Positions 1 to 64,000 of a DNA stretch of 64,000 nt are shown here, piece after piece. The notes beneath the pieces are model-generated. The model was not told the DNA's origin, did no database searches, and worked only from the letters and a program-made list of their open reading frames with translations. The stretch spans positions 1 through 64,000 of the forward strand of contig NZ_PCDP01000061.1 of the NCBI RefSeq assembly GCF_003240585.1, read 5' to 3'. The DNA is from Arminella tubonensis (GTDB taxonomy: Bacteria > Pseudomonadota > Alphaproteobacteria > Rhizobiales > Rhizobiaceae). How positions within the stretch are numbered: position 1 is the stretch's first letter; the number at the start of each line of letters is the position of its first letter. The position numbers were made by a program, and so were the translations under genes.

Positions 1-287
1 TTCGGGCCGAGCAGGCAGCGGCACAGGGAAACGCGGCGAATGCAGCGCATTTCCTGGAACAGTCTGATGCCTATCTGGACGCGAAATACGCCGAATTCGC
101 CAAATACAACTACGATCTGATTATCGTCCAGCAGGACGAGCCGCTCTGGACCGACCACGTGCTTGGGCAGGCGCGCTTTGCAGCAGTGCTTGCGGCCTAC
201 CATCCCATCGCCAGGGATGCACGGTTCATTGTGTATGGCCGCAACGTTGCCGTCGGCGGTGGTTCGAGCGCTCAGGGCAATTCCTGA
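1..287 (+). CDS. C-terminal fragment of an unrecognised protein
   Basis: A reading frame is open from base 3 to a TGA at 285-287, giving about 94 residues of a protein whose start lies outside the window. It is mostly Ala/Gln/Glu-rich helix followed by a segment reading YDLIIVQQDEPLWTDHV and a Gly/Ser-rich tail. I do not recognise a family. Codon use is ordinary for the genome. The next feature downstream is a tRNA, so this is the last gene of its transcription unit. Confidence 0.55.
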   Translation, partial: RAEQAAAQGNAANAAHFLEQSDAYLDAKYAEFAKYNYDLIIVQQDEPLWTDHVLGQARFAAVLAAYHPIARDARFIVYGRNVAVGGGSSAQGNS

Positions 288-501
288 ACGCTCGACTGAG
301 ATGCTGAAACTCGAGCCATTTGCATCCCTTGCTCAAAATGCCCGATATTTACTTGAAGAACCCCGGCGTCCCGCATTTGCGTCAACATAATCGGCAGCCA
401 AAAAAATCAAAAATCGTCACAAATGCTATTGCGGTTTTTTGCGGTTGCGCATAAATCACGGCCACCGAACGCGACGGGCGAAAACGCACCGTTTCAGCGA
501 A

Positions 502-577
502 GGGCGATTAGCTCAGTTGGTAGAGCGCCTCGTTTACACCGAGGATGTCGGGAGTTCGAGTCTCTCATCGCCCACCA
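502..577 (+). tRNA. tRNA-Val (UAC anticodon)
   Basis: This is a 76-nt cloverleaf with the acceptor arms GGGCGAT and ATCGCCC. The D arm contains AGCTCAGTTGGTAGAGC, the anticodon loop carries TAC within CCTCG-TTTACAC-CGAGG, and the T loop contains the GTTCGAGTC motif. The CCA end is encoded (575-577). No duplicate of the 3' end was seen nearby, so there is no sign of an element integrated at this tRNA. Confidence 0.96.
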
Positions 578-905
578 TTCCCTTTAAAATCAAAGACTTT
601 GACCTTGGATTTCGCCGGTGGGCCATCCGAGTGAGACATTTGTCTTGCTTGATCCGACCTATCTCCTGAAGTCTACGTTCAGGTTCCAGGTCCAGACATC
701 GATGGTATCAGGGCCCACGCCCTCCGCGTTAGGTCGCGGCATGGGGAACATCGGCCTCCTGAGAGCCTAGCGCTTGCTTCCGCCTTTTTTCAGCATGGCG
801 TTCCGAACAGGAAAAGCACCCTATCCAAAATCGGTAACCGTCACCCCCCGATTGAACAATTAGCCAGACCGCGATCCGGCTTGCTATATTGCCGATCACG
901 CTTCC
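578..905. other. Intergenic stretch without a recognisable gene
   Basis: About 330 bases lie between tRNA-Val and the methyltransferase gene. The possible reading frames on either strand are short and do not resemble proteins. A CTATAT hexamer near 881 could be a -10 element for the downstream gene, but no convincing -35 partner is visible. Confidence 0.5.
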
Positions 906-1727
906 GTGAACAGATGCAGGTATGCGATGCTCGGGCTTATACATCACTTTATACATCATCTTTCTCTTCTTTCTCTGCCGATAGCGAATGCATGGCGCTA
1001 TCACTACGTATTTCCCAAATCGCTTGCGACTTGCCGCGGCATATATGACACCTGGCGGGAGGCGAAGACAGCTTCAGAGAGCAAGCATCCGCTGCGCAAA
1101 ACGACGGATATCGTGACGTTTCGCGCGCCCAAAGGGGTGCGCATCCACCCTCTTCGGGAACGTGACTATCCCATTCTTGTCCATATGCAGCGCCTATTGC
1201 GACCCGATACCAAAATTCTCAATCTCGGCGGAAGCCTGGCGAAGGAATACTGCAGTTACAGGGAGTTGATCCAAATACCGGATGGCGTCGAATGGCGCAT
1301 TTGCGAGGTTCCCGAGGTCGTTGCGGAAGGACAGAAGATGCTTGAGCAGGGTGACTATCCCGGCCTCAGCTTCACGACCGAAATCGATGGGGAGGCGGAC
1401 CTGTTTCTCAGCTGCGGAGCGCTGCAGTATCTGGAGCCGACCTTGCCGGAGCTTCTGCAAACACTCGATCGCTTGCCTTCCGATGTGTTCATCAGCCGAG
1501 TGCCCATGCAAAGCCGTGTAGACAGGTACTACACCGTGCAGAATATCGGTAGCAAGGCCGTGCCATACCGGATCGAAAATGAGGATCGCTTCATTGCCGA
1601 AATGGGCGAACTTGGCTATCGGCTCGTCGACGGGTGGCGGGATACAAGGAAGTTGATCGTCCCATATCATTCGCACGGCACCGTCGAAGGCTATTTGGGA
1701 TTCTACTTTGCCCGCTCCGGTTCGTAG
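906..1727 (+). CDS. TIGR04325-family methyltransferase
   Basis: This is a 273-residue protein resembling the TIGR04325 class of putative S-adenosylmethionine-dependent methyltransferases found in polysaccharide loci. Visible features are the N-terminal aromatic segment YVFPKSLATCRGIYDTW, a Rossmann-type glycine motif ILNLGGSLAKEY near residue 100, and the following VEWRICEVPEVVAEG segment that normally marks the second strand and acidic ribose contact. The usual glycine motif of the family is richer in Gly (GGG), so cofactor binding is inferred. The start is uncertain: Met-8 is an alternative. The convergent neighbour is a GT4 glycosyltransferase, which suggests a shared role in modifying a surface glycan. 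The substrate is unknown. Confidence 0.65.
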   Translation: MNRCRYAMLGLIHHFIHHLSLLSLPIANAWRYHYVFPKSLATCRGIYDTWREAKTASESKHPLRKTTDIVTFRAPKGVRIHPLRERDYPILVHMQRLLRPDTKILNLGGSLAKEYCSYRELIQIPDGVEWRICEVPEVVAEGQKMLEQGDYPGLSFTTEIDGEADLFLSCGALQYLEPTLPELLQTLDRLPSDVFISRVPMQSRVDRYYTVQNIGSKAVPYRIENEDRFIAEMGELGYRLVDGWRDTRKLIVPYHSHGTVEGYLGFYFARSGS

Positions 1728-1901
1728 CCTCGCGACAAGGTGTTGAATTGGCGCCCTGCGGTGGACAGGGATCATGATCGCAGCGGCATGACGGGAAGGC
1801 GGTTGCGGGTCTGATCGTCGCGGGCAATTCCGTTCGCAAGACGCGGCGCGGCCGTGAAACGGTATAAGTGCGTTTGGGATACTGCGGAGATCGCGTCGTC
1901 G

Positions 1902-3017
1902 CTATCGGCCCGGACAGCATTCTCGATAGAGCCCCGCATAGGCGCTTCCCATACGTTCCGCCGTAAAGTGCTCCTCGTATCGCAGGCGAGCGGCGGCTCC
2001 GAACACATCTGACATTTCGCGATCATGCCCAAGCCTGGTCATCGCGGCCGCGAGTGCCGTTGGATCGTTGGGCGGCACAACCAGTCCGGTCTTTCCATCC
2101 AGATTGACGAAACTCGTGCCCGTACCGATCTCGCATGAAACCATCGGTTTGCCTGACATGGCCGCCTCGACCAGCGACAGGCCGAATGCCTCGGAGCGGA
2201 GGTGGGATGGGAAGACGAGACCGATACTGAGTTCCAGAAGCGCTGTCTTGTCGGTGTCCGACAACGCGCCGAGAAAGAAGACATTGGTCAGGTTATGTTC
2301 GCTCGCGTAAGCTTTCAACTGGGCCTCCATCGGCCCTCTGCCTATGATGACGATATCGAGGTTCGTCTGCTTTGCCGCCTCCAGAAGGATGTGGGCGCCC
2401 TTGTAGTAGCGCAAGACGCCGACGAAGAGGAAGAACGGCTTGGGGAAACGCGCTCGCCAGCGCGCCTTGTCCTGCTCCCCTGCCCTCGGATAATCGGCTT
2501 CATCAAGGCCGAGCGGGATGACAGTCGTCTTCTGTCTGTAGCGCTGCAATACTTCGCTTGTCGCCAAGTAATTGGGAGAGGTCGCCACAATCGCGTCGAC
2601 GCTGCCAAGGAAGCGATGCATCAGCGGCTTGTAGAGCTTGAGCAGATATTTCTGTTTCACGATGTCCGAGTGGTAGGTCACAACAGTCGGCTTCCCCGGA
2701 GGAATGGCAAGATGAACAATGTCCATCATCGGCCAGGGAAAGTGATAGTGGATGATGTCGGCCTTGCTGCCCAATTCCCGAAACCGGCTGAAGACGTCGC
2801 GCGAAAAGCCTGTGGACGCAAATTCAAAGTCGAGCGTGGCTTTATGGGCCATGTGACCATCACGCTCGACGGTGCTTTCTTCCGGAGTTTTACTGAGAGA
2901 AAGAACGTCCGATTCTATCCCATGTTCGACGGTGCTTCTTGCGATCGCATTGATGGTCCGCTCGACTCCGCCGAAGGTGTCAGGCCAGTATGTCTTGAAG
3001 AAATGTAGAACCCGCAT
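1902..3017 (-). CDS. Glycosyltransferase family 4 (GT-B fold)
   Basis: This is a 371-residue retaining glycosyltransferase of the GT4 group, which transfers a sugar from a nucleotide-sugar donor to a surface glycan or lipid-linked acceptor. The N-terminal acceptor domain opens with MRVLHFFKTYWPDTFGGVER, where the GG is the typical GT4 loop. The C-terminal donor domain has FLFVGVLRYYKGAHILLEA and the E-x7-E signature in SEAFGLSLVEAAMSGKP. I chose the start at 3017 because it is preceded by GGGAGC at the right distance; an upstream in-frame start would add 21 unlikely residues. It converges on the methyltransferase gene. Donor and acceptor cannot be read from sequence. Confidence 0.85.
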   Translation of the reverse strand: MRVLHFFKTYWPDTFGGVERTINAIARSTVEHGIESDVLSLSKTPEESTVERDGHMAHKATLDFEFASTGFSRDVFSRFRELGSKADIIHYHFPWPMMDIVHLAIPPGKPTVVTYHSDIVKQKYLLKLYKPLMHRFLGSVDAIVATSPNYLATSEVLQRYRQKTTVIPLGLDEADYPRAGEQDKARWRARFPKPFFLFVGVLRYYKGAHILLEAAKQTNLDIVIIGRGPMEAQLKAYASEHNLTNVFFLGALSDTDKTALLELSIGLVFPSHLRSEAFGLSLVEAAMSGKPMVSCEIGTGTSFVNLDGKTGLVVPPNDPTALAAAMTRLGHDREMSDVFGAAARLRYEEHFTAERMGSAYAGLYRECCPGR

Positions 3018-3203
3018 TTTGCTCCCATGCCGGAGTATCTGATGTCCGATACCAGGCTTCAGTTCTCGTCGACGTAGCAATCCGGACGCCGCCTCTGTGA
3101 TACGCCCCGCTTCCAGGGGAGTTGCCGAAGCCGATATAAACAGAAGCGCGGAAAATAGTAGCCTGTGTCACTCAGGCAGAAGAAATATTGAAAAATTATA
3201 CCG

Positions 3204-3277
3204 TGGCTGGGGCGCCTGGATTCGAACCAGGGATGACGGTACCAAAAACCGTTGCCTTACCGCTTGGCGACGCCCCA
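3204..3277 (-). tRNA. tRNA-Gln (UUG anticodon)
   Basis: Read on the minus strand this is a 74-nt tRNA starting TGGGGCGTCGCCAAGCGG, with anticodon arm ACGGT-TTTTGGT-ACCGT (anticodon TTG), T loop GGTTCGAATCC, acceptor pairing TGGGGCG/CGCCCCA and an encoded CCA (3204-3206). Confidence 0.95.
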
Positions 3278-3438
3278 CCGGGAGATTTTGGCTGAGCACT
3301 TGTGCTGCCAAATCGACGCCTGATTAGCAAAGGTCGCCTGCGGTCACAATCACTAAGTTTTGCAGCGGTGTATATTTCTGTGCGGCATTCCAGTCGCTAT
3401 GCTAGGTCTCGAGGCTTCAACACCGCTCTGGAGACAGG

Positions 3439-3735
3439 ATGAGCCAGTATCGCGCCCGCCCGCCCGCCATTCCCACGACCTTGATCGACGATGCGGTCGT
3501 TCGCGTCACCCGCTGGGATTTCGAGCCGGGCGCCGATACCGGCCATCATGTGCACGGGCTCGGCTATGTCGTCGTGCCGATGACGGATTGCCAGTTTCTG
3601 CTCGAGGAGGCGAATGGCGAGCGGCGGGTCGATGTTTTAAAGGGCGCGGCCTACCGGCGCGAGGCGGGCGTCGAGCACAACGTCGTCAATGCGGGCACGG
3701 AGCCGATGTCCTTCATCGAGATCGAATACAAATAG
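3439..3735 (+). CDS. Small cupin-domain protein
   Basis: A 98-residue single-domain cupin. The first cupin motif is recognisable around GADTGHHVHGLGYVVVP, with paired histidines and a conserved glycine; the second is around AGVEHNVVNAGTEPMSFIEIE, whose histidine would complete a metal site. Cupins of this size often bind Fe, Mn or Zn as isomerases, dioxygenases or sensors; which applies here is not visible. The gene is separated by only five bases from the MBL-fold hydrolase downstream, so the two are likely co-transcribed. Confidence 0.8.
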   Translation: MSQYRARPPAIPTTLIDDAVVRVTRWDFEPGADTGHHVHGLGYVVVPMTDCQFLLEEANGERRVDVLKGAAYRREAGVEHNVVNAGTEPMSFIEIEYK

Positions 3736-3740
3736 CAGGC

Positions 3741-4667
3741 ATGCCCTTGTCCATGAGCGTCCCCCAATTCGACCTGAGCTTCGAGCCCTGCTACGGCCGC
3801 GCCGTGCCGGTGGCGCGCGGCGTCGAGCGAATGACTGTCAACAACCCGAGCGCGTTCACCTTTCACGGCACCAACAGCTATATCGTCGGCAGTGGCTCTT
3901 CAGTCGCGGTGATCGATCCCGGGCCGGAGAACGAGGCGCATTTTCAAGCCCTTACGGCAGCGCTTGCCGGCCGGCAGGTGTCGCATATCTTCGTCAGCCA
4001 TACCCATGTCGACCACTCGCCCCTCGCCCGAAGGCTGAGCCAAGCGACCGGCGCGCTCACCGTCGGCGAGGGTCCGCACCGTGCCTCCCGCCCGCTGCAC
4101 GAAGGGGAGGTCAACCCGTTTGCCGAGAGCGCCGATACCGGGTTCATGCCCGACATCGCGCTTGCCGACGGCGAAAGCATCGCCGGCGACGGCTGGCAGC
4201 TGACCGCACTGCTGACACCGGGGCATACGGCGAACCATGCAGCCTTCGCGCTCGACGATACGGGCATCGTCTTTTCCGCCGACCACGTCATGGCATGGGC
4301 GACCTCGATCGTGGCGCCGCCCGACGGCTCGATGGCCGACTACATGGCCTCGCTCGAACGCATGCTTGCGCGCGACGACCGCATCTTCTTTCCAGGCCAT
4401 GGCGGACCGGTGAAGGACCCCTCCTCCTTCATGCGGGGCCTCAGAACCCACCGGCGGATGCGCGAGCGAGCGATACTGGAGCGGATCAAGGCGGGCGACC
4501 GGCTGATCCCCGACATGGTCAAGGCGATCTACCGCGACACCGATCCACGGCTGCACGGCGCGGCGGCGCTGTCTGTCCTTGCGCATATCGAGGACCTCGT
4601 GGAGAAGGACCTCGTCGAGACCGACGGCCCGCCGGCGCTGACGGGGGTGTATCGGCCGGTGGGGTGA
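3741..4667 (+). CDS. MBL-fold metallo-hydrolase
   Basis: A 308-residue metallo-beta-lactamase-fold hydrolase. The metal-binding motif HTHVDHSPLA is near residue 90, a further histidine lies in TPGHTANH, an aspartate in FSADHVM, and a late histidine in FFPGHGGPV, so all ligands for a dinuclear zinc site are present. The C-terminal segment from about residue 235 is helical (RTHRRMRERAILERIKAG) and resembles the winged-helix cap of the LACTB2/RNase-related and quorum-quenching-like groups. Start at 3741 (MPLSM) is chosen because the longer frame reads through the cupin gene; Met-5 is an alternative. Substrate unknown. Confidence 0.85.
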   Translation: MPLSMSVPQFDLSFEPCYGRAVPVARGVERMTVNNPSAFTFHGTNSYIVGSGSSVAVIDPGPENEAHFQALTAALAGRQVSHIFVSHTHVDHSPLARRLSQATGALTVGEGPHRASRPLHEGEVNPFAESADTGFMPDIALADGESIAGDGWQLTALLTPGHTANHAAFALDDTGIVFSADHVMAWATSIVAPPDGSMADYMASLERMLARDDRIFFPGHGGPVKDPSSFMRGLRTHRRMRERAILERIKAGDRLIPDMVKAIYRDTDPRLHGAAALSVLAHIEDLVEKDLVETDGPPALTGVYRPVG

Positions 4668-4697
4668 GGTTCTAGGCGGAAAGCAGTTGCCTCTCGC

Positions 4698-4834
4698 CCA
4701 GGCACCCCCCTCTGTCGGCCGGGCCGACATCTCCCCCACAAGGGGGGAGATTAAGATGCCGAGGGCGCGGCAAACTCCAAATCTCCCCCCTTGTGGGGGA
4801 GATGTCAGCGAAGCTGACAGAGGGGGGCGCCTGG
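4698..4834. repeat. Rhizobial palindromic mosaic repeat, family 1 copy 1
   Basis: A 137-bp intergenic element with two nested palindromes. Its outer arms are CCAGGCACCCCCCTCTGTC and the near-complement GACAGAGGGGGGCGCCTGG; an inner pair is ATCTCCCCC-ACAAGG-GGGGAGAT. A second copy lies at 13664-13789. It sits between the convergent ends of the MBL-hydrolase and DUF1499 genes and resembles RIME/RPE-type rhizobial elements. It could fold as a transcript-end hairpin. Confidence 0.85.
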
Positions 4835-4860
4835 GTGCGAGGCGAAATGGAACACAGGCG

Positions 4861-5778
4861 TCACCCGCCGGAGATACCCATCAATTCTGCATCGAGCGCC
4901 TTCAGATAGGCCTCGGCGATGCCGGCGCTGAGCCCGAGGTCGTGGGGGCCGTAGCGGGAGGCGACGCGGATGTCGACCAGGGTGGTTTCGGCCTCTTCGC
5001 GCAGGCGGATAACGACGTCGAAGTGGAGGCCTAGAATTGTGGTGCGCTTCTCGCCCTGCAGCGTGACGTCGGAGTTCTGCTGGATCAGCGACGCCACTTC
5101 GTCCTCGACGGCGGGGCGCGGGGTGGGGATGGGCACGATATCGGGCGCGTCGCTGACACCGCTTTCGTCAGTCGCCCGTGGCTTCACCCGCTTCGCCGGC
5201 TTGGCCTCTGGTTCATCATTGGCGGCGCCGTCGACCTTGGTGATCCTGATGCCGTTTTCCTTGGCCACCTCGCGTGCGGCCTCCAGCACGCGGTCCATCG
5301 CCCCTTCATAGCGGCGGCCTGTCAGCGCCGGGTAGGCCTCGGCCTGCATCTCCCGAACGCTGGCGCTGATGTTCTGGTCGTGCGGCAGCCAGATCTGCTC
5401 GGCATGCGGCGGCACGAGCCATGGCGGCGCATCGGCAAGATCGGTCGAGACGTCATAGATCGCCGGGCGCGTGACGTAGCGCTCCACTCCATAACCGACG
5501 AGCGCCAGCGGCAGTGCCGCATAGACCAGCGCCTTGAAGGCCGAAACGCCGCCCTCGGCGCCGCGCTGCCACAGTTGCATGAGGCCCGCTAGCGCGAGCA
5601 ATACGGCCAGCGCGGCGACAACTGCCGATATCAGCAAGAACAGCACGAAATAGGGCGTTTCAAGCGGGCCGAACCGATGGCCGAGCAGCACCACGATACA
5701 CAGGACCAGCGCGAAAGCCGCAACCAGGCGCGAGGCGCGCGCGGCATGCGAAACGGGACGATCGAAACGAATGGTCAT
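4861..5778 (-). CDS. DUF1499-domain membrane protein
   Basis: A 305-residue protein with a hydrophobic N-terminal third containing about three membrane helices (residues 15-35, 42-65, 80-98), followed by a soluble DUF1499-type domain. The domain is interrupted by a charged, proline-rich linker (about residues 180-225, NDEPEAKPAKRVKPRATD). The C-terminal part ending LHFDVVIRLREEAETTLVDIRVASRYGPHDLG is characteristic of DUF1499. The function of this family is not established. Start at 5778 is chosen since the upstream extension is basic and non-homologous in style. It stands alone. Confidence 0.75.
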   Translation of the reverse strand: MTIRFDRPVSHAARASRLVAAFALVLCIVVLLGHRFGPLETPYFVLFLLISAVVAALAVLLALAGLMQLWQRGAEGGVSAFKALVYAALPLALVGYGVERYVTRPAIYDVSTDLADAPPWLVPPHAEQIWLPHDQNISASVREMQAEAYPALTGRRYEGAMDRVLEAAREVAKENGIRITKVDGAANDEPEAKPAKRVKPRATDESGVSDAPDIVPIPTPRPAVEDEVASLIQQNSDVTLQGEKRTTILGLHFDVVIRLREEAETTLVDIRVASRYGPHDLGLSAGIAEAYLKALDAELMGISGG

Positions 5779-6038
5779 CAAGGGCTCGTCGGCGCGGCGG
5801 CTCTCATTCCGCACGAGACGGTCTCGCCGCACAAGAGAATCTCGTGGATGGAACACACTCTGTTTAGTGCAAGACCGGACGAAAACAAAACGATTGTCTC
5901 GGGGCGCGACTACGGCGATCGTCGGCAACAATAGCGAGCGCTCGGGCGCTCATTACATGAGAACTTGCTTAAATGTCCAAAAAGGGTCATTCTGACGGCG
6001 TTTTACTTGGCCTTTGAGGGACTTGAGGAGAACCAGCG

Positions 6039-6452
6039 ATGCTTTCTCAGGACTTAGCCGTACCGCAGAAGCCTGCCAGCGCCGCGCCGACCGGCGATGC
6101 GGACAACCCGCATCTGCCTCTGGAGCTGTTGGAACTGGAGTTGTCGCTCGAGGGATTCGAGGGCGGCGAACAGGGTTTTCGCGAGGCCGTCCGCAAAGCC
6201 GCCACCGAGGTCGGGGGCGACTTCCTGTTCGATCTTCCCGCTGAAGGCCTTGTAGCCGATTGCCACCGGCTTGCCGTCATCCGCATTCCGGCCGAGGGCG
6301 ACACGATGCGGGTCGTTCTGGCGATGCTGGACGACGACCGTGCTGAAATCCACCTGCATGAACCCGATGAAACGACGGAGCATCTGGTTCGTTTCGCCGA
6401 CGCGTTCGTCGATGTCATACAGCGCCTGCCCGAGCAGTTGCGGGACTCTTGA
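6039..6452 (+). CDS. Conserved hypothetical protein, acidic
   Basis: A 137-residue acidic soluble protein without a recognised domain. It has a leucine/glutamate-rich helix (LPLELLELELSLEGFEGGEQ) and a beta-rich core (LAVIRIPAEGDTMRVVLAML) followed by a helix at the C-terminus. An AGGAG ribosome-binding site lies nine bases before the ATG, which supports the plus-strand frame over the overlapping minus-strand frame, whose translation is low-complexity and lacks a ribosome-binding site. No signal peptide or membrane segment is seen. It stands alone ahead of a small lipoprotein gene. Function unknown. Confidence 0.6.
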   Translation: MLSQDLAVPQKPASAAPTGDADNPHLPLELLELELSLEGFEGGEQGFREAVRKAATEVGGDFLFDLPAEGLVADCHRLAVIRIPAEGDTMRVVLAMLDDDRAEIHLHEPDETTEHLVRFADAFVDVIQRLPEQLRDS

Positions 6453-6556
6453 TCTCAACCTTAAATCGTGATTAGCATCTGTGCGTCGATGGATTGACGA
6501 GTGCAGTGCGTTGCCCATCTTCCATTGGAATATGCTTTAGTTCCAGGGAGACCATC

Positions 6557-6838
6557 ATGCGCGTCCAAGCCGTCCTTCCATCCATTGCGCTTGCCCTGGC
6601 GCTTTCGGCCTGCCAGACGATCACACCGGAAGAGCAGCGCACCCGCGACGTACAGACCTGCAGCGGCTACGGCTTCAAGCGGGGCAGCGATGGTTTCGCC
6701 AACTGCCTGTTGCGGCTCGACCTCGACCGGCGGGCGGATGCGCGCAGCTTCCGCGACAGCAATGACGATTTCTTCTGGGGCGGGCCGACCGTCATTGTCG
6801 GCGGCGGCTACTATGGCGGACACCGTCACTGGCACTGA
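6557..6838 (+). CDS. Small lipoprotein
   Basis: A 93-residue predicted lipoprotein. The signal peptide MRVQAVLPSIALALALSAC ends in a lipobox (LSAC) with the acylated cysteine at residue 19. The mature part has two further cysteines (QTCSGYGF, ANCLLRLD) and a Gly/His/Tyr-rich tail. This layout is common in rhizobial envelope proteins of unknown role. The ATG at 6557 follows AGGGAG, so the in-frame start 21 codons upstream is not used. It converges on ppdK, 12 bases away. Confidence 0.75.
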   Translation: MRVQAVLPSIALALALSACQTITPEEQRTRDVQTCSGYGFKRGSDGFANCLLRLDLDRRADARSFRDSNDDFFWGGPTVIVGGGYYGGHRHWH

Positions 6839-6850
6839 CTTGAAGGACGA

Positions 6851-9517
6851 TCAGAGGCGGGCCTTGATTGCCGCCTGTGCTGCGGCAAGCCTTGCGATCG
6901 GCACGCGGAACGGCGAGCACGAGACGTAGTCTAGGCCGATCTCCTCGCAGAAATGGATGGAGGCAGGGTCGCCGCCATGCTCGCCGCAGATGCCGAGCTT
7001 CATGTCGTTGCGGGTGCGCCGGCCGCGCTCGGTGGCGATGCGGATCAACTCCCCCACCCCGTCGAAATCCAGCGAGATGAAGGGGTCGTGCTCGATGATG
7101 CCCTTGCGCTGGTAGGTCGGAATGAAGGCGCTGGCATCGTCGCGCGACATGCCGAAGGTGGTCTGCGTCAGGTCGTTGGTGCCGAAGGAGAAGAATTCGG
7201 CAACTTCGGCAATGATGTGCGCCCGGAGTGCCGCCCGAGGTAGCTCTATCATGGTGCCGACGAGATAGTCGATCCGCATCCCGGTCTCTGCCATGACGGC
7301 ATCTCCCACCTCGTCGATGCGGGCCTTGACGTAGTCGAGCTCGGAGCGGAGGCCGACCAGAGGCACCATGATTTCGGGCACGACGGCAGCGCCGGTCTCG
7401 CGCGCCGCTTCGACTGCAGCCTCGAAGATGGCGCGGGCCTGCATTTCGACGATCTCCGGATATGAGATCGCCAGCCGGCAGCCGCGATGACCGAGCATGG
7501 GGTTGAATTCGTGGAGCGCATCGACGCGTTGGCGCAGGACCTGCGGCTCCATGTCCATGGCAACCGCCACTTCGGCAATTTCCTCGTCGGTCTTCGGAAG
7601 AAACTCGTGCAACGGCGGATCGAGCAGGCGGATGGTTACCGGCAGGCCATGCATGATCGCAAACAGGCCTGTGAAGTCGGATCGCTGCATCGGCAGAAGT
7701 TTCGTCAGGGCGGCACGCCGTCCTTCCTCGCCTTCGGCAAGGATCATCTCGCGCATGACGTGGATGCGGTCGCCTTCGAAGAACATGTGCTCGGTCCGAC
7801 AGAGGCCGATGCCCTCGGCGCCGAACGAGCGCGCGGCGCGAGCATCAGCGGGCGTGTCGGCATTGGTGCGCACGGCCATGCGGCGCGAGCGGTCGGCCCA
7901 TTCCATGATACGGCCGAAATCGCCCGACAGCTCCGGCTGGATCATCGGCACTTCGCCCTTCAGCACCTGCCCTGCGGAACCGTCGATGGTTATGATGTCG
8001 CCCTTCTTGAGGGTGACGCCGATGCCGATCAGGCGCTCGCCGCGCAGATCGATACGCATGGTTCCGGCGCCGACGACGCAGGGAATGCCCATGCCCCGGG
8101 CGACGACCGCCGCGTGGCTGGTCATGCCGCCTCTCGTCGTGAGGATGCCTTCGGCCGCGTGCATGCCGTGGATGTCTTCGGGACTGGTCTCGATGCGCAG
8201 GAGGATGACCTTGCGGCCTTCCTCATTGGCAACGACCGCCTCTTCGGCGGTGAAGACGATCTCGCCGGTCGCAGCGCCCGGCGATGCCGGCAGGCCCGAG
8301 CCGATGACCTCGCGGTAGACGCGCGGATCGATCGTCGGATGCAGCAGCTGGTCGAGCGTCGACGGCTCGATGCGCGAGACGGCCTCGTCCTCGGTGATCA
8401 GCTTTTCATCGACCATATCGACGGCGACCTTCATCGCCGCCTTGGTGGTGCGCTTGGCGGAGCGGGTCTGCAGCATCCACAGCTTGCCGCGCTCGATGGT
8501 GAATTCGAGATCCTGCATGTCGCGATAATGGCGCTCGAGCTCGGTGCAGATGCTGCGGAACTCGGCAAAGGCCTCCGGCATCAGCTTTTCCATCGATGGC
8601 CGCTCATAGCCGGAGGCGATGCGCGAAGCTTCGGTGATGCTTTGCGGCGTACGGATGCCGGCCACGACGTCCTCGCCCTGCGCATTGACCAGGAACTCGC
8701 CGTAGAGCTCCTTTTCGCCGGTCGATGGATTGCGGGTGAAAGCCACGCCGGTCGCGGATGTGTTGCCAAGATTGCCGAAGACCATCGCCTGGATATTGAC
8801 GGCCGTTCCCCAGGCTTCCGGAATATTGTGAAGGTGGCGATAGGTGACCGCACGCGGGTTTTGCCAGCTGGCGAAGACCGCGTGGACCGCGCCCCAGAGC
8901 TGGACTTCGCAGTCCTCAGGAAAACCATCGCCGATCTCGTCGGCGATGATGGCCTTGTAGAGCGCGACGATCCGCTGCCATTGCGCGGCGGACATATCGG
9001 TGTCGAACTCATAGCCGTGCCGCGCCTTCTCGTCCTCGAGGATTTCCTCGAAGATCTCGTTGTCGAGGCCCATGACCACGTCGGCATACATCTGGATAAA
9101 GCGGCGATAGCTGTCCCAGGCGAAGCGGGCATCGCCCGAATCCTCGGCAAGGGCCTTCACCGTCGCGTCGTTGAGGCCGAGGTTGAGGACGGTGTCCATC
9201 ATGCCCGGCATCGAGGCGCGAGCACCTGATCTGACCGAGACGAGCAGCGGGCGCACCGTATCGCCGAAGCGGCGGCCGGTTACTGCCTCCATCTCGCGCA
9301 TGCCCTGCATGACCTGCGATTTCAGCTCGGCGGGAAGGCTGCGCCCATTTTTGAAATAGAACGCGCAAGCGTCGCTGACGATCGTCAGGCCGGGAGGAAC
9401 GGGCAATCCAAGGCTGCACATTTCAGCGAGGTTGGCGCCCTTGCCGCCAAGACGCTCATGGTCTCCGGCCCGCCCCTCAGCGCGTCCGTCACCGAATGTG
9501 TAGATCCACTTCTTCAT
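6851..9517 (-). CDS. ppdK: Pyruvate, phosphate dikinase
   Basis: An 888-residue, full-length PPDK, which interconverts pyruvate + ATP + Pi and PEP + AMP + PPi. Three domains are visible: an N-terminal ATP-grasp domain beginning with GGKGANLAEMCSLGLPVPPG; the swivelling phosphohistidine domain with TTRGGMTSHAAVVARGMGIP, where the His near residue 468 is phosphorylated; and the C-terminal PEP/pyruvate TIM barrel with catalytic Cys in GICGEHGGDP. The start at 9517 (MKKWIYTFGDG) is supported by the GGGGGA preceding it. In rhizobia the enzyme acts in carbon metabolism around the PEP-pyruvate node. It stands alone, convergent with the lipoprotein gene. Confidence 0.95.
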   Translation of the reverse strand: MKKWIYTFGDGRAEGRAGDHERLGGKGANLAEMCSLGLPVPPGLTIVSDACAFYFKNGRSLPAELKSQVMQGMREMEAVTGRRFGDTVRPLLVSVRSGARASMPGMMDTVLNLGLNDATVKALAEDSGDARFAWDSYRRFIQMYADVVMGLDNEIFEEILEDEKARHGYEFDTDMSAAQWQRIVALYKAIIADEIGDGFPEDCEVQLWGAVHAVFASWQNPRAVTYRHLHNIPEAWGTAVNIQAMVFGNLGNTSATGVAFTRNPSTGEKELYGEFLVNAQGEDVVAGIRTPQSITEASRIASGYERPSMEKLMPEAFAEFRSICTELERHYRDMQDLEFTIERGKLWMLQTRSAKRTTKAAMKVAVDMVDEKLITEDEAVSRIEPSTLDQLLHPTIDPRVYREVIGSGLPASPGAATGEIVFTAEEAVVANEEGRKVILLRIETSPEDIHGMHAAEGILTTRGGMTSHAAVVARGMGIPCVVGAGTMRIDLRGERLIGIGVTLKKGDIITIDGSAGQVLKGEVPMIQPELSGDFGRIMEWADRSRRMAVRTNADTPADARAARSFGAEGIGLCRTEHMFFEGDRIHVMREMILAEGEEGRRAALTKLLPMQRSDFTGLFAIMHGLPVTIRLLDPPLHEFLPKTDEEIAEVAVAMDMEPQVLRQRVDALHEFNPMLGHRGCRLAISYPEIVEMQARAIFEAAVEAARETGAAVVPEIMVPLVGLRSELDYVKARIDEVGDAVMAETGMRIDYLVGTMIELPRAALRAHIIAEVAEFFSFGTNDLTQTTFGMSRDDASAFIPTYQRKGIIEHDPFISLDFDGVGELIRIATERGRRTRNDMKLGICGEHGGDPASIHFCEEIGLDYVSCSPFRVPIARLAAAQAAIKARL

Positions 9518-9888
9518 TTTCCCCCGCCCAACTCCCAGGGCTGAACCTAGATGATTGCGGGGCAAATGAAAATCGACAAATGCGGCGGAATGTTGCGCTG
9601 CACAATGAATTGTCCGGGGAACTTGCGTGCCTCGGACAATTTATCGACAAACGACCCGGTCCTACGGCTTGGGGGTAAAGCTTATCGGCGTCAGGATGAG
9701 GCCGGTGCGGAGCTTGGGAGGCGTGATCTGCGCACTGCCGTTCTTGTAGAAAACGGTGGTCCCGGTACTGTCTTGAGGCTGGCCTCGCCTCGCAAGACGT
9801 CATCAGGCTTTCAGGTTTGGTGTCTGACTACGGGAGGTACGATGACCTGTGGGATTTCAAATGCTGCGCATGGGGCTGGAGACATGCA

Positions 9889-9930
9889 TAAAAAAAGCTT
9901 TGCGGGATCGTGGCAACGATCCCGCAAAGC
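9889..9930 (-). terminator. Rho-independent terminator
   Basis: On the minus strand, TTTGCGGGATCGT and ACGATCCCGCAAA form a perfect 13-bp stem around a UGCC tetraloop, extended by GC pairs across a one-base bulge, followed by a run of seven T (the complement of 9889-9895). This is the strongest intrinsic terminator in the window. It lies about 260 bases past the smc stop, so it ends either an independent small RNA or a long smc tail. Confidence 0.85.
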
Positions 9931-10050
9931 CATTTCCGTCCGGCCAGGAAAAACCGGACGGGGGGTTGGAACAGGCCGCCGCATTGAAGGTCCACCAGCG
10001 ACGACCTTAACCCTACAGACACAACTCCGCCTCGGCAGGGCGAGGCTCCT
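9889..10050 (-). ncRNA. Candidate structured small RNA with four hairpins
   Basis: Between ppdK and smc the minus strand encodes four consecutive hairpins with no reading frame. In transcript order: GCCTCG/CGAGGC (10046-10029); a long arm GGGTT-AA-GGTCGTCGC closing on GCGGCGGCC...AACCC (10013-9963); CCGTCCGG/CCGGACGG (9961-9936) with loop UUUUUCCUGG; and a 13-bp intrinsic terminator stem (9928-9899) followed by seven U. The 5' end is not fixed; about 160-185 nt is likely. The segment UGCGGCGGC recalls the 3' part of 6S RNA, but the overall fold does not match the single long 6S hairpin. No confident promoter is visible. Confidence 0.55.
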
Positions 10051-10192
10051 TACGCTTGGGAAACAGTTTAGTGCAGATATTGTTCCGCGACATTACCCAT
10101 TTGGAGGTAAAACGGGCTATGGCGCCTTCGCGAAGCAGGAAATTCACGGCTTGGCGTTCACCAAATTGTGAAATGAAGCGTTGCTGCCCGGT

Positions 10193-13100
10193 TCAGGCGA
10201 GTTCGCGCAGGCGCTCGGCGGCCTGAAGGTCGACGGAGACCAGTTGCGAGACGCCCTGCTCCGACATCGTCACGCCGAACAGGCGATCCATGCGGGCCAT
10301 GGTGATCGGGTTGTGGGTGATGACGACGAAGCGGGTTTCGGTCGACGCCGCCATCTCGTCCATCAGGTTGCAATAGCGCTCGACGTTGTGGTCGTCGAGC
10401 GGTGCGTCGACTTCGTCGAGCACGCAGATCGGCGCCGGGTTGGTCAGGAACACGGCGAAGATCAGCGCCATCGCAGTCAGCGCCTGTTCGCCGCCTGACA
10501 GCAGCGTCATGGTCTGCGGCTTCTTGCCCGGCGGGCGGGCGAGGATCTCGAGGCCAGCCTCAAGTGGGTCGTCGGATTCGATCAGCTGCAGCTCCGCCGT
10601 ACCGCCGCCGAACAGGTGGGTGAAGAGCCGCTGGAACTGGACGTTGACAATATCGAAGGCTGCAATCAGCCGCTCGCGACCCTCGCGGTTCAGGCTCTGG
10701 ATCGCGCCGCGCAGCTTGCGGATGGCATCGATGATATCGTCGCGCTCCTTGATCAGCGCTGCGAGCCGATCGCTCAGTTCCTTGCTTTCCTCCTCGGCGC
10801 GCAGATTAACCGCGCCCAGTCGCTCGCGCTCGATCTTCAGCCGCTCGACGTCACGCTCGACCTCGCGCAGATCAGGGACATGCTGGTGCTCCTGTGTGCC
10901 GGCAAGCCGCAGCGCTTCATGCGGCGCGATATTGAGTGCTTCGCGGATGCGCAATTCGCTTTCGAGGCGCTTTTCGCGTGCTGACACCAGCCGCTCCTCG
11001 GCACGGCCGCGCTTCTCGCGGCTTTCGGCAAGCGCAGAGAGCGCAGTGACCGCATGGCGATCCGCTTCGCGCAGCACGGTTTCGGCGTTAGCCAGGCGAT
11101 CGGCCGCAAAACGGCGCGCATCCTCCATCTTTTGCAGTTCATTCATCAGCGCCCGGCGCTTGTCGTCGAATTCATCCGGCGCCAATTCGAGCTGTGCCGC
11201 CTCGTCGCGGGCTTCCTCCTCGCGGTCTCGCAGCGTCTGGATATGGTCTTCGGCGCTTTCGGCCCGCTGATGCCAGGTGTCCCGCTCCTGCCCTATCGCA
11301 AGAATGCGGCGCTTGCGCGCTTCGTTTTCGCGGTTGAGCCCCTCGTGGCGGGCGCGCGCTTCCGCGAGCGCACTGCGATCGGTGGCGACATCCAGTTGCT
11401 GGTCGCGCATCTTCGCCTCGATCGCGGAAAGATCCGGCGCGTCTTCGAGCTCGATACGGGCATTTTCGTCCTGGATCGACACTTCCTCGATCTGGGCCTG
11501 CAGCTGGCTGGCAGCCTCGGCGACCACAGCGCGCCTGCGGATCAGATCACCAGAGGCTCGCTCGGCGGCGGCCAGGGCCTCCCGTGCCTCGCCCAGATGG
11601 CGAGCGGAAAGCCGGCTCATGTCACGGGCGTCGGAAAGGCGTCCCTCGCCCGCGCGGATCGCATCGGCGGCGATCTGAAGTCGGTCTTCGGCCTCTGCGA
11701 GGATGTCGCGCGCAAGCTCGACTTCGGCCTGCAATTCGGCAAGACGGTTTTTCTGCGACAGGCGGAGGGCCGCAGCACTTGGCGCATCAGCTCCGGTCAC
11801 ATGGCCGTCCCAGCGGAATACCGCGCCCTCCCGCGTTACCAGCCGCTGGCCGGGCTTCAGGGCGGGCATCAGCCGCTCACCATCGGCTGCGCTGACGAGG
11901 CCGATCTGCTTGAGGCTGCGGGTCAAGGCTGCGGGTGCGCCGACATGCGAGATCAGCGGCACCGCGCCTTCGGGCAAGGCAGGATCATTGCCGCCGTCGC
12001 CGTTGCCGGCCCAATAGGCTGGCGCCTCGCTATTCAGCGGCGATTCGAGATCGTCGCCAAGTGCCGCGCCGAGCGCCGTCTCGAAGCCGCGATCGACGCG
12101 GAGTTCTTCAGCAACCGGGGAGAAGGCTCCAGAGGCCGCGCCGGATGCCAGCATGCGCGAGATGGTCCTCGCTTCAGTTTCGAGCTCGTTCAGCCGCGAC
12201 CGCGCCTGGTCGACCGGCGCCCGCGACAGGACCTCTGTCGCGCGCGCATCGGCGAGCACGGCTTCAGCAGCCTGAACCGCGGTTTCCGCATCGGCAACGG
12301 CAATCTCTGCCGCCTCCACCACGGCGCGCTTCTCGTCCGGGTCGGGAAGGCTCGCCATCTTTTCGTCGATGCCGCCAAGCTCATTGTTGGCGTCGACCAT
12401 CTGCCGCTCAAGCCGCATCTTTCGATCGGCGAGGTCTCGAATAGCGCGCTCGAGCGCGTTGCGGGCGGCTGCGGCCTCGGCGCGCTCGGCCGTCAGGCCC
12501 ATGAAAATGCGCTCGCTATCGGCAAGCTTCGCAGCCGCATCCTCGAAAACCTCGCGGGTTTCCTCGGCCAAGCGGCCGCTGTCGGCGAGGATCTCGGCGA
12601 TCTCACCTTCTTCGGCGTCGAGCTTCGCAAGGATTGCCGCGTTGTCGGCGACCATCCGCTGTTCGCGGCTGATGTCTTCCCCCAGTTGCGCCAGGCGGCG
12701 GGTGAGTTCGTCGCGACGACGAAGAATGCGGCTGACGTCCTCCTCCAGCTGCGACTTGGCGATCTGCAGCCGTTGGAGGCCGGCCGCGGCCTTTGCCTCT
12801 TCCTCGCGCAGTTCCGGCAGCTTCAGTCCGGCGATCCCCTGGGATTTGGCAGCCTCCATCTGCGCCTGCGCTTTTTCGGCGACGATGATGGTTGCCTGGT
12901 TGAGGGCGCTATCGGCCTCGCCCTCGGCCTCCTTCGCCTGCACCCAGCGAATGTGCAGCAGCATCGCCTCGCGGGCGCGGATATCGGCGGACAGCTGCTT
13001 GAAGCGGTTTGCCTGCCGCGCCTGCCGCTTCAGGCTTTCGATCTGGCTATCGAGCTGCGAGGTGACATCCTCCAGCCGCTCGAGATTGCCTTCCGCTGCC

Positions 13101-13654
13101 CTGAGCCGGAGCTCGGCTTCGTGACGACGGGAATGCAGGCCGGAAATGCCGGCGGCTTCTTCAAGCAGCTGGCGGCGCGCCTGGGGTTTAGCCTGGATCA
13201 GTTCGCCGATGCGGCCCTGGCCGACCATCGACGGCGAGCGCGCGCCGGTAGAGGCGTCGGCGAACAGCAGCTGCACGTCCTTGGCACGCGCCTCCTTGCC
13301 GTTGATGCGATAGAGCGATCCCTGCTCGCGCTCGATGCGGCGGGTAACCTGGATCTCGTCGCTGTCGTTGAAGGCGGCAGGTGCCGTGCGGTCGGCATTG
13401 TCGAGATAGAGCGCAACTTCGGCGGTATTGCGGGCCGGGCGATTGCCGGAGCCGGAGAAGATGACGTCATCCATGCCGGAGGCGCGCATGTTCTTGTAGG
13501 AATTCTCGCCCATGACCCAGCGCAGGGCCTCGACAAGGTTGGACTTGCCGCAGCCGTTCGGCCCGACGACGCCGGTCAGGCCGCGCTCGATGACGAATTC
13601 AGATGGTTCGACGAAAGACTTGAAACCGACAAGGCGCAGTTTGTTGAACTTCAT
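10193..13654 (-). CDS. smc: Chromosome segregation ATPase SMC
   Basis: A 1153-residue SMC protein, the core of the bacterial condensin that organises and segregates the chromosome with ScpA and ScpB. The N-terminal ATPase half has the Walker A motif GPNGCGKSN at residues 31-39. Long heptad coiled coils follow, interrupted by a hinge near residues 500-650, and the C-terminal half carries the ABC signature LLSGGEQ and Walker B ICVLDEVDAPLDD. Start at 13654 (MKFNKLRLVGFKSF) matches the family; the 16 codons upstream in frame come from the repeat element. It is followed on the minus strand by the candidate small RNA region. Confidence 0.96.
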   Translation of the reverse strand: MKFNKLRLVGFKSFVEPSEFVIERGLTGVVGPNGCGKSNLVEALRWVMGENSYKNMRASGMDDVIFSGSGNRPARNTAEVALYLDNADRTAPAAFNDSDEIQVTRRIEREQGSLYRINGKEARAKDVQLLFADASTGARSPSMVGQGRIGELIQAKPQARRQLLEEAAGISGLHSRRHEAELRLRAAEGNLERLEDVTSQLDSQIESLKRQARQANRFKQLSADIRAREAMLLHIRWVQAKEAEGEADSALNQATIIVAEKAQAQMEAAKSQGIAGLKLPELREEEAKAAAGLQRLQIAKSQLEEDVSRILRRRDELTRRLAQLGEDISREQRMVADNAAILAKLDAEEGEIAEILADSGRLAEETREVFEDAAAKLADSERIFMGLTAERAEAAAARNALERAIRDLADRKMRLERQMVDANNELGGIDEKMASLPDPDEKRAVVEAAEIAVADAETAVQAAEAVLADARATEVLSRAPVDQARSRLNELETEARTISRMLASGAASGAFSPVAEELRVDRGFETALGAALGDDLESPLNSEAPAYWAGNGDGGNDPALPEGAVPLISHVGAPAALTRSLKQIGLVSAADGERLMPALKPGQRLVTREGAVFRWDGHVTGADAPSAAALRLSQKNRLAELQAEVELARDILAEAEDRLQIAADAIRAGEGRLSDARDMSRLSARHLGEAREALAAAERASGDLIRRRAVVAEAASQLQAQIEEVSIQDENARIELEDAPDLSAIEAKMRDQQLDVATDRSALAEARARHEGLNRENEARKRRILAIGQERDTWHQRAESAEDHIQTLRDREEEARDEAAQLELAPDEFDDKRRALMNELQKMEDARRFAADRLANAETVLREADRHAVTALSALAESREKRGRAEERLVSAREKRLESELRIREALNIAPHEALRLAGTQEHQHVPDLREVERDVERLKIERERLGAVNLRAEEESKELSDRLAALIKERDDIIDAIRKLRGAIQSLNREGRERLIAAFDIVNVQFQRLFTHLFGGGTAELQLIESDDPLEAGLEILARPPGKKPQTMTLLSGGEQALTAMALIFAVFLTNPAPICVLDEVDAPLDDHNVERYCNLMDEMAASTETRFVVITHNPITMARMDRLFGVTMSEQGVSQLVSVDLQAAERLRELA

Positions 13655-13663
13655 GGGGCGAAA

Positions 13664-13789
13664 GACCCCCCTCTGTCGGCCGGGCCGACATCTCCCCCAC
13701 AAGGGGGGAGATCAATGTGAGGCGAGAGCTTGCTCCAGCTATCTCCCCCCTTGTGGGGGAGATGTCCCAACGGGACAGAGGGGGGTGTC
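13664..13789. repeat. Rhizobial palindromic mosaic repeat, family 1 copy 2
   Basis: This is the second copy of the element at 4698-4834, with the same CCCCCCTCTGTCGGCCGGG start and the inner ATCTCCCCC...GGGGGAGAT arms, closing with GACAGAGGGGGGTGTC. The loop region differs completely between copies while both arms are conserved, as expected for a structure-selected mosaic. It lies between the dsbA-like gene and smc, ending nine bases before the smc start codon, so it forms the smc leader. Confidence 0.85.
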
Positions 13790-13861
13790 TCTCGGCAAGC
13801 TAAATCGACAAAAACCAGCGCACGGTTTCTCCCGCTGCCCGCTCTCATGAAAGAGCGCGGG

Positions 13862-14551
13862 TCAGAGCATTCCGTCGATGATCGTCGACATGGCCTCAAC
13901 CGACATGTCCCCTGCGTAACGCTTCCCGTTGATCAGGAAGGTCGGCGTACCACTGACGCCAAATTCCTTGGAGCCGCGGTCGCGCACGGAATTGACATCA
14001 TCCACAAGTTTCTGGTTCGTCAAGCAGGCTTCGAAGCTCTCCTGTGTAAAACCGGCAAGTTTGGAGATCTGGAGCAGCGCACCGCGCACATCCTGGACGC
14101 GCGCCCAGTTTTCCTGCTGCTTGAGGAATGTTTCGAGCAGCGGAACCGACGGGCCGTTCGGCGCACAACGCACGAGCATGAATGCGGCATAGGCAGGAAG
14201 ATCCTGAGGATCGATCGGGAATTCGCGGATGATGAAATAGACCTTGCCGGTGTCGACATACTTGGTCTTGATCTGGTCGAAGGTGGTCGCGGCGAAATGG
14301 GCGCAATGCGGGCAGGTCGTCGACATGTATTCGACGATCTTGACCTTGGCGTTCGGATCGCCGAGCGCCATCTCCGGCAATGGGCCGGGCTTCAGAACAT
14401 CGGACATCTCGACCTCGCCGTCCGACTTCGGAACGTCACCCTCAGCCGCAAAGACTGTTCCGCTGGTCGAAGCAACCGCCGCGGCAAAGGCCGTCAGCGC
14501 AACGCCGCCAAGCAGGTGGCGTTTGGTTATCAGCATGTCGGATATCGGCAT
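13862..14551 (-). CDS. DsbA-family periplasmic thiol oxidoreductase
   Basis: A 229-residue exported thioredoxin-fold protein. A twin-basic-type/Sec-like signal (ITKRHLLGGVALTAFAAAVA) spans residues 8-36. The active site is STTCPHCAHF near residue 78, the CPHC form typical of DsbA-type oxidases. A DsbA-like helical insertion follows, then the cis-proline region FGVSGTPTFLINGKRY near residue 205. It probably introduces disulfides in the periplasm; whether it pairs with DsbB or acts as an isomerase is unknown. It lies upstream of smc in the same direction, separated by the repeat. Met-6 is an alternative start. Confidence 0.88.
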   Translation of the reverse strand: MPISDMLITKRHLLGGVALTAFAAAVASTSGTVFAAEGDVPKSDGEVEMSDVLKPGPLPEMALGDPNAKVKIVEYMSTTCPHCAHFAATTFDQIKTKYVDTGKVYFIIREFPIDPQDLPAYAAFMLVRCAPNGPSVPLLETFLKQQENWARVQDVRGALLQISKLAGFTQESFEACLTNQKLVDDVNSVRDRGSKEFGVSGTPTFLINGKRYAGDMSVEAMSTIIDGML

Positions 14552-14705
14552 ATATCACCCTTGTTGAGAGAATGGTCTGGTAAACCCATGCGATATAACG
14601 GCTTGAGGCCGCTAACAAGGCAAGGTTGACCAACTTTCTTCAAAGAATTGTGACCTGGCGAAGACAAAAGCACGAAATTGATGTCGGCGGCACCGGTCAT
14701 TGCGT

Positions 14706-15023
14706 CTATTCGGGATTTTCCGGTCGTTCAGCCAGGTTGTCTGGGATGTTCTGGCCCGCATAGAATATCCGCAGAATGTTCACGACGTCATCCTCGATCC
14801 GATAGATAACGCTCACCTTACCTTCAATGATAACTATTCGAATTCCCGATCCCAGGCGCTCACGAAGAGTGCCTCTTTCCGGCATTGTCTCCAATGAGAA
14901 GCAATGGGACCTGATTTTTCGTGAGAAAGCGATCGCCCGGGTCGGGCTATCCTGTGCGATGAATTCATAGATGGAAAAAAGGTCATCCTCGGCAAGCGGG
15001 TGAAGAATTACCCTACATCCCAC
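14706..15023 (-). CDS. parE: RelE/ParE-family toxin
   Basis: A 105-residue toxin of the ParE/RelE superfamily. Typical features are the N-terminal strand VILHPLAEDDLFSIYEFIA, the central GSGIRIVIIEGKVSVIYRIEDDVVNILRIFYAGQ sheet cut by conserved arginines, and the small basic size. ParE toxins poison DNA gyrase; RelE relatives cleave mRNA, and this cannot be resolved here. Translation probably begins at GTG (15023), overlapping the antitoxin gene by 11 bases, which indicates translational coupling. The module lies between conserved neighbours (dsbA-like and DUF721) and is likely an accessory insertion. Confidence 0.82.
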   Translation of the reverse strand: MGCRVILHPLAEDDLFSIYEFIAQDSPTRAIAFSRKIRSHCFSLETMPERGTLRERLGSGIRIVIIEGKVSVIYRIEDDVVNILRIFYAGQNIPDNLAERPENPE

Positions 15024-15288
15024 TACGCGTCACCTTCATGCGCTCATCATGCAATCTTTCAAGACGGTCGAACACGTCCTTGGCATCCTTCCCCGGTCGG
15101 GGATCATCGAGCGCTTGCTGTATTTTTGCCCGCATAATCTCATCCAGGGCTTCTTCTTCGCGATCGAGTGCCCGCAAGGCAGCCCGCATGACTTCGCTCG
15201 CGGAGCTATACATCCCGGAATTAAGGCGAGCGTCCACACTGCGTTGCTGACTACCGAGCGTCACTGTAATTGGGCGGCTGCTTCGCAT
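15013..15288 (-). CDS. parD: ParD-family antitoxin (ribbon-helix-helix)
   Basis: A 91-residue antitoxin. The N-terminal half ITVTLGSQQRSVDARLNSGMYSSASEVMRAALR is a typical ParD/CopG ribbon-helix-helix DNA-binding domain. The acidic C-terminal half (EEEALDEIMRAKIQQALDD) would wrap around the toxin. It is the first gene of the pair. A perfect palindrome 31-45 bases upstream (15319-15333) is the probable autoregulatory operator. Confidence 0.85.
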   Translation of the reverse strand: MRSSRPITVTLGSQQRSVDARLNSGMYSSASEVMRAALRALDREEEALDEIMRAKIQQALDDPRPGKDAKDVFDRLERLHDERMKVTRSGM

Positions 15289-15318
15289 CTCAAGCTCCGA
15301 TGTTTTGAGCGTCCATAG

Positions 15319-15333
15319 TATGACAGTGTCATA
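15319..15333. promoter_or_regulatory. Palindrome upstream of parD, candidate operator
   Basis: TATGACAGTGTCATA is a perfect 15-bp palindrome centred 38 bases ahead of the parD start codon on the minus strand. ParD proteins usually repress their own promoter by binding such sites. No second copy is present in the window. Confidence 0.5.
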
Positions 15334-15352
15334 GAAATTGAAACGGCTTTGT

Positions 15353-15850
15353 TTACCGCCCGCTTTTCCCCATGACAGCCGTCCCCAGCCGCTCCAGGGC
15401 CAGACGCAGCTTGTCGCCTTCGATGCCGGTGATCATGGTTTCCAGTTTGCGGGCCGCCTCGCCTTTGAGCGGGACCGGCTTGCGCGAGCGCTTGGCCAGT
15501 TGCGATACCGGCTTCTGGACGATGCGGATCTGGTGGACGGCCGGGAAGCCGAAAAAGCCGTTGATGCGCTGGATGAGCTCGCCCTGGGCGTGGCTCAGGA
15601 ACAGCGCGCGGGCGCCTTCGCAGGCGATCGTCAGCACGCCGGGCTGATAGCCGCCATCCTCGCCATTGCCGCCGCGCTTTGCCCAGGCAATCTTCTCCGG
15701 GCGCGTGCAATCGGCGAAATCCTCGCCGACGATCTCGTCCCAGGAACCGAGCAGCGACGTGTTTATCCCGGCACGGCGGGCGAGCACGGGATCGATCAGC
15801 CCGTTTGCCACTTCCGAAATCTGCTTGACGCCGTAGCGGGGATAACTCAT
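15353..15850 (-). CDS. DUF721 (DciA-like) protein
   Basis: A 165-residue protein with a DUF721 domain in its N-terminal half: the segment LLGSWDEIVGEDFADCTRPEKI and the strand VLTIACEGARALFLSHAQGELIQRIN are typical. DUF721 includes DciA, the helicase loader of bacteria lacking DnaC; whether this alphaproteobacterial member loads DnaB is inference. The C-terminal half is a basic tail (KPVSQLAKRSRKPVPLKGEA). Start at ATG 15850 is preferred; a TTG 22 codons upstream would overlap the divergent mutY. The mutY-DUF721-dsbA-smc order appears conserved in rhizobia, as I recall it. Confidence 0.75.
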   Translation of the reverse strand: MSYPRYGVKQISEVANGLIDPVLARRAGINTSLLGSWDEIVGEDFADCTRPEKIAWAKRGGNGEDGGYQPGVLTIACEGARALFLSHAQGELIQRINGFFGFPAVHQIRIVQKPVSQLAKRSRKPVPLKGEAARKLETMITGIEGDKLRLALERLGTAVMGKSGR

Positions 15851-15890
15851 CGGGATTGCGTTTCTCGGCCCTCGTTCTACGCTTCGGACC

Positions 15891-17030
15891 TTGATCGACC
15901 GGCGCGGCTCGGACAAGTATAGATCACATCCCCTCCACGCGGCAAATGATGCACAAAAGACCCTCGAGCCTCCTTCGTCAGCGCCATTGCTATCCTGGTA
16001 CGACCGGCATCATCGCGACCTGCCGTGGCGGGTATCGCCTTCTATGGCGGCCCGCGGGGTTCGTCCCGACCCCTATCATATCTGGCTGTCCGAGGTGATG
16101 CTGCAGCAGACGACGGTGCCGGCGGTCAAATCATATTTCGCCAAATTCCTCGAGCGCTGGCCCACCGTCAAGGCGCTGGCCGAGGCACCAACGGACGACG
16201 TGATGGCCGCGTGGGCGGGGCTCGGTTACTACGCCCGCGCCCGCAACCTGAAGAAATGCGCTGAAGCCGTGGCGCGCGACCATGGCGGACAGTTCCCCGA
16301 TACCGAGGAAGTGCTGAAGGCGTTGCCGGGGATCGGCGACTATACGGCGGCGGCTGTCGCGGCGATCGCCTTCGATCGGCCAGCCGCCGTGATGGACGGC
16401 AATGTCGAGCGGGTCATCTCCAGGCTCTATGCAATCTCCACGCCGCTGCCGGCGGCCAAGCCGATGATGAAGGCAAAGGTCGCCCTGCTGACGCCCTCGG
16501 AGCGGCCGGGGGACTTCGCGCAGGCGATGATGGACCTCGGCGCGACGATCTGCACGCCGAAACGGCCGGCCTGTTCGCTCTGTCCGTTTCGCGACAATTG
16601 CGTGGCGCTGCGACTGCACGATCCCGAGCATTTTCCGGTCAAGGCAGCCAAGAAGGACAGGCCGGTGCGGCACGGTGCGGCTTTCATCGCTGTCAACGAG
16701 GCCGGCGAGATGCTGCTTCGGCGGCGCATCGACAGCGGCCTGCTAGGCGGAATGACGGAGGTGCCGACGACGGGCTGGACGGCGCGGATCGATGGTGACG
16801 CGACCGCCGGAGCTGCCCCGTTTGCGGCGGACTGGCAGACCTGCGGCATCGTTGTCCACGTCTTCACCCATTTCGAACTGCGGCTTGCAATTTTTCGCGC
16901 GGCTATTGTTGGCCGTCCCTGTGCGGATGACGGATGGTGGGAACCGGTTACAAATCTTGAAGCTCAGGCCTTGCCGACAGTCATGAAAAAAGCGATCGCT
17001 CAGGCTATTCCACGTGCGTTCAATCAGTGA
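15891..17030 (+). CDS. mutY: A/G-specific adenine DNA glycosylase MutY
   Basis: A 379-residue MutY, which removes adenine mispaired with 8-oxoguanine. Visible are the catalytic Glu in SEVMLQQTTV (residue 68), the helix-hairpin-helix LPGIGDYTAAAV (145-156), catalytic Asp in VMDGNVERV (169), and the [4Fe-4S] ligands C221, C228, C231 and C237 in CTPKRPACSLCPFRDNC. A C-terminal NUDIX-like 8-oxoG recognition domain follows from about residue 255. No in-frame ATG exists before the conserved WYDRHHRDLPWR segment; the likely start is TTG at 15891, so the exact N-terminus is uncertain. It is divergent from the DUF721 gene. Confidence 0.93.
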   Translation: MIDRRGSDKYRSHPLHAANDAQKTLEPPSSAPLLSWYDRHHRDLPWRVSPSMAARGVRPDPYHIWLSEVMLQQTTVPAVKSYFAKFLERWPTVKALAEAPTDDVMAAWAGLGYYARARNLKKCAEAVARDHGGQFPDTEEVLKALPGIGDYTAAAVAAIAFDRPAAVMDGNVERVISRLYAISTPLPAAKPMMKAKVALLTPSERPGDFAQAMMDLGATICTPKRPACSLCPFRDNCVALRLHDPEHFPVKAAKKDRPVRHGAAFIAVNEAGEMLLRRRIDSGLLGGMTEVPTTGWTARIDGDATAGAAPFAADWQTCGIVVHVFTHFELRLAIFRAAIVGRPCADDGWWEPVTNLEAQALPTVMKKAIAQAIPRAFNQ

Positions 17031-17066
17031 CCCGGTTTTCGAGGGTCAGACTCCAAAGGACAGTTT

Positions 17067-17681
17067 ATGACGACGGAAATCCAGCATATTGTCTTCGATA
17101 TCGGCAAAGTTCTCATTCACTACGATCCGAACCTGCCCTACGCCAAGGTCATTCCCGATGAGGCCGAGCGCGCCTGGTTCTTTGCCAATGTCTGCACCCA
17201 CGACTGGAATATCGAGCAGGACCGCGGCCGTACCTGGGAAGAAGCCGAAGAGCTACTGATCGCCGAGCATCCCGAGCGCGCGGAACAGATTCGCGCTTTC
17301 CGCAAGAACTGGCACGCGATGGTCCCGCATCACTACGAGGACAGCGTCGCCATCATGGAGAAGCTGATTGCCGAGGGCCGCGACGTGACGCTTCTGACGA
17401 ACTTCGCCTCGGACACGTTCCGCGAGGCGCAGGAGCGGTTTCCATTCCTGTCGCGGACGCGCGGCGTGACCGTGTCCGGCGATATCGGGCTGATCAAGCC
17501 TGACGTGGCAATCTACGAGACGCATGCCAAAGAATTCGGTCTCGACCCTGCCTCGACCATCTTCATCGACGACTCGCTTGCGAACGTCGAGGGAGCGAGG
17601 GCCGCGGGCTGGAAGGCTGTTCATTTCACCGGCGCCGACAAGCTGCGCGCCGATCTTTCAAGCTATGGCATAGAGGTCTGA
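17067..17681 (+). CDS. HAD-superfamily hydrolase (subfamily IA)
   Basis: A 204-residue HAD-type phosphohydrolase. Motif I is FDIGKVLI, where the general-acid Asp is replaced by Gly as in the YihX-like group (usually DLGNV). Motif II is TLLTNFAS, motif III lysine is in GLIKPDVAIYE, and motif IV is TIFIDDSLANVEGA. The cap between residues 20 and 100 is alpha-helical. Substrate is probably a small sugar phosphate, but this is inference. An AAGGACAG ribosome-binding site precedes the ATG. It is followed after four bases by an NTF2-like gene, suggesting one transcript with mutY upstream. Confidence 0.85.
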   Translation: MTTEIQHIVFDIGKVLIHYDPNLPYAKVIPDEAERAWFFANVCTHDWNIEQDRGRTWEEAEELLIAEHPERAEQIRAFRKNWHAMVPHHYEDSVAIMEKLIAEGRDVTLLTNFASDTFREAQERFPFLSRTRGVTVSGDIGLIKPDVAIYETHAKEFGLDPASTIFIDDSLANVEGARAAGWKAVHFTGADKLRADLSSYGIEV

Positions 17682-17685
17682 CGCC

Positions 17686-18051
17686 ATGACATTCGACCCC
17701 GCAGAGCGCATCGTGCTTTTCCATGACGCCGTCAACAGCATGGACTTCGAGGCCATGGAAAGGTTCTTCGCGAAGGACGCGACCTATGTCTCGAACGGGG
17801 TCGGCAGCCTCTCCGGCCGCGAGGAAATCCTCTCCGCCATCCGGCTCTATTTCGAGGTCTATCCTGACCAGACCGCCGTCAACAACCTGGTCGAGACGCT
17901 CACTCCGCTCTCGGGCCGCGCCGTCTGGTCCGTTCGCGCGACGCACGCGAGAACCGGCAAGCCGCTGGTGCGCGAGGGGGAGGAGACGATTACGTTTAAC
18001 GATGACGGCGAGGTGGTGAGCGTGGATGTGACGGACTATCAGGCGTTTTAG
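17686..18051 (+). CDS. NTF2-like (SnoaL-type) fold protein
   Basis: A 121-residue protein with an NTF2-like cone fold: helix ERIVLFHDAVNSMDFEAMERFFAKDATYVSNG, the GREEILSAIRLYFEVYP helix, then strands ending in EETITFNDDGEVVSVDVTDY. Such proteins can be isomerases, lyases or simple ligand-binding domains; no catalytic residues can be assigned. It sits four bases after the HAD hydrolase gene and is presumably co-transcribed with it. Confidence 0.75.
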   Translation: MTFDPAERIVLFHDAVNSMDFEAMERFFAKDATYVSNGVGSLSGREEILSAIRLYFEVYPDQTAVNNLVETLTPLSGRAVWSVRATHARTGKPLVREGEETITFNDDGEVVSVDVTDYQAF

Positions 18052-18182
18052 CTCTTCATGGCGTATCCGAAACTACCCCGCTCCCTCTCCGTCTAAATTC
18101 TTCACGAATGGATGCCGTGGTTACTTAGTATCGTTGCTGACGGCCGCTACGTTGAGGAAAGTCGCCGCAGAACATCGTGAAA

Positions 18183-18491
18183 CTAATCGGCCCCGTAGCT
18201 ACTTATGATACACTGTGAAGAAATGCTATTATAATATACAAATACTGATTTTTGCGTTTGCTTGGCGGACAGAATAGTTGACCAAAGTCTATTCCGTTGT
18301 TCCGTGCTTGCGGTGGCCGGCAAAAGCAGCTGCCCGCTTGTGCATTCCGAGGGAGTAAACCATAGCACTACAGATCCACCCATGTAGTCTTCCAGTTTCC
18401 ATGCCGTGGGAACTGCCGAAATGCTTTTAACTTCAGCAAATGCAGGCGCTGACTGAAACAGAATAAAAAGTAAGAATACGAATTTCTTCAT
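18183..18491 (-). CDS. Small secreted protein of unknown function
   Basis: A 102-residue protein with a clear Sec signal peptide (MKKFVFLLFILFQSAPAFA, cleavage after AFA near residue 19). The mature chain of about 80 residues has two cysteines (ECTSGQ and SQCIIS) that could form a disulfide, and a conserved-looking WKLEDYMGGSVVLWF segment. I recognise no family. The ATG at 18491 follows GGAGAG. Base composition is clearly AT-richer than neighbours. It lies 39 bases behind the broken zincin gene in the same orientation, so the two may form one acquired unit. Confidence 0.6.
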   Translation of the reverse strand: MKKFVFLLFILFQSAPAFAEVKSISAVPTAWKLEDYMGGSVVLWFTPSECTSGQLLLPATASTEQRNRLWSTILSAKQTQKSVFVYYNSISSQCIISSYGAD

Positions 18492-18530
18492 TTTAACTCT
18501 CCAAATCAATTTATTTGTGAATATCTAGAT

Positions 18531-19246
18531 CTACCAGAGAACAAAGAGAATTGGATTCAAGTTTATCCCTAGGCTCGAATCTCCATAAAATCGCCGGACC
18601 ATGACGATGTCGGTTGCGCTCAGTCTACCGTTGCCGACCCAGGCCGGATTGCAGTAATTCAAGACGGAACTCAGATCCCACGCGCCGACATATAAATCGC
18701 CATTGATGCGTTGCGCGTCCGGATCGTGGTCGCATGCTCCCGGAGGGGTGTCGCTCTGTTCTGCTCATGCGCAAAGCCAAGTGCATGTCCGAATTCATGC
18801 ACCGCAATTTTTCGGATGCATTCGTCCTTTGTTTGTTGGCAGCTCTCACTCCATTTAGTGAACTCGAAATTCAGGCGCATGCCGGGACTTAAGTTTCGCA
18901 ACTGCGTTCCCAACCCATAAGTGGCAGGTCCGTCGCTATTCACAACAATCGTCAGGCCCTCGTTTTTTTTGCCCGTGCATGCGCCCCACCCTGCAAAGCG
19001 GATCAGCGATGCCGCTTCCCATGTCTCTGCGACTGCTTTCCTGACAATTTCCCGTTGCGCAGCATAACCATTGAACGCTTGTACCTGCATATCCCAACAT
19101 GTCGGGATTGGCGCGAGCGGCCATATAGTGGTGGTCAGGGGGTATCCCTCTATCGCCTTATCACCGGCAACCACAGGCGAGGTAGCGACACTGAAAATCA
19201 GGCAAAGGACAGCCAGAGATGCCGCGAATGCAGGCGCAATCTTCAT
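18531..19246 (-). pseudogene. Frameshifted secreted zincin metalloprotease
   Basis: The first 191-codon frame starts with a signal peptide (MKIAPAFAASLAVLCLIFSVA) and reaches the zinc site HEFGHALGFAHEQNR, the HExxHxxGxxH motif of astacin/matrixin-type metzincins. It then stops at 18671. Reading one base back after about position 18750 continues the family sequence (CDHDPDAQRINGDLYVGAW, then SSVLNYCNP in the Met-turn position and SATDIVMVRRFYG) to a TAG at 18531. A single lost base in the ACACCCCTCC stretch explains this. The Met-turn reads Leu instead of Met. It could be a true pseudogene or an assembly error. The locus is AT-rich relative to its surroundings. Confidence 0.75.
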
Positions 19247-19543
19247 CGGGATTATTCCTCAACAACAATAGTAATTTATTGCCTGAACGAGGCCATCTAT
19301 ATTCTAATATACATACTTCAATTGTCGGATTACGCTGACAACAGAGCAGCGGCAGGATGCTTTGTCAATATAATTTAAACGTATTGCTTGCATTTCGATT
19401 GCAGCGGTTTGAAATCGAGTTGCACCATCCAAAACGCAAAGACGCCCAAGGCTTGTAACCCTGGACGTTTTTCATGCCTTCTTCCGCAACTGAAGGTACA
19501 GAACCGGAGAAAGGTGGCTGTGCGATCCTGACGAGGATTTGGG

Positions 19544-21347
<1,804 letters not shown>

Positions 21348-21695
21348 TCAGCCACCAAGCACCTCCCGGCTATCCCCCGGTGCCTCGTCGCGTTCGTTCA
21401 GCCCATAGTCCCGGACCACATGCGCAATCCGAAGGCGGTAGTCGGCGAAGATGCCGTTGCGGCCGGCTTTCTGGGCGGCACGATGGGCTTCGGTGTTGCG
21501 CCACGCCTTCACGGACGCCTCGTCGCGCCAGAAGGAGAGCGAAAGGATCTTGCCGCGCAAGGTCAGGCTCTCGAAACGCTCGATGGAGATGAAACCATCC
21601 ATCGTCTCGAGCTCGGATTTGAGCGATCCGGCGAGATCAAGGTAGTTGTGGCGCTCGCCGAGATAGGGGACGACCTCGAAGATGACGGCGATCAT
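21348..21695 (-). CDS. Antibiotic-biosynthesis-monooxygenase-like (ABM) protein
   Basis: A 115-residue dimeric alpha-beta-barrel type protein. It opens with MIAVIFEVVPYLGERHNYLDLA and contains ETMDGFISIERFESL and LSLSFWRDEASVKAWRN-EAHRAAQKAGR, the usual ABM-domain pattern. The WR...H segment is shared with haem-degrading and quinol monooxygenases, but no catalytic triad can be proved. The start codon overlaps the stop of the NIPSNAP gene (ATGA), so the two are translationally coupled. Confidence 0.8.
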   Translation of the reverse strand: MIAVIFEVVPYLGERHNYLDLAGSLKSELETMDGFISIERFESLTLRGKILSLSFWRDEASVKAWRNTEAHRAAQKAGRNGIFADYRLRIAHVVRDYGLNERDEAPGDSREVLGG

Positions 21696-22021
21696 GGCGC
21701 CACCTTCGGGGCGTGCGGCGTCGAGACGCATTTGAGGAACAGGCGGTCCTCCTTCAGGATGAAGCGCTCGCGTCTCGCGAATTCGTAGTTCTCCTTGCCG
21801 AGCGGATCGGCTGTCAGGCGGGCGCGGTATTGCTCGTACGCGGCCAGGCTCTCGATGTTGTAGACACCGTAGGCCGTTGTCGCCGAGCCTTCGTGCGGGC
21901 CGAAATAGCCAATGAGATCGGCGCCGCACCGGGGGATCGCCTGTCCCCAATTGCCAGCATATTCGGCGAAGGCCTCCTTCTTGAACGGGTCGATCTCGTA
22001 ACGGATGAAACAGGTGATCAT
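21692..22021 (-). CDS. NIPSNAP-family protein
   Basis: A 109-residue NIPSNAP domain: MITCFIRYEIDPFKKEAFAEYAGNW, GADLIGYFGPHEGSATTAYGVYNIESLAAYEQYR and FARRERFILKEDRLFLK are typical. The family forms ferredoxin-like barrels of unknown catalytic role, often beside ABM proteins, as here. It is the first gene of a two-gene operon and is divergent from an ArsR-type regulator 107 bases away, a common arrangement for a regulator and its target. Confidence 0.85.
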   Translation of the reverse strand: MITCFIRYEIDPFKKEAFAEYAGNWGQAIPRCGADLIGYFGPHEGSATTAYGVYNIESLAAYEQYRARLTADPLGKENYEFARRERFILKEDRLFLKCVSTPHAPKVAP

Positions 22022-22128
22022 GGTCGGCTCCCTTGATTGGATAGCGACGTTTTCGCATATTGCCCGACGGCGATGCTTCGGTTACGCTCGAAGTATGATG
22101 GCGGGCGAAGTATGCGGGAGGACAAGAC

Positions 22129-22815
22129 ATGAAAGAAGGTCCTGATATCGCGCAGATCGGTGCGCTCATCGGCGATCCGGCCCGGGCAAACATGCTGACC
22201 GCGCTGATGGCCGGTCGTGCGTTGACGGCAACCGAACTTGCCGAGGCCGGCGGCATAACGGTGCAGACGGCGAGCACGCATCTGGCCAAGCTCGAAGGCG
22301 GCGGGTTGCTGACCCAACGCAAGCAGGGTCGCCATCGCTATTTCACGCTTTCCGACGACGCGGTGGGAAAATTGCTGGAAAGCATCATGGGTTTTGCTGC
22401 CAGCCGCGGGCATCTGCGCCATCAGCCGGGACCGAAGGAGCCGGCGCTGCGCAAGGCGCGCATCTGCTATGATCATCTTGCCGGCGACTACGGCGTGCGC
22501 ATGCTCGACAGCCTGATCGCCGGTGGCGCCATTTCGCAGGTAGACGAAGCGTTGAGCCTGACAGCAAACGGCGAAGGCCATCTGAAATCGATCGGCATCG
22601 ATGTGACCGGGCTTAAATCCACTCGCCGGCCGCTATGCCGATCCTGCCTCGACTGGAGCGAGCGGCGCGCGCATCTGGCGGGAAGTCTGGGGAAGGCGCT
22701 GCTTGCGAATTTCCTCGACAAGGGCTGGGCGCGACGGTCGGAGAACAGCCGGTCGATCCTGTTCACACCGGAAGGCGACCGGCAGTTTCTGAGGCTTTTT
22801 CCCGTCGAGGCTTAA
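22129..22815 (+). CDS. ArsR-family transcriptional regulator
   Basis: A 228-residue regulator with an N-terminal ArsR winged helix: ALIGDPARANMLTALMAGRALTATELAEAGGITVQTASTHLAKLEGGGLL, then the wing RKQGRHRYFTL. No ArsR metal-binding cysteine pair is present in the recognition helix. The C-terminal 120 residues hold ARICYDHLAGDYGVRMLDSLI and a CRSCLDWSERRAHLAG segment found in long ArsR-like regulators of rhizobia. It is divergent from the NIPSNAP-ABM operon, its likely target. An AGGACAAGAC sequence precedes the ATG. The 3' end overlaps the DUF1284 gene by four bases. Confidence 0.85.
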   Translation: MKEGPDIAQIGALIGDPARANMLTALMAGRALTATELAEAGGITVQTASTHLAKLEGGGLLTQRKQGRHRYFTLSDDAVGKLLESIMGFAASRGHLRHQPGPKEPALRKARICYDHLAGDYGVRMLDSLIAGGAISQVDEALSLTANGEGHLKSIGIDVTGLKSTRRPLCRSCLDWSERRAHLAGSLGKALLANFLDKGWARRSENSRSILFTPEGDRQFLRLFPVEA

Positions 22816-23237
22816 GGCCGCGTCACGAACGTTCCCTGATAGTCGCCGCCGGCGATCGTCGTGCAGAGACCTTCCCATTCGCAGCCGCTGCAAGCTTGCC
22901 GGATGGCGCCTGACGTGAAGTTTCGACGAAGATCCCTCAGCAGTTCCGCTTCCGGCCTGATGATCGACCCCGGCTTGATCTCGTTGCCGAATAGTCGTGC
23001 GACGGCTTGCCTGGCGAGCGCGTCGCGTTCGATGACGCTCGCGTTGAGACAGTGGGGGTCTCCACCCTCCATCAGGGGCGCGCAGATATCGTCGGGGCCG
23101 GAGACGAGTTCGATTTCCTCTCCGGCCGAGAGGCGCCTGGCGATGCTGCGGTAGTTCTCGGTGAAGGCAGGATTGTAGCCCTCACCGACGAATGTCAGCA
23201 TGCAAAGCAGATGGTGGGCGCGAAGCCTGACGGTCAA
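22812..23237 (-). CDS. DUF1284-family cysteine-rich protein
   Basis: A 141-residue DUF1284 protein. It starts MTVRLRAHHLLCML and has five or more conserved cysteines: one in HHLLC, one in PDDIC, one in DPHC, and the cluster CSGCEWEGLC near the end. These could bind an iron-sulfur cluster or zinc; the function of the family is not established. It overlaps the stop of bioY by four bases (ATGA), so it is in the biotin-uptake operon and under the same BioR boxes. Confidence 0.8.
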   Translation of the reverse strand: MTVRLRAHHLLCMLTFVGEGYNPAFTENYRSIARRLSAGEEIELVSGPDDICAPLMEGGDPHCLNASVIERDALARQAVARLFGNEIKPGSIIRPEAELLRDLRRNFTSGAIRQACSGCEWEGLCTTIAGGDYQGTFVTRP

Positions 23238-23824
23238 TTCAGGCGTGCCCTGCCGAGATAGATCTTCGCACCCATGAGCACGGCCGCGGCGAGCGCCGAT
23301 TTCAGCACGGCGCCGAGGATGAAGGGCGCGACGCCCAGCAGCCAGCCTTTTTCAGCGCCGATCAGAACGGCCAGCCAGCCGCCGCCGATGACGAGGCAAA
23401 GAATATTGGCCACCAGGTGCGATGCGAAACTGCGGATGACGCGATCGCCTGTCCAGCCCCGCTCGGCAAGCCAGCCGGTCAGCGCACCGATGATCGGGAA
23501 CGAAACGAGATAGCCCGCAGTCGGACCCACGAAGGGCGCAAGGCCGCCTGCCCCGCCCGCCAGAACCGGGAAACCGAGCATCGCCTCACCGAGCCAGGCA
23601 AGGATCGTCAGTGCACCGAGCCGCCAGCCATAAAGCGCGCCGATCATGGTGATGGCGAAGGTCTGCATGGTGATCGGCACCGGCACCATCGGCACGCTGA
23701 TTTGGGAGGCCAAGGCCAAGGCCAGCGTACCTGCGACCACGAAAACGGCCTTGATGGCGAGGGAGCGTTGACCAAGGCGCAGGGGGTCGAAAGCATCCAC
23801 CTGATGCGCGTCGAAGAGGGACAT
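23234..23824 (-). CDS. bioY: Biotin transporter substrate-binding subunit BioY
   Basis: A 196-residue membrane protein of the ECF-type S component BioY, which imports biotin alone or with an EcfAA'T module. Six membrane helices are visible. The segment VPMVPVPITMQTFAITMIGALYGWRLGALTILAWL and GFPVLAGGAGGLAPFVGPTAGYLVSFP are BioY signatures. An AGGAG site precedes the start. Two BioR boxes lie upstream, one overlapping a TATAAT-like -10, so expression should be repressed when biotin is ample. DUF1284 follows in the same operon. No bioMN genes are nearby. Confidence 0.93.
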   Translation of the reverse strand: MSLFDAHQVDAFDPLRLGQRSLAIKAVFVVAGTLALALASQISVPMVPVPITMQTFAITMIGALYGWRLGALTILAWLGEAMLGFPVLAGGAGGLAPFVGPTAGYLVSFPIIGALTGWLAERGWTGDRVIRSFASHLVANILCLVIGGGWLAVLIGAEKGWLLGVAPFILGAVLKSALAAAVLMGAKIYLGRARLN

Positions 23825-23842
23825 GAAGTTCTCCTGGTTGAA

Positions 23843-23852
23843 TTATAGATAA
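23843..23852. promoter_or_regulatory. BioR operator, proximal to bioY
   Basis: TTATAGATAA matches the published BioR consensus TTATMKATAA exactly. It lies 19 bases before the bioY start codon. On the minus strand it overlaps a TATAAT hexamer, so binding would block transcription directly. Confidence 0.8.
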
Positions 23853-24002
23853 TTTATGAGCACCATCTATTTTATGGCGAAGGGAAATGGATGACGCAAG
23901 CCGACCGCTGAGAATTTCCGGATAAAAATGCCAAGCATCGACTCTCGCGCAGCCACACGACCCAAAATAGGATCGAAAGAGCCGTGCTTCTGCGATGCTG
24001 AG

Positions 24003-24012
24003 TTATCTATAA
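24003..24012. promoter_or_regulatory. BioR operator, distal
   Basis: TTATCTATAA, the reverse complement of the proximal box and again an exact match to TTATMKATAA. It lies 178 bases before bioY and 12 bases past the stop of the GntR gene. Its role may be loop-mediated repression or control of an unmapped transcript. Confidence 0.65.
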
Positions 24013-24024
24013 TTTGGGGCTTAT

Positions 24025-24693
24025 TTAACCGACGATCACAAACGTTTCGCGGGTCGCGCCGGATGATGTGCGAACTGGTGCTTTGCCGATCCACTGCACG
24101 TGCTTTTGAAGAATCGCGGCAGCCTCCTCGGTTCGCCCCTTGCGAAGCGCTGTGAGAATGGCGCGGTGGTCGTGGTCGGTGCGCTTTTCCCAGCCGGATT
24201 GCCAGGCCGAGAACAGGAAGCGGGCGCTCGCCGCATGCAGGTCGTCTATGGTCGCCAGCAGCCGTGGCATGCCGCAGGGCGCAAGGATCAGCCGGTGGAA
24301 GCTGCGATTGGCCTCTTCCCATGTATGGACGTCGGAGGCCAAATCGCCCTGCCTCGCCGCCTCTTCCGCCGCATCGAGGATCGCGGCTGTCAGGTGCTGC
24401 GCTGCGTGTTTCAGCGCCAGGCATTCGAGTGCGGCCCGCATTTCCGCGACCTCCCGGACCTCCTTCAGGTCGAACGAGGCGACGCGGAAGCCGCGGCGTG
24501 GCTCGCTGATCGCCAGGCCCTGCGCCTCCAGCAGGCGGAAGGCCTCGCGCACCGGAACGTGGCTGGCGCCGAACTCCTCGGCAATGTGGTCCTGGCGCAG
24601 CCTGCTGTCAGGCGCGAGTTCGCCACGGACGATGCGCTCGGCAAGCACCCGGCTTATGCGACTGGCGATGGTGTCATCCTTTTGTACGGCCAT
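24025..24693 (-). CDS. GntR/FCD-family regulator, candidate BioR
   Basis: A 222-residue GntR regulator of the FadR/FCD group. The winged helix spans residues 8-72 (LAERIVRGELAPDSRLRQDHIAEEFGASHVPVREAFRLLEAQGL). The FCD effector domain follows, with metal-type histidines in NRSFHRLIL and DHRAIL. BioR, the biotin repressor of rhizobia, is a GntR protein of this type and length. The adjacent BioR boxes and bioY support that identity, but the boxes lie at its 3' side, not in its own promoter, and other FCD regulators cannot be excluded. Upstream there are three ATAGCTGCC repeats. Confidence 0.65.
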   Translation of the reverse strand: MAVQKDDTIASRISRVLAERIVRGELAPDSRLRQDHIAEEFGASHVPVREAFRLLEAQGLAISEPRRGFRVASFDLKEVREVAEMRAALECLALKHAAQHLTAAILDAAEEAARQGDLASDVHTWEEANRSFHRLILAPCGMPRLLATIDDLHAASARFLFSAWQSGWEKRTDHDHRAILTALRKGRTEEAAAILQKHVQWIGKAPVRTSSGATRETFVIVG

Positions 24694-24732
24694 GCGCGAT
24701 CCTTAAAGAGGGGTTTTGAGCTTGTCGAGAAA

Positions 24733-24788
24733 ATAGCTGCCTATTCGCCGATAGAGATAGCTGCCTATTCGGCAGGGGGATAGCTGCC
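24733..24788. repeat. Triple direct repeat upstream of the GntR gene
   Basis: ATAGCTGCCTATTCG occurs at 24733-24747 and 24757-24771, and a third, partial copy (ATAGCTGCC) at 24780-24788. The spacing is 24 and 23 bases, about two helical turns. Each full copy contains the inverted ends ATAG and CTAT. The array lies between the divergent GntR and HAD genes and may be a multi-site operator or a short tandem expansion. Confidence 0.6.
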
Positions 24789-24883
24789 CGTTGCGTGCAG
24801 GACAGACATGCCCGGCCGCCGGTTGAGCTTTTGGGGCCCATCGTGTAAAGCCGCACCATCCCCTTTCAGAGGCATTTCATTCC

Positions 24884-25582
24884 ATGAATATCAATAGCGG
24901 CTTCGACCTGATCATCTTCGACTGCGACGGCGTGCTGGTCGATTCGGAAATCATCGCGGCAGATGTCGAGTCCCAGCTCCTGACGGAAGCGGGTTATCCG
25001 ATCGGCGCCGAGGAACTGGCCGAGCGGTTCGCCGGCATGACCTGGGAAAACATCCTGTTCCAGGTCGAGCGCGAGGCGAGCATTCCGCTCTCGGCGACGT
25101 TGCTGACCAGATCGGAAAAGCTTCTGGATATCCGGCTTGCAAATGAGGTCAAAGCGATACCGGGCGTCGAATTCGCCCTCTCGCGCATCGACTTGCCGCG
25201 TTGCGTCTGCTCGAATTCGAGCTCGGAGCGACTTGATGTGATGCTGACCAAGGTCGGGCTGAAGAAGCTGTTCGCGCCGCATATCTATTCCGCCAAGGAC
25301 CTCGGGCCGGACCGCGTCAAGCCGAAGCCCGACATCTTCCTGCATGGTGCCGCCCAGTTCGATATTCCGCCCTCGCAGGTCGTCGTGGTTGAAGATTCCG
25401 TCCACGGCGTCCACGCGGCAAAGGCTGCGGGCATGCGGGTCATCGGCTTCACCGGCGCGTCGCACACCTATCCATCGCATGCGGACAAATTGACGGATGC
25501 AGGCGCGGAAACCGTGATCTCACGGATGAACGATCTTCCCGGCGTCGTTGCAGCCCTTGCCGAATGGTCCGGCGTCGCCTGA
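24884..25582 (+). CDS. HAD-superfamily hydrolase (beta-phosphoglucomutase-like)
   Basis: A 232-residue HAD-IA enzyme with the motif I sequence FDCDGVLVDSEIIAADV, giving both catalytic aspartates. Motif II lies in CVCSNSSSERL, motif III in RVKPKPDIFLHGA, and motif IV in VVVVEDSVHGVHAA. The cap of about residues 20-90 resembles the phosphoglucomutase-like/6-phosphogluconate phosphatase type. It is probably a sugar-phosphate phosphatase, but the substrate is not visible. The gene stands alone, divergent from the GntR gene. Confidence 0.87.
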   Translation: MNINSGFDLIIFDCDGVLVDSEIIAADVESQLLTEAGYPIGAEELAERFAGMTWENILFQVEREASIPLSATLLTRSEKLLDIRLANEVKAIPGVEFALSRIDLPRCVCSNSSSERLDVMLTKVGLKKLFAPHIYSAKDLGPDRVKPKPDIFLHGAAQFDIPPSQVVVVEDSVHGVHAAKAAGMRVIGFTGASHTYPSHADKLTDAGAETVISRMNDLPGVVAALAEWSGVA

Positions 25583-25587
25583 GGCAC

Positions 25588-25708
25588 CCACCTCCCCCTT
25601 GATGGGGAAGGTCGCAGCGAAGCCGCGGGTGGGGGTGATTGTTGGGTGTCTCAAGGGATCACCCCACCCCGGCACTGCGTGCCGACCCTCCCCATCAAGG
25701 GGAGGGTG
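25588..25708. repeat. Rhizobial palindromic mosaic repeat, family 2 copy A
   Basis: The element begins CCACCTCCCCCTTGATGGGG and ends CCCCATCAAGGGGAGGGTG, with an inner GGGTGGGGGTGATTG segment pairing with GATCACCCCACCCC. Copies B (25797-25916) and C (33201-33320, inverted) share the arms and central segment. It lies between the convergent HAD and lipoprotein genes. Confidence 0.85.
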
Positions 25709-25796
25709 TTGCAGCGGCGATCGCTTTGAAACCCGGAATGTCTGCTGTTTCCGCCTTAAATGGATGGATGTACTTGCCGTGAGTTTAGTGGCATCT

Positions 25797-25916
25797 CCAC
25801 CTCCCCCTTGATGGGGGAGGTCGCGCGGAACGCGCGGGTGGGGGTAAACTTTGGGTGTCACAAGAGATCACCCCACCCCGGCACTGCGTGCCGACCCTCC
25901 CCATCAAGGGAGGGTG
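25797..25916. repeat. Rhizobial palindromic mosaic repeat, family 2 copy B
   Basis: A direct repeat of copy A, 88 bases further on, with the same CCACCTCCCCCTTGATGGGG arm and the same GGCACTGCGTGCCGACCCTC segment. Differences are confined to the small internal hairpin loops. Two tandem copies between one gene pair make this a likely strong bidirectional transcript-end structure. Confidence 0.85.
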
Positions 25917-25926
25917 TTAAAACTGC

Positions 25927-26571
25927 CTACTTCTTTTTCTTACGAACGGGCTTCGCCTTGTCGGCATGGCCTTCGTCGAAGCTGACGACGACCTGGGTAA
26001 AGCCGCCGGAACCGCCCGTGGTCGTCACCTTGCTGTCCGTATAGAGGAACTGCGTCGTGCTCTCGCCGGAGGGCATGGTGACGGGGAAGCTCGTGGTATC
26101 GGTGTAGAGGACGTTCTCGCCATCCATGACCTCGACCTTGATGGGAAGGTTGACGCTGCCAGGCATGCCGGCCGGGCCGGAGACGAGACGCCCCTGCGCG
26201 ACAACCGTTATGTTGAGGCTGGAGCCGTTGGTCGTGCACTGGCGCGTCGCCTGGACGAGCGAAGCCTGGTAGGAAAGCTGCTGCGGGTCGGTCTTGGCAC
26301 CCTTGTAGACCTGATGGACCGCGCCCTCGTCGCGAACGACGACCTGGGGGCACTTTCCTGCGACATAGGCGGGACCCGGGGCGGCCGGCATTGCGGGAGC
26401 AGCCTGGGCCTGCGCGCCAACCGGCGAGGCGGCGGAGCCGTCATCGGCCTGCGGCTGCACGGTTACCTGCGTTGCCGGCTGTTTGTCGCCACCGAAACCG
26501 AGAGAGCTGCAACCGGCCAGGACGGCCATGAACGATGCGGAAATAAGAAGACGCGAAACTCTGCCTGACAC
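25927..26571 (-). CDS. Lipoprotein of unknown function
   Basis: A 214-residue predicted lipoprotein: signal LLISASFMAVLAGC with the lipobox LAGC at residues 18-21. An Ala/Pro-rich linker (about residues 30-68) follows, then a beta-rich domain containing GKCPQVVVRDEGAVHQVY, SLNITVVAQGRLVSGPAG and a DxTxFPVTMPSGES strand, and a basic tail (KPVRKKKK). Rhizobial genomes carry such proteins anchored in the outer membrane or inner face; the function is not known. It is monocistronic. Confidence 0.7.
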   Translation of the reverse strand: MSGRVSRLLISASFMAVLAGCSSLGFGGDKQPATQVTVQPQADDGSAASPVGAQAQAAPAMPAAPGPAYVAGKCPQVVVRDEGAVHQVYKGAKTDPQQLSYQASLVQATRQCTTNGSSLNITVVAQGRLVSGPAGMPGSVNLPIKVEVMDGENVLYTDTTSFPVTMPSGESTTQFLYTDSKVTTTGGSGGFTQVVVSFDEGHADKAKPVRKKKK

Positions 26572-26891
26572 GATTATTCCACCCTCTGGCCGTTATGTAT
26601 TTTAGCGGTCCCTGCTCGGTTCGCGGGGCCTTTCATGACACTTGGCGATGGTCTATACCAGCGGCGCTACGAAAAATCGATTGGGTAAGCACCGTTTTGG
26701 TTCACTTTTCAACGCTACCGGATTGCCGCAAACCGCCGCCTGGCTCAGATACCGGCGGCCAAGTTGTGCGCTTACGAAAACGGCGCCGTTGATTTGGCGC
26801 AAAGAGACCGGGTGTCGCACCCTTCTTCGCCCTAGAATTAACCGCTCGACGACTTCCCCAAATTCCATTTCCGATATCGAGGTACAAGACC
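26572..26891. other. Intergenic region between lipoprotein gene and thrC
   Basis: These 320 bases are the divergent promoter region for the lipoprotein and threonine synthase genes. Short frames exist on both strands but none has a ribosome-binding site and protein-like composition. No clear riboswitch, leader peptide or terminator is visible. Confidence 0.5.
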
Positions 26892-28292
26892 GTGGACTAC
26901 ATCTCAACGCGGGGAGAGGCCCCTGCCCTTGGCTTTTGCGACGCCCTTCTGGCAGGACTTGCGCGTGACGGCGGGCTTTATGTTCCGCGCGAATGGCCGC
27001 AGCTCAGCAAGAAGGAAATCCGCGGCTTTCGCGGCAAGAGCTATCAGGACATCGCTTTTTCGGTGCTTTCGCCCTTCGTCGGCGACGAGATACCGGCTGA
27101 CATCTTCCGCGGCATGATCGACGAGGCCTACGGCACCTTCCGCCACCCGGCCATCGCGCCGCTGGTGCAGACCGGCCCGAACAGCTTCATCATGGAGCTT
27201 TTCCACGGCACGACGCTCGCCTTCAAGGATGTGGCCATGCAGCTGCTGGCGCGGCTGATGGATTACGCGCTGGAAAAACGCGGCGAACGGGCGACGATCG
27301 TCGGCGCGACGTCGGGCGATACCGGCGGGGCCGCGATCGACGCCTTTGGCGGCCGCGACCGAACCGACATCTTCATCCTGTTTCCGCACGGCAAGGTTTC
27401 GCCGGTGCAGCAGCGGCAGATGACCAGCTCGACGGCTTCGAACGTGCACGCGCTGGCGATCAAGGGAAATTTCGACGATTGCCAGAACCTCGTGAAGGCG
27501 ATGTTCAACGACACCGCCTTTCGCGACGGGGTCAGACTGTCGGGCGTCAACTCGATCAACTGGGCCCGCATCATGGCGCAGGTGGTCTATTATTTCACCA
27601 CCGCCGTGGCGCTTGGCGGACCGGACCGGAAGATTTCCTTTACGGTCCCCACCGGGAATTTCGGCGATATCTTCGCCGGCTACGTCGCCAAGCGCATGGG
27701 CCTGCCGATCGACCGGCTCGTCGTCGCCACCAATGAAAACGACATTCTCGCCAGGACGCTGAAGACCGGGCGCTACGAGATGCGCGAGGTCAAGGCGACC
27801 ACCTCGCCGTCGATGGATATCCAGATTTCGTCCAATTTCGAAAGGTTGCTTTTCGAGGCCTACGGGCGCGATGCATCGAAGGTCAGGGCCGCGATGGACA
27901 GCCTGAAACAGTCGAACGGATTCGAGATCGGTGAGGAAGCGCTAAAATTTATCAAGCGCGATTTCCGCGCCGGCCGCGCCAGCGAACGGCAGGTCTTCGA
28001 GACCATCCGGCAGACATTGGCCGAGGCCGGCTATCTCCTTGATCCGCATACGGCCATTGCCGTCTTCGTCGCCAAGAAAAACGAAAAGGCGAGCAGTCCG
28101 ATGGTGACGCTTTCGACCGCGCATCCGGCAAAATTCCCCGCCGCAGTAAAATCGGCATGCGGTATTGACCCGGCGCTTCCGACGTGGCTTGCTGATCTGA
28201 TGGACAGGGAGGAGCGCTTCGATATCCTCGATCCCGAGCTCAAAGCCGTTGAAAGCTTCATCGGCAAGCATGCCCGGGCCAAGGGGCGCTAA
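26892..28292 (+). CDS. thrC: Threonine synthase
   Basis: A 466-residue PLP-dependent threonine synthase, converting O-phosphohomoserine to threonine. The start is GTG (26892), giving MDYISTRGEAPALGF, a family N-terminus. The PLP lysine is K112 in HGTTLAFKDVAMQ. The phosphate cup appears in VGATSGDTGGAAIDAF. The length matches the long (type II-like) synthases of Gram-negative bacteria. The partner thrB lies at 41416-42384, so the pathway genes are dispersed. A peptidase gene follows 17 bases later, probably co-transcribed. Confidence 0.95.
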   Translation: MDYISTRGEAPALGFCDALLAGLARDGGLYVPREWPQLSKKEIRGFRGKSYQDIAFSVLSPFVGDEIPADIFRGMIDEAYGTFRHPAIAPLVQTGPNSFIMELFHGTTLAFKDVAMQLLARLMDYALEKRGERATIVGATSGDTGGAAIDAFGGRDRTDIFILFPHGKVSPVQQRQMTSSTASNVHALAIKGNFDDCQNLVKAMFNDTAFRDGVRLSGVNSINWARIMAQVVYYFTTAVALGGPDRKISFTVPTGNFGDIFAGYVAKRMGLPIDRLVVATNENDILARTLKTGRYEMREVKATTSPSMDIQISSNFERLLFEAYGRDASKVRAAMDSLKQSNGFEIGEEALKFIKRDFRAGRASERQVFETIRQTLAEAGYLLDPHTAIAVFVAKKNEKASSPMVTLSTAHPAKFPAAVKSACGIDPALPTWLADLMDREERFDILDPELKAVESFIGKHARAKGR

Positions 28293-28309
28293 GCGCAGAA
28301 AGACGAGCG

Positions 28310-29605
28310 ATGACAGTTGAGTGCACCCGGCTTAATTCGGGGCTGACAGTAGTAACCGAGACGATGCCGCATCTTGAAAGCGTTGCGCTCGGAGTCTGGA
28401 TAAAATCGGGTTCGCGCAATGAGACTGAGGCCGAGCATGGCATCGCCCATCTGCTCGAGCACATGGCGTTCAAGGGTACAGCCCGTCGTACCGCCCGCGA
28501 GATCGCCGAGGAAATCGAGAATGTCGGCGGCGAAGTCAATGCCGCGACATCGACCGAGACGACATCCTACTATGCGCGCGTTCTCAAGGAGGACGTGCCG
28601 CTTGCCGTCGACATCCTCGCCGACATCCTGATCGAAAGCGCATTCGACGAGGACGAGCTGCAGCGCGAGAAGCAGGTCATCCTGCAGGAAATCAACGCAG
28701 CCAACGACACGCCCGACGACGTCGTCTTCGACAAGTTCTCCGAAGTCGCCTATCGTGACCAGACGCTCGGCCGGGCGATCCTCGGCACACCGCAGACGGT
28801 GGTCTCGTTCACGCCGCAGCAGATCCGCGGTTATCTCAGCCGCAATTATACGACCGACCGCATGTTCGTGGTTGCCGCCGGTGCAGTCGACCACGACAGC
28901 TTCGTGCGCGAGGTCGAGAAGCGGTTTGCCGGCCTGCCCACCGCGCCGTCCGCCCCGCCCGTCATCGAAACCGCCCGCTATATCGGCGGCAGCGTGCGCG
29001 AGACCCGCGACCTGATGGACGCGCAGATCCTGCTCGGCTTCGAGGGTCGCGCCTATCATGCCCGCGACTTCTACTGCTCGCAGATCCTTGCCAACATTCT
29101 CGGCGGCGGCATGTCCTCGCGGCTGTTCCAGGAGGTGCGCGAAGTGCGCGGCCTCTGTTATTCGGTCTATGCATTCCACTGGGGCTTTTCCGACACCGGC
29201 ATCTTCGGCATTCATGCCGCGACCGGCGGTGAGAACCTGCCGGAACTGCTGCCTGTTATCGTCGAGGAACTGCGCAAGTCCTCGCACAATATCGAGCAGC
29301 AGGAAATCGAGCGCGCCCGCGCCCAGATCCGCGCGCAACTGCTGATGGGCCAGGAAAGTCCTGCGGCACGTGCCGGCCAGATCGCACGGCAGATGATGCT
29401 TTACGGCCGCCCGATCCCCAATCCGGAGATGATGGAGCGGCTTGAAGGGATCACCATCGAGCGGCTGACCGACCTTGCGGGCCGGCTGTTCTTCGATACC
29501 GTGCCGACGCTTTCGGCAATCGGCCCGCTGGAGCAGCTTGCCCCGATGGAAGATATCGTCACCTCTCTTTCGATGCCGACGACCGCCAGAAAAGCGCACG
29601 GCTGA
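28310..29605 (+). CDS. M16-family zinc peptidase (processing-peptidase-like)
   Basis: A 431-residue M16B peptidase, similar to mitochondrial processing peptidase beta subunit. The inverted zinc motif HLLEH is at residues 47-51, and the distal Glu is in the ELQREKQVILQEI region. The C-terminal domain has the glycine-rich GGGMSSRLFQEVREVRGLCYSVYAF segment. It is probably soluble and degrades or processes peptides. Linkage to thrC is common in Alphaproteobacteria. A short gap separates it from the GNAT gene. Confidence 0.93.
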   Translation: MTVECTRLNSGLTVVTETMPHLESVALGVWIKSGSRNETEAEHGIAHLLEHMAFKGTARRTAREIAEEIENVGGEVNAATSTETTSYYARVLKEDVPLAVDILADILIESAFDEDELQREKQVILQEINAANDTPDDVVFDKFSEVAYRDQTLGRAILGTPQTVVSFTPQQIRGYLSRNYTTDRMFVVAAGAVDHDSFVREVEKRFAGLPTAPSAPPVIETARYIGGSVRETRDLMDAQILLGFEGRAYHARDFYCSQILANILGGGMSSRLFQEVREVRGLCYSVYAFHWGFSDTGIFGIHAATGGENLPELLPVIVEELRKSSHNIEQQEIERARAQIRAQLLMGQESPAARAGQIARQMMLYGRPIPNPEMMERLEGITIERLTDLAGRLFFDTVPTLSAIGPLEQLAPMEDIVTSLSMPTTARKAHG

Positions 29606-29670
29606 TCTACAGCCAGCGACCGACGGGATCGGCCAACCACGACTTCAACCTTTCCGGGAGAAATGGACGG

Positions 29671-30282
29671 ATGCCAAAGTCGGTTTTTCGGTTTCTGTCA
29701 CGGCAGCCGGACACCCTGGAACTCGACGGCGTCAACCATATTCTTCGCCTGCCCCGTTATTCCGACTTCAACCAATGGCACAAGCTTCGCGCCGAGAGCC
29801 GACGCTTCCTCGAGCCCTGGGAGCCGACCTGGCGGCATGACGAACTGACGGAGGGCTCCTATCGCGCCCGCGTCATTCGCGGCAAGCAGGAATACAATTC
29901 CGGCCAGGCCATTCCGCTGTTCATCTTCGACAAGGACGGCACGTTACTCGGCGGCCTCACCATCGGCTATATCAGGCGCGGTGCCGCGCAAAGCTGCATG
30001 ATCGGCTACTGGATGGGCGAGCGCCATTCGGGCCAGGGCCACATGTTCGCCGCACTTGAAATGGTTATACCGTACATCTTTTCAGGACTTGAGTTGCACC
30101 GTATCGAGGCAGCCTGTATTCCGGACAATGAACGTAGTATGAGGCTCTTGGAAAAGGCCGGTTTCCAGCGGGAAGGTTATTTGCGCGGATATTTAAAAAT
30201 CAACGGTCAATGGCGTGATCACGTGATGTTTTCCCGATTGGCAACGGACACAGATCCGATCAGGAAAACCGAGACCCCATGA
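29671..30282 (+). CDS. GNAT N-acetyltransferase (RimJ/RimL-like)
   Basis: A 203-residue acetyltransferase resembling RimJ, which acetylates protein N-termini. The acetyl-CoA motif is IGYWMGERHSGQGHMFAALEMVIPYIF, and HRIEAACIPDNERSMRLLEKAGFQREG with GYLKINGQWRDHVMFSRL is the classic RimJ/RimL ending. Substrate may be ribosomal protein S5 or another; unproven. An aGGGAG-like site precedes the ATG. It overlaps the start of the next gene by four bases. Confidence 0.88.
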   Translation: MPKSVFRFLSRQPDTLELDGVNHILRLPRYSDFNQWHKLRAESRRFLEPWEPTWRHDELTEGSYRARVIRGKQEYNSGQAIPLFIFDKDGTLLGGLTIGYIRRGAAQSCMIGYWMGERHSGQGHMFAALEMVIPYIFSGLELHRIEAACIPDNERSMRLLEKAGFQREGYLRGYLKINGQWRDHVMFSRLATDTDPIRKTETP

Positions 30283-33194
30283 CCACCGATCGCATATCGA
30301 CCACCCTTCCGGCCGGACGGTTTTTCGTCGCGATCGTCTTTGCCTTGATGGCGATGCTCGCCTTTGCCTGGGCCGGGACGGCAAGTGCGGCAGAGCCCGT
30401 GAAGATTTCCCGCGACGATACCGCGCTCGACCTCACCGCGACCACCGAGATCTATGCCAACCAGGGCGAAGCCTTCCAGGTCTCGACGGCGGCCGGCGCC
30501 GACGGCATCCGCCGGCGGATCGAGGTTCGCTCCAGTTCGCCGGGCCACCAGGGAGACTGGGCGGTCTTCGCGCTCGCCAACGTCTCGGAAGAACAGCTGG
30601 AGCGCGTTATCGTCGCACCGCATTTTCGGCTGGTGAATTCGAAGCTGTTCTGGCCGGACCTCGGCTCGCAGCGCATCATCGCCATCACCCCGAGCGAGGG
30701 TTTCGCGCTCGACCGGCAGCCGAGCGACGAGGCCGATGTGTTCCGCATCACCCTCAATCCCGGCTCCGTCATCACCTTCGTCGCCGAACTCTCCTCGCCC
30801 GACCTGCCGCAGATCTACCTTTGGGAACCGAACGCCTACAAGGACACGGTCAACGCCTTCACACTCTATCGCGGTATCGTGCTTGGCATTGCCGGCCTGC
30901 TTGCGGTGTTCCTGACCATTCTCTTCGTCGTCAAGGGCACGTCGATGCTGCCGGCGACGGCGGCGCTCGCCTGGGCGGTACTCGGCTATATCTGCGTCGA
31001 CTTCGGCTTTCTCGGCAAGCTCATCAGCATCACCTCGGGAGACCAGCGAATATGGCGGGCCTGCGCGGAGGTGGCGCTCGCCTCCAGCCTGGTGATCTTC
31101 CTGTTCACCTATCTCAATCTCAATCGATGGCATGCGCATCTCGGCTACGTCACCCTTGCCTGGGTACTCGGCCTGGCGCTGCTCTTTGGCGTTGCGATCT
31201 ATGACCCATCGATCGCCGCCGGTATCGCGCGCATTTCGCTGGCACTGACTGCAACTGCCGGCATTCTTCTCATCATCTATCTCGGCTTCAATCGCTACGA
31301 CCGTGCCATCCTGCTCGTGCCTGCCTGGGTGCTGATCATCGTCTGGCTGTTCGGGGCATGGATGACGATCACCGGCAAGCTCGACAACGACATCATCCAG
31401 CCGGCGCTCGGTGGCGGCCTCGTGCTCATCGTGCTTCTGATCGGCTTCACCGTCATGCAGCACGCCTTTGCCGGCGGCGCGTTCCAGCAGGGCCTGTTCT
31501 CCGATCTGGAGCGGCAATCGCTGGCGCTGACCGGGTCCGGCGATACCGTCTGGGACTGGGACGTGGCGCGCGATCGTGTCGTCACCATTCCGGATATTTC
31601 CTACAAGCTCGGACTTTCGCCGGGCAGCATGCACGGGGCTGTGCGCAACTGGCTGCCGCGGCTCCATCCCGACGACCGCGACCGTTTCCGCGCAACGCTC
31701 GACGTGCTGCTCGAACACCGCCGCGGCAGGCTCAACCATGAATTCCGCATCCGCGCGGAAGACGGGCATTTCCACTGGCTTTCGATCCGCGCCCGCCCCG
31801 TGCTCGGTTCCAACGGCGAAATCATCCGCTGTGTCGGCACTGTGGTCGACGTTACCGAGCAGAAGAACTCGATCGAACGACTGTTGCACGAGGCGCTGCA
31901 CGACAACCTGACCGGCCTGCCGAACCGCCAGATCTTCCTCGACCGCTTGCAGGCCGTGCTGACACTGGCGCCGGGCGGCGACATGGTTCGCCCGACGGTC
32001 ATGGTCATCGACATCGACCGCTACAAGCTCGTCAACGATGCGCTGGGCGTCGCTGCCGGAGACAACATCCTCATTGCGCTGACCCGTCGCCTGCGTCGCC
32101 TGCTGAAGCCGCAGGACACGCTGGCGCGCCTCTCCGGCGACCAGTTCGGCCTGATCCTCGTTTCCGAACGGGATCCGGCAAAGGTGGCGGATTTTGCCGA
32201 TGCCGTCAGCAAGGCGATCATGGTGCCGCTCAATTTCGCCAATCGCGAGATCATCCTGACGGCCTCGATCGGGCTTACCTCCTGGGTCGACCAGCAGGAA
32301 AGCGCTCCGGCACTGCTCAGCGATGCCGAGCTTGCGATGTACCGGGCCAAGCGCGCCGGCGGCAATCGCGTCGAGCCCTTCCGCCCGGCCTTCCGCAGTT
32401 TCGGGACAGATCGCCTGCAGCTGGAAACGGACCTGCGCCGCGCCATCGAGCGCAAGGAATTGTCGCTGGTCTACCAGCCGATCGTCCGGCTGGAGGATGC
32501 CGAAGTCGCGGGCTTCGAGGCGCTGATGCGCTGGGAGCATCCAAAGCGCGGCAGCATACCGCCGATCGAATTCATTCCGATTGCCGAGGCTTCCGATATC
32601 ATCGGGCCGCTTGGCATGTTTGCCATGGAACAGGCGACAAACGACCTGATGTCGTGGCAACGGCAGACCGGCGAACTACCGATGTTCGTCTCGATCAACC
32701 TTTCGAGCGCGCAGCTTCTCAACAAGGAGCTGTACGACGACGTCCGCGCGCTATTGGCAAAGACCCATTGCGACCCGAGCCGCATCAAGCTGGAACTGAC
32801 GGAATCCATGGTGATGGAAAACCCGGAACAGGCCCGGCTTGTGCTCGACAAATTGCGAGAAATCGGCCTCGGCCTTTCGCTCGACGATTTCGGTACGGGC
32901 TATTCTTCGCTCGCCTACCTGACGCGCTTCCCCTTCGACACGGTCAAGCTCGACAAGAGCATGGTTCGCGACGAAAGCGACAAGAAGGCGATCCTTCTGC
33001 GCTCGGTGATTTCGATGGCCCGCGAACTCGGCATGAAGGTCGTTGCCGAGGGCATCGAGTCCGAGGAGGATGCTCTCGAGCTTGCAAAGATGGGCTGCAC
33101 CTACGGCCAAAGCTTCATCTTCGGCCCGCCCATGGGATCGGATTCGGTGCTGAGATTGCTGAAGGAACGTTTCCCGCTGACCAAGCGAGCTTGA
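30279..33194 (+). CDS. Membrane PAS-GGDEF-EAL protein, probable c-di-GMP phosphodiesterase
   Basis: A 971-residue integral membrane signalling protein. After a signal segment, residues 40-175 form a periplasmic beta-rich 7TMR-DISM-like sensor; 190-400 contain about seven membrane helices; 405-530 are a PAS domain (HPDDRDRFRATL). The GGDEF domain (about 535-700) reads SGDQF at residue 616, so cyclase activity is doubtful. The EAL domain (725-965) keeps EALMRWEH, INLSS, ELTES, DDFGTGYS, KLDKS, AEGIE and the final Gln, so phosphodiesterase activity is likely. The ATG overlaps the GNAT stop. Confidence 0.92.
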   Translation: MTTDRISTTLPAGRFFVAIVFALMAMLAFAWAGTASAAEPVKISRDDTALDLTATTEIYANQGEAFQVSTAAGADGIRRRIEVRSSSPGHQGDWAVFALANVSEEQLERVIVAPHFRLVNSKLFWPDLGSQRIIAITPSEGFALDRQPSDEADVFRITLNPGSVITFVAELSSPDLPQIYLWEPNAYKDTVNAFTLYRGIVLGIAGLLAVFLTILFVVKGTSMLPATAALAWAVLGYICVDFGFLGKLISITSGDQRIWRACAEVALASSLVIFLFTYLNLNRWHAHLGYVTLAWVLGLALLFGVAIYDPSIAAGIARISLALTATAGILLIIYLGFNRYDRAILLVPAWVLIIVWLFGAWMTITGKLDNDIIQPALGGGLVLIVLLIGFTVMQHAFAGGAFQQGLFSDLERQSLALTGSGDTVWDWDVARDRVVTIPDISYKLGLSPGSMHGAVRNWLPRLHPDDRDRFRATLDVLLEHRRGRLNHEFRIRAEDGHFHWLSIRARPVLGSNGEIIRCVGTVVDVTEQKNSIERLLHEALHDNLTGLPNRQIFLDRLQAVLTLAPGGDMVRPTVMVIDIDRYKLVNDALGVAAGDNILIALTRRLRRLLKPQDTLARLSGDQFGLILVSERDPAKVADFADAVSKAIMVPLNFANREIILTASIGLTSWVDQQESAPALLSDAELAMYRAKRAGGNRVEPFRPAFRSFGTDRLQLETDLRRAIERKELSLVYQPIVRLEDAEVAGFEALMRWEHPKRGSIPPIEFIPIAEASDIIGPLGMFAMEQATNDLMSWQRQTGELPMFVSINLSSAQLLNKELYDDVRALLAKTHCDPSRIKLELTESMVMENPEQARLVLDKLREIGLGLSLDDFGTGYSSLAYLTRFPFDTVKLDKSMVRDESDKKAILLRSVISMARELGMKVVAEGIESEEDALELAKMGCTYGQSFIFGPPMGSDSVLRLLKERFPLTKRA

Positions 33195-33200
33195 TTTTCC

Positions 33201-33320
33201 TACCCTCCCCTTGAGGGGGAGGGTCGGAGCGAAGCTCCGGGGTGGGGTGATCCCTTGCGACACCCAACAATCACCCCCACCCGCGCATTCGCGCGACCTC
33301 CCCCATCAAGGGGGAGGTGG
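33201..33320. repeat. Rhizobial palindromic mosaic repeat, family 2 copy C
   Basis: The inverted third copy of the element at 25588 and 25797: read on the minus strand it starts CCACCTCCCCCTTGATGGGG and contains the GGGTGGGGGTGATTGTTGGG segment of copy A. It separates the convergent EAL gene and metallopeptidase gene, where it can act as a bidirectional end hairpin. Confidence 0.85.
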
Positions 33321-33325
33321 AGAGT

Positions 33326-34411
33326 TCAAGCCGCCTTCATCTCAGCCGCCTCTGCCGCGTTCCGAATGAGCCGATGCAAATATTCGAGCTTCCGGACGAC
33401 TCGTTGAGACAGGACGAAGGGGTAGAAATCCGGCTGACCCATGCTGCGCTGGATGCTGTTGACCGCAACGCTCAAGGGGACCCAGGCGCTGACGAGCTGT
33501 TCGGCATTGTTTGCCCGATAGGGATCGAAGTCGACCTCGGTTGCCATTTCTCCATGGCCACGCGGATCGATCGCCATGCCGAAAGCGCGGGCGGTCTCAA
33601 GCGTGTCGACGATGTGGAGATAGTGGGCGAAGCATTCGGCGAAGTCTTCCCATGGGTGGGAACTCGCATAGGTGCTGATGAAGTCCGCCTGCCAGTTGGG
33701 TCGGGCGCCGTTCTCGTAGTGGCGCTGCAGAGCTGCGTCGTAGTCCTCGCGCTCGTCGCCGAAGACCGCTCGGAACCCATCGAAATCGTTGCGGTCCCGC
33801 ACCAGCTTGTCCCAGATGAAGTGCCCGGTCTCGTGCCGGAAGTGACCGAGCAGCGTACGATATGGCTCACGCATGGACATGCGCGCCATCTCGCGCGTGA
33901 CGTCATCGGCCTCTGCGGCGCGAATGGCGATCAGGCCTTCCTCGTGGCCGGTCATCGCCGGCTCGATCATACCCATGCTGTTGACCTTGTCCTCGAGGAA
34001 ATCGAAGACAAGACCGCCTCTAGGATCTTGCTCGCGGTCCGGATGCGGAAGCCGCAAACGCAATAGCGAATAGAAAAGATGACGTTGCGCCTGGTCGATG
34101 CGCCGCCAGCGGTCGATCCCGTCCTGCGTGTCGGCATTCGGAACCAGGCGGTTATGACGGCAGGCGATGCAGAAGTCATGACCGTCGTTGGCATCGACCA
34201 TCCAGTTGCAGATGTCCAGCGCCGCGTTGGAGCAGAAGCGAACGGAGCGGGCGGGCTCGACAACAAGGTGCCAGTTCGGCTCCTGAGCGGGTTCCAGCGA
34301 GAACATCGCAAGCCGGTCGGGTACGAAGCCCAGGCGATAGCCGCAGCGCACACATTGGCGATTGTCGAAATGGACCGATTGGCCACAGTGATCGCAGTCG
34401 AACAGCCGCAT
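33326..34411 (-). CDS. Putative zinc-binding metallopeptidase
   Basis: A 361-residue protein of the family now called putative zinc-binding metallopeptidase. An N-terminal zinc ribbon CDHCGQSVHFDNRQCVRCGY spans residues 6-25. A peptidase-like domain has HETGHFIWDKL (HExxH-type) near residue 195 and a downstream E in WEDFAECFAHYLHIVDTLETA, giving the gluzincin pattern. No signal peptide is seen, so it is likely cytoplasmic. The substrate is unknown. It has its own promoter upstream of 34411; its 3' side abuts repeat copy C. Confidence 0.82.
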   Translation of the reverse strand: MRLFDCDHCGQSVHFDNRQCVRCGYRLGFVPDRLAMFSLEPAQEPNWHLVVEPARSVRFCSNAALDICNWMVDANDGHDFCIACRHNRLVPNADTQDGIDRWRRIDQAQRHLFYSLLRLRLPHPDREQDPRGGLVFDFLEDKVNSMGMIEPAMTGHEEGLIAIRAAEADDVTREMARMSMREPYRTLLGHFRHETGHFIWDKLVRDRNDFDGFRAVFGDEREDYDAALQRHYENGARPNWQADFISTYASSHPWEDFAECFAHYLHIVDTLETARAFGMAIDPRGHGEMATEVDFDPYRANNAEQLVSAWVPLSVAVNSIQRSMGQPDFYPFVLSQRVVRKLEYLHRLIRNAAEAAEMKAA

Positions 34412-34451
34412 GATGCATGGCCCCTATCGAATGGCAGTCTCAACCAATAAA

Positions 34452-34480
34452 GAGCCTGCCACGCAAAGCGCGGCAGGCTC
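34452..34480 (-). terminator. Hairpin terminator behind csbD
   Basis: GAGCCTGCC...GGCAGGCTC with an inner CGC/GCG pair and one mismatch forms a 12-bp stem around an AAA loop. On the minus strand it is followed by TTTATT. It lies 22 bases past the csbD stop and is most likely its intrinsic terminator. Confidence 0.65.
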
Positions 34481-34502
34481 CATTTATAGAATTTCGAGCA
34501 GA

Positions 34503-34694
34503 TCAGGCCCGATCGACAATGTCCTTGACCTTGGCCTTGGCCTTGCCGGTAGCGACCTGGGCCTTGCCCTTGGCTTCCTGGACAGCGCCCTTGGCGCGCA
34601 TCTCGTTGTCGCCGGCGGCCTTGCCCACGGCTTGCTTTGCCTTGCCGGTAACTTCGTTCGCCTTACCGGAAATCTTATCGCTGGTGCTGCCCAT
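34503..34694 (-). CDS. CsbD-family stress-response protein
   Basis: A 63-residue CsbD-like protein made of Lys/Ala/Gly-rich repeats ([41 protein letters not shown]). The family is general-stress-induced and largely disordered; its molecular role is unknown. Predicted soluble. An AAGGAGATACCC site lies before the ATG. A terminator follows. Alphaproteobacterial homologues are often under EcfG control, but no clear ECF promoter was identified here. Confidence 0.9.
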
Positions 34695-34807
34695 ATCAGG
34701 GTATCTCCTTGTTCAGCGACGCACACCGTTGTCCGTCGTTGTGAGGAGAAAACGTAGCTCTTCGGAATTCGTTCCGAGCGAATTTATCGATCTGAATGCC
34801 TATGTTT

Positions 34808-35413
34808 TCAGGCGTGGCCGGCTTCGCTGGACAGCATGGCGGGGGTGACCCCGAGGAGCGCAAGTGCCCGCTCATACTTGTCGTCAAGGCTACGATCGAA
34901 GATCAGTTCCTCGTTCGGAGCACAATTGAGCCAGCCATTATTGCCGATTTCAGCTTCAAGCTGGCCGGCACCCCAGCCGGCATAGCCGAGCAGCATGGTA
35001 GCCCTTTTCGGCCCGCCGCCTTTCGAGATCGCACGGACGATATCGAGTGTCGCCGTCATGCTGATGTCATCGCTGACGGGGATGCTGCTATCGCTTAGAT
35101 AATCGTCGGAATGCAGCACGAAGCCGCGGCCGCTCTCGACAGGGCCGCCGGTCTGGATCGGGAATTCCCGTGCCGCCCGCGGCAGCATGATCGCGTCATC
35201 GCTCTTGATCATCTCGAGATGCAGCAGCACGTCGGTGAAGGTCAGGCTCTGCGGGCGGTTGATGACGAAGCCCATGGCACCGGCATCCGAATGGGCGCAG
35301 ATATAGATCACCGTGCGCGCGAAATTGCTGTCGGCCATCCCCGGCATCGCGATCAGGAACTGACCGTCGAGAAAGCCGCGCTCACGCCTATTTTTCAGAG
35401 TCGATAAGGACAT
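34808..35413 (-). CDS. YqgE/AlgH-family protein (UPF0301)
   Basis: A 201-residue YqgE/AlgH protein, a widespread family of unknown biochemical role. Typical motifs are [57 protein letters not shown] and [22 protein letters not shown]. The start is at 35413 because a perfect AGGAGG lies six bases before it; the longer frame adds a basic segment with no homology. It is divergent from the DsbD-like gene. Confidence 0.92.
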
Positions 35414-35555
35414 GATTCCTCCTGACTTCAGCGTGCAACCGCGCCTCGACAAGGAGAAAGATGGGGCAATGTCATAAATCAATCAACTGAAAATGATCGA
35501 TTTATTTGAGCGCCGTTCTGGCACAGCCGGCCGGCATCCGGTAAACCCTTGTTCC

Positions 35556-36398
35556 ATGTTGATAAATTTGCTGAGATTTGGAACCAGCCTCGCCCTCGTC
35601 GCGACATTTGCCGCGGCAGAATTTGCAGCGTCTCCGGCGTTTTCCGCAACCAGTGATTGGGCGTTGAGCGAGGGAGGGCGGATGCGCGTGGTCGCGCTGT
35701 CGCCGGATGCCGGCGGAAATATCAGGGCGGCGTTGCAGATCGAGCCGAAGCCCGGCTGGATCACCTATTGGCGCGAGCCGGGCGAAAGCGGAATCCCGCC
35801 GCAGCTGACGGTCGCCGACGGCGGCAACGTAGCGCTCCAGGCAATTGCCTATCCTGTTCCGAAGCCACTGATGATCGGCTCCATCGAGGAACTCGGCTAT
35901 GACAGTGCTGTCACCTTGCCGCTCGATTTCAAGGTGACCGATGGAAGCAAATCCGCCAAGCTCGATCTGACGGCCTTCATCGGCATGTGCCGCGATATCT
36001 GCATTCCCTTCCAGGGGAATTTTTCGCTGCCGCTGCCGCAAGCAGGCACTGCCGGGCCGGAAGAAACGGCCGTTCTCGACGCCGCAACCGCGTCGCTTCC
36101 CCGAGCGCCCTCGCCCGATTTTTCCGTCGAGAACCATGCGCTCTCGGCCGACGGCAAGGTTCTGTCGCTGACGCTTGCGCTCCCGGATCCCGATGGCGCC
36201 GCGCCGGAAATCTATGTTACCGGGCCAAGCGGGTATGTGTTTTTCAAACAGGCCGACGCGAAGCATGACGGCAAGCGTTTCGACGTCGACATTGCCATCG
36301 GCAGGTTGCCAAAAACCTATACCATCCACGGCAAGAGCTGGGGCCTTGTGGTTGTTCAAGGCAAGCGCGCCATGGAAACGACACTTGCTTTCGACTGA
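35556..36398 (+). CDS. Exported DsbD N-terminal-domain-like protein
   Basis: A roughly 280-residue exported protein. The signal segment LLRFGTSLALVATFAAAEF is near residues 5-25. The rest resembles the DsbD N-terminal (DsbD-alpha) beta-sandwich: PKPGWITYWREPGESGIPPQL, GYDSAVTLPLDFKV and a C-x3-C pair in FIGMCRDICIPFQG. The cysteines may carry periplasmic disulfide exchange, as DsbD does, but the membrane and thioredoxin parts are missing, so this is a stand-alone variant. Start at Met-22 of the longest frame. The peroxiredoxin gene follows. Confidence 0.72.
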   Translation: MLINLLRFGTSLALVATFAAAEFAASPAFSATSDWALSEGGRMRVVALSPDAGGNIRAALQIEPKPGWITYWREPGESGIPPQLTVADGGNVALQAIAYPVPKPLMIGSIEELGYDSAVTLPLDFKVTDGSKSAKLDLTAFIGMCRDICIPFQGNFSLPLPQAGTAGPEETAVLDAATASLPRAPSPDFSVENHALSADGKVLSLTLALPDPDGAAPEIYVTGPSGYVFFKQADAKHDGKRFDVDIAIGRLPKTYTIHGKSWGLVVVQGKRAMETTLAFD

Positions 36399-36463
36399 CC
36401 CGGTTTTATAGTCCCACCCGACCGGCAACGAGCTTGCCGCCGAAAACCCGTGAGGAAACGTCC

Positions 36464-36949
36464 ATGACCATCGCTGTCGGCGAAAAACTTCCCCCTGCCA
36501 CCTTCAAGGAAAAGACCTCGGACGGTCCTGTCGAAATCACCACGGAGCAGCTGTTCAGGGGCAAGCGCGTGGTGCTGTTTGCCGTTCCCGGCGCCTTCAC
36601 GCCGACCTGCTCGCTGAACCATCTTCCGGGCTATCTCGAAAACCGCGACGCGATCCTTGCCAAGGGCGTCGACGACATCGCCGTTGTCGCCGTCAACGAC
36701 TGGCATGTCATGGGCGCCTGGGCACAATCGTCTGGTGGAATGGGAAAGATCCACTTCCTTGCCGATTTCGACGCGTCCTTCACCAAGGCGCTAGGCCTCG
36801 AGGTCGACCTTTCCGCCGGCGGCCTCGGCGTGCGCTCCAAGCGCTATTCGATGCTTGTCGAAGACGGCGTCGTCAAGTCGCTGAATGTCGAGGAAAGCCC
36901 CGGCCAGGCGACGGTTTCGGGCGCCGCGGCGATGATCGAGCAGCTATGA
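36464..36949 (+). CDS. Peroxiredoxin (Prx5-like, 1-Cys/2-Cys atypical)
   Basis: A 161-residue peroxiredoxin of the Prx5/AhpE-like class that reduces H2O2 and alkyl hydroperoxides. The peroxidatic Cys is in GAFTPTCSLNHLPGYLE, and the SxxxP/T context is conserved. Other signatures are DDIAVVAVNDWHVMGAWAQ and YSMLVEDGVVKSLNVEE. No resolving C-terminal Cys is visible, so it probably uses glutathione/glutaredoxin. GAGGAAACG precedes the ATG at 36464. Its neighbours include the DsbD-like gene upstream. Confidence 0.9.
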   Translation: MTIAVGEKLPPATFKEKTSDGPVEITTEQLFRGKRVVLFAVPGAFTPTCSLNHLPGYLENRDAILAKGVDDIAVVAVNDWHVMGAWAQSSGGMGKIHFLADFDASFTKALGLEVDLSAGGLGVRSKRYSMLVEDGVVKSLNVEESPGQATVSGAAAMIEQL

Positions 36950-36954
36950 GAAAT

Positions 36955-37263
36955 TCATTCAAATGAAGCGGCGCCACCGCTGAAATCTCTGTGGCCTTCG
37001 ATCACGTTTATGACTTCGAAGCTGTCGCCGATGTAGCGGAAAAAAATGACATACTCGCCGAAGGCAAAACTGCGAGCATCCGGAGAGAACTCGGGTCTGG
37101 TTTTACCCATCTTGCCGGGCAGCGCGGCGAGTTCGTCACATTTTCGCTGAATCTTAGCGACAAATGCCCGCCCGATTTCAGCATCTCCGCTCGTTCTGGA
37201 TAAGTATTTATGAATATTAATTAAATCAATCTTGGCCTTCTTAAGATACTTAAGTCGCGGCAT
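36955..37263 (-). CDS. RelE/ParE-family toxin (second module)
   Basis: A 102-residue ParE/RelE-like toxin with the N-terminal strand-helix RLKYLKKAKIDLINIHKYL, GRAFVAKIQRKCDELAALPG helix, and a C-terminal FAFGEYVIFFRYIGDSFEVINVIEGHRDF sheet with the usual Arg/His positions. The target (gyrase or mRNA) is not known. ATG at 37263 is preferred over TTG two codons earlier. It follows the antitoxin gene with almost no gap and converges on the peroxiredoxin gene. Confidence 0.83.
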   Translation of the reverse strand: MPRLKYLKKAKIDLINIHKYLSRTSGDAEIGRAFVAKIQRKCDELAALPGKMGKTRPEFSPDARSFAFGEYVIFFRYIGDSFEVINVIEGHRDFSGGAASFE

Positions 37264-37265
37264 TT

Positions 37266-37511
37266 TCAATAGCCTTCATTTTTCATCTCGATCGTCACCT
37301 CATCCAGGGCCGCATCCATCTCTTCCTGTGTCACGTGGCCACCTTCCGAGATAGATTCCTCGATCATTTTTCGAAGCGCAGCAATCTTCGCCTCCCGCTC
37401 CTCGACCAGCCGCAATCCCTCGCGCACGACCTCGCTCGCGGAGCTGTATCGTCCCTCTTCGACCGTCTTTTCCACGAATTCTTCCCAGCGCTTGCCGATG
37501 GAGACGTTCAT
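37266..37511 (-). CDS. ParD-like antitoxin (second module)
   Basis: An 81-residue antitoxin with a ribbon-helix-helix N-terminus (MNVSIGKRWEEFVEKTVEEG, SSASEVVREGLRLVEEREA) and an acidic toxin-binding tail. The short stretch upstream contains TTGACA at 37554-37549 and a small palindrome CCTATTAGG at 37539-37547, which may be promoter and operator. This second TA copy differs in sequence from the first at 15 kb, so it is not a recent duplicate. Confidence 0.85.
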   Translation of the reverse strand: MNVSIGKRWEEFVEKTVEEGRYSSASEVVREGLRLVEEREAKIAALRKMIEESISEGGHVTQEEMDAALDEVTIEMKNEGY

Positions 37512-37668
37512 TTCGGGTGCTCCTGTTTAGCTTCAGAACCTATTAGGATGTCAATATGTGCGCAGAGAGTAGCATCGAAGTGCGAAAATCTCAAATCCAA
37601 GAATGTCGAAGCTTGGGGATCAAATCCGCCGCCGCCTCTTTTCCGCCGCAATCATTTCTTTTAAGACG

Positions 37669-37684
37669 TAATGTTATTACATTA
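37669..37684. promoter_or_regulatory. Zur-like palindromic operator
   Basis: TAATGTTATTACATTA, an inverted repeat TAATGT/ACATTA with a four-base AT spacer, resembling alphaproteobacterial Zur boxes. It is 17 bases ahead of a short reading frame that leads the zinc ABC operon, in the right place to repress it. Zur itself is not in the window. Confidence 0.6.
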
Positions 37685-37700
37685 ATAGTCGGGTTGCAGC

Positions 37701-37829
37701 ATGGCGTTTCGAAGTGATCCCTTTTCTTCCTCCCTTATCGGTCGCTCCGCCTTGATACGCATCGTTTGCGTAGCGATGGGGATCGCTCTGCTCTGGGCGG
37801 CGATCGGCTGGGCGGTCGTTCTTCCATGA
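37701..37829 (+). CDS. Small membrane peptide heading the zinc transporter operon
   Basis: A 42-codon frame beginning MAFRSDPFSSSLIGRSALIR with a single hydrophobic helix (residues 21-41, including VCVAMGIALLWAAIGWAVV). Its stop overlaps the aztA start codon (ATGA), so the two are translationally coupled. The frame starts 16 bases after the Zur-like box and has no other function assignable. It may be a transporter accessory peptide or a leader ensuring aztA translation. No strong ribosome-binding site is visible. Confidence 0.5.
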   Translation: MAFRSDPFSSSLIGRSALIRIVCVAMGIALLWAAIGWAVVLP

Positions 37830-38581
37830 GTGCGCCGCTGATCAGGCTCAACGACGTCACCATCACCTATGAGCGCCATCCGGCGGTTCATCATCTCTCC
37901 GGTATCTTTCGGAAAGGCAGCTTGACGGCGATTGCCGGTCCGAACGGGGCCGGGAAATCGACACTGCTGAAGGCGATCATCGGTGAATTGAAACCGGCCA
38001 CGGGCTCGATCGATCGCGGCTCGTTCCAGCGGACGGATTTCGGCTATTTGCCGCAGGCGGCGGAAATCAACCGTCGCTTCCCGATCTCCGTTGCCGACAC
38101 CGTAATGATGGGAGCCTGGAAGAATTCGGGCGCGTTCGGAGGCTTTTCGCAGGATGACATGCGGCAGGCAAGGCAAGCGCTGGCCGCTGTCGGACTTGCC
38201 GGTTTCGAGAGGCGGCATATCGGCTCGTTGTCGGCAGGGCAGTTTCAGCGTGTGCTGTTTGCACGGCTGCTGCTGCAGGACGCCCGCATCATCCTGCTCG
38301 ACGAGCCTTTCACCGCCATCGACCAGCGCACCACCCGCGATCTTCTCGACATCATTCTTCGCTGGCACGGCGACGGCCGTACCGTCATTGCGGTGCTGCA
38401 TGATTTCGACCAGGTTCGGAGCCATTTCCCGGAGACTCTCCTGATCGCCCGCGAGCTTGTTGGCTGGGGACGCACCGACGAGGTCATGTCTGCCGCGAAC
38501 CTCATCCGTGCGCGTGCCATGGCGGAAAGCTGGGACGAAGACGCGGAGGCCTGCCTGCCAGAGCCGGAGGCAGTCGGGTGA
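37826..38581 (+). CDS. aztA: Zinc ABC transporter ATPase (AztA-type)
   Basis: A 251-residue ABC ATPase of the metal-uptake family (ZnuC/AztA). Walker A is GPNGAGKST, the signature is LSAGQFQRVLFARLLLQ and Walker B is RIILLDEPF, followed by a conserved His (LHD) switch. The N-terminal YERHPAVHHLSG segment recalls AztA. It powers zinc import with the following permease and binding protein. ATG at 37826 overlaps the upstream peptide stop; its own stop overlaps the permease start (TGATG). The azt name rests on gene order and sequence resemblance. Confidence 0.8.
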   Translation: MSAPLIRLNDVTITYERHPAVHHLSGIFRKGSLTAIAGPNGAGKSTLLKAIIGELKPATGSIDRGSFQRTDFGYLPQAAEINRRFPISVADTVMMGAWKNSGAFGGFSQDDMRQARQALAAVGLAGFERRHIGSLSAGQFQRVLFARLLLQDARIILLDEPFTAIDQRTTRDLLDIILRWHGDGRTVIAVLHDFDQVRSHFPETLLIARELVGWGRTDEVMSAANLIRARAMAESWDEDAEACLPEPEAVG

Positions 38582-39450
38582 TGCTCTACGACCTTTTCCT
38601 GGCGCCGTTCGCGGATTACGGCTTCATGCGCCGGGCACTAATTGCCTGCGTCTGCCTGGGGCTCGGCTCCGGGCCGATCGGCGTGTTCCTGATGCTGCGG
38701 CGGATGAGCCTCGTCGGCGATGCCATGAGCCATGCAGTCTTGCCCGGCGCTGCCGTTGGCTATCTCATCGCCGGCTCGCTCTCGCTCACCGCCATGGGTC
38801 TCGGTGGGCTTGTCGCCGGTCTTTCCGTCGCGCTGCTTTCCGGTTTCGTCAGCCGCACCACCGTGCTGCAGGAGGATGCGAGCTTTGCCAGCTTCTACCT
38901 GACGTCGCTGGCGCTCGGCGTGCTCATCGTATCCCTGCGCGGATCGAACATCGACCTGCTGCACGTGCTGTTCGGGACGATCCTCGCGATCGATGCACCG
39001 GCTCTCTACCAGATCGGCGCGATCACCACGGTCACGGTTCTGGCGCTGGCGCTGATCTATCGGCCGCTTGTCATGGAATGCTTCGATCCAGGCTTCCTGC
39101 GCGCCATCGGCGGTCGCGGGCCAGTCTATCACTTCCTGTTCCTGCTTCTGGTCGTGCTCAATCTCGTCGCCAGCTTCCAGGCGCTGGGGACGCTGATGGC
39201 GGTCGGCCTGATGATGCTGCCGGCGGCGATCGCGCAGCTCTGGTCACGCAGCCTGCCGTCGATGATGGCGATCGCCGCCGCGACTGCGACCGCTTCCGGT
39301 TATATCGGCCTCGTCGCGTCCTACCAGTTCGAGCTCGCATCCGGCCCGACGATCATCATCACGGCGAGCGTGATCTACGTGTTTTCCATCCTCTTCGCAC
39401 CGTCTGGCGTCGTCAGGCGGTTCGTTCCGAGCCCGCATCTCAAGGGCTAG
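38581..39450 (+). CDS. aztB: Zinc ABC transporter permease (AztB-type)
   Basis: A 289-residue permease with about eight hydrophobic segments and the ABC-3 family fold. Recognisable segments are FLMLRRMSLVGDAMSHAVLPGAAVGYL and GTLMAVGLMMLPAAIAQLWSRS. It forms the transmembrane channel for zinc with AztA. The ATG at 38581 overlaps the AztA stop; a GTG one codon earlier is equally possible. Confidence 0.85.
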   Translation: MLYDLFLAPFADYGFMRRALIACVCLGLGSGPIGVFLMLRRMSLVGDAMSHAVLPGAAVGYLIAGSLSLTAMGLGGLVAGLSVALLSGFVSRTTVLQEDASFASFYLTSLALGVLIVSLRGSNIDLLHVLFGTILAIDAPALYQIGAITTVTVLALALIYRPLVMECFDPGFLRAIGGRGPVYHFLFLLLVVLNLVASFQALGTLMAVGLMMLPAAIAQLWSRSLPSMMAIAAATATASGYIGLVASYQFELASGPTIIITASVIYVFSILFAPSGVVRRFVPSPHLKG

Positions 39451-39479
39451 CGTTTTCAAGTCCCCAAAAGGAGATCCAA

Positions 39480-40382
39480 ATGAACCACCGCAGACTGCTT
39501 CTCTCCGCCGCGCTGCCGACGCTGCTTGCGCTCGGTATCGCCGCTCCGGCTTCCGCCGAAACCTTGAATGTCGTTGCCTCGTTCACCGTGCTTGCCGACG
39601 TCGTTGCCCATGTCGGCGGGGACCACGTGAAGGTGTCGAGCCTTGTCGGCCCCAACGGCGATCCCCATGAGTTCGAGCCTTCGCCTGCCGACGCGAAGAA
39701 GCTCAAGGCCGCGAAAGTCACCTTTGTCAGCGGCGAAGGGCTGGAAGGCTGGATGGATCGCCTGATCAGTGCATCCGGATACAAGGGCGCCCCTGTCGTC
39801 GTCTCCGATGGCATCAACACGCGCTCAATGGTCGAGGACGGCAAGACGGTCACCGATCCGCATGTCTGGAACAGCCCGGTGAACGTCAAGGTCTGGGTGG
39901 CCAACATCGAGAAGGCCCTGACTGCGGCCGATCCCGCAGACGCCGCCGACTTCAAGGCCAATGCCGAGGCCTATACCAAGACGCTGACCGATCTCGATGC
40001 CTATGCTCATGGGAAGTTCGACAAGGTGAGCGAGGATCGCCGCAAGATCCTGACCAGCCATGATGCGTTCGGCTATTTCGGCCGCGAATACAATGTCACC
40101 TTCCTGTCTCCGCTCGGTTTCTCAACGGAAAGCGAGGCTTCGGCCGCAAACGTCGCCAAGCTGATCGAGCAGATCAAGACCGAGCACGTGAAGGCCTATT
40201 TCTTCGAAAATTCAAACGATCCGCGGCTGGTCAAGCAGGTTGCCAAGGCGACCGGCGCCGAGCCGGGCGGCGAGCTCTACGTCGAGTCTCTGTCGAAAGC
40301 CAACGGCCCGGCTCCGACATACGAAAAGATGTTCCGCTATAACGTTGATCTGCTTGCTGCAGCGATGGCGAAATCGAGCTAA
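39480..40382 (+). CDS. aztC: Zinc ABC transporter substrate-binding protein (AztC-type)
   Basis: A 300-residue periplasmic cluster A-I binding protein with a Sec signal ending APASA (residue 22). Metal ligands appear in NGDPHEFEPSP, TDPHVWNSP, TSHDAFGYF and the terminal SNDPRL aspartate. Three histidines and an acid fit the zinc-binding ZnuA/AztC class rather than the Mn class, which replaces the third His by Glu. It lacks the long His-rich loop of ZnuA. GGAGATCC precedes the ATG. It ends the operon; a GC-rich hairpin lies just after it. Confidence 0.85.
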   Translation: MNHRRLLLSAALPTLLALGIAAPASAETLNVVASFTVLADVVAHVGGDHVKVSSLVGPNGDPHEFEPSPADAKKLKAAKVTFVSGEGLEGWMDRLISASGYKGAPVVVSDGINTRSMVEDGKTVTDPHVWNSPVNVKVWVANIEKALTAADPADAADFKANAEAYTKTLTDLDAYAHGKFDKVSEDRRKILTSHDAFGYFGREYNVTFLSPLGFSTESEASAANVAKLIEQIKTEHVKAYFFENSNDPRLVKQVAKATGAEPGGELYVESLSKANGPAPTYEKMFRYNVDLLAAAMAKSS

Positions 40383-40392
40383 CCAAATAAGC

Positions 40393-40422
40393 CGAGACCG
40401 CGGGGCAAGACCCGCGGTCTCG
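40393..40422. terminator. Hairpin behind the zinc operon
   Basis: CGAGACCGCGGG and CCCGCGGTCTCG form a perfect 12-bp stem with a six-base loop between the convergent aztC and Dabb-domain genes. There is no clear T-run on either side, so it is either a bidirectional weak terminator or a stabilising hairpin. Confidence 0.65.
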
Positions 40423-40427
40423 CAATG

Positions 40428-40736
40428 TCAGGTATTGAGGTCGAAAACCAGCAATCCGGCAAGCCCGCCGTCGCTTGAGGACACGATGCGCTCTCCGACG
40501 GCGACATGCTCCGGGTGGATCAGATAGGTGTCACGCGCCTCGACCGTGTCGAACGTGACGATGAAACCGTCGACAAAGCCGCCGTGAAGGCCTTCGGGCG
40601 AAACATTGGGACCGTGTTTCACGTCCAGTATCCCCGGGATCACCTGTTTCAGGGCAACAATGCCATCAAACAAGGACTGCTTTTCAACCGGCGTGATCGC
40701 CGCCTTCAGGCGCATGAATACGCAATGCTGGATCAT
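40428..40736 (-). CDS. Dabb (stress-responsive alpha-beta barrel) protein
   Basis: A 102-residue Dabb-domain protein: MIQHCVFMRLKAAITPVEKQSL, IPGILDVKHGPNVSPEGLHGGFVDGFIVTFDTVEARDTYLIHPEHVAV and the C-terminal FDL are typical. The family makes dimeric barrels related to ABM/NIPSNAP domains, function unknown. The start is at 40736 because GGGAGG precedes it. Convergent with aztC. Confidence 0.85.
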   Translation of the reverse strand: MIQHCVFMRLKAAITPVEKQSLFDGIVALKQVIPGILDVKHGPNVSPEGLHGGFVDGFIVTFDTVEARDTYLIHPEHVAVGERIVSSSDGGLAGLLVFDLNT

Positions 40737-40838
40737 TCGAAACCTCCCTTTGGTCGACGCGCAGAATAGAGGGAAAGCGGGATGGGGCAAGGGTGGAAAG
40801 GATGCGAAAAGAAGGACCCTCGCCCGATGTAATGACGC

Positions 40839-40972
40839 AAAAACCCCTCCCCAACCCTCCCCACAAGGGGGAGGGAGCTACCCGTCGCAAGCATGCGGGC
40901 AAAACAAATTTATGCGGACGGCGCGGCATACTAACCCCCTCCCCCTTGTGGGGAGGGTTGGGGAGGGGTTTT
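40839..40972. repeat. Palindromic repeat, family 4
   Basis: Arms AAAACCCCTCCCCAACCCTC and its complement GAGGGTTGGGGAGGGGTTTT are exact, with CCACAAGGGGGAGGG inner hairpins. The 134-bp element lies between the Dabb and rnhA genes. It is a fourth palindrome family, only one copy of which lies in this window. Confidence 0.8.
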
Positions 40973-40978
40973 CTTCAG

Positions 40979-41419
40979 TCACCGCTTCTTGAACGGCTCC
41001 ATGCCCTTGCGCGCCAACTCATCGGCGCGTTCGTTTTCCGGGTGTCCGTCATGGCCCTTGACCCAATGCAAAGTCAGCTTGTGACGGTTCTGGGCTTCAT
41101 CGAGGGCCTGCCAGAGTTCGGCGTTCTTCACGGGCTTCTTGTCGGCGGTCTTCCAGCCGTTTTTCTTCCAGCCGTGAATCCATTTCGAGATGCCGTCCAT
41201 GACGTATTTGGAATCGGTATAAAGATCGACCTCGCAGGGGGTCTTCAGGGCCGAGAGCGCAGAGATTGCCGCCATCAGCTCCATGCGATTGTTGGTCGTA
41301 TCGGCCTCGCCGCCGGAGAGGTCCTTTTCGACATCGCCGTAGCGGAGCACCGCGCCCCAGCCGCCCGGTCCCGGGTTGCCCGAGCAGGCACCGTCGGTGA
41401 AAACATCGACATGCTTCAT
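40979..41419 (-). CDS. rnhA: Ribonuclease HI
   Basis: A 146-residue RNase HI, cleaving the RNA strand of RNA:DNA hybrids. Catalytic residues lie in [16 protein letters not shown] (Asp), NNRMELMA (Glu), [12 protein letters not shown] (Asp), the [19 protein letters not shown] segment (His and Asp). Full length. Its start codon overlaps the stop of thrB by four bases. The ispH-thrB-rnhA order is, as I recall, conserved in rhizobia. Confidence 0.96.
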
Positions 41420-42384
41420 GAGTGCAGCAATCCGTATTCGGCAGACGTGGCTATCTGGCGGTGGAAGCGCAGCTTGCGCAGATATTCGAGCGGGTCCTTC
41501 TTCGTCACCATTGCGCCGGCCGGTGTCGTCAGCCAGTCGTAGAGCCTTGTCAGGAAAAACCGCAGCGCCGAACCGCGCGAAAGGGTCGGCAGGGCGTCAA
41601 GCTCGGCCCGGCTCAGCGGGCGAACGCTCTGGTAGCCGTCCAGCATCGCCTTGCCCTTGGTGATGTTATAGGCGCCGTCCTTTTCGAAGCACCAGGCATT
41701 GAGGCAGATCGAGACGTCATAGGCGAGTTGATCGTTACAGGCGAAATAGAAGTCGATCAGGCCGGAAAGATGATCGCCGAGGAAGAAGACGTTGTCGGGG
41801 AAGAGATCGGCGTGGATGACGCCGGCCGGCAGATCCCGCGGCCAATGTGCCGCCAGGAATTCCAGCTCGTTGCGGATTTCGTCCTGGAGGCCGGGCTCGA
41901 CCTCGTCGGCACGGGCTTCCGATTTGTCCCAGAGAGTGTGCCAGCCTTCCAGCGACAGTGCATTCGGCCGGGCGATCGAAAACCCCTCTCCCGCTACATG
42001 CATCTGGGCCAGCGCCTTGCCGACCTCGCGGCAATGCCTCGCCTCGGGCTTCCTCAGCCACATGCCTTCGAGAAAGGAGATCACGGCCGCCGGGCGCCCG
42101 GAAAGTTCGCCGAGCAGCGCGCCATCGCGGCGCGGCAGCGGTAGCGGGCAGGACAGGCCGTGGCTGGCCAGATGCTGCATCAGGCCGAGGAAAAAAGGCA
42201 GGTCGTTCTTTTCGACGCGCTTTTCGTAGAGCGTCAGGATCAGCGGTTCGCGCGTCGTATGCAGCAGGAAATTTGAATTTTCGACACCCTCGGCGATGCC
42301 CTTGTAGGAGGTCAGTTCGCCGGCATCGTATTGGGTCAGGAAGCGCTTGAGGTCGTCTTCGGTGATGTCGGTATAAACTGCCAC
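41416..42384 (-). CDS. thrB: Homoserine kinase (APH-fold type)
   Basis: A 322-residue homoserine kinase of the aminoglycoside-phosphotransferase-like ThrB type, making O-phosphohomoserine for thrC. The Brenner motif is [13 protein letters not shown] and the metal site [10 protein letters not shown]-terminal [20 protein letters not shown] binds ATP. Translation starts at GTG (42384). It overlaps rnhA by four bases and lies 50 bases behind ispH. Confidence 0.94.
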
Positions 42385-42434
42385 GAGCGGTCCCTGGATT
42401 AGGAAAAATTGGGGTTGGCGTATTCGTCGGTATC

Positions 42435-43442
42435 TTATTCGCCGTTGACGAAGGCCATATCGGCGGACGTCAGCTCGATCGTGCGCAGCTCGCGGTTGAC
42501 GAGGAAATTCTCGGTTTCCTTGACTGTCTCAGCCAGCTCGACCTCGGCATCGTAGCGGGCGCGAAATGCCTCGATGATCTCGTTGACGATCACCTCCGGC
42601 GCCGACGCGCCTGCCGACAGGCCCACCGTAGAGATATCGCCGATGTCATCCCAGTCGATTTCCGACGCCCGCTGGACGAGAATGGATTTTTTTGCACCAG
42701 CCCGCAGAGCCACCTCGACTAGGCGCTTCGAATTGGACGAATTCGGCGCACCGACGACGATGAACAGGTCGCAGCCGGGAGCGGCTTCCTTCACCACTTC
42801 CTGGCGGTTCGTCGTCGCATAGCAGATCGAATCAGCCGATGGCGCGGTCAGGTTGGGGAACCGCTGCTGCAGCCGGGCAATGACGCCAGCGGTATCGTCA
42901 ACCGACAGCGTCGTCTGCGTGACGTAGCCGAGATTATCAGGATCGGCCGGCATATAGGCGTCGACATCCTCGATGGTCTCGACCAGCGACACCGTGCCTT
43001 CCGGCAGCTGGCCCATCGTGCCGATCACCTCGGGGTGGCCGGCATGGCCGATGAGAACGACGTGGCGGCCGAGGCGATTATGGCGCATGGCCTGCTTGTG
43101 CACCTTCGAGACCAGCGGGCAGGTCGCGTCGAGATAGAAGAGATTGCGGCTGTCCGCATCCTCCGGCACGGATTTCGGCACGCCATGGGCTGAAAAGACG
43201 ACGGGTTGCTTGCGGTGCTCCGGCGGGATTTCGCCAAGTTCCTCGACGAAGATCGCGCCCTTGGCCTCCAGCCCCTCGACCACGTAGCGATTGTGGACGA
43301 TCTCGTGGCGGACATAGACCGGCGCGCCATAGGCCTTCAGCGCCAGCACGACAATCTGAATCGCCCGGTCGACGCCGGCGCAGAAGCCGCGCGGGCCGCA
43401 GAGCCGGATGGTCAAGCTAGGTTTGGAAACGGCTATGTTCAT
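42435..43442 (-). CDS. ispH: 4-hydroxy-3-methylbut-2-enyl diphosphate reductase
   Basis: A 335-residue IspH, the last enzyme of the MEP isoprenoid pathway, producing IPP and DMAPP. Cluster cysteines are in [25 protein letters not shown] and [12 protein letters not shown]; also [11 protein letters not shown] and [19 protein letters not shown] are signatures. The ATG at 43442 follows AGGATGACG; a Met two codons upstream is an alternative. A [4Fe-4S] enzyme in the cytosol. The upstream gene on the plus strand is DUF2934, so this gene begins its own unit with thrB and rnhA. Confidence 0.95.
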
Positions 43443-43678
43443 CGTCATCCTGCACATGCCGAAGGGCGGTGGTTCAAAAGCCATATAAGATGTCGGGTCC
43501 GGCAAAGCCAGCAAAATTCAAGGCAGCGGTCGGATAGCCCATGCCGTTGTCATCGCTCTGACAGCTCACATGCATAGAATGAGCTGAAGCAGGCGATCAC
43601 ATTTGCGTAACGGCAGCCAGATCGGGAACACAGGGGCTTCCTGTCAGTTCATCTGCACCTGACATCAAGGAGAACATC

Positions 43679-43972
43679 ATGGGTATCGACAGAGAAGAAC
43701 AGCTGAAACGCGCTGCTCACGCTATCTGGGAGCGTGAAGGACGTCCCGAAGGCGCCGATCTCGATCATTGGCGCCGGGCGGAAGAAGAGCTTGGACCTGA
43801 GAACGAGAATTCGGCCGGCACCGACGGCGATACGATCGACGGTGACGATCTCGCCAATCCGCGGGCGATGCGGGAGGCCGCGCGGCAACACGGAGATACA
43901 TATCTCGTCGCGACCGACCTCGAGGACGACGACCAGAGAACGTCGTCCGCCGGAACGCGCGAACAGCCTTGA
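43679..43972 (+). CDS. DUF2934-domain protein
   Basis: A 97-residue acidic protein. The N-terminus ending AAHAIWEREGRPEGADLDHW is the DUF2934 motif (AyxiWExeGrPeGrdldHW). The remaining acidic, low-complexity tail (TDGDTIDGDDLANP and EDDDQRTSS) is unlikely to fold. An AAGGAG lies eight bases before the ATG. It is the only plus-strand gene between ispH and SURF1, running against the flanking operons. Function unknown. Confidence 0.82.
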   Translation: MGIDREEQLKRAAHAIWEREGRPEGADLDHWRRAEEELGPENENSAGTDGDTIDGDDLANPRAMREAARQHGDTYLVATDLEDDDQRTSSAGTREQP

Positions 43973-43978
43973 TCGAGG

Positions 43979-44743
43979 CTATTGCGCCGTGGCATTCGGA
44001 TCGCGCTTGCGCAGCCACGACATCGCGACGATGGCGACAAGTGCTGCGGCGAGGCCGTACCATGTGACGGCATATTGGAGATGGTCGTTCGGCAGGTCGA
44101 TGATTGTGACCGCGCCGATCGGCAATCCCATCGGATTGGGCGTGGCGTCGGCATCGACGAAGAACGGGACGACCTTGTCCTTCTCCAGCCCGTCGCTCGA
44201 CGCCATGACGTCGAGGTCCTTCCAATAGAAGATATTCTTGGTGATGTCATTGTCGGGGACCATCGACGATGGTTTGCCGGTAAGCTTTGCCCGCGCAAGG
44301 CCGGTGACGGTCTGCTCGCCGGTCAGCTGGCCCTGCATGCGCATTTCGGGCTCTTTGGCCTCGTAGGGCGTAAAACCGCGGTTGACAAAGAGATAGCGGC
44401 CGTCGGCTAGCTGCAGCGGCGTATAGACATAGAAGCCTGGTGCGCCGTCGTAGGTGGCGAAGAAGTGGCGTTCGCGATTGTTGAGATACTGGCCTTGCGC
44501 CGTGACGTTTCGGTATTCGATATCACCGCCGCTTTTAGCCATGGCCTCGATGTCGGCAAGCGGGACCGGCGGCATCGTGCGCCGCGCCTCGATATCCGCG
44601 ATCAGGCCTTCCTTCCAATGCAGCCGCTGAACCTGCCAGGTGCCGAGCGACAGCAGAATGCCGAGCACCACGAGCAGAAGCACAGCCTTGGCGACTTGCC
44701 AAACGGGGTGAGCGCGGCGGGTCTGGATTGAAGCGTCAGTCAC
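43979..44743 (-). CDS. SURF1-family cytochrome oxidase assembly protein
   Basis: A 254-residue SURF1 protein with two membrane helices (about residues 16-36 and 222-242) bounding a periplasmic domain; the N-terminal SLGTWQVQRLHWKE segment and the FVNRGFTPYEA and VDADATPNPMGLPIGAVTIIDLPNDHLQYAVTWYGLA segments are family marks. It assists haem a insertion into aa3 oxidase. GTG start at 44743 overlaps the DUF983 gene by eight bases, placing it in the ctaCDBGE operon. Confidence 0.93.
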   Translation of the reverse strand: MTDASIQTRRAHPVWQVAKAVLLLVVLGILLSLGTWQVQRLHWKEGLIADIEARRTMPPVPLADIEAMAKSGGDIEYRNVTAQGQYLNNRERHFFATYDGAPGFYVYTPLQLADGRYLFVNRGFTPYEAKEPEMRMQGQLTGEQTVTGLARAKLTGKPSSMVPDNDITKNIFYWKDLDVMASSDGLEKDKVVPFFVDADATPNPMGLPIGAVTIIDLPNDHLQYAVTWYGLAAALVAIVAMSWLRKRDPNATAQ

Positions 44744-45119
44744 TGCTGATCTGCCCCTCGCTGGCGTTGTGACGATATTGCAGCGCCACGAAGATGCCTT
44801 TGCACCAGCGCAGCGACAACAGGGACAAGACGATCGTCAGCGGCCCGAACAACAGCGCATGCACCCAGATCGGCGGGCCGTAATTTACCTGCAGCCAGAG
44901 CACCGACCCGATGATGATAAAACCGACGATCAGGATGACGAAGACGGCCGGGCCATCGCCCGAATCGGCGAAGGCGTAGTCGAGCCCGCAGGCAGCGCAG
45001 CGCGGCTTCAGCGAAAGAAGGCCATCGAACAGCTTCCCCTCGCCGCAGCGCGGGCAGCAGCCTTTCAGGCCTACCTTTACGGGATCAACCGGTGGAAACC
45101 GTGCGCTGTCCTCGATCAT
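44736..45119 (-). CDS. DUF983-family membrane protein
   Basis: A 127-residue protein with an N-terminal double zinc-ribbon CPRCGEGKLFDGLLSLKPRCAACG, then two membrane helices (AVFVILIVGFIIIGSVLWLQ and WVHALLFGPLTIVLSLLSLRW). DUF983 genes are typically part of alphaproteobacterial cox clusters and probably assist oxidase maturation, though this is unproved. Overlaps SURF1 by eight bases and the L,D-transpeptidase stop by four (ATGA). Confidence 0.85.
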   Translation of the reverse strand: MIEDSARFPPVDPVKVGLKGCCPRCGEGKLFDGLLSLKPRCAACGLDYAFADSGDGPAVFVILIVGFIIIGSVLWLQVNYGPPIWVHALLFGPLTIVLSLLSLRWCKGIFVALQYRHNASEGQISSD

Positions 45120-45613
45120 GGTTCAATCTCTATGGGCGTACCGTCGGACACCATGTCCCAGATCGTATCCATATCGGAATTGGCGACGGCGATGCACCCG
45201 TTGGTCCAATCGAAATACTGGACCAGGGGCGCCAGCCAGCCGAAATAATTGCGCTGGCCATGGATCATGATCATACCGCCGGGATCGTAGCCAGCGGCCT
45301 TTGCCTGCGCCAGATCTGCAGCATTCGGATAGGATATATGGAGCGAGCGGTGGTAGCCGCTGGCGCTGTTTCGCCAGTCAAGGACGTAGCGACCTTCCGG
45401 CGTGCGCCCGTCACCCTCCCGCTCCTTACGGCCGACCGGTGAGCCACCGAGGACGAAAGCAACACGGTGCAGCGTCGTGTCGTTGCTCTTAAGCTCGAGA
45501 ACTCGTTCCGCTTTGTGGACAACGACCAACGTTACAGGTTCCGCTGCCAGGGCGGGCGATCCCACCGGCAGGAGAAAGGCAATCAGTCTTAAGCTTGATC
45601 GAAAACGTATCAA
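45116..45613 (-). CDS. L,D-transpeptidase-type (YkuD) periplasmic enzyme
   Basis: A 165-residue exported YkuD-domain protein. A signal peptide ends near PVGSPALAA (residue 23). The catalytic motif is MIMIHGQRNYFGW with active-site TNGCIAVANSDMDTIWDMV, preserving the His and nucleophile Cys. It would make 3-3 peptidoglycan crosslinks or attach proteins. Translation seems to start at TTG (45613), as no in-frame ATG precedes the signal. It overlaps the DUF983 start by four bases, so it is embedded in the cox operon. A hairpin separates it from ctaE. Confidence 0.82.
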   Translation of the reverse strand: MIRFRSSLRLIAFLLPVGSPALAAEPVTLVVVHKAERVLELKSNDTTLHRVAFVLGGSPVGRKEREGDGRTPEGRYVLDWRNSASGYHRSLHISYPNAADLAQAKAAGYDPGGMIMIHGQRNYFGWLAPLVQYFDWTNGCIAVANSDMDTIWDMVSDGTPIEIEP

Positions 45614-45638
45614 AATGATCTGTCCTGAAATGAATGAA

Positions 45639-45660
45639 GCGGCTGCATCGCTGCAGCCGC
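45639..45660 (-). terminator. Hairpin behind ctaE
   Basis: GCGGCTGCA and TGCAGCCGC form a nine-bp stem around a four-base loop, 22 bases past the ctaE stop. On the minus strand it is followed by TTCATTCATTTC. It may terminate or attenuate transcription before the L,D-transpeptidase gene. Confidence 0.55.
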
Positions 45661-45682
45661 CTCTAACTTGGTTCCTGGGTAC

Positions 45683-46591
45683 TCAACCCGCCGCGAGCGG
45701 GGCGCCCCAGCCGCCCCAGATGTAGATCGAGAAGAACAGGAAGAGCCAGACCACGTCGACGAAGTGCCAATACCAGGCGGCGGCTTCGAAGCCGAAATGC
45801 TGCGTCGGGGTGAAATCTCCCTTGATGGAGCGGACCAGGCAGACCAGGAGGAAGATCGTCCCGATCAGCACGTGGAAGCCGTGGAAGCCGGTCGCCATGA
45901 AGAAGGTGGCGCCGTAGATCGAGTCCCTGAAGGCGAATGGTGCGTGCGCATATTCGTAGGCCTGGACCGACGAGAACAAGATGCCGAGCAGCACCGTCAG
46001 CGTCAGTCCCTGGATCAGGCCCTTGCGGTCGTTGTGCAGCAGAGCATGATGCGCCCAGGTGACCGTCGTGCCTGACAGCAGCAGGATGACGGTGTTGTAG
46101 ATCGGCAGGTGCCAGGGGTCGAGAACCTCGACGCCCTTCGGCGGCCATTGACCACCGGTGAAGAGCACGCGCGAGGCCTGGATCGGCTCGCTGGAGAACA
46201 GGCTGGCGTCGAAATAGGCCCAGAACCAGGCGACGAAGAACATCACTTCCGAGGCGATGAACATGATCATGCCGTAGCGCAGGTGCAGCGAGACGACGCG
46301 GGTATGCGCACCCTCATGCGCTTCCTTGATCGTGTCGGACCACCAGCCGTACATGACATAGAGGATGACCGCGAGGCCGATGTAGAACAGCCATGGGCCG
46401 GCGAACTCGATGCCGAACACCTTGAACGAGCCGCCGCTCAGGTAGCGCATATAGGCGACACCACCGAAGGTAATGACGAAAGCGCCGAAGGCCGCGATGA
46501 TCGGCCACGGGCTTGGGTCTATGATGTGGTAGTCATGATTTTTCTGATGCGCTTCGGCCATGTCAGCAATCCCCGAATTACTTTTTCCCAT
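45683..46591 (-). CDS. ctaE: Cytochrome c oxidase subunit III
   Basis: A 302-residue subunit III of aa3 oxidase, with seven membrane helices. Recognisable segments are YHIIDPSPWPIIAAFGAF, LRYGMIMFIASEVMFFVAWFWAYFDASLF, TGFHGFHVLIGTIFLL and AAAWYWHFVDVVWLFLFFSIYIWGGW. GGAGG lies five bases before the ATG at 46591, so that start is preferred; ATG at 46561 would match shorter homologues. Stabilises the catalytic core and proton uptake. Confidence 0.95.
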   Translation of the reverse strand: MGKSNSGIADMAEAHQKNHDYHIIDPSPWPIIAAFGAFVITFGGVAYMRYLSGGSFKVFGIEFAGPWLFYIGLAVILYVMYGWWSDTIKEAHEGAHTRVVSLHLRYGMIMFIASEVMFFVAWFWAYFDASLFSSEPIQASRVLFTGGQWPPKGVEVLDPWHLPIYNTVILLLSGTTVTWAHHALLHNDRKGLIQGLTLTVLLGILFSSVQAYEYAHAPFAFRDSIYGATFFMATGFHGFHVLIGTIFLLVCLVRSIKGDFTPTQHFGFEAAAWYWHFVDVVWLFLFFSIYIWGGWGAPLAAG

Positions 46592-46622
46592 ATTGCCTCC
46601 GGCAACGCCGAAGACATCTCCA

Positions 46623-47234
46623 TCAAAGTTTTTTTGCCGTGACCGGCGTTGGATCCGCGTTCAGGGCAACCGGCTTTGAGCCATCCCGCGGGTAGAAGGT
46701 GTAGGACAGCGTCAAAGCCGTGATGTCCTTGGTCTCAGGCGCCTTGGTGATATCAGGATCGACGTAGAACACGACAGGCATCTCGCGCTTTTCGCCCGGT
46801 GCCAGGTCCGTCTCGTTGAAGCAGAAGCACTGCACCTTATTGAAATAGACCCCTGCCTCGACCGGCGAGACGTTGAAGATCGCCTGCCCGCGCGTCGGCT
46901 GGTCGGACTTGTTCTCGGCGTAGAACTTGATCTCGATGGTCTCCCCGATTTTCGGATTGACCTTTTTCTGCATCGGCTTGAAATCCCAGGGCAAGCCGGG
47001 CGCGACATTGGCATCGAAGCTCACCTCGACGGGCTTGTCGAGAATGACTGAAGAGGCCTGCTCGACGCGCTGCGTGGTGCCGTTGAAGCCTGTCAGCTGG
47101 CAGAACATCCTGTAGAGCGGCACGGTCGCATAGCTCATTGCGCCCATGCCGACGACGAAGCTGACGCACATGAGAACGATCATGCCGTTGTTGCGGCCGA
47201 CCTTCTGCGCTCCGTCTGGTGTCACTTCGGCCAT
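46623..47234 (-). CDS. ctaG: Cytochrome c oxidase assembly protein CtaG (Cox11)
   Basis: A 203-residue Cox11/CtaG protein, the Cu(B) chaperone for subunit I. One membrane anchor (residues 20-40, [20 protein letters not shown]), [19 protein letters not shown], and the copper motif [30 protein letters not shown] (CFCF) are present. ATG at 47234 follows GGGAG; a GTG three codons before is less likely. Sits between coxF and ctaE. Confidence 0.95.
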
Positions 47235-47246
47235 CAAGTCCACTCC

Positions 47247-47381
47247 CTAGTGTCCGGTACCGACTTTGATGATGGTGATCGCGTAGAAGATGACGACCAG
47301 GCCGGCCAGCACCAGGCCGAGCGCGACGTTGCGGCCGCGCCGTGATTTCTTCTGCGCTTCGGTAAGCTTGATCAGGTCCAT
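47247..47381 (-). CDS. Small oxidase-associated membrane protein (CoxF-like)
   Basis: A 44-residue protein: [20 protein letters not shown] followed by one membrane helix [20 protein letters not shown]. Such short single-helix proteins between ctaB and ctaG are a fixed part of rhizobial cox clusters and are usually called CoxF-like. Its start codon shares one base with the ctaB stop (TGATG). Its role in assembly is not established. Confidence 0.8.
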
Positions 47382-48337
47382 CAGAACCCTCCTCCCGCGC
47401 CTGAGACAAGCACGGAGGCCAGGCGGTCGAGCATCAATGCAGAGAAGATCGCGAACAGATAGAAGATCGAATAGGCGAACATCTTCTTGGCCGGCACCAT
47501 CTTCGCATCGCCGTCCGGCATCCGCCAGACGGCGATGGAACAGTAGACGAAGAGGGCGCCGAGCAAGCCGGCGACGAGCCCGTAGCCGAGGCTGGCAAAG
47601 CCCATGAGCCATGGCACGACGCCGATTGCCGCCGTCAGGACCGAATAGATGACGATCTGGTTTTTCGTCGTCGGAATGCCTGACACGTTCGGCAGCATCG
47701 GCACGCCGACAGCCTCGTAGTCCTTCATCTTGAACAGCGCCAGGGCCCAGAAATGCGCCGGCGTCCAGAAGAAGATGATGAGGAAGAGGACGATGCTTTC
47801 CATGGGCACTGTGCCCGTGACGCAGGCCCAGCCGATGATCGGCGGGAAAGCGCCGGCAGCGCCGCCGATGACGATGTTCTGCGGCGTCGAGCGCTTCAGC
47901 CACATCGTGTAGACGACCGCGTAGAAGAAGATGGTGAAGGCGAGGATCGCGGCCGGCAGCCAGCTGACCGCGAGAGCCAGGATCGTCACCGAAAAGCCTG
48001 ACAGCACCAGGCCAAAGCCGAGCGCTTCGGCCGGAGTAACGCGGCCGGAGGGAATGGGGCGCTTGGCGGTGCGGGTCATGACCGCGTCGATATCGGCGTC
48101 ATACCACATGTTCAGCGCGCCGGATGCGCCGGCACCGACTGCGATGCACAGGATGGAGATCAGCGCCAGGACGGGATTGATATGGCCGGGCGCGAGCACG
48201 AGACCCGCAAAGGCCGTGAAGACGACCAGCGACATGACGCGCGGCTTCAAGAGCTCGAAAAAATCGCGCGCGCTGGCTTTCGAAAGGCCGATCTCGCCTT
48301 CGGCCGCGCGCGCCTCATGATTTTCGATAACCGCCAT
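47381..48337 (-). CDS. ctaB: Haem O synthase (protoheme IX farnesyltransferase)
   Basis: A 318-residue UbiA-family prenyltransferase that adds farnesyl to haem B to give haem O for aa3 oxidase. Nine hydrophobic segments are apparent. The prenyl-diphosphate motif [23 protein letters not shown] and second acidic motif [15 protein letters not shown] are intact. N-terminal cytoplasmic stretch (residues 1-25) is acidic. It follows ctaD and precedes the CoxF-like gene. Confidence 0.96.
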
Positions 48338-48361
48338 TACTAAGTCCAGTTTGATTTGAGG

Positions 48362-48391
48362 CCAGGCGCCGAAATGTTGTTCGGCGCCTGG
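48362..48391 (-). terminator. Hairpin between ctaD and ctaB
   Basis: CCAGGCGCCGAA and TTCGGCGCCTGG form a perfect 12-bp stem with a six-base loop just past the ctaD stop. There is no T-run, so it may be an mRNA-stabilising element letting ctaCD be made in excess over the downstream assembly genes rather than a full terminator. Confidence 0.6.
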
Positions 48392-48399
48392 GGATCTGA

Positions 48400-51005
<2,606 letters not shown>

Positions 51006-51368
51006 CACAAATTATCTCCCTCAGGCGTTTGATCCGGATCAGTCACAAACGCAGAATCCCTACAATCCTCACCGTTTCAAACCACAGTTTGACGTGGTCC
51101 GCAACAACTCACCGCATTTGTCTATGCGGCATTTTTGCGCAAACCAGAACTGCCGTCCGATTGCCTGAACAAGACTTCGATTGCCAGAACAAGACAAGGG
51201 TTTTCATCATCATACGGATAATATCGGCGAGGTCCAACCGGAACGGGGGACAAAATGACTGGTAAGTCCTATTTCCGCCGCACTCGAATTGGAATCCAGC
51301 TACCGGGGCTTTTCATTTCCCGGCTTGGGTCTAAACAATGGCCCACTGATTCGAATCTAGGGGTTTTC
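51006..51368. other. Intergenic region between ctaC and the IalB-like gene
   Basis: These 363 bases hold the divergent promoters of the oxidase operon and the IalB-like pair, including the FNR/FixK-like box. A frame starting at 51255 is in phase with the downstream gene but encodes an unlikely N-terminal extension; the signal peptide begins at 51369. Nothing else is recognised. Confidence 0.6.
51029..51042. promoter_or_regulatory. FNR/FixK-type box upstream of ctaC
   Basis: TTGATCCGGATCAG matches the anaerobox TTGATN4ATCAA at nine of ten fixed bases. It is 24-37 bases before the ctaC start codon, a position suited to repression of the high-oxygen aa3 oxidase under low oxygen. Direct proof of the transcription start is lacking. 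Confidence 0.5.
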
Positions 51369-51980
51369 ATGGGTTTTCGTTCCCTCGCGCGGTTTTGGCT
51401 GCTGACCGCCAGTATCGCCGTCGCGGCCTCGCCAACGGTTTTTGCGCAACAGCCGGCACCAGCCCCTGCGCAGCAGCCAGCCCAGACGCAGCCTGCCGAC
51501 GAGCAGCAGGTTCCCTCGGCACAACAGCCGCCCGGTAGCGTCAAGTCAATGCATGGCGCATGGTCCGTGGTCTGCGACAAGCCGGCAGGTGCTGCCACCA
51601 ATCAATGCGCGCTGATGCAGAACGTCATTGCGGAGGACAGGCCTGAGGTAGGCCTTTCCGTCGTCGTTCTGAAGACCGCCGATCGCAAGGCGAAGATCCT
51701 GCGCGTCCTTGCCCCGCTCGGCGTGCTTCTCAATCCGTTTCAGCCAACCGACGGCGGCCTCGGCCTGATCGTCGACGGCAAGGATCTCGGCAAGACCCAG
51801 TTCGTCCGTTGCTTTGCCGATGGATGCTACGCGGAAGTGGCCCTTGACGACAATCTTCTGAAAATGTTGCGTGCAGGGACGACGGCGGTCTTTTCGGTGC
51901 GCGAGGCAGCGGATAAGGATAAGATCGGCATCCCGGTCGACCTCAAAGGGTTCGGCGACGGCTACGACGCGCTGCCGTGA
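51369..51980 (+). CDS. IalB-family exported protein, copy 1
   Basis: A 203-residue exported protein of the invasion-associated locus B family. Signal peptide ends at PTVFA-Q (residue about 26), then a Gln/Pro/Ala-rich linker (QQPAPAPAQQPAQTQPADEQ). The IalB domain has KSMHGAWSVVCDKPAGA, CALMQNVIAEDRPEVGLSVVVLKT and FVRCFADGCYAEVALDD, with paired cysteines. In Bartonella IalB promotes erythrocyte invasion; here a general outer-envelope role is likely. Start at 51369 matches copy 2 (both begin MGFRS). Confidence 0.85.
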   Translation: MGFRSLARFWLLTASIAVAASPTVFAQQPAPAPAQQPAQTQPADEQQVPSAQQPPGSVKSMHGAWSVVCDKPAGAATNQCALMQNVIAEDRPEVGLSVVVLKTADRKAKILRVLAPLGVLLNPFQPTDGGLGLIVDGKDLGKTQFVRCFADGCYAEVALDDNLLKMLRAGTTAVFSVREAADKDKIGIPVDLKGFGDGYDALP

Positions 51981-52103
51981 TAAGGTAGCACTGTCGAAAC
52001 GGCGGTTGCGCACTATTGTAGCGTACGGACTTCAATGCGTTGGAGAGTGAACGGCGCGGCGCCCGACCTTTTATGAAGGAGGGTTCCTTTTCAAGAGGCG
52101 TAA

Positions 52104-52808
52104 ATGGGGTTTCGTTCTTCTGAAGGATTTAGGATCGGTCGCGCGGCTGTCGCAGCCTCTCTGATGCTGCCCGCTCTGGCTCTGGCGGAGGATCCGGCTA
52201 CTCCCCCGGCGGCCCCGGCACCAGCCGTGCAGCAAGCACCGGCGGCACCAGCAGCTCCCGCGCAACAGGCGGCTCCAGCAACGCCCGCCGCCCCGTCAAC
52301 GCCGGCAACGGCCGCCACCCCCGCACAGCCCTCTCCCGCAGCTCCGGCCTCACCTGCGCAACCGGGTGCGCCCGCGAGTGCGCAGCCGACCAAGACCGCC
52401 TTCGGCGCCTGGACCGTCGTCTGCGGCACGCCGGACGGCGGCTCGGAAAAGCGCTGCGTCCTGATGCAGAGCGTGGTCTCGCAGGAACGTCCGGAAATGC
52501 AGCTTTCCGTCGCGGTGTCGAAGATGCCGGGCGGCAAGTCGGGCCTTCTGCGCGTGCAGGCGCCGCTGAGCGTATTGTTGCCAAACGGCCTCGGCCTCTA
52601 TGTCGACGGCGCCGATATAGGCAACGCCTATTTTGCCCGCTGCTTTTCCGATGGATGCTATGCCGAAGTCGTGCTGGAGGATGCGCTTCTCGGCACCTTG
52701 CGCAAAGGCTCGAGCGCGACCTTCACCGTGTTCCAGACCCAGGAGGAAGGCATCGGCATCCCGGTCGATCTCAAGGGGTTTGCCCAGGGCTACGACGCCC
52801 TGCCCTGA
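52104..52808 (+). CDS. IalB-family exported protein, copy 2
   Basis: A 234-residue paralogue of the preceding gene, 123 bases away. Its signal peptide is GRAAVAASLMLPALALA, and the linker is a long Pro/Ala stretch of about 60 residues. The C-terminal domain repeats the IalB pattern (TAFGAWTVVCGTPDGG, MQSVVSQERPEMQLSVAVSK, FARCFSDGCYAEVVLED, GIPVDLKGFAQGYDALP) and ends with the same GYDALP as copy 1. The pair is a clear tandem duplication with divergent linkers. tldD follows 74 bases later. Confidence 0.87.
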   Translation: MGFRSSEGFRIGRAAVAASLMLPALALAEDPATPPAAPAPAVQQAPAAPAAPAQQAAPATPAAPSTPATAATPAQPSPAAPASPAQPGAPASAQPTKTAFGAWTVVCGTPDGGSEKRCVLMQSVVSQERPEMQLSVAVSKMPGGKSGLLRVQAPLSVLLPNGLGLYVDGADIGNAYFARCFSDGCYAEVVLEDALLGTLRKGSSATFTVFQTQEEGIGIPVDLKGFAQGYDALP

Positions 52809-52882
52809 TACCGGTCCCGATGGCGGGGCTTGCTCTGTCGAACCCCGAGCCTTACATCCGCTTTGAACGGAGCACCAATTTC

Positions 52883-54298
<1,416 letters not shown>

Positions 54299-54331
54299 GG
54301 GCGCCGACTTCGGATTCGAAGTATTCGGCTT

Positions 54332-54357
54332 GAATAACCCATCGCGATGGGTTATTC
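54332..54357. promoter_or_regulatory. Perfect 26-bp palindrome ahead of the DUF4160 gene
   Basis: The half GAATAACCCATCG is followed directly by its exact complement CGATGGGTTATTC. It ends six bases before the DUF4160 start codon and 33 bases after the tldD stop. It could be the tldD hairpin end, but no T-run follows; the position over the ribosome-binding site also fits an autoregulatory operator for the DUF4160-DUF2442 pair. Confidence 0.6.
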
Positions 54358-54363
54358 TGCTAT

Positions 54364-54603
54364 ATGGTCACGATTTTTCGTTCAGGCGGATTTCGAGTCG
54401 TGATCTTCAGTGATGATCACGAGCCTGCTCACGTCCATGTCTTCGGGGATGGGGAGGCAAAAATCAACCTGATCGGAATGAACGGCGCCCCCGAACTTGT
54501 CTGGGCGGACGCGCTCAAACGAAGCGATGTGCGTCGCGCTATGGCGATTGTTCAGGACCATCAGGAAGAGTTTCTAGCTCGGTGGAGGAATATTCATGGC
54601 TGA
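54364..54603 (+). CDS. DUF4160-domain protein
   Basis: A 79-residue DUF4160 protein. The core is VTIFRSGGFRVVIFSDDHEPAHVHVFGDGEAKINL, and the HVHV motif is the family hallmark. Such small proteins usually precede a DUF2442 gene, as here, and the pair looks like a toxin-antitoxin module, but that function has not been established to my knowledge. It overlaps the next gene by eight bases. Confidence 0.85.
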   Translation: MVTIFRSGGFRVVIFSDDHEPAHVHVFGDGEAKINLIGMNGAPELVWADALKRSDVRRAMAIVQDHQEEFLARWRNIHG

Positions 54604-55006
54604 TCTCACCGACATCGCCGTAGACGCGGCAATCGAACGCGGAAAGATCCTGCGTGAGACCGAGCCTCGCGCCGCAGCAGTCCGCTATGACCGGCAGACC
54701 GGCCGGCTGATTGTCGACCTTACCAATGGGTGCACATTCGCCTTTCCGCCGCGGATTGCGCAAGGGTTGGAGATGGCAACGGACGACGAACTGTCGCAAG
54801 TGGAAATTCTCGGAACAGGTCTCGGCCTGCATTGGGAAGCCTTGGACGTTGATTTTTCTGTCCCCGGGTTGCTCGCCGGTATTTTTGGGACTAGGACTTA
54901 CATGGCCCGCCGCGCCGGACAGGCAACCTCGCCTTCAAAAGCGGCGGCCGCGCGCGCGAATGGCGCCAAGGGCGGACGTCCCCGCAAGGCAGTCGATCAG
55001 CGATAG
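54596..55006 (+). CDS. DUF2442-domain protein
   Basis: A 136-residue DUF2442 protein, partner of DUF4160. The segment RQTGRLIVDLTNGCTFAFPPRIAQGLEMATDDELSQVEILGTGLGLHWEALDVDFSVPGLLAGIFG is diagnostic. The tail (KAAAARANGAKGGRPRKAVDQ) is basic with an AT-hook-like GGRPRK, suggesting DNA binding and so a role as the repressor/antitoxin of the pair. It is translationally coupled to the upstream gene. Confidence 0.85.
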   Translation: MADLTDIAVDAAIERGKILRETEPRAAAVRYDRQTGRLIVDLTNGCTFAFPPRIAQGLEMATDDELSQVEILGTGLGLHWEALDVDFSVPGLLAGIFGTRTYMARRAGQATSPSKAAAARANGAKGGRPRKAVDQR

Positions 55007-55015
55007 CGCCAATCG

Positions 55016-55324
55016 TCAAATACCATCCACCCCAAACCGCCATTTCCGCTCGACTGCCGCGACAAGATCGAGATTGTGGTGGTGGGCGAAGAGGAGGATG
55101 TGGCCGAGGACGTCGGCGGCTTCGTCGGCAAGCGACAGGCGGAGATGGTCGTTCGAGAGGCCTTTTTTCCGGCCCCTGCCCGTCAGCCTGTTTGAAACCT
55201 GGGTCAGTTCGCCCAGTTCCTCCTGCAGCTTCAGCAGGAACCAGTCGGGGTCTCGCGTGATGTCGTTGGCCGTCGCGTAATCCGCGGAGGCCGCTTCGAA
55301 CTTTCCGATCAAATTGCGCAGCAT
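55016..55324 (-). CDS. MazG-like nucleotide pyrophosphohydrolase
   Basis: A 102-residue all-alpha NTP pyrophosphohydrolase of the MazG-like group. The metal site is KLQEELGELTQ and the second motif DEAADVLGHILLFA, giving EExxE and ExxD type ligands. It probably hydrolyses non-canonical nucleoside triphosphates, substrate not defined. It converges on DUF2442, nine bases away. An ATG at 55324 is the only sensible start. Confidence 0.75.
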   Translation of the reverse strand: MLRNLIGKFEAASADYATANDITRDPDWFLLKLQEELGELTQVSNRLTGRGRKKGLSNDHLRLSLADEAADVLGHILLFAHHHNLDLVAAVERKWRFGVDGI

Positions 55325-55411
55325 TGATGTTCTCCATACGTTCTATGGAGCTATGCAGCGATTCCCGACCGGCGTCGAGGCCAGTCGGGGTTATTCGCGA
55401 TCGGGCGCTGT

Positions 55412-56755
55412 TCAGCCCTGGCTAGGAAGCAGCAGGCAGTCGAAATCGTGCTTCTTCAGGGCCGTGCAGGCAGAGTTTGCGGCATCGCGGCTGTCGAAGC
55501 CGACGAAGCGGGCTCGATAGACCTTCGATCCGCCCTGTCCCACCGCTTCCGTGTAAGGCGATGCCTTGCGCAATGCCTTGCCAGTCTTGGACTGCGCATC
55601 GGCGAGGATGTCCTTTGCGGCCTTTGCGCTTGGTGTAGCGGCGATCTGCACCTGCCAGCTACCGGCTTGCGGCTTTCCGGCGTTCAGAATTTCTTCCTGG
55701 GCCTGCGGACGATCCAGCGGGATGGCCATGTCGACCCCGCTTTCGGTAGCAATGCCGGTGCGGGTCGTCAGTGTTCCAAGGGTGCCTTGCGTCGGCGTGA
55801 CGCTCTTCGTGGTGGCCTGGGCTATGCTCTGTGTAATGACGGCGTCGACGTGGTGCGGTGCTGTCCGGGTCGGAATTTCGATATCAGGTGCAACTGAGGC
55901 AACTTCGACATTCCTGCTGTTGCGATTGCCGATGCTGGCCATGAGGCGCGTGTTGCCGGTGGAAGCCGCTTCCTTGACGTAGCGGTTCAGCAGGCCCGCC
56001 ATCCTGTCGTCGCGGCTGCGGGCAGTCGCCCCGCCCAAAACGACGCCGATGACACGGCGATTGCCCTGTCGCACGGCGCTGACGATATTGAAGCCGGAAG
56101 CGTCGGTATAGCCGGTCTTGATGCCGTCCATGCCCTGGTACCGGTACATCAGGTTGTTGTGACCGCGGATGGGGCGGCCACGATAGACGAAGCCCGTCTG
56201 CGAGAACAAGCGGTATTCGCTGGGGTAATCATTGATGAGGGCGACGGCCAGCGTCGACATGTCGCGCGCGGTGGTGATCTGGCGCGGATCGGGCAGGCCC
56301 GACGGATTGACGAAGACGGTCCGGCTCATGCCGAGCGCGCGGGCCTTCTGCGTCATGATCCGGCCGAAGCCGCTTTCGCTGCCGCCGAGCGCTTCGCCCA
56401 TGACGGTTGCGGCGTCGTTTGCCGACTTGATGATCATGCCGTTGACCGCCTCGCGGACGGTGACGGTCGTCCCGGCTTTCAGGCCGAGCTTCGTCGGGTG
56501 CTTGTTGGCGGCGTTGCTGGAGACCTTGAGCTTGGTGTCCCAGCCGATCTTGCCGCGATGGATCGCGTCGAAGGCCAGATAGAGCGTCATCATCTTCGTC
56601 AGCGATGCCGGGTGGTTGAGCTGGTCGGCGCTGTCCGAGGTCAGGACCCTGCCCGTTTTCGCGTCCATGACGAAATAGGCGCTGCCGGCGAATGTGGCCA
56701 CGGTCGAATTCAGCAGCACGAGGGCCGCCGAAAAGGCCACCAATATTTTCTTCAT
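55412..56755 (-). CDS. D-alanyl-D-alanine carboxypeptidase with SPOR domain
   Basis: A 447-residue exported DD-carboxypeptidase (PBP5/6-like serine peptidase). Signal peptide MKKILVAFSAALVLLNSTVA. Catalytic motifs are SLTK (residues 51-54), SAN (111-113) and KTG (212-214). The C-terminal 80 residues form a SPOR peptidoglycan-binding domain (SWQVQIAATPSAKAAKDILADAQ). A Thr-rich linker connects them. It trims pentapeptides and may localise to the septum through SPOR. Start chosen at 56755 with GGGGACAG upstream. Confidence 0.93.
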   Translation of the reverse strand: MKKILVAFSAALVLLNSTVATFAGSAYFVMDAKTGRVLTSDSADQLNHPASLTKMMTLYLAFDAIHRGKIGWDTKLKVSSNAANKHPTKLGLKAGTTVTVREAVNGMIIKSANDAATVMGEALGGSESGFGRIMTQKARALGMSRTVFVNPSGLPDPRQITTARDMSTLAVALINDYPSEYRLFSQTGFVYRGRPIRGHNNLMYRYQGMDGIKTGYTDASGFNIVSAVRQGNRRVIGVVLGGATARSRDDRMAGLLNRYVKEAASTGNTRLMASIGNRNSRNVEVASVAPDIEIPTRTAPHHVDAVITQSIAQATTKSVTPTQGTLGTLTTRTGIATESGVDMAIPLDRPQAQEEILNAGKPQAGSWQVQIAATPSAKAAKDILADAQSKTGKALRKASPYTEAVGQGGSKVYRARFVGFDSRDAANSACTALKKHDFDCLLLPSQG

Positions 56756-57001
56756 CTCTGTCCCCAACCGAAACAAATGCAAATGCGTCGCGTGGCGCGA
56801 TGTGCGCTTTTGCGACAGAAGCGGAGATTTAATGCGAACTTGAGGCAACTGCCTCGATGAACATCTAATTTTGCTGTTGCTGGTAAATGAAGCATTAAGG
56901 ATCTGAAATATTAACTGGATTCAGCAAGACTTAACGTCGCACAGGCTAAATCGGGGCCGCAATTTCGCCAGGGCTCGACCAGGTTCGACGATACGGGTTT
57001 C

Positions 57002-58087
57002 ATGGAACAGGGCATCGGCAGCAGCCTGCGCAACCATCTCAAGCACGCGCTGATCACGGGCGGGCTCGAGGCGTCATTCGTCCTCGACAGGCTCGGCTTG
57101 CTGCGCCAAGCCGGCGGGCTGGGCGCGGTCTTCACGCTGCACCACGTGCGACCCTTCGTGCCCCGGCCGTTCGAGCCGAACCGCCACCTCGAAATCTCGC
57201 CGGAATTTCTCGACCTTGCGATCCGACGGCTGAGGCAGGAAGGTTACGTCTTCGTGCCGCTCAACGAGCTGCCGGGCCTGATGGCGGCCGGCAAGAGTAC
57301 GCCGCGCTTCGTCGCCTTTACCCTCGACGACGCCAATCGTAACAATCTTGAGTACGCCCTCCCCGTCTTCGCCCGCCACGACGTGCCGTTCACGGTTTTC
57401 GTCACGCAAGGCCTGTCGGAGCGAACGCATACGATGTGGTGGGAAACGCTTGCGGAATTGTTTGGCAGGCTGGATCGGATCAGCTTCGATTTCGGTGCGG
57501 GTATCGAAAGTGTGGACCTTGCCGGAGCCGGGCAAAGACAACAGGCGTTCGACCGTTTTGCGGCCTTGGTCCATCGATCCGACGAGGCAGCTGCTGTCGG
57601 CAAGATCGACGCGCTTGCCCGCAGCCATGGCCTGGAACCGCTCGACATCGTCCGGTCGCTGATCATGGACGCCGAAGAATTGAAGGTTTTGGCCGCCAAT
57701 CCCCTGGCGTCGCTCGGAGCGCATACCGTGAGCCATCGCGCGTTGAGCAGGTTGAGCGATACGGAGGCCGCAGCCGAGATGTCGGCATCCGCCGACTATA
57801 TCGCCTCGATCACGGGCACGCACCCAACGGCGATTGCCTATCCTTATGGGACGCGCGACGCAGTGTCAGTGCGGGACGCGAGGATTGCGATTGAGCTCGG
57901 TTTCACGATCGGAGTGACGACCCAACCGGGCACGATCACGCCGGCGATGGGGCCAGCGCCGACGTTGCTACCGCGGCTATCACTCAATGGATTCTATCAG
58001 AAGCCGCGCTACGCCTCGGCGCTCGCATCGGGAATTCCGATGTGGCTCGAAAAAGCGCGTCGTCACAGGGGCGGTCCCCTCTCCTAG
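57002..58087 (+). CDS. Polysaccharide-deacetylase (NodB-homology) protein
   Basis: A 361-residue protein with a NodB-like catalytic barrel: VAFTLDDANRNNLEYALPVF (motif 1, usually TFDDG), LGAHTVSHRALSRLS (motif 2, HxxxH), and AIAYPYGTRDAVS (motif 3). The variation TLDDAN keeps the catalytic and metal Asp. It probably removes acetyl groups from a surface polysaccharide; no signal peptide is obvious. It is near the DD-carboxypeptidase but divergent. The N-terminal 45 residues precede the domain. Confidence 0.83.
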   Translation: MEQGIGSSLRNHLKHALITGGLEASFVLDRLGLLRQAGGLGAVFTLHHVRPFVPRPFEPNRHLEISPEFLDLAIRRLRQEGYVFVPLNELPGLMAAGKSTPRFVAFTLDDANRNNLEYALPVFARHDVPFTVFVTQGLSERTHTMWWETLAELFGRLDRISFDFGAGIESVDLAGAGQRQQAFDRFAALVHRSDEAAAVGKIDALARSHGLEPLDIVRSLIMDAEELKVLAANPLASLGAHTVSHRALSRLSDTEAAAEMSASADYIASITGTHPTAIAYPYGTRDAVSVRDARIAIELGFTIGVTTQPGTITPAMGPAPTLLPRLSLNGFYQKPRYASALASGIPMWLEKARRHRGGPLS

Positions 58088-58151
58088 TAAAGCGGGGAGA
58101 CGGGACTGCCTCTCTGGTGACGCATTTCCGGTATCCCGCCTCCGAGACGAA

Positions 58152-58772
58152 TCACGGATACATTCGGACCTTTTCCCAGGCCCCGTCTGGCACGCTACGG
58201 CGGAATTCCACGCGGTCGTGCAGGCGGAATTTGCGGTCGTGCCAGAATTCGATCGACAGCGGCCGAATACGAAACCCAGACCAGTAATCCGGGCGCGGGA
58301 TTTCGCCGAGAGCATACCGGGCCGTGTATTCAGCCACGGCCTTCTCAAGGGCAAAACGGCTCTCCAGCGGCCGGGATTGCTTGGATGCCCAGGCCCCTAT
58401 GCGGCTGCCGCGCGGGCGCTGGCGGAAGTATTCGTCGGCTTCCTGGTCGGTGACGACTTCAACCAGACCGCGCAGACGGATTTGGCGCCTCAGCGATTTC
58501 CAATGAAAACACATGGCCGCTTTTTTATGAGAAAGCAGTTCTTGGCCTTTCTGACTCTCGAAATTTGTATAGAATACGAATCCTTCATGATCGAAACCCT
58601 TCAGGAGGACCATGCGGACGTTCGGCAAGCCATCTTCATCCACCGTTGCGAGCGCTACCGCATTGGGATCATTGACCTCCGAGGCCTCGGCGTCTTTCAG
58701 CCAGGCCGCGAACAACGCGAATGGCTCATTCTGTTCGGTGAAGTCACCGCTTGTTAACTCGTTTTCCGACAT
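58152..58772 (-). CDS. pdxH: Pyridoxamine/pyridoxine 5'-phosphate oxidase
   Basis: A 206-residue FMN-dependent PdxH that makes PLP from PNP or PMP. Motifs include [54 protein letters not shown] and a C-terminal family signature ending WEKVRMYP, with R and Q residues binding FMN and substrate. Full length. It is divergent from the surface lipoprotein gene. Confidence 0.95.
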
Positions 58773-58867
58773 ATTGGTCCAAGTGCCCCGATATTAAACA
58801 GATGAGGTATTTTGCCGTATGGCAAAAACCTTTGCCCAGGTCTTTTGGCGACTGGACAGGATACACG

Positions 58868-59326
58868 GTGGAAGTCATATCAAAGTCGACGGTTGAGACA
58901 AAGGGTTTGCGGGCAAAGAGCGGCATATTGGTGATGTCAGGCATCGTGCTCCTCTCGCTGACCGGTTGCGTTGCCGGTGGCATGGATTTCCTCAGCACCG
59001 CCAAGGTAGATCGTTCGGTGACGACTGGGACGGTCCCGCAGGCAGCCGTGACCACCGACAGCGTTTCCGACGAGACCACGGTGCGCAACGCGGTGACCTC
59101 AGCCGATCTCAGCAAGACCCAGGGCCAGCCGCTTCCCTGGGCCAATGCCTCCACCGGAAGCGCCGGCGTCATCGACACCATTGTCGAGAACAATTCTTCG
59201 GGGCAAGTGTGCCGCCAGTTCCGCACGACCCGCCATGCCTATGACGGCGTTGCCAACTTCTACGGCAAGACCTGCCTTGTCGACGGCAGCGACTGGCAAT
59301 TGCTGAGCTTCCAGCAGGCCGGCTGA
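58868..59326 (+). CDS. RT0821/Lpp0805-family surface lipoprotein
   Basis: A roughly 152-residue envelope lipoprotein. A signal segment VMSGIVLLSLTGC (lipobox LTGC) is followed by an unstructured linker with many Thr/Ser, and the C-terminal domain QVCRQFRTTRHAYDGVANFYGKTCLVDGSDWQLL typical of RT0821/Lpp0805 proteins, related to rickettsial 17-kDa antigens. The start is uncertain: GTG at 58868 after an AGGAT site is preferred; Met-62 of the longest frame is an alternative. Two cysteines in the domain may pair. Confidence 0.78.
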   Translation: MEVISKSTVETKGLRAKSGILVMSGIVLLSLTGCVAGGMDFLSTAKVDRSVTTGTVPQAAVTTDSVSDETTVRNAVTSADLSKTQGQPLPWANASTGSAGVIDTIVENNSSGQVCRQFRTTRHAYDGVANFYGKTCLVDGSDWQLLSFQQAG

Positions 59327-59338
59327 AACGTCAGCACG

Positions 59339-60868
59339 TCATCCGATTTCGAGCACCGGCTCCAGCAGCATCCCTTCGTCGATCCTTTGCGCCAGCGCGT
59401 AGACATCGGCGCTCGACGAGCGGTCCGCCTCGAGCGGCGGAACGACGGAACGCACCGCGTCGAACAGCATCCTTCCTCTCTCTCCGAGCTTGATATCACC
59501 GCGCAGATCGATGGCGCGGGCGGCAACGATCAGCTCGATCGACGTCAGATAGCGCAGCTTCTCGATCAGCCGCTGCGACTTGTCGATCACCGACATCGCC
59601 AGCGAAGCATAGTCCTCCACCCTGTCGGCGACCGGCGTGACGACGAAAGGCATCGGCATGGCGAGATGGGCTATTTCAGCCGTCAGGGCCGCAACCGTTT
59701 TCTGCAGGGCGCCAAAACCGTTCGCACCTGGGCCAGCCGGGGCCAGGAAACGTGGAAGGTCTGAAAAGCCGGGAGACAAAAGCTTCATGATGCGTTCGGC
59801 CGCCATCGCGGCGAGGCGCGCAAGCGAAAGGCCGAGCGTGTCGAAGGCCAGAGCCAGATGGGTCGCGTCGAAATTGCCGGTCGGCAGGACGATGTCCTCG
59901 GCAGCCATGACGGCAGGATTGTCGTCGCTGGAGCGCAGTTCCAGCTCGGTCGCCGCCCATGCGGCCTTCAATGCCTCGAAGGCAGCGCCGACGACGGAGG
60001 GCGCGCAGCGCAGGCTGAGCGGATCCTGCAGGCGCCTAGCAGCACCCGGCGCGATAAGATCGCCGCCCTCGATGAACGCGCGGATCGCGGCGGCAGCTTC
60101 CCCCTGCCCCGGCGCGGGTCGGAGCCGACTTGCCAGCGGATCGAGCGGGGCGATGCTGGCGCGGAAGCCTTCGAAGGACAAGGCGACGGCACCGACATGC
60201 GCATCAAGCACGCGCCTGGCGTCCTCGAGCAGCAGGCAGGCAAGACCGACGGATGCGGCGTTGGAGGAGATGAGCGAGAGGCCATCCTTGATGCCGAAGG
60301 TTGGCAATGCCAGGCCGGCGGCGGCAAACGCCTCCGTTCCCGAAACGATACGGCCATCTTCGAGCGAAACACTGCCCTGCCCGGTCAGGACGACGGCGAT
60401 GTGGGCCAGCGGTGCGAGATCTGCCTCGCTGATCGAACCGGTCATCGGCACGTCGGGGTGGATGTGGCTGTTGAGCATGTCGGCGAGCGCAATGACCACG
60501 GGCTTGGAAACGCCTGAAAAGCCGAGGCAGAAGCGGGCAAGGCGCGCCGCCATCATGGCGCGGACTTCGCTCGTCGTCGCCAATCGGCCGACGCCAACGG
60601 CGCGGGCGTGCGGGATGCGGTACTGGCGGGCACTGTCGGAAGGATCGACACGGGTGCCTACACCTGCGCCAAGGTCTGTGCTGACGCCATAGATCGCTTC
60701 GCCTCCTGCAGCATGGCGAACGAGGCAATCATAGGCCGCATCGATGCCGGCAAGGGCATCTTCGCCGATTGCGACCTCCGGACCGCCACGGGCAATGGCA
60801 CAGATCGCCTCGACGCCGGCGCCGGATGCACCGAAGACTATCCGTTTTGCCGCATCATCCGATGGCAT
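59339..60868 (-). CDS. HAL/PAL-superfamily protein lacking the MIO triad
   Basis: A 509-residue protein of the aromatic amino acid lyase superfamily. Conserved parts are YGVSTDLGAGVGTRV (Tyr-60), LISSNAASVG, QDPLSLRC (281-288), RSSDDNPAVM and VEDYASLAM. The MIO-forming Ala-Ser-Gly of true lyases (GSVGASGDLAPLAH) is missing: here GSISEADLAPLAH, one residue shorter, and the Tyr of QDPYSLRC is Leu-284. It therefore probably cannot make the electrophilic cofactor; a different activity is inferred. AAGGAG precedes the ATG. It is 29 bases behind an ornithine cyclodeaminase homologue in one operon. Confidence 0.85.
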   Translation of the reverse strand: MPSDDAAKRIVFGASGAGVEAICAIARGGPEVAIGEDALAGIDAAYDCLVRHAAGGEAIYGVSTDLGAGVGTRVDPSDSARQYRIPHARAVGVGRLATTSEVRAMMAARLARFCLGFSGVSKPVVIALADMLNSHIHPDVPMTGSISEADLAPLAHIAVVLTGQGSVSLEDGRIVSGTEAFAAAGLALPTFGIKDGLSLISSNAASVGLACLLLEDARRVLDAHVGAVALSFEGFRASIAPLDPLASRLRPAPGQGEAAAAIRAFIEGGDLIAPGAARRLQDPLSLRCAPSVVGAAFEALKAAWAATELELRSSDDNPAVMAAEDIVLPTGNFDATHLALAFDTLGLSLARLAAMAAERIMKLLSPGFSDLPRFLAPAGPGANGFGALQKTVAALTAEIAHLAMPMPFVVTPVADRVEDYASLAMSVIDKSQRLIEKLRYLTSIELIVAARAIDLRGDIKLGERGRMLFDAVRSVVPPLEADRSSSADVYALAQRIDEGMLLEPVLEIG

Positions 60869-60897
60869 GATTTCAGACTCCTTGGAAAAATCGGGCC

Positions 60898-61902
60898 TCA
60901 GGCAAAACGCAGGCGTTGGCCGATGTTCATTCGCCGCGCCTTGTCGACCATGGCCGCGCCGAGCGCGACGTCTGTGGTGCTGAGGCCGCGGTGCCAGAAC
61001 AGGATGGTCTCTTCGTCGCTCTCGCGGCCGGGTTTTGCACCGCAGACGATCTGGCCGATCTCGGCATGTAGGTTTTCGGCCGTCACCTTGCCTTCGTCGA
61101 CATGGCGGCGCAGCGCGCCATAGGGCCGACCCGGGCCGCACTGGCCCCAATCGTCGACCACGACCTTGTCCATTATATCGGTCAGGTCGAATTCCAGCGC
61201 GCTCATCGTGCCGTAGGGTACGACGAAGGCACCCTTCTTCACCCAGGCGGTCTTGAAGAGTGGCGTTGGCTCGGGCAAGCGGCTTGCCTCGATCATGATG
61301 TCGGCGCCCTTGAGGCAATCTTCCCAATTGTCTGTGACGATGATCTTCTTGCCGAGGTCCTGCTCCAGCCTGGCGGCGAAGGCGTCGCGGCTCTCAGGCC
61401 GGCGGGAATGGACGCGAATTTCATCGAAATCGAAGATGTGGTCGAGCAGCCGGACATTCCAATAGGACGTGCCGCGCGCGCCGATATGACCGAGGATCTT
61501 GCTATCCTTGCGGGCGAGATGACGGGCGCCGATCGCGGTGACCGCGCCGGTGCGCATGTCGGTGATCGCGGTCGCATCGATAATCGCCTTCGGCACACCG
61601 GTATGTGGATCGAACAGGTTCAGCACGGCCAGCTCCGAGGGCAGGCCCTGCTTGTAGTTATCGACGAAATCGCCAACGACCTTGACGCCGGCATAGCCGA
61701 GCGATTTGACATAGCCGCGCAGCACGTTGAAGTGGCCCTTGTCGGAGCTTTCGGGGACGAGGTGAACACGGGGCTCAATAACCGTTTCGCCGCGCCCCTG
61801 CGCATCCAGCGCCAGGGTCACCGCGTCGAGGATTTCGTCGTTGGTGAGGGCCAATGCCTTGGCATCGATGGCATTCAGATAGTCGATCCAGATTTCCTGC
61901 AT
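60898..61902 (-). CDS. Ornithine cyclodeaminase/mu-crystallin-family protein
   Basis: A 334-residue NAD(P)-dependent OCD/mu-crystallin homologue, whose members convert ornithine to proline or reduce imines. The Rossmann region is SKILGHIGARGTSYWNVRLLDHIF, with the expected glycines partly replaced (GHIGARGTS). Substrate-binding parts ATAITDMRTGAVTAIGARHLA and LGAAMVDKARR are present. The substrate cannot be inferred. First gene of the operon; a HutC-like operator lies 107 bases upstream. Paired with a lyase-fold protein. Confidence 0.85.
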   Translation of the reverse strand: MQEIWIDYLNAIDAKALALTNDEILDAVTLALDAQGRGETVIEPRVHLVPESSDKGHFNVLRGYVKSLGYAGVKVVGDFVDNYKQGLPSELAVLNLFDPHTGVPKAIIDATAITDMRTGAVTAIGARHLARKDSKILGHIGARGTSYWNVRLLDHIFDFDEIRVHSRRPESRDAFAARLEQDLGKKIIVTDNWEDCLKGADIMIEASRLPEPTPLFKTAWVKKGAFVVPYGTMSALEFDLTDIMDKVVVDDWGQCGPGRPYGALRRHVDEGKVTAENLHAEIGQIVCGAKPGRESDEETILFWHRGLSTTDVALGAAMVDKARRMNIGQRLRFA

Positions 61903-62332
61903 ACGCCGCCTCGGCCTTCCCGTTCGTTCGATATTGATGTGCCCGGCGCGTCCGCTGCCAGAGATTGCGGAGCGGCTGCGCCGCCCGCCGGGATCGGGCC
62001 ATGAAAGATTTGTCTATACTTATTGTCAAGGCGAATTCGCCGCCCAGGCGACCTGTGCCGTCGACGAACGGAAGGGCGCACATCCTTAATATTATCCATC
62101 GCTCATTCGCCAATATTTAGCGAATGACTAACCATTGCCAGCGATCACTAGGCGTGTGGTTCCACTGCGTAAGGACTGATTAGCAACTGTCCCGCAAGAT
62201 CACCCTATATGCGCGCTAAATTAGCTTCTTCAGGGGCGAAACGAATGCGCGCGATGTGTGTTCTCTATTCGAGCTACGGCGTGCCGGGAAACAGGTCAGG
62301 CACACCGGTCGAAAAAGCGGCGGTCACAAGTT
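61903..62332. other. Promoter region between OCD and DnaJ-like genes
   Basis: These 430 bases are the divergent control region. The left half contains the HutC-like site. The right half contains CTATAT near 62208, a possible -10 for the DnaJ-like gene. A frame from 62258 that is in phase with the DnaJ-like gene is unlikely to be translated. No RNA gene is recognised. Confidence 0.55.
62009..62028. promoter_or_regulatory. HutC-like operator over a -35 element
   Basis: TTGTCTATACTTATTGTCAA is an imperfect palindrome containing GTCTATAC, which fits the HutC-type GntR consensus GTNTANAC. Its right end is the complement of TTGACA, a -35 candidate for the operon on the minus strand. It is 107-126 bases before the OCD start. 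Confidence 0.45.
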
Positions 62333-63541
62333 ATGCGCGATCCTTATAAGACATTGGGCGTGAAGCGGGATGCAGGGGTGGATGAAATCAAGGCAGCGTG
62401 GCGCAACATGGCCAAGGCCGTTCATCCCGACCACAACCTCAACGACCCGACGGCGACGGAGCGCTTTGCCGAAATCGGCCGGGCGTACGACACGCTGAAA
62501 GATCCGAAGAAGCGGAGCCGCTACGACCAGGTGCTCGGCATGGCGGCGGCCAAGAGCCGCGAGCAGACGATCATGCAGCAGCGCCAGGCTCAGCACGAGG
62601 CCGAGGCACGGGCAAAGGTCGCCCGCGCCAACGCCGAAAAGGTGCTGGAGGAACTTGCCCGCGCCAACGCCCAGAAGGCGCAGAAAGCTTCGAACGCGGC
62701 TGCCGCCGGCGCGGCGCAGACCCAGGCCGGCAACGCATCAGCGGGCAAATCGCAAGCCTCGGCGGCGCAGAGCGCACCCGCCAACGAATCTCCCGAGGAT
62801 ATGGTCGAACGCATCTTTGGCGCGCAGGCTCGCGCGAGTGCTCCGAACACCGAACAGGGCGCCGGCGCAGACAAGCGTCCTGACAGCGGCTATCAGGACG
62901 GGGCGGCCCGCGGCGAGACCGAGGAAGCCGAACCGGTTGCCGCCTCCGGCATCGGCTCGATCATATCGCTGCCGCCGTTCGGCATTCTAAGCTCGCTCGT
63001 CCGTCGCATCACCGGAGCGGCCCCGACCCTCGAGAAGGCGCCCGATATCGCCGCCGAAGCAAGCATCACCCTTGAGGACATTCTGAAAGGGAACTGGATA
63101 TCCGTGATGCTGTCCGACGGGCGTGAACAGCGCTTCCAGGCAATGCCCGGAATGAGCGACGGCCATGTGGTTCACCTCAAGGGCCAGGGCCTCAAGCTGC
63201 AGGGCATGCAGCGGGGCGACGTGGCGATTACCGTCCATCTCACCCCCGACGACCGCTTCGCGATCCGTGGTTTCGATCTTCACACTGCCTTGCCAGTGAC
63301 GATCGAGAACGCGGTTCTCGGCTGCAGGACTCACGTCGAGGGCTTGAGCGGCAGCGTCGACGTTACGGTTCCGGCATGGTCGGGATCGGATCACGTCATC
63401 CGTATCCCCAACGAAGGGCTGCCGAACGGTGATGGCGGAAAAGGCGATCTTGTCGTCGAATTGCGCCTGATGTTGTGGGAAAAGCCCGACGATCGCATCA
63501 CGGATTTGATGCGCATCAGGAAAGACGGGCTGTTTTTGTGA
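62333..63541 (+). CDS. DnaJ-like (type II/CbpA-like) chaperone
   Basis: A 402-residue J-domain protein. The J domain is residues 1-70 with the HPD motif in AVHPDHNLND and the DPKKRSRYDQ end. It is followed by a long Ala/Glu/Gln-rich linker (about 80-220) instead of the G/F and zinc-finger regions, then a DnaJ C-terminal substrate domain (from about 245: ASITLEDILKGNWISVMLSDG, GQGLKLQGMQRGDVAITVHLTP). It likely works with DnaK in a specialised role. Start at 62333 is where the J domain begins. The gene fabI is 122 bases downstream. Confidence 0.87.
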   Translation: MRDPYKTLGVKRDAGVDEIKAAWRNMAKAVHPDHNLNDPTATERFAEIGRAYDTLKDPKKRSRYDQVLGMAAAKSREQTIMQQRQAQHEAEARAKVARANAEKVLEELARANAQKAQKASNAAAAGAAQTQAGNASAGKSQASAAQSAPANESPEDMVERIFGAQARASAPNTEQGAGADKRPDSGYQDGAARGETEEAEPVAASGIGSIISLPPFGILSSLVRRITGAAPTLEKAPDIAAEASITLEDILKGNWISVMLSDGREQRFQAMPGMSDGHVVHLKGQGLKLQGMQRGDVAITVHLTPDDRFAIRGFDLHTALPVTIENAVLGCRTHVEGLSGSVDVTVPAWSGSDHVIRIPNEGLPNGDGGKGDLVVELRLMLWEKPDDRITDLMRIRKDGLFL

Positions 63542-63663
63542 AATTTCGGTAACAAGCGCACCCTTTATTACGTTCCCTAACAGTTGATGATCCAACCCGT
63601 GCTTGAACGGCGCAACGGCCTATGCCATAGGCAGGGTCAACGACAAGTTCAAGGGAGCAGAAT

Positions 63664-64000
63664 ATGGCTCAAGCAACAGGCCTCATGTCCGGCAAGCGCG
63701 GCGTCATCATGGGCGTCGCAAACAACCGTTCCATCGCATGGGGTATTGCCAAGGCCATTCATGCGCAGGGCGGCGAAGTCGCCTTCACCTATCAGGGCGA
63801 CGCGCTGAAGAAGCGGGTCGAGCCGCTGGCTGCCGAAATCGGCGGGCATCTGGTCGGCCATTGCGACGTCGGCGACGAATCCACCATCGACGCAGTATTC
63901 GAAAACGTCGAGAAGCTCTGGGGCAAGATCGATTTCATCGTTCACGCAATCGGCTTCTCCGACAAGGACGAGCTGACGGGTCGCTATGTCGACACCTCGC
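63664..64000 (+). CDS. fabI: Enoyl-ACP reductase FabI (truncated by window)
   Basis: The first 112 residues of an NADH-dependent enoyl-ACP reductase of fatty acid synthesis. The N-terminus ending GVANNRSIAWGIAKAIHAQG carries the glycine-rich cofactor loop, and GHLVGHCDVGDESTIDAVF and IDFIVHAIGFSDKDELTG follow. The catalytic Tyr-Lys lies beyond the window. AGGGAGCAGAAT precedes the ATG. Confidence 0.93.
   Translation, partial: MAQATGLMSGKRGVIMGVANNRSIAWGIAKAIHAQGGEVAFTYQGDALKKRVEPLAAEIGGHLVGHCDVGDESTIDAVFENVEKLWGKIDFIVHAIGFSDKDELTGRYVDTS

Follow-up and report, generated by a model that had tools for sequence, protein, structure and literature searches.

A candidate small RNA gene with a conserved two-hairpin core between smc and ppdK in a Rhizobiaceae genome

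Does the gap between smc and ppdK contain a small RNA (sRNA) gene of its own, or does its structured sequence belong to one of the two flanking genes? The question is raised by the window, i.e. the whole stretch of 64,000 nucleotides analysed here, where smc (ORF 10193-13702, with a SMC_prok_B match) and ppdK (ORF 6851-9523, pyruvate, phosphate dikinase) are separated by a gap that harbors a candidate sRNA gene on the minus strand. The original prediction described this candidate as an independent RNA without open reading frame, starting at 10050 and built of four hairpins in series, the last of them an intrinsic terminator. The sequence comparison presented below suggests that the locus is probably a real, conserved sRNA gene candidate, with a smaller conserved part than was first proposed.

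The locus, its predicted transcript and its fold

The features of the locus are given below. Two models were employed in the searches, R1, made from 11 cores, and R2, made from 20 diverse cores.

9889-9967, minus strand: conserved two-hairpin core (hairpins 3 and 4); R2 match of 84.9 bits, the window itself being among the 20 model sequences; covariation; found in 104 of 148 genomes of the genus
9936-9961, minus strand: hairpin 3, consensus stem CCGTCCGG/CCGGACGG, loop TTTTTCCTGG; double changes in 5 of 8 pairs; conserved TTCCTGG
9960-9965, minus strand: six consecutive C after an A, the final two of them within the stem of hairpin 3; conserved as [AC]CCCCCC
9890-9931, minus strand: hairpin 4 and seven-T tract, intrinsic terminator; terminator scan; double changes in 9 of 13 pairs
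9968-10060, minus strand: variable 5' domain, containing the earlier hairpins 1 and 2; unconserved, fold z of -1.3
10068-10075, minus strand: -10-like element TGCACTAA (commonest form in the genus TTGCATTAG); separated by 15 nt from the GGTRATG element in 84 of the 85 fitting loci
10091-10110, minus strand: palindrome TTACCTCCAAATGGGTAA, then TG, with the -35-like GGTAATG (10097-10091) as the right half of the palindrome; sequence comparison

The predicted transcript would run on the minus strand from about 10060 to 9890, ca. 170 nt (175 nt by script count in the window), and its predicted length ranges from 164 to 318 nt across the 85 loci of the window's genus that show the promoter-like block pattern. 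A start near 10060 is more sensible than one at 10050, because the conserved promoter-like block sits just upstream. As originally stated, no ATG-initiated ORF lies within the predicted transcript in the window; ATG ORFs of up to 52 codons occur within that of some relatives, which may therefore encode a small protein there.

Read from 5' to 3' on the minus strand, the conserved part consists of the C-run, hairpin 3 (9961-9936, loop UUUUUCCUGG), the terminator hairpin (hairpin 4, 9931-9896) and seven T (9896-9890). The 78-nt core, 9968-9891, folds with -48.6 kcal/mol, compared with -22.5 +/- 3.0 in dinucleotide shuffles (z of -8.8, reached by 0 of 300). A terminator scan of 9000-11000 yielded two sites against 1.7 +/- 1.3 expected and is, on its own, not above chance, unlike the 16-pair stem with its T-run and their conservation, which are. 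The last hairpin and the seven U of the original prediction are confirmed.

The fate of the upstream half is different. Its 93 nt (10060-9968) fold no better than shuffles (z of -1.3, with 28 of 300 as good), and compared with the 101 other loci of the genus they gave no significant match, the best E value among the matches listed being 0.65. The pairing of GGUCGUCGC with GCGGCGGCC in an extended stem, which had been singled out in the original prediction, does occur within the minimum-energy fold, but the segment that holds it has neither a significant fold nor a significant match in other loci. That same fold wraps hairpins 1 and 2 in one extra stem instead of arranging them in series. Of the four hairpins only 3 and 4 stand, present and covarying; 1 and 2 are unsupported. 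The z values of the 5' domain in seven relatives span +0.5 to -6.0; some strains therefore have structured 5' parts, and different ones. The four-hairpin unit was accordingly dropped as a conserved structure, hairpins 1 and 2 having been found in no other genome compared.

Covariation and distribution of the core

A MAFFT alignment of 20 diverse cores, with 21 pairs and hence 420 cells, was used for the covariation test. Changes on both sides were found in 14 of the 21 pairs, and 98.6% of the 420 cells hold standard pairs. Any of five covariation measures, whose statistics are inflated by relatedness, was reached by 0 of 500 shuffles, and sliding the 3' partner left at most 49% paired. Taken singly, both hairpins pass four of the measures (0 of 500 shuffles), whereas the remaining one, which counts further pair types, was reached by 1 of 500 shuffles for hairpin 3 and by 211 of 500 for hairpin 4. 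The compensatory changes fall in separate lineages, for example the Agrobacterium counterpart of CCGTCCGG/CCGGACGG is CCATCCGG/CCGGATGG, and genus g97 has GCCTCGTGGAG/CTCCACGAGGC in place of GCTTTGCGGG/CCCGCAAAGC. RNAalifold, unprompted, returned the same two stems. Covariation of the stems, named beforehand as the test on which the prediction could fail, is thus present in hairpins 3 and 4 but not in hairpins 1 and 2. A conserved two-hairpin RNA structure, a property expected of an independent trans-acting sRNA gene, is observed.

Concerning the unpaired positions, the TTCCTGG loop and the [AC]CCCCCC run are found in 102 of the 102 loci of the window's genus that were compared, counts that lean to conserved cores since the loci were picked by a fuzzy core pattern. 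The C-run reads ACCCCACC or ACCCCTCC in Agrobacterium, and genus g97 (L045, L070) has retained the stems and lost the UUCCUG loop motif.

A DNA query spanning 10120-9889 gave matches in 104 of the 148 genomes of the window's genus, its own genome included, and outside that genome the matches listed all fall within the final 89 bases of the 232-base query. The R2 search gave the same count, 104 of 148. Among the matches listed in the genus there is one place per genome, leaving aside reverse-strand echoes of the same place; G375 shows two places. Of the 104 matching genomes 102 entered the comparison of loci, the absent ones being L240 and one other, and L240 has a model match of 55.9 bits between smc and ppdK that the core pattern had missed.

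In the family, R1 found 25 of 394 genomes at E <= 0.01. The 15 strong places (E <= 5.7e-9) are distributed as 5 in the window's genus and 10 in g47, g18 (Agrobacterium), g100 and g97, and among these last ten smc is in reach in 9 and ppdK in 6. Ten weak R1 places (L046-L055) have neither gene alongside (0 of 10) and were dropped as non-homologs, as were L071-L073 and L084-L086 (0 of 6 next to smc), while L035 and L056-L060 are repeats of loci already counted. R2 found 19 of the 394 family genomes; with the three whose match is away from smc (L071-L073) set aside, 16 genomes in five genera remain. At the level of the order, R2 matched 8 of 297, of which five are known members and three are weak and away from smc. 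Since searches of more than 40 genomes used stricter filters, with 11 to 32 candidates scored per genome, misses in them may be false. A pattern scan of named genomes, which may omit records near the window's genome, yielded nine loci (five Agrobacterium, one Agrobacterium MAG, two Rhizobium rhizogenes and one 'Rhizobiales bacterium'), all nine behind smc.

The remaining 44 of the 148 genomes of the window's genus gave no match in the R2 search. In the 23 of these that were examined both smc and ppdK are present (23 of 23 for each), and in one genome lacking the element, G060, ppdK lies 2.3 kb from smc. By eye, 20 of the 23 show a gene starting MSG or MSD immediately behind smc (L120, L121, L123-L137, L139-L141), and the one protein of this type that was tested has a CNNM domain match. 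This patchy distribution, which includes genomes with a CNNM-domain gene behind smc, provides natural comparisons. Elsewhere, visual inspection of the first 420 nt or less behind smc at 27 loci of other genera revealed no element, and in S. meliloti Ak57, where the gap between smc and ppdK measures 197 bp, the best model match scores 14.5 bits, overlapping with the smc end. A match of 21.2 bits in a Shinella record, about 6 kb from smc, was taken as chance. A conserved alphaproteobacterial family, as had been suggested, is supported as far as conservation goes, but the element was found in scattered genera of a single family and matches no Rfam family.

As a side observation, G064, one of the 23 examined genomes without a match, carries a degenerate core look-alike of 27.2 bits about 350 bp behind smc (L119:2458-2534), perhaps a decaying or diverged copy.

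The upstream block, the neighboring genes and competing readings

A promoter-like block is located at 10110-10068 on the minus strand, above the variable 5' domain. In the genus, 85 of 102 loci fit GG[TGA][AG]ATG - spacer - T[GT][CT][AT][TC]TA[GAT], and with 8 to 22 nt permitted the spacer measures 15 nt in 84 of them and 16 nt in one; between the -10-like element and the core lie 91 to 245 nt, depending on the genome within the genus. Variants such as GGATGATG, CAGATGATG and TTGAATTAG are displayed by the 13 non-fitting loci shown, out of 17. No sigma-70 consensus promoter was found at the locus. The first half of the block is often palindromic (TACCCCATTTGGGTGA, or TCACCCATTCGGGTGA in Agrobacterium), although some genomes have the palindrome in imperfect form or have lost it (L173, L176, L233). 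Outside the genus, inspection by eye showed that g47 (L037) and Agrobacterium keep the palindrome with a different -10 spacing, and that it is not seen in L044 (L043 was left out).

The string YACCCNNNNGGGTGA occurs 3 to 9 times in six of seven genomes and 0 times in the seventh, against 0 to 1 for the reversed control, overlapping strand pairs being counted twice. The idea that the operator palindrome is the sign of a wider regulon was discarded: in a comparison of 30 loci, out of 35 matches, nothing but the sRNA promoters came up in more than one genome. Above the palindrome, upstream of the core, an A-tract motif of the CCAAAAAA type is present in 100 of the 102 genus loci and missing in the window and L002; it is possibly an upstream promoter element.

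How the core stands relative to its neighbors is informative for the competing readings. According to one, which we regard as unlikely, the element is merely an elaborate double-hairpin transcription terminator of smc with no RNA function of its own. It accounts for the strong intrinsic terminator at the end and for the constant orientation, since where smc is in reach the element lies downstream of it on the same strand (29 of 30 loci; 9 of 10 outside the genus, 9 of 9 in the named genomes, and 84 of 102 in the genus, at 180-1326 bp). It does not account for hairpin 3, which has no U-tract and yet has a conserved loop and a conserved preceding C-run, nor for a block of constant internal spacing standing between smc and the core. 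Moreover, in L014 and L031 smc is parted from the block by an insert of 1.2-1.3 kb that holds an ORF of ca. 220-250 codons on the opposite strand, and the block stays with the core; and the 27 loci of other genera, inspected by eye over at most 420 nt, show no such element behind smc. A related reading, to which we give still less weight, takes the RNA for a 3'-UTR-derived sRNA cut from the smc mRNA, the upstream block being no promoter. The position behind smc and the departure of the block from the sigma-70 consensus are in its favor, but the block has a constant internal spacing above a stretch that varies throughout, a pattern that a promoter would show rather than a processing site, and the inserts mentioned separate smc from the block in some genomes of the genus.

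On the opposite side of the gap, ppdK lies downstream of the element and in the same direction in 100 of the 102 genus loci compared, which is what a cis-acting ppdK leader would predict, i.e. an attenuator or riboswitch with a start at the conserved block and a conditional stop at hairpin 4. We consider this very improbable, given that the element and ppdK are separated by 1.5-1.8 kb in Agrobacterium, by 1.5 kb in g100 and by 2.2 kb in L002, that in g97 ppdK is found beyond smc and in the opposite direction, and that no Rfam riboswitch matches. The leader was therefore rejected, the element not being directly upstream of ppdK in all lineages (Agrobacterium, g97). In addition, an inverted repeat, TTGTGCAGCGCAACA, is located upstream of ppdK (window 9605-9591, minus strand), and similar repeats were seen by eye in that position in relatives with and without the sRNA, so ppdK may have a conserved operator of its own, which also speaks against the leader. 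With ppdK distant or beyond smc, and with inserts parting smc, the element is neither a ppdK attenuator nor simply an smc terminator. The best reading is an independent sRNA gene, as originally proposed, because the covarying core, the terminator and the promoter-like block remain linked to one another at loci that part them from smc or ppdK. In its fuller form, an independent trans-acting sRNA gene with its own promoter-like block and terminator, whose C-run and loop would pair with Shine-Dalgarno regions, this is the reading that we favor with moderate confidence.

Possible targets and related RNAs

For the favored trans-acting sRNA we infer transcription, Hfq binding and Shine-Dalgarno pairing as follows. 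Transcription would begin from the promoter-like block (10110-10068, minus strand) and end at the intrinsic terminator, with its U-tract at 9896-9890. The working part would be the 3' module, formed by the ACCCCCC C-run, hairpin 3 with its UUCCUG loop, and the terminator hairpin with the U-tail. The C-run and the pyrimidine loop would pair in trans with purine-rich Shine-Dalgarno regions, and this pairing would either block translation initiation or trigger decay. Hfq would probably sit on the U-tail, as suggested by the presence of that tail and by rhizobial sRNAs in general, as described in the accessible text of PMC7143759. It should be noted that the conserved parts outside the stems are precisely the C-run and the UUCCUG loop, which are complementary to G-rich and CAGGAA-type ribosome-binding sites.

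A rough duplex test was run on 49 long ORFs of the window, with starts chosen by script and some of the ORFs surely spurious, and in it the ppdK initiation region ranked second, with -21.1 kcal/mol for the C-run segment and -16.6 kcal/mol for the loop segment, and smc fifth, with -17.3. Within the final 20 nt of the ppdK leader a GGGGG stretch is present in 90 of the 100 genus genomes that carry the element and in 7 of the 22 that lack it, a contrast confounded by phylogeny because the two groups differ. Among five further element-bearing genomes only one has it in the ppdK leader (that of L002, and not Agrobacterium, g100 or two g97), and it is absent from the g47 ppdK leaders seen. Given this confounding and the missing G-run elsewhere, ppdK is a plausible target and a lead only, at most for the window's genus. 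A bolder picture can be drawn, of an unnamed rhizobial and agrobacterial sRNA family acting as a two-site anti-Shine-Dalgarno device (C-run plus UUCCUG), which in this genus would control ppdK directly, by way of the G-run in the ppdK ribosome-binding site, and smc possibly as well, thereby linking carbon metabolism to chromosome packing; we offer it as a long shot.

With regard to known families, the Rfam scan that had been proposed as a check matched none at the locus: in release 15 (4227 models) there was no match at the gathering score, the best sub-threshold hit (E of 0.53) being on the other strand, and no family was found in 11 related loci. A literature search found no paper naming the element, and a search of papers for sequence strings was equally empty. 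The accessible parts of the S. meliloti sRNA papers (PMC2245857, PMC2573895, PMC3927594) and of those on A. tumefaciens Hfq and VtlR (PMC4201532, PMC7486931) contain nothing bearing on it, and the available portion of PMC2873474, also on S. meliloti sRNAs, makes no mention bearing on it.

Judging from the descriptions in the available parts of PMC7143759 and PMC6234868, the nearest kinds are the rhizobial anti-Shine-Dalgarno sRNAs (alpha-r14/NfeR1, AbcR, MmgR; PMC7143759) and PmaR (PMC6234868), none of which fits in anatomy or place. In those parts alpha-r14 (NfeR1, Smr14C2 of Sinorhizobium meliloti) resembles the proposed RNA in being a trans-sRNA of rhizobia whose anti-Shine-Dalgarno motifs are unpaired, whose stems are hypervariable and whose promoter motif is conserved; it has three hairpins, each loop carrying the motif, and S. 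meliloti has six copies of it (PMC7143759). Our element differs in its two-hairpin core, its C-run with one UUCCUG loop, its one place per genome among the matches listed and its lack of an Rfam match. Membership in alpha-r14 was rejected, since in place of three motif-loop hairpins there are two hairpins, and a single pyrimidine loop, in the conserved core. The resemblance to AbcR1 and AbcR2 of rhizobia and Agrobacterium would be one of working only, through unpaired CU-rich anti-Shine-Dalgarno motifs, with Hfq binding described on the AbcR side; these have three stem-loops and tandem genes between SMc01226 and lsrB (PMC7143759, accessible text), whereas our element lies at a different place and has no Rfam match. 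PmaR of Agrobacterium tumefaciens has a C-rich single-stranded target-binding region, like the one proposed for our element. The available part of PMC6234868 describes PmaR as a single spoon-like stem ending in a C-rich loop; it is flanked by two hypothetical ORFs, and reports of it come from Agrobacterium and a single Rhizobium strain only. The present element is located behind smc and occurs in other genera too; identity with PmaR was rejected, as our element has two separate hairpins and the eight Agrobacterium or R. rhizogenes loci all have smc upstream.

A study of Mesorhizobium huakuii 7653R lists, in its accessible part, 40 sRNA candidates, 16 of them called novel, and some of these (MH_s7, MH_s10, MH_s12, MH_s15) are, like our element, intergenic and without Rfam match (PMC5596092). 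Several of them could be this locus as far as that part goes, the distances to the RNase P, tmRNA and FMN landmarks not having decided the matter, and our claim is therefore limited to the statement that no Rfam model matches and that no paper naming the element was found. Within that limit, the analysis adds a well-supported structured RNA, without match in the Rfam library searched, that is common to the window's genus and Agrobacterium. Its core is short, usually occurs once per genome and has a loop highly conserved in the genus, which makes it a ready test case.

Some minor observations concern the surrounding sequence. Between the terminator and ppdK, a perfect 9-bp inverted repeat, AATTGTCCG ... 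CGGACAATT, was seen by eye at window 9641-9608 (minus strand). In L267 (G045:C5:3454564-3455112) the ppdK frame has one in-frame TGA, with the match starting from query residue 21, and this ppdK is possibly broken or mis-assembled. Finally, LPPCGGDV-type strings occur in reading frames at window 4687-5034 and 13651-13899; these frames suggest a short dispersed intergenic repeat with one copy near the smc start.
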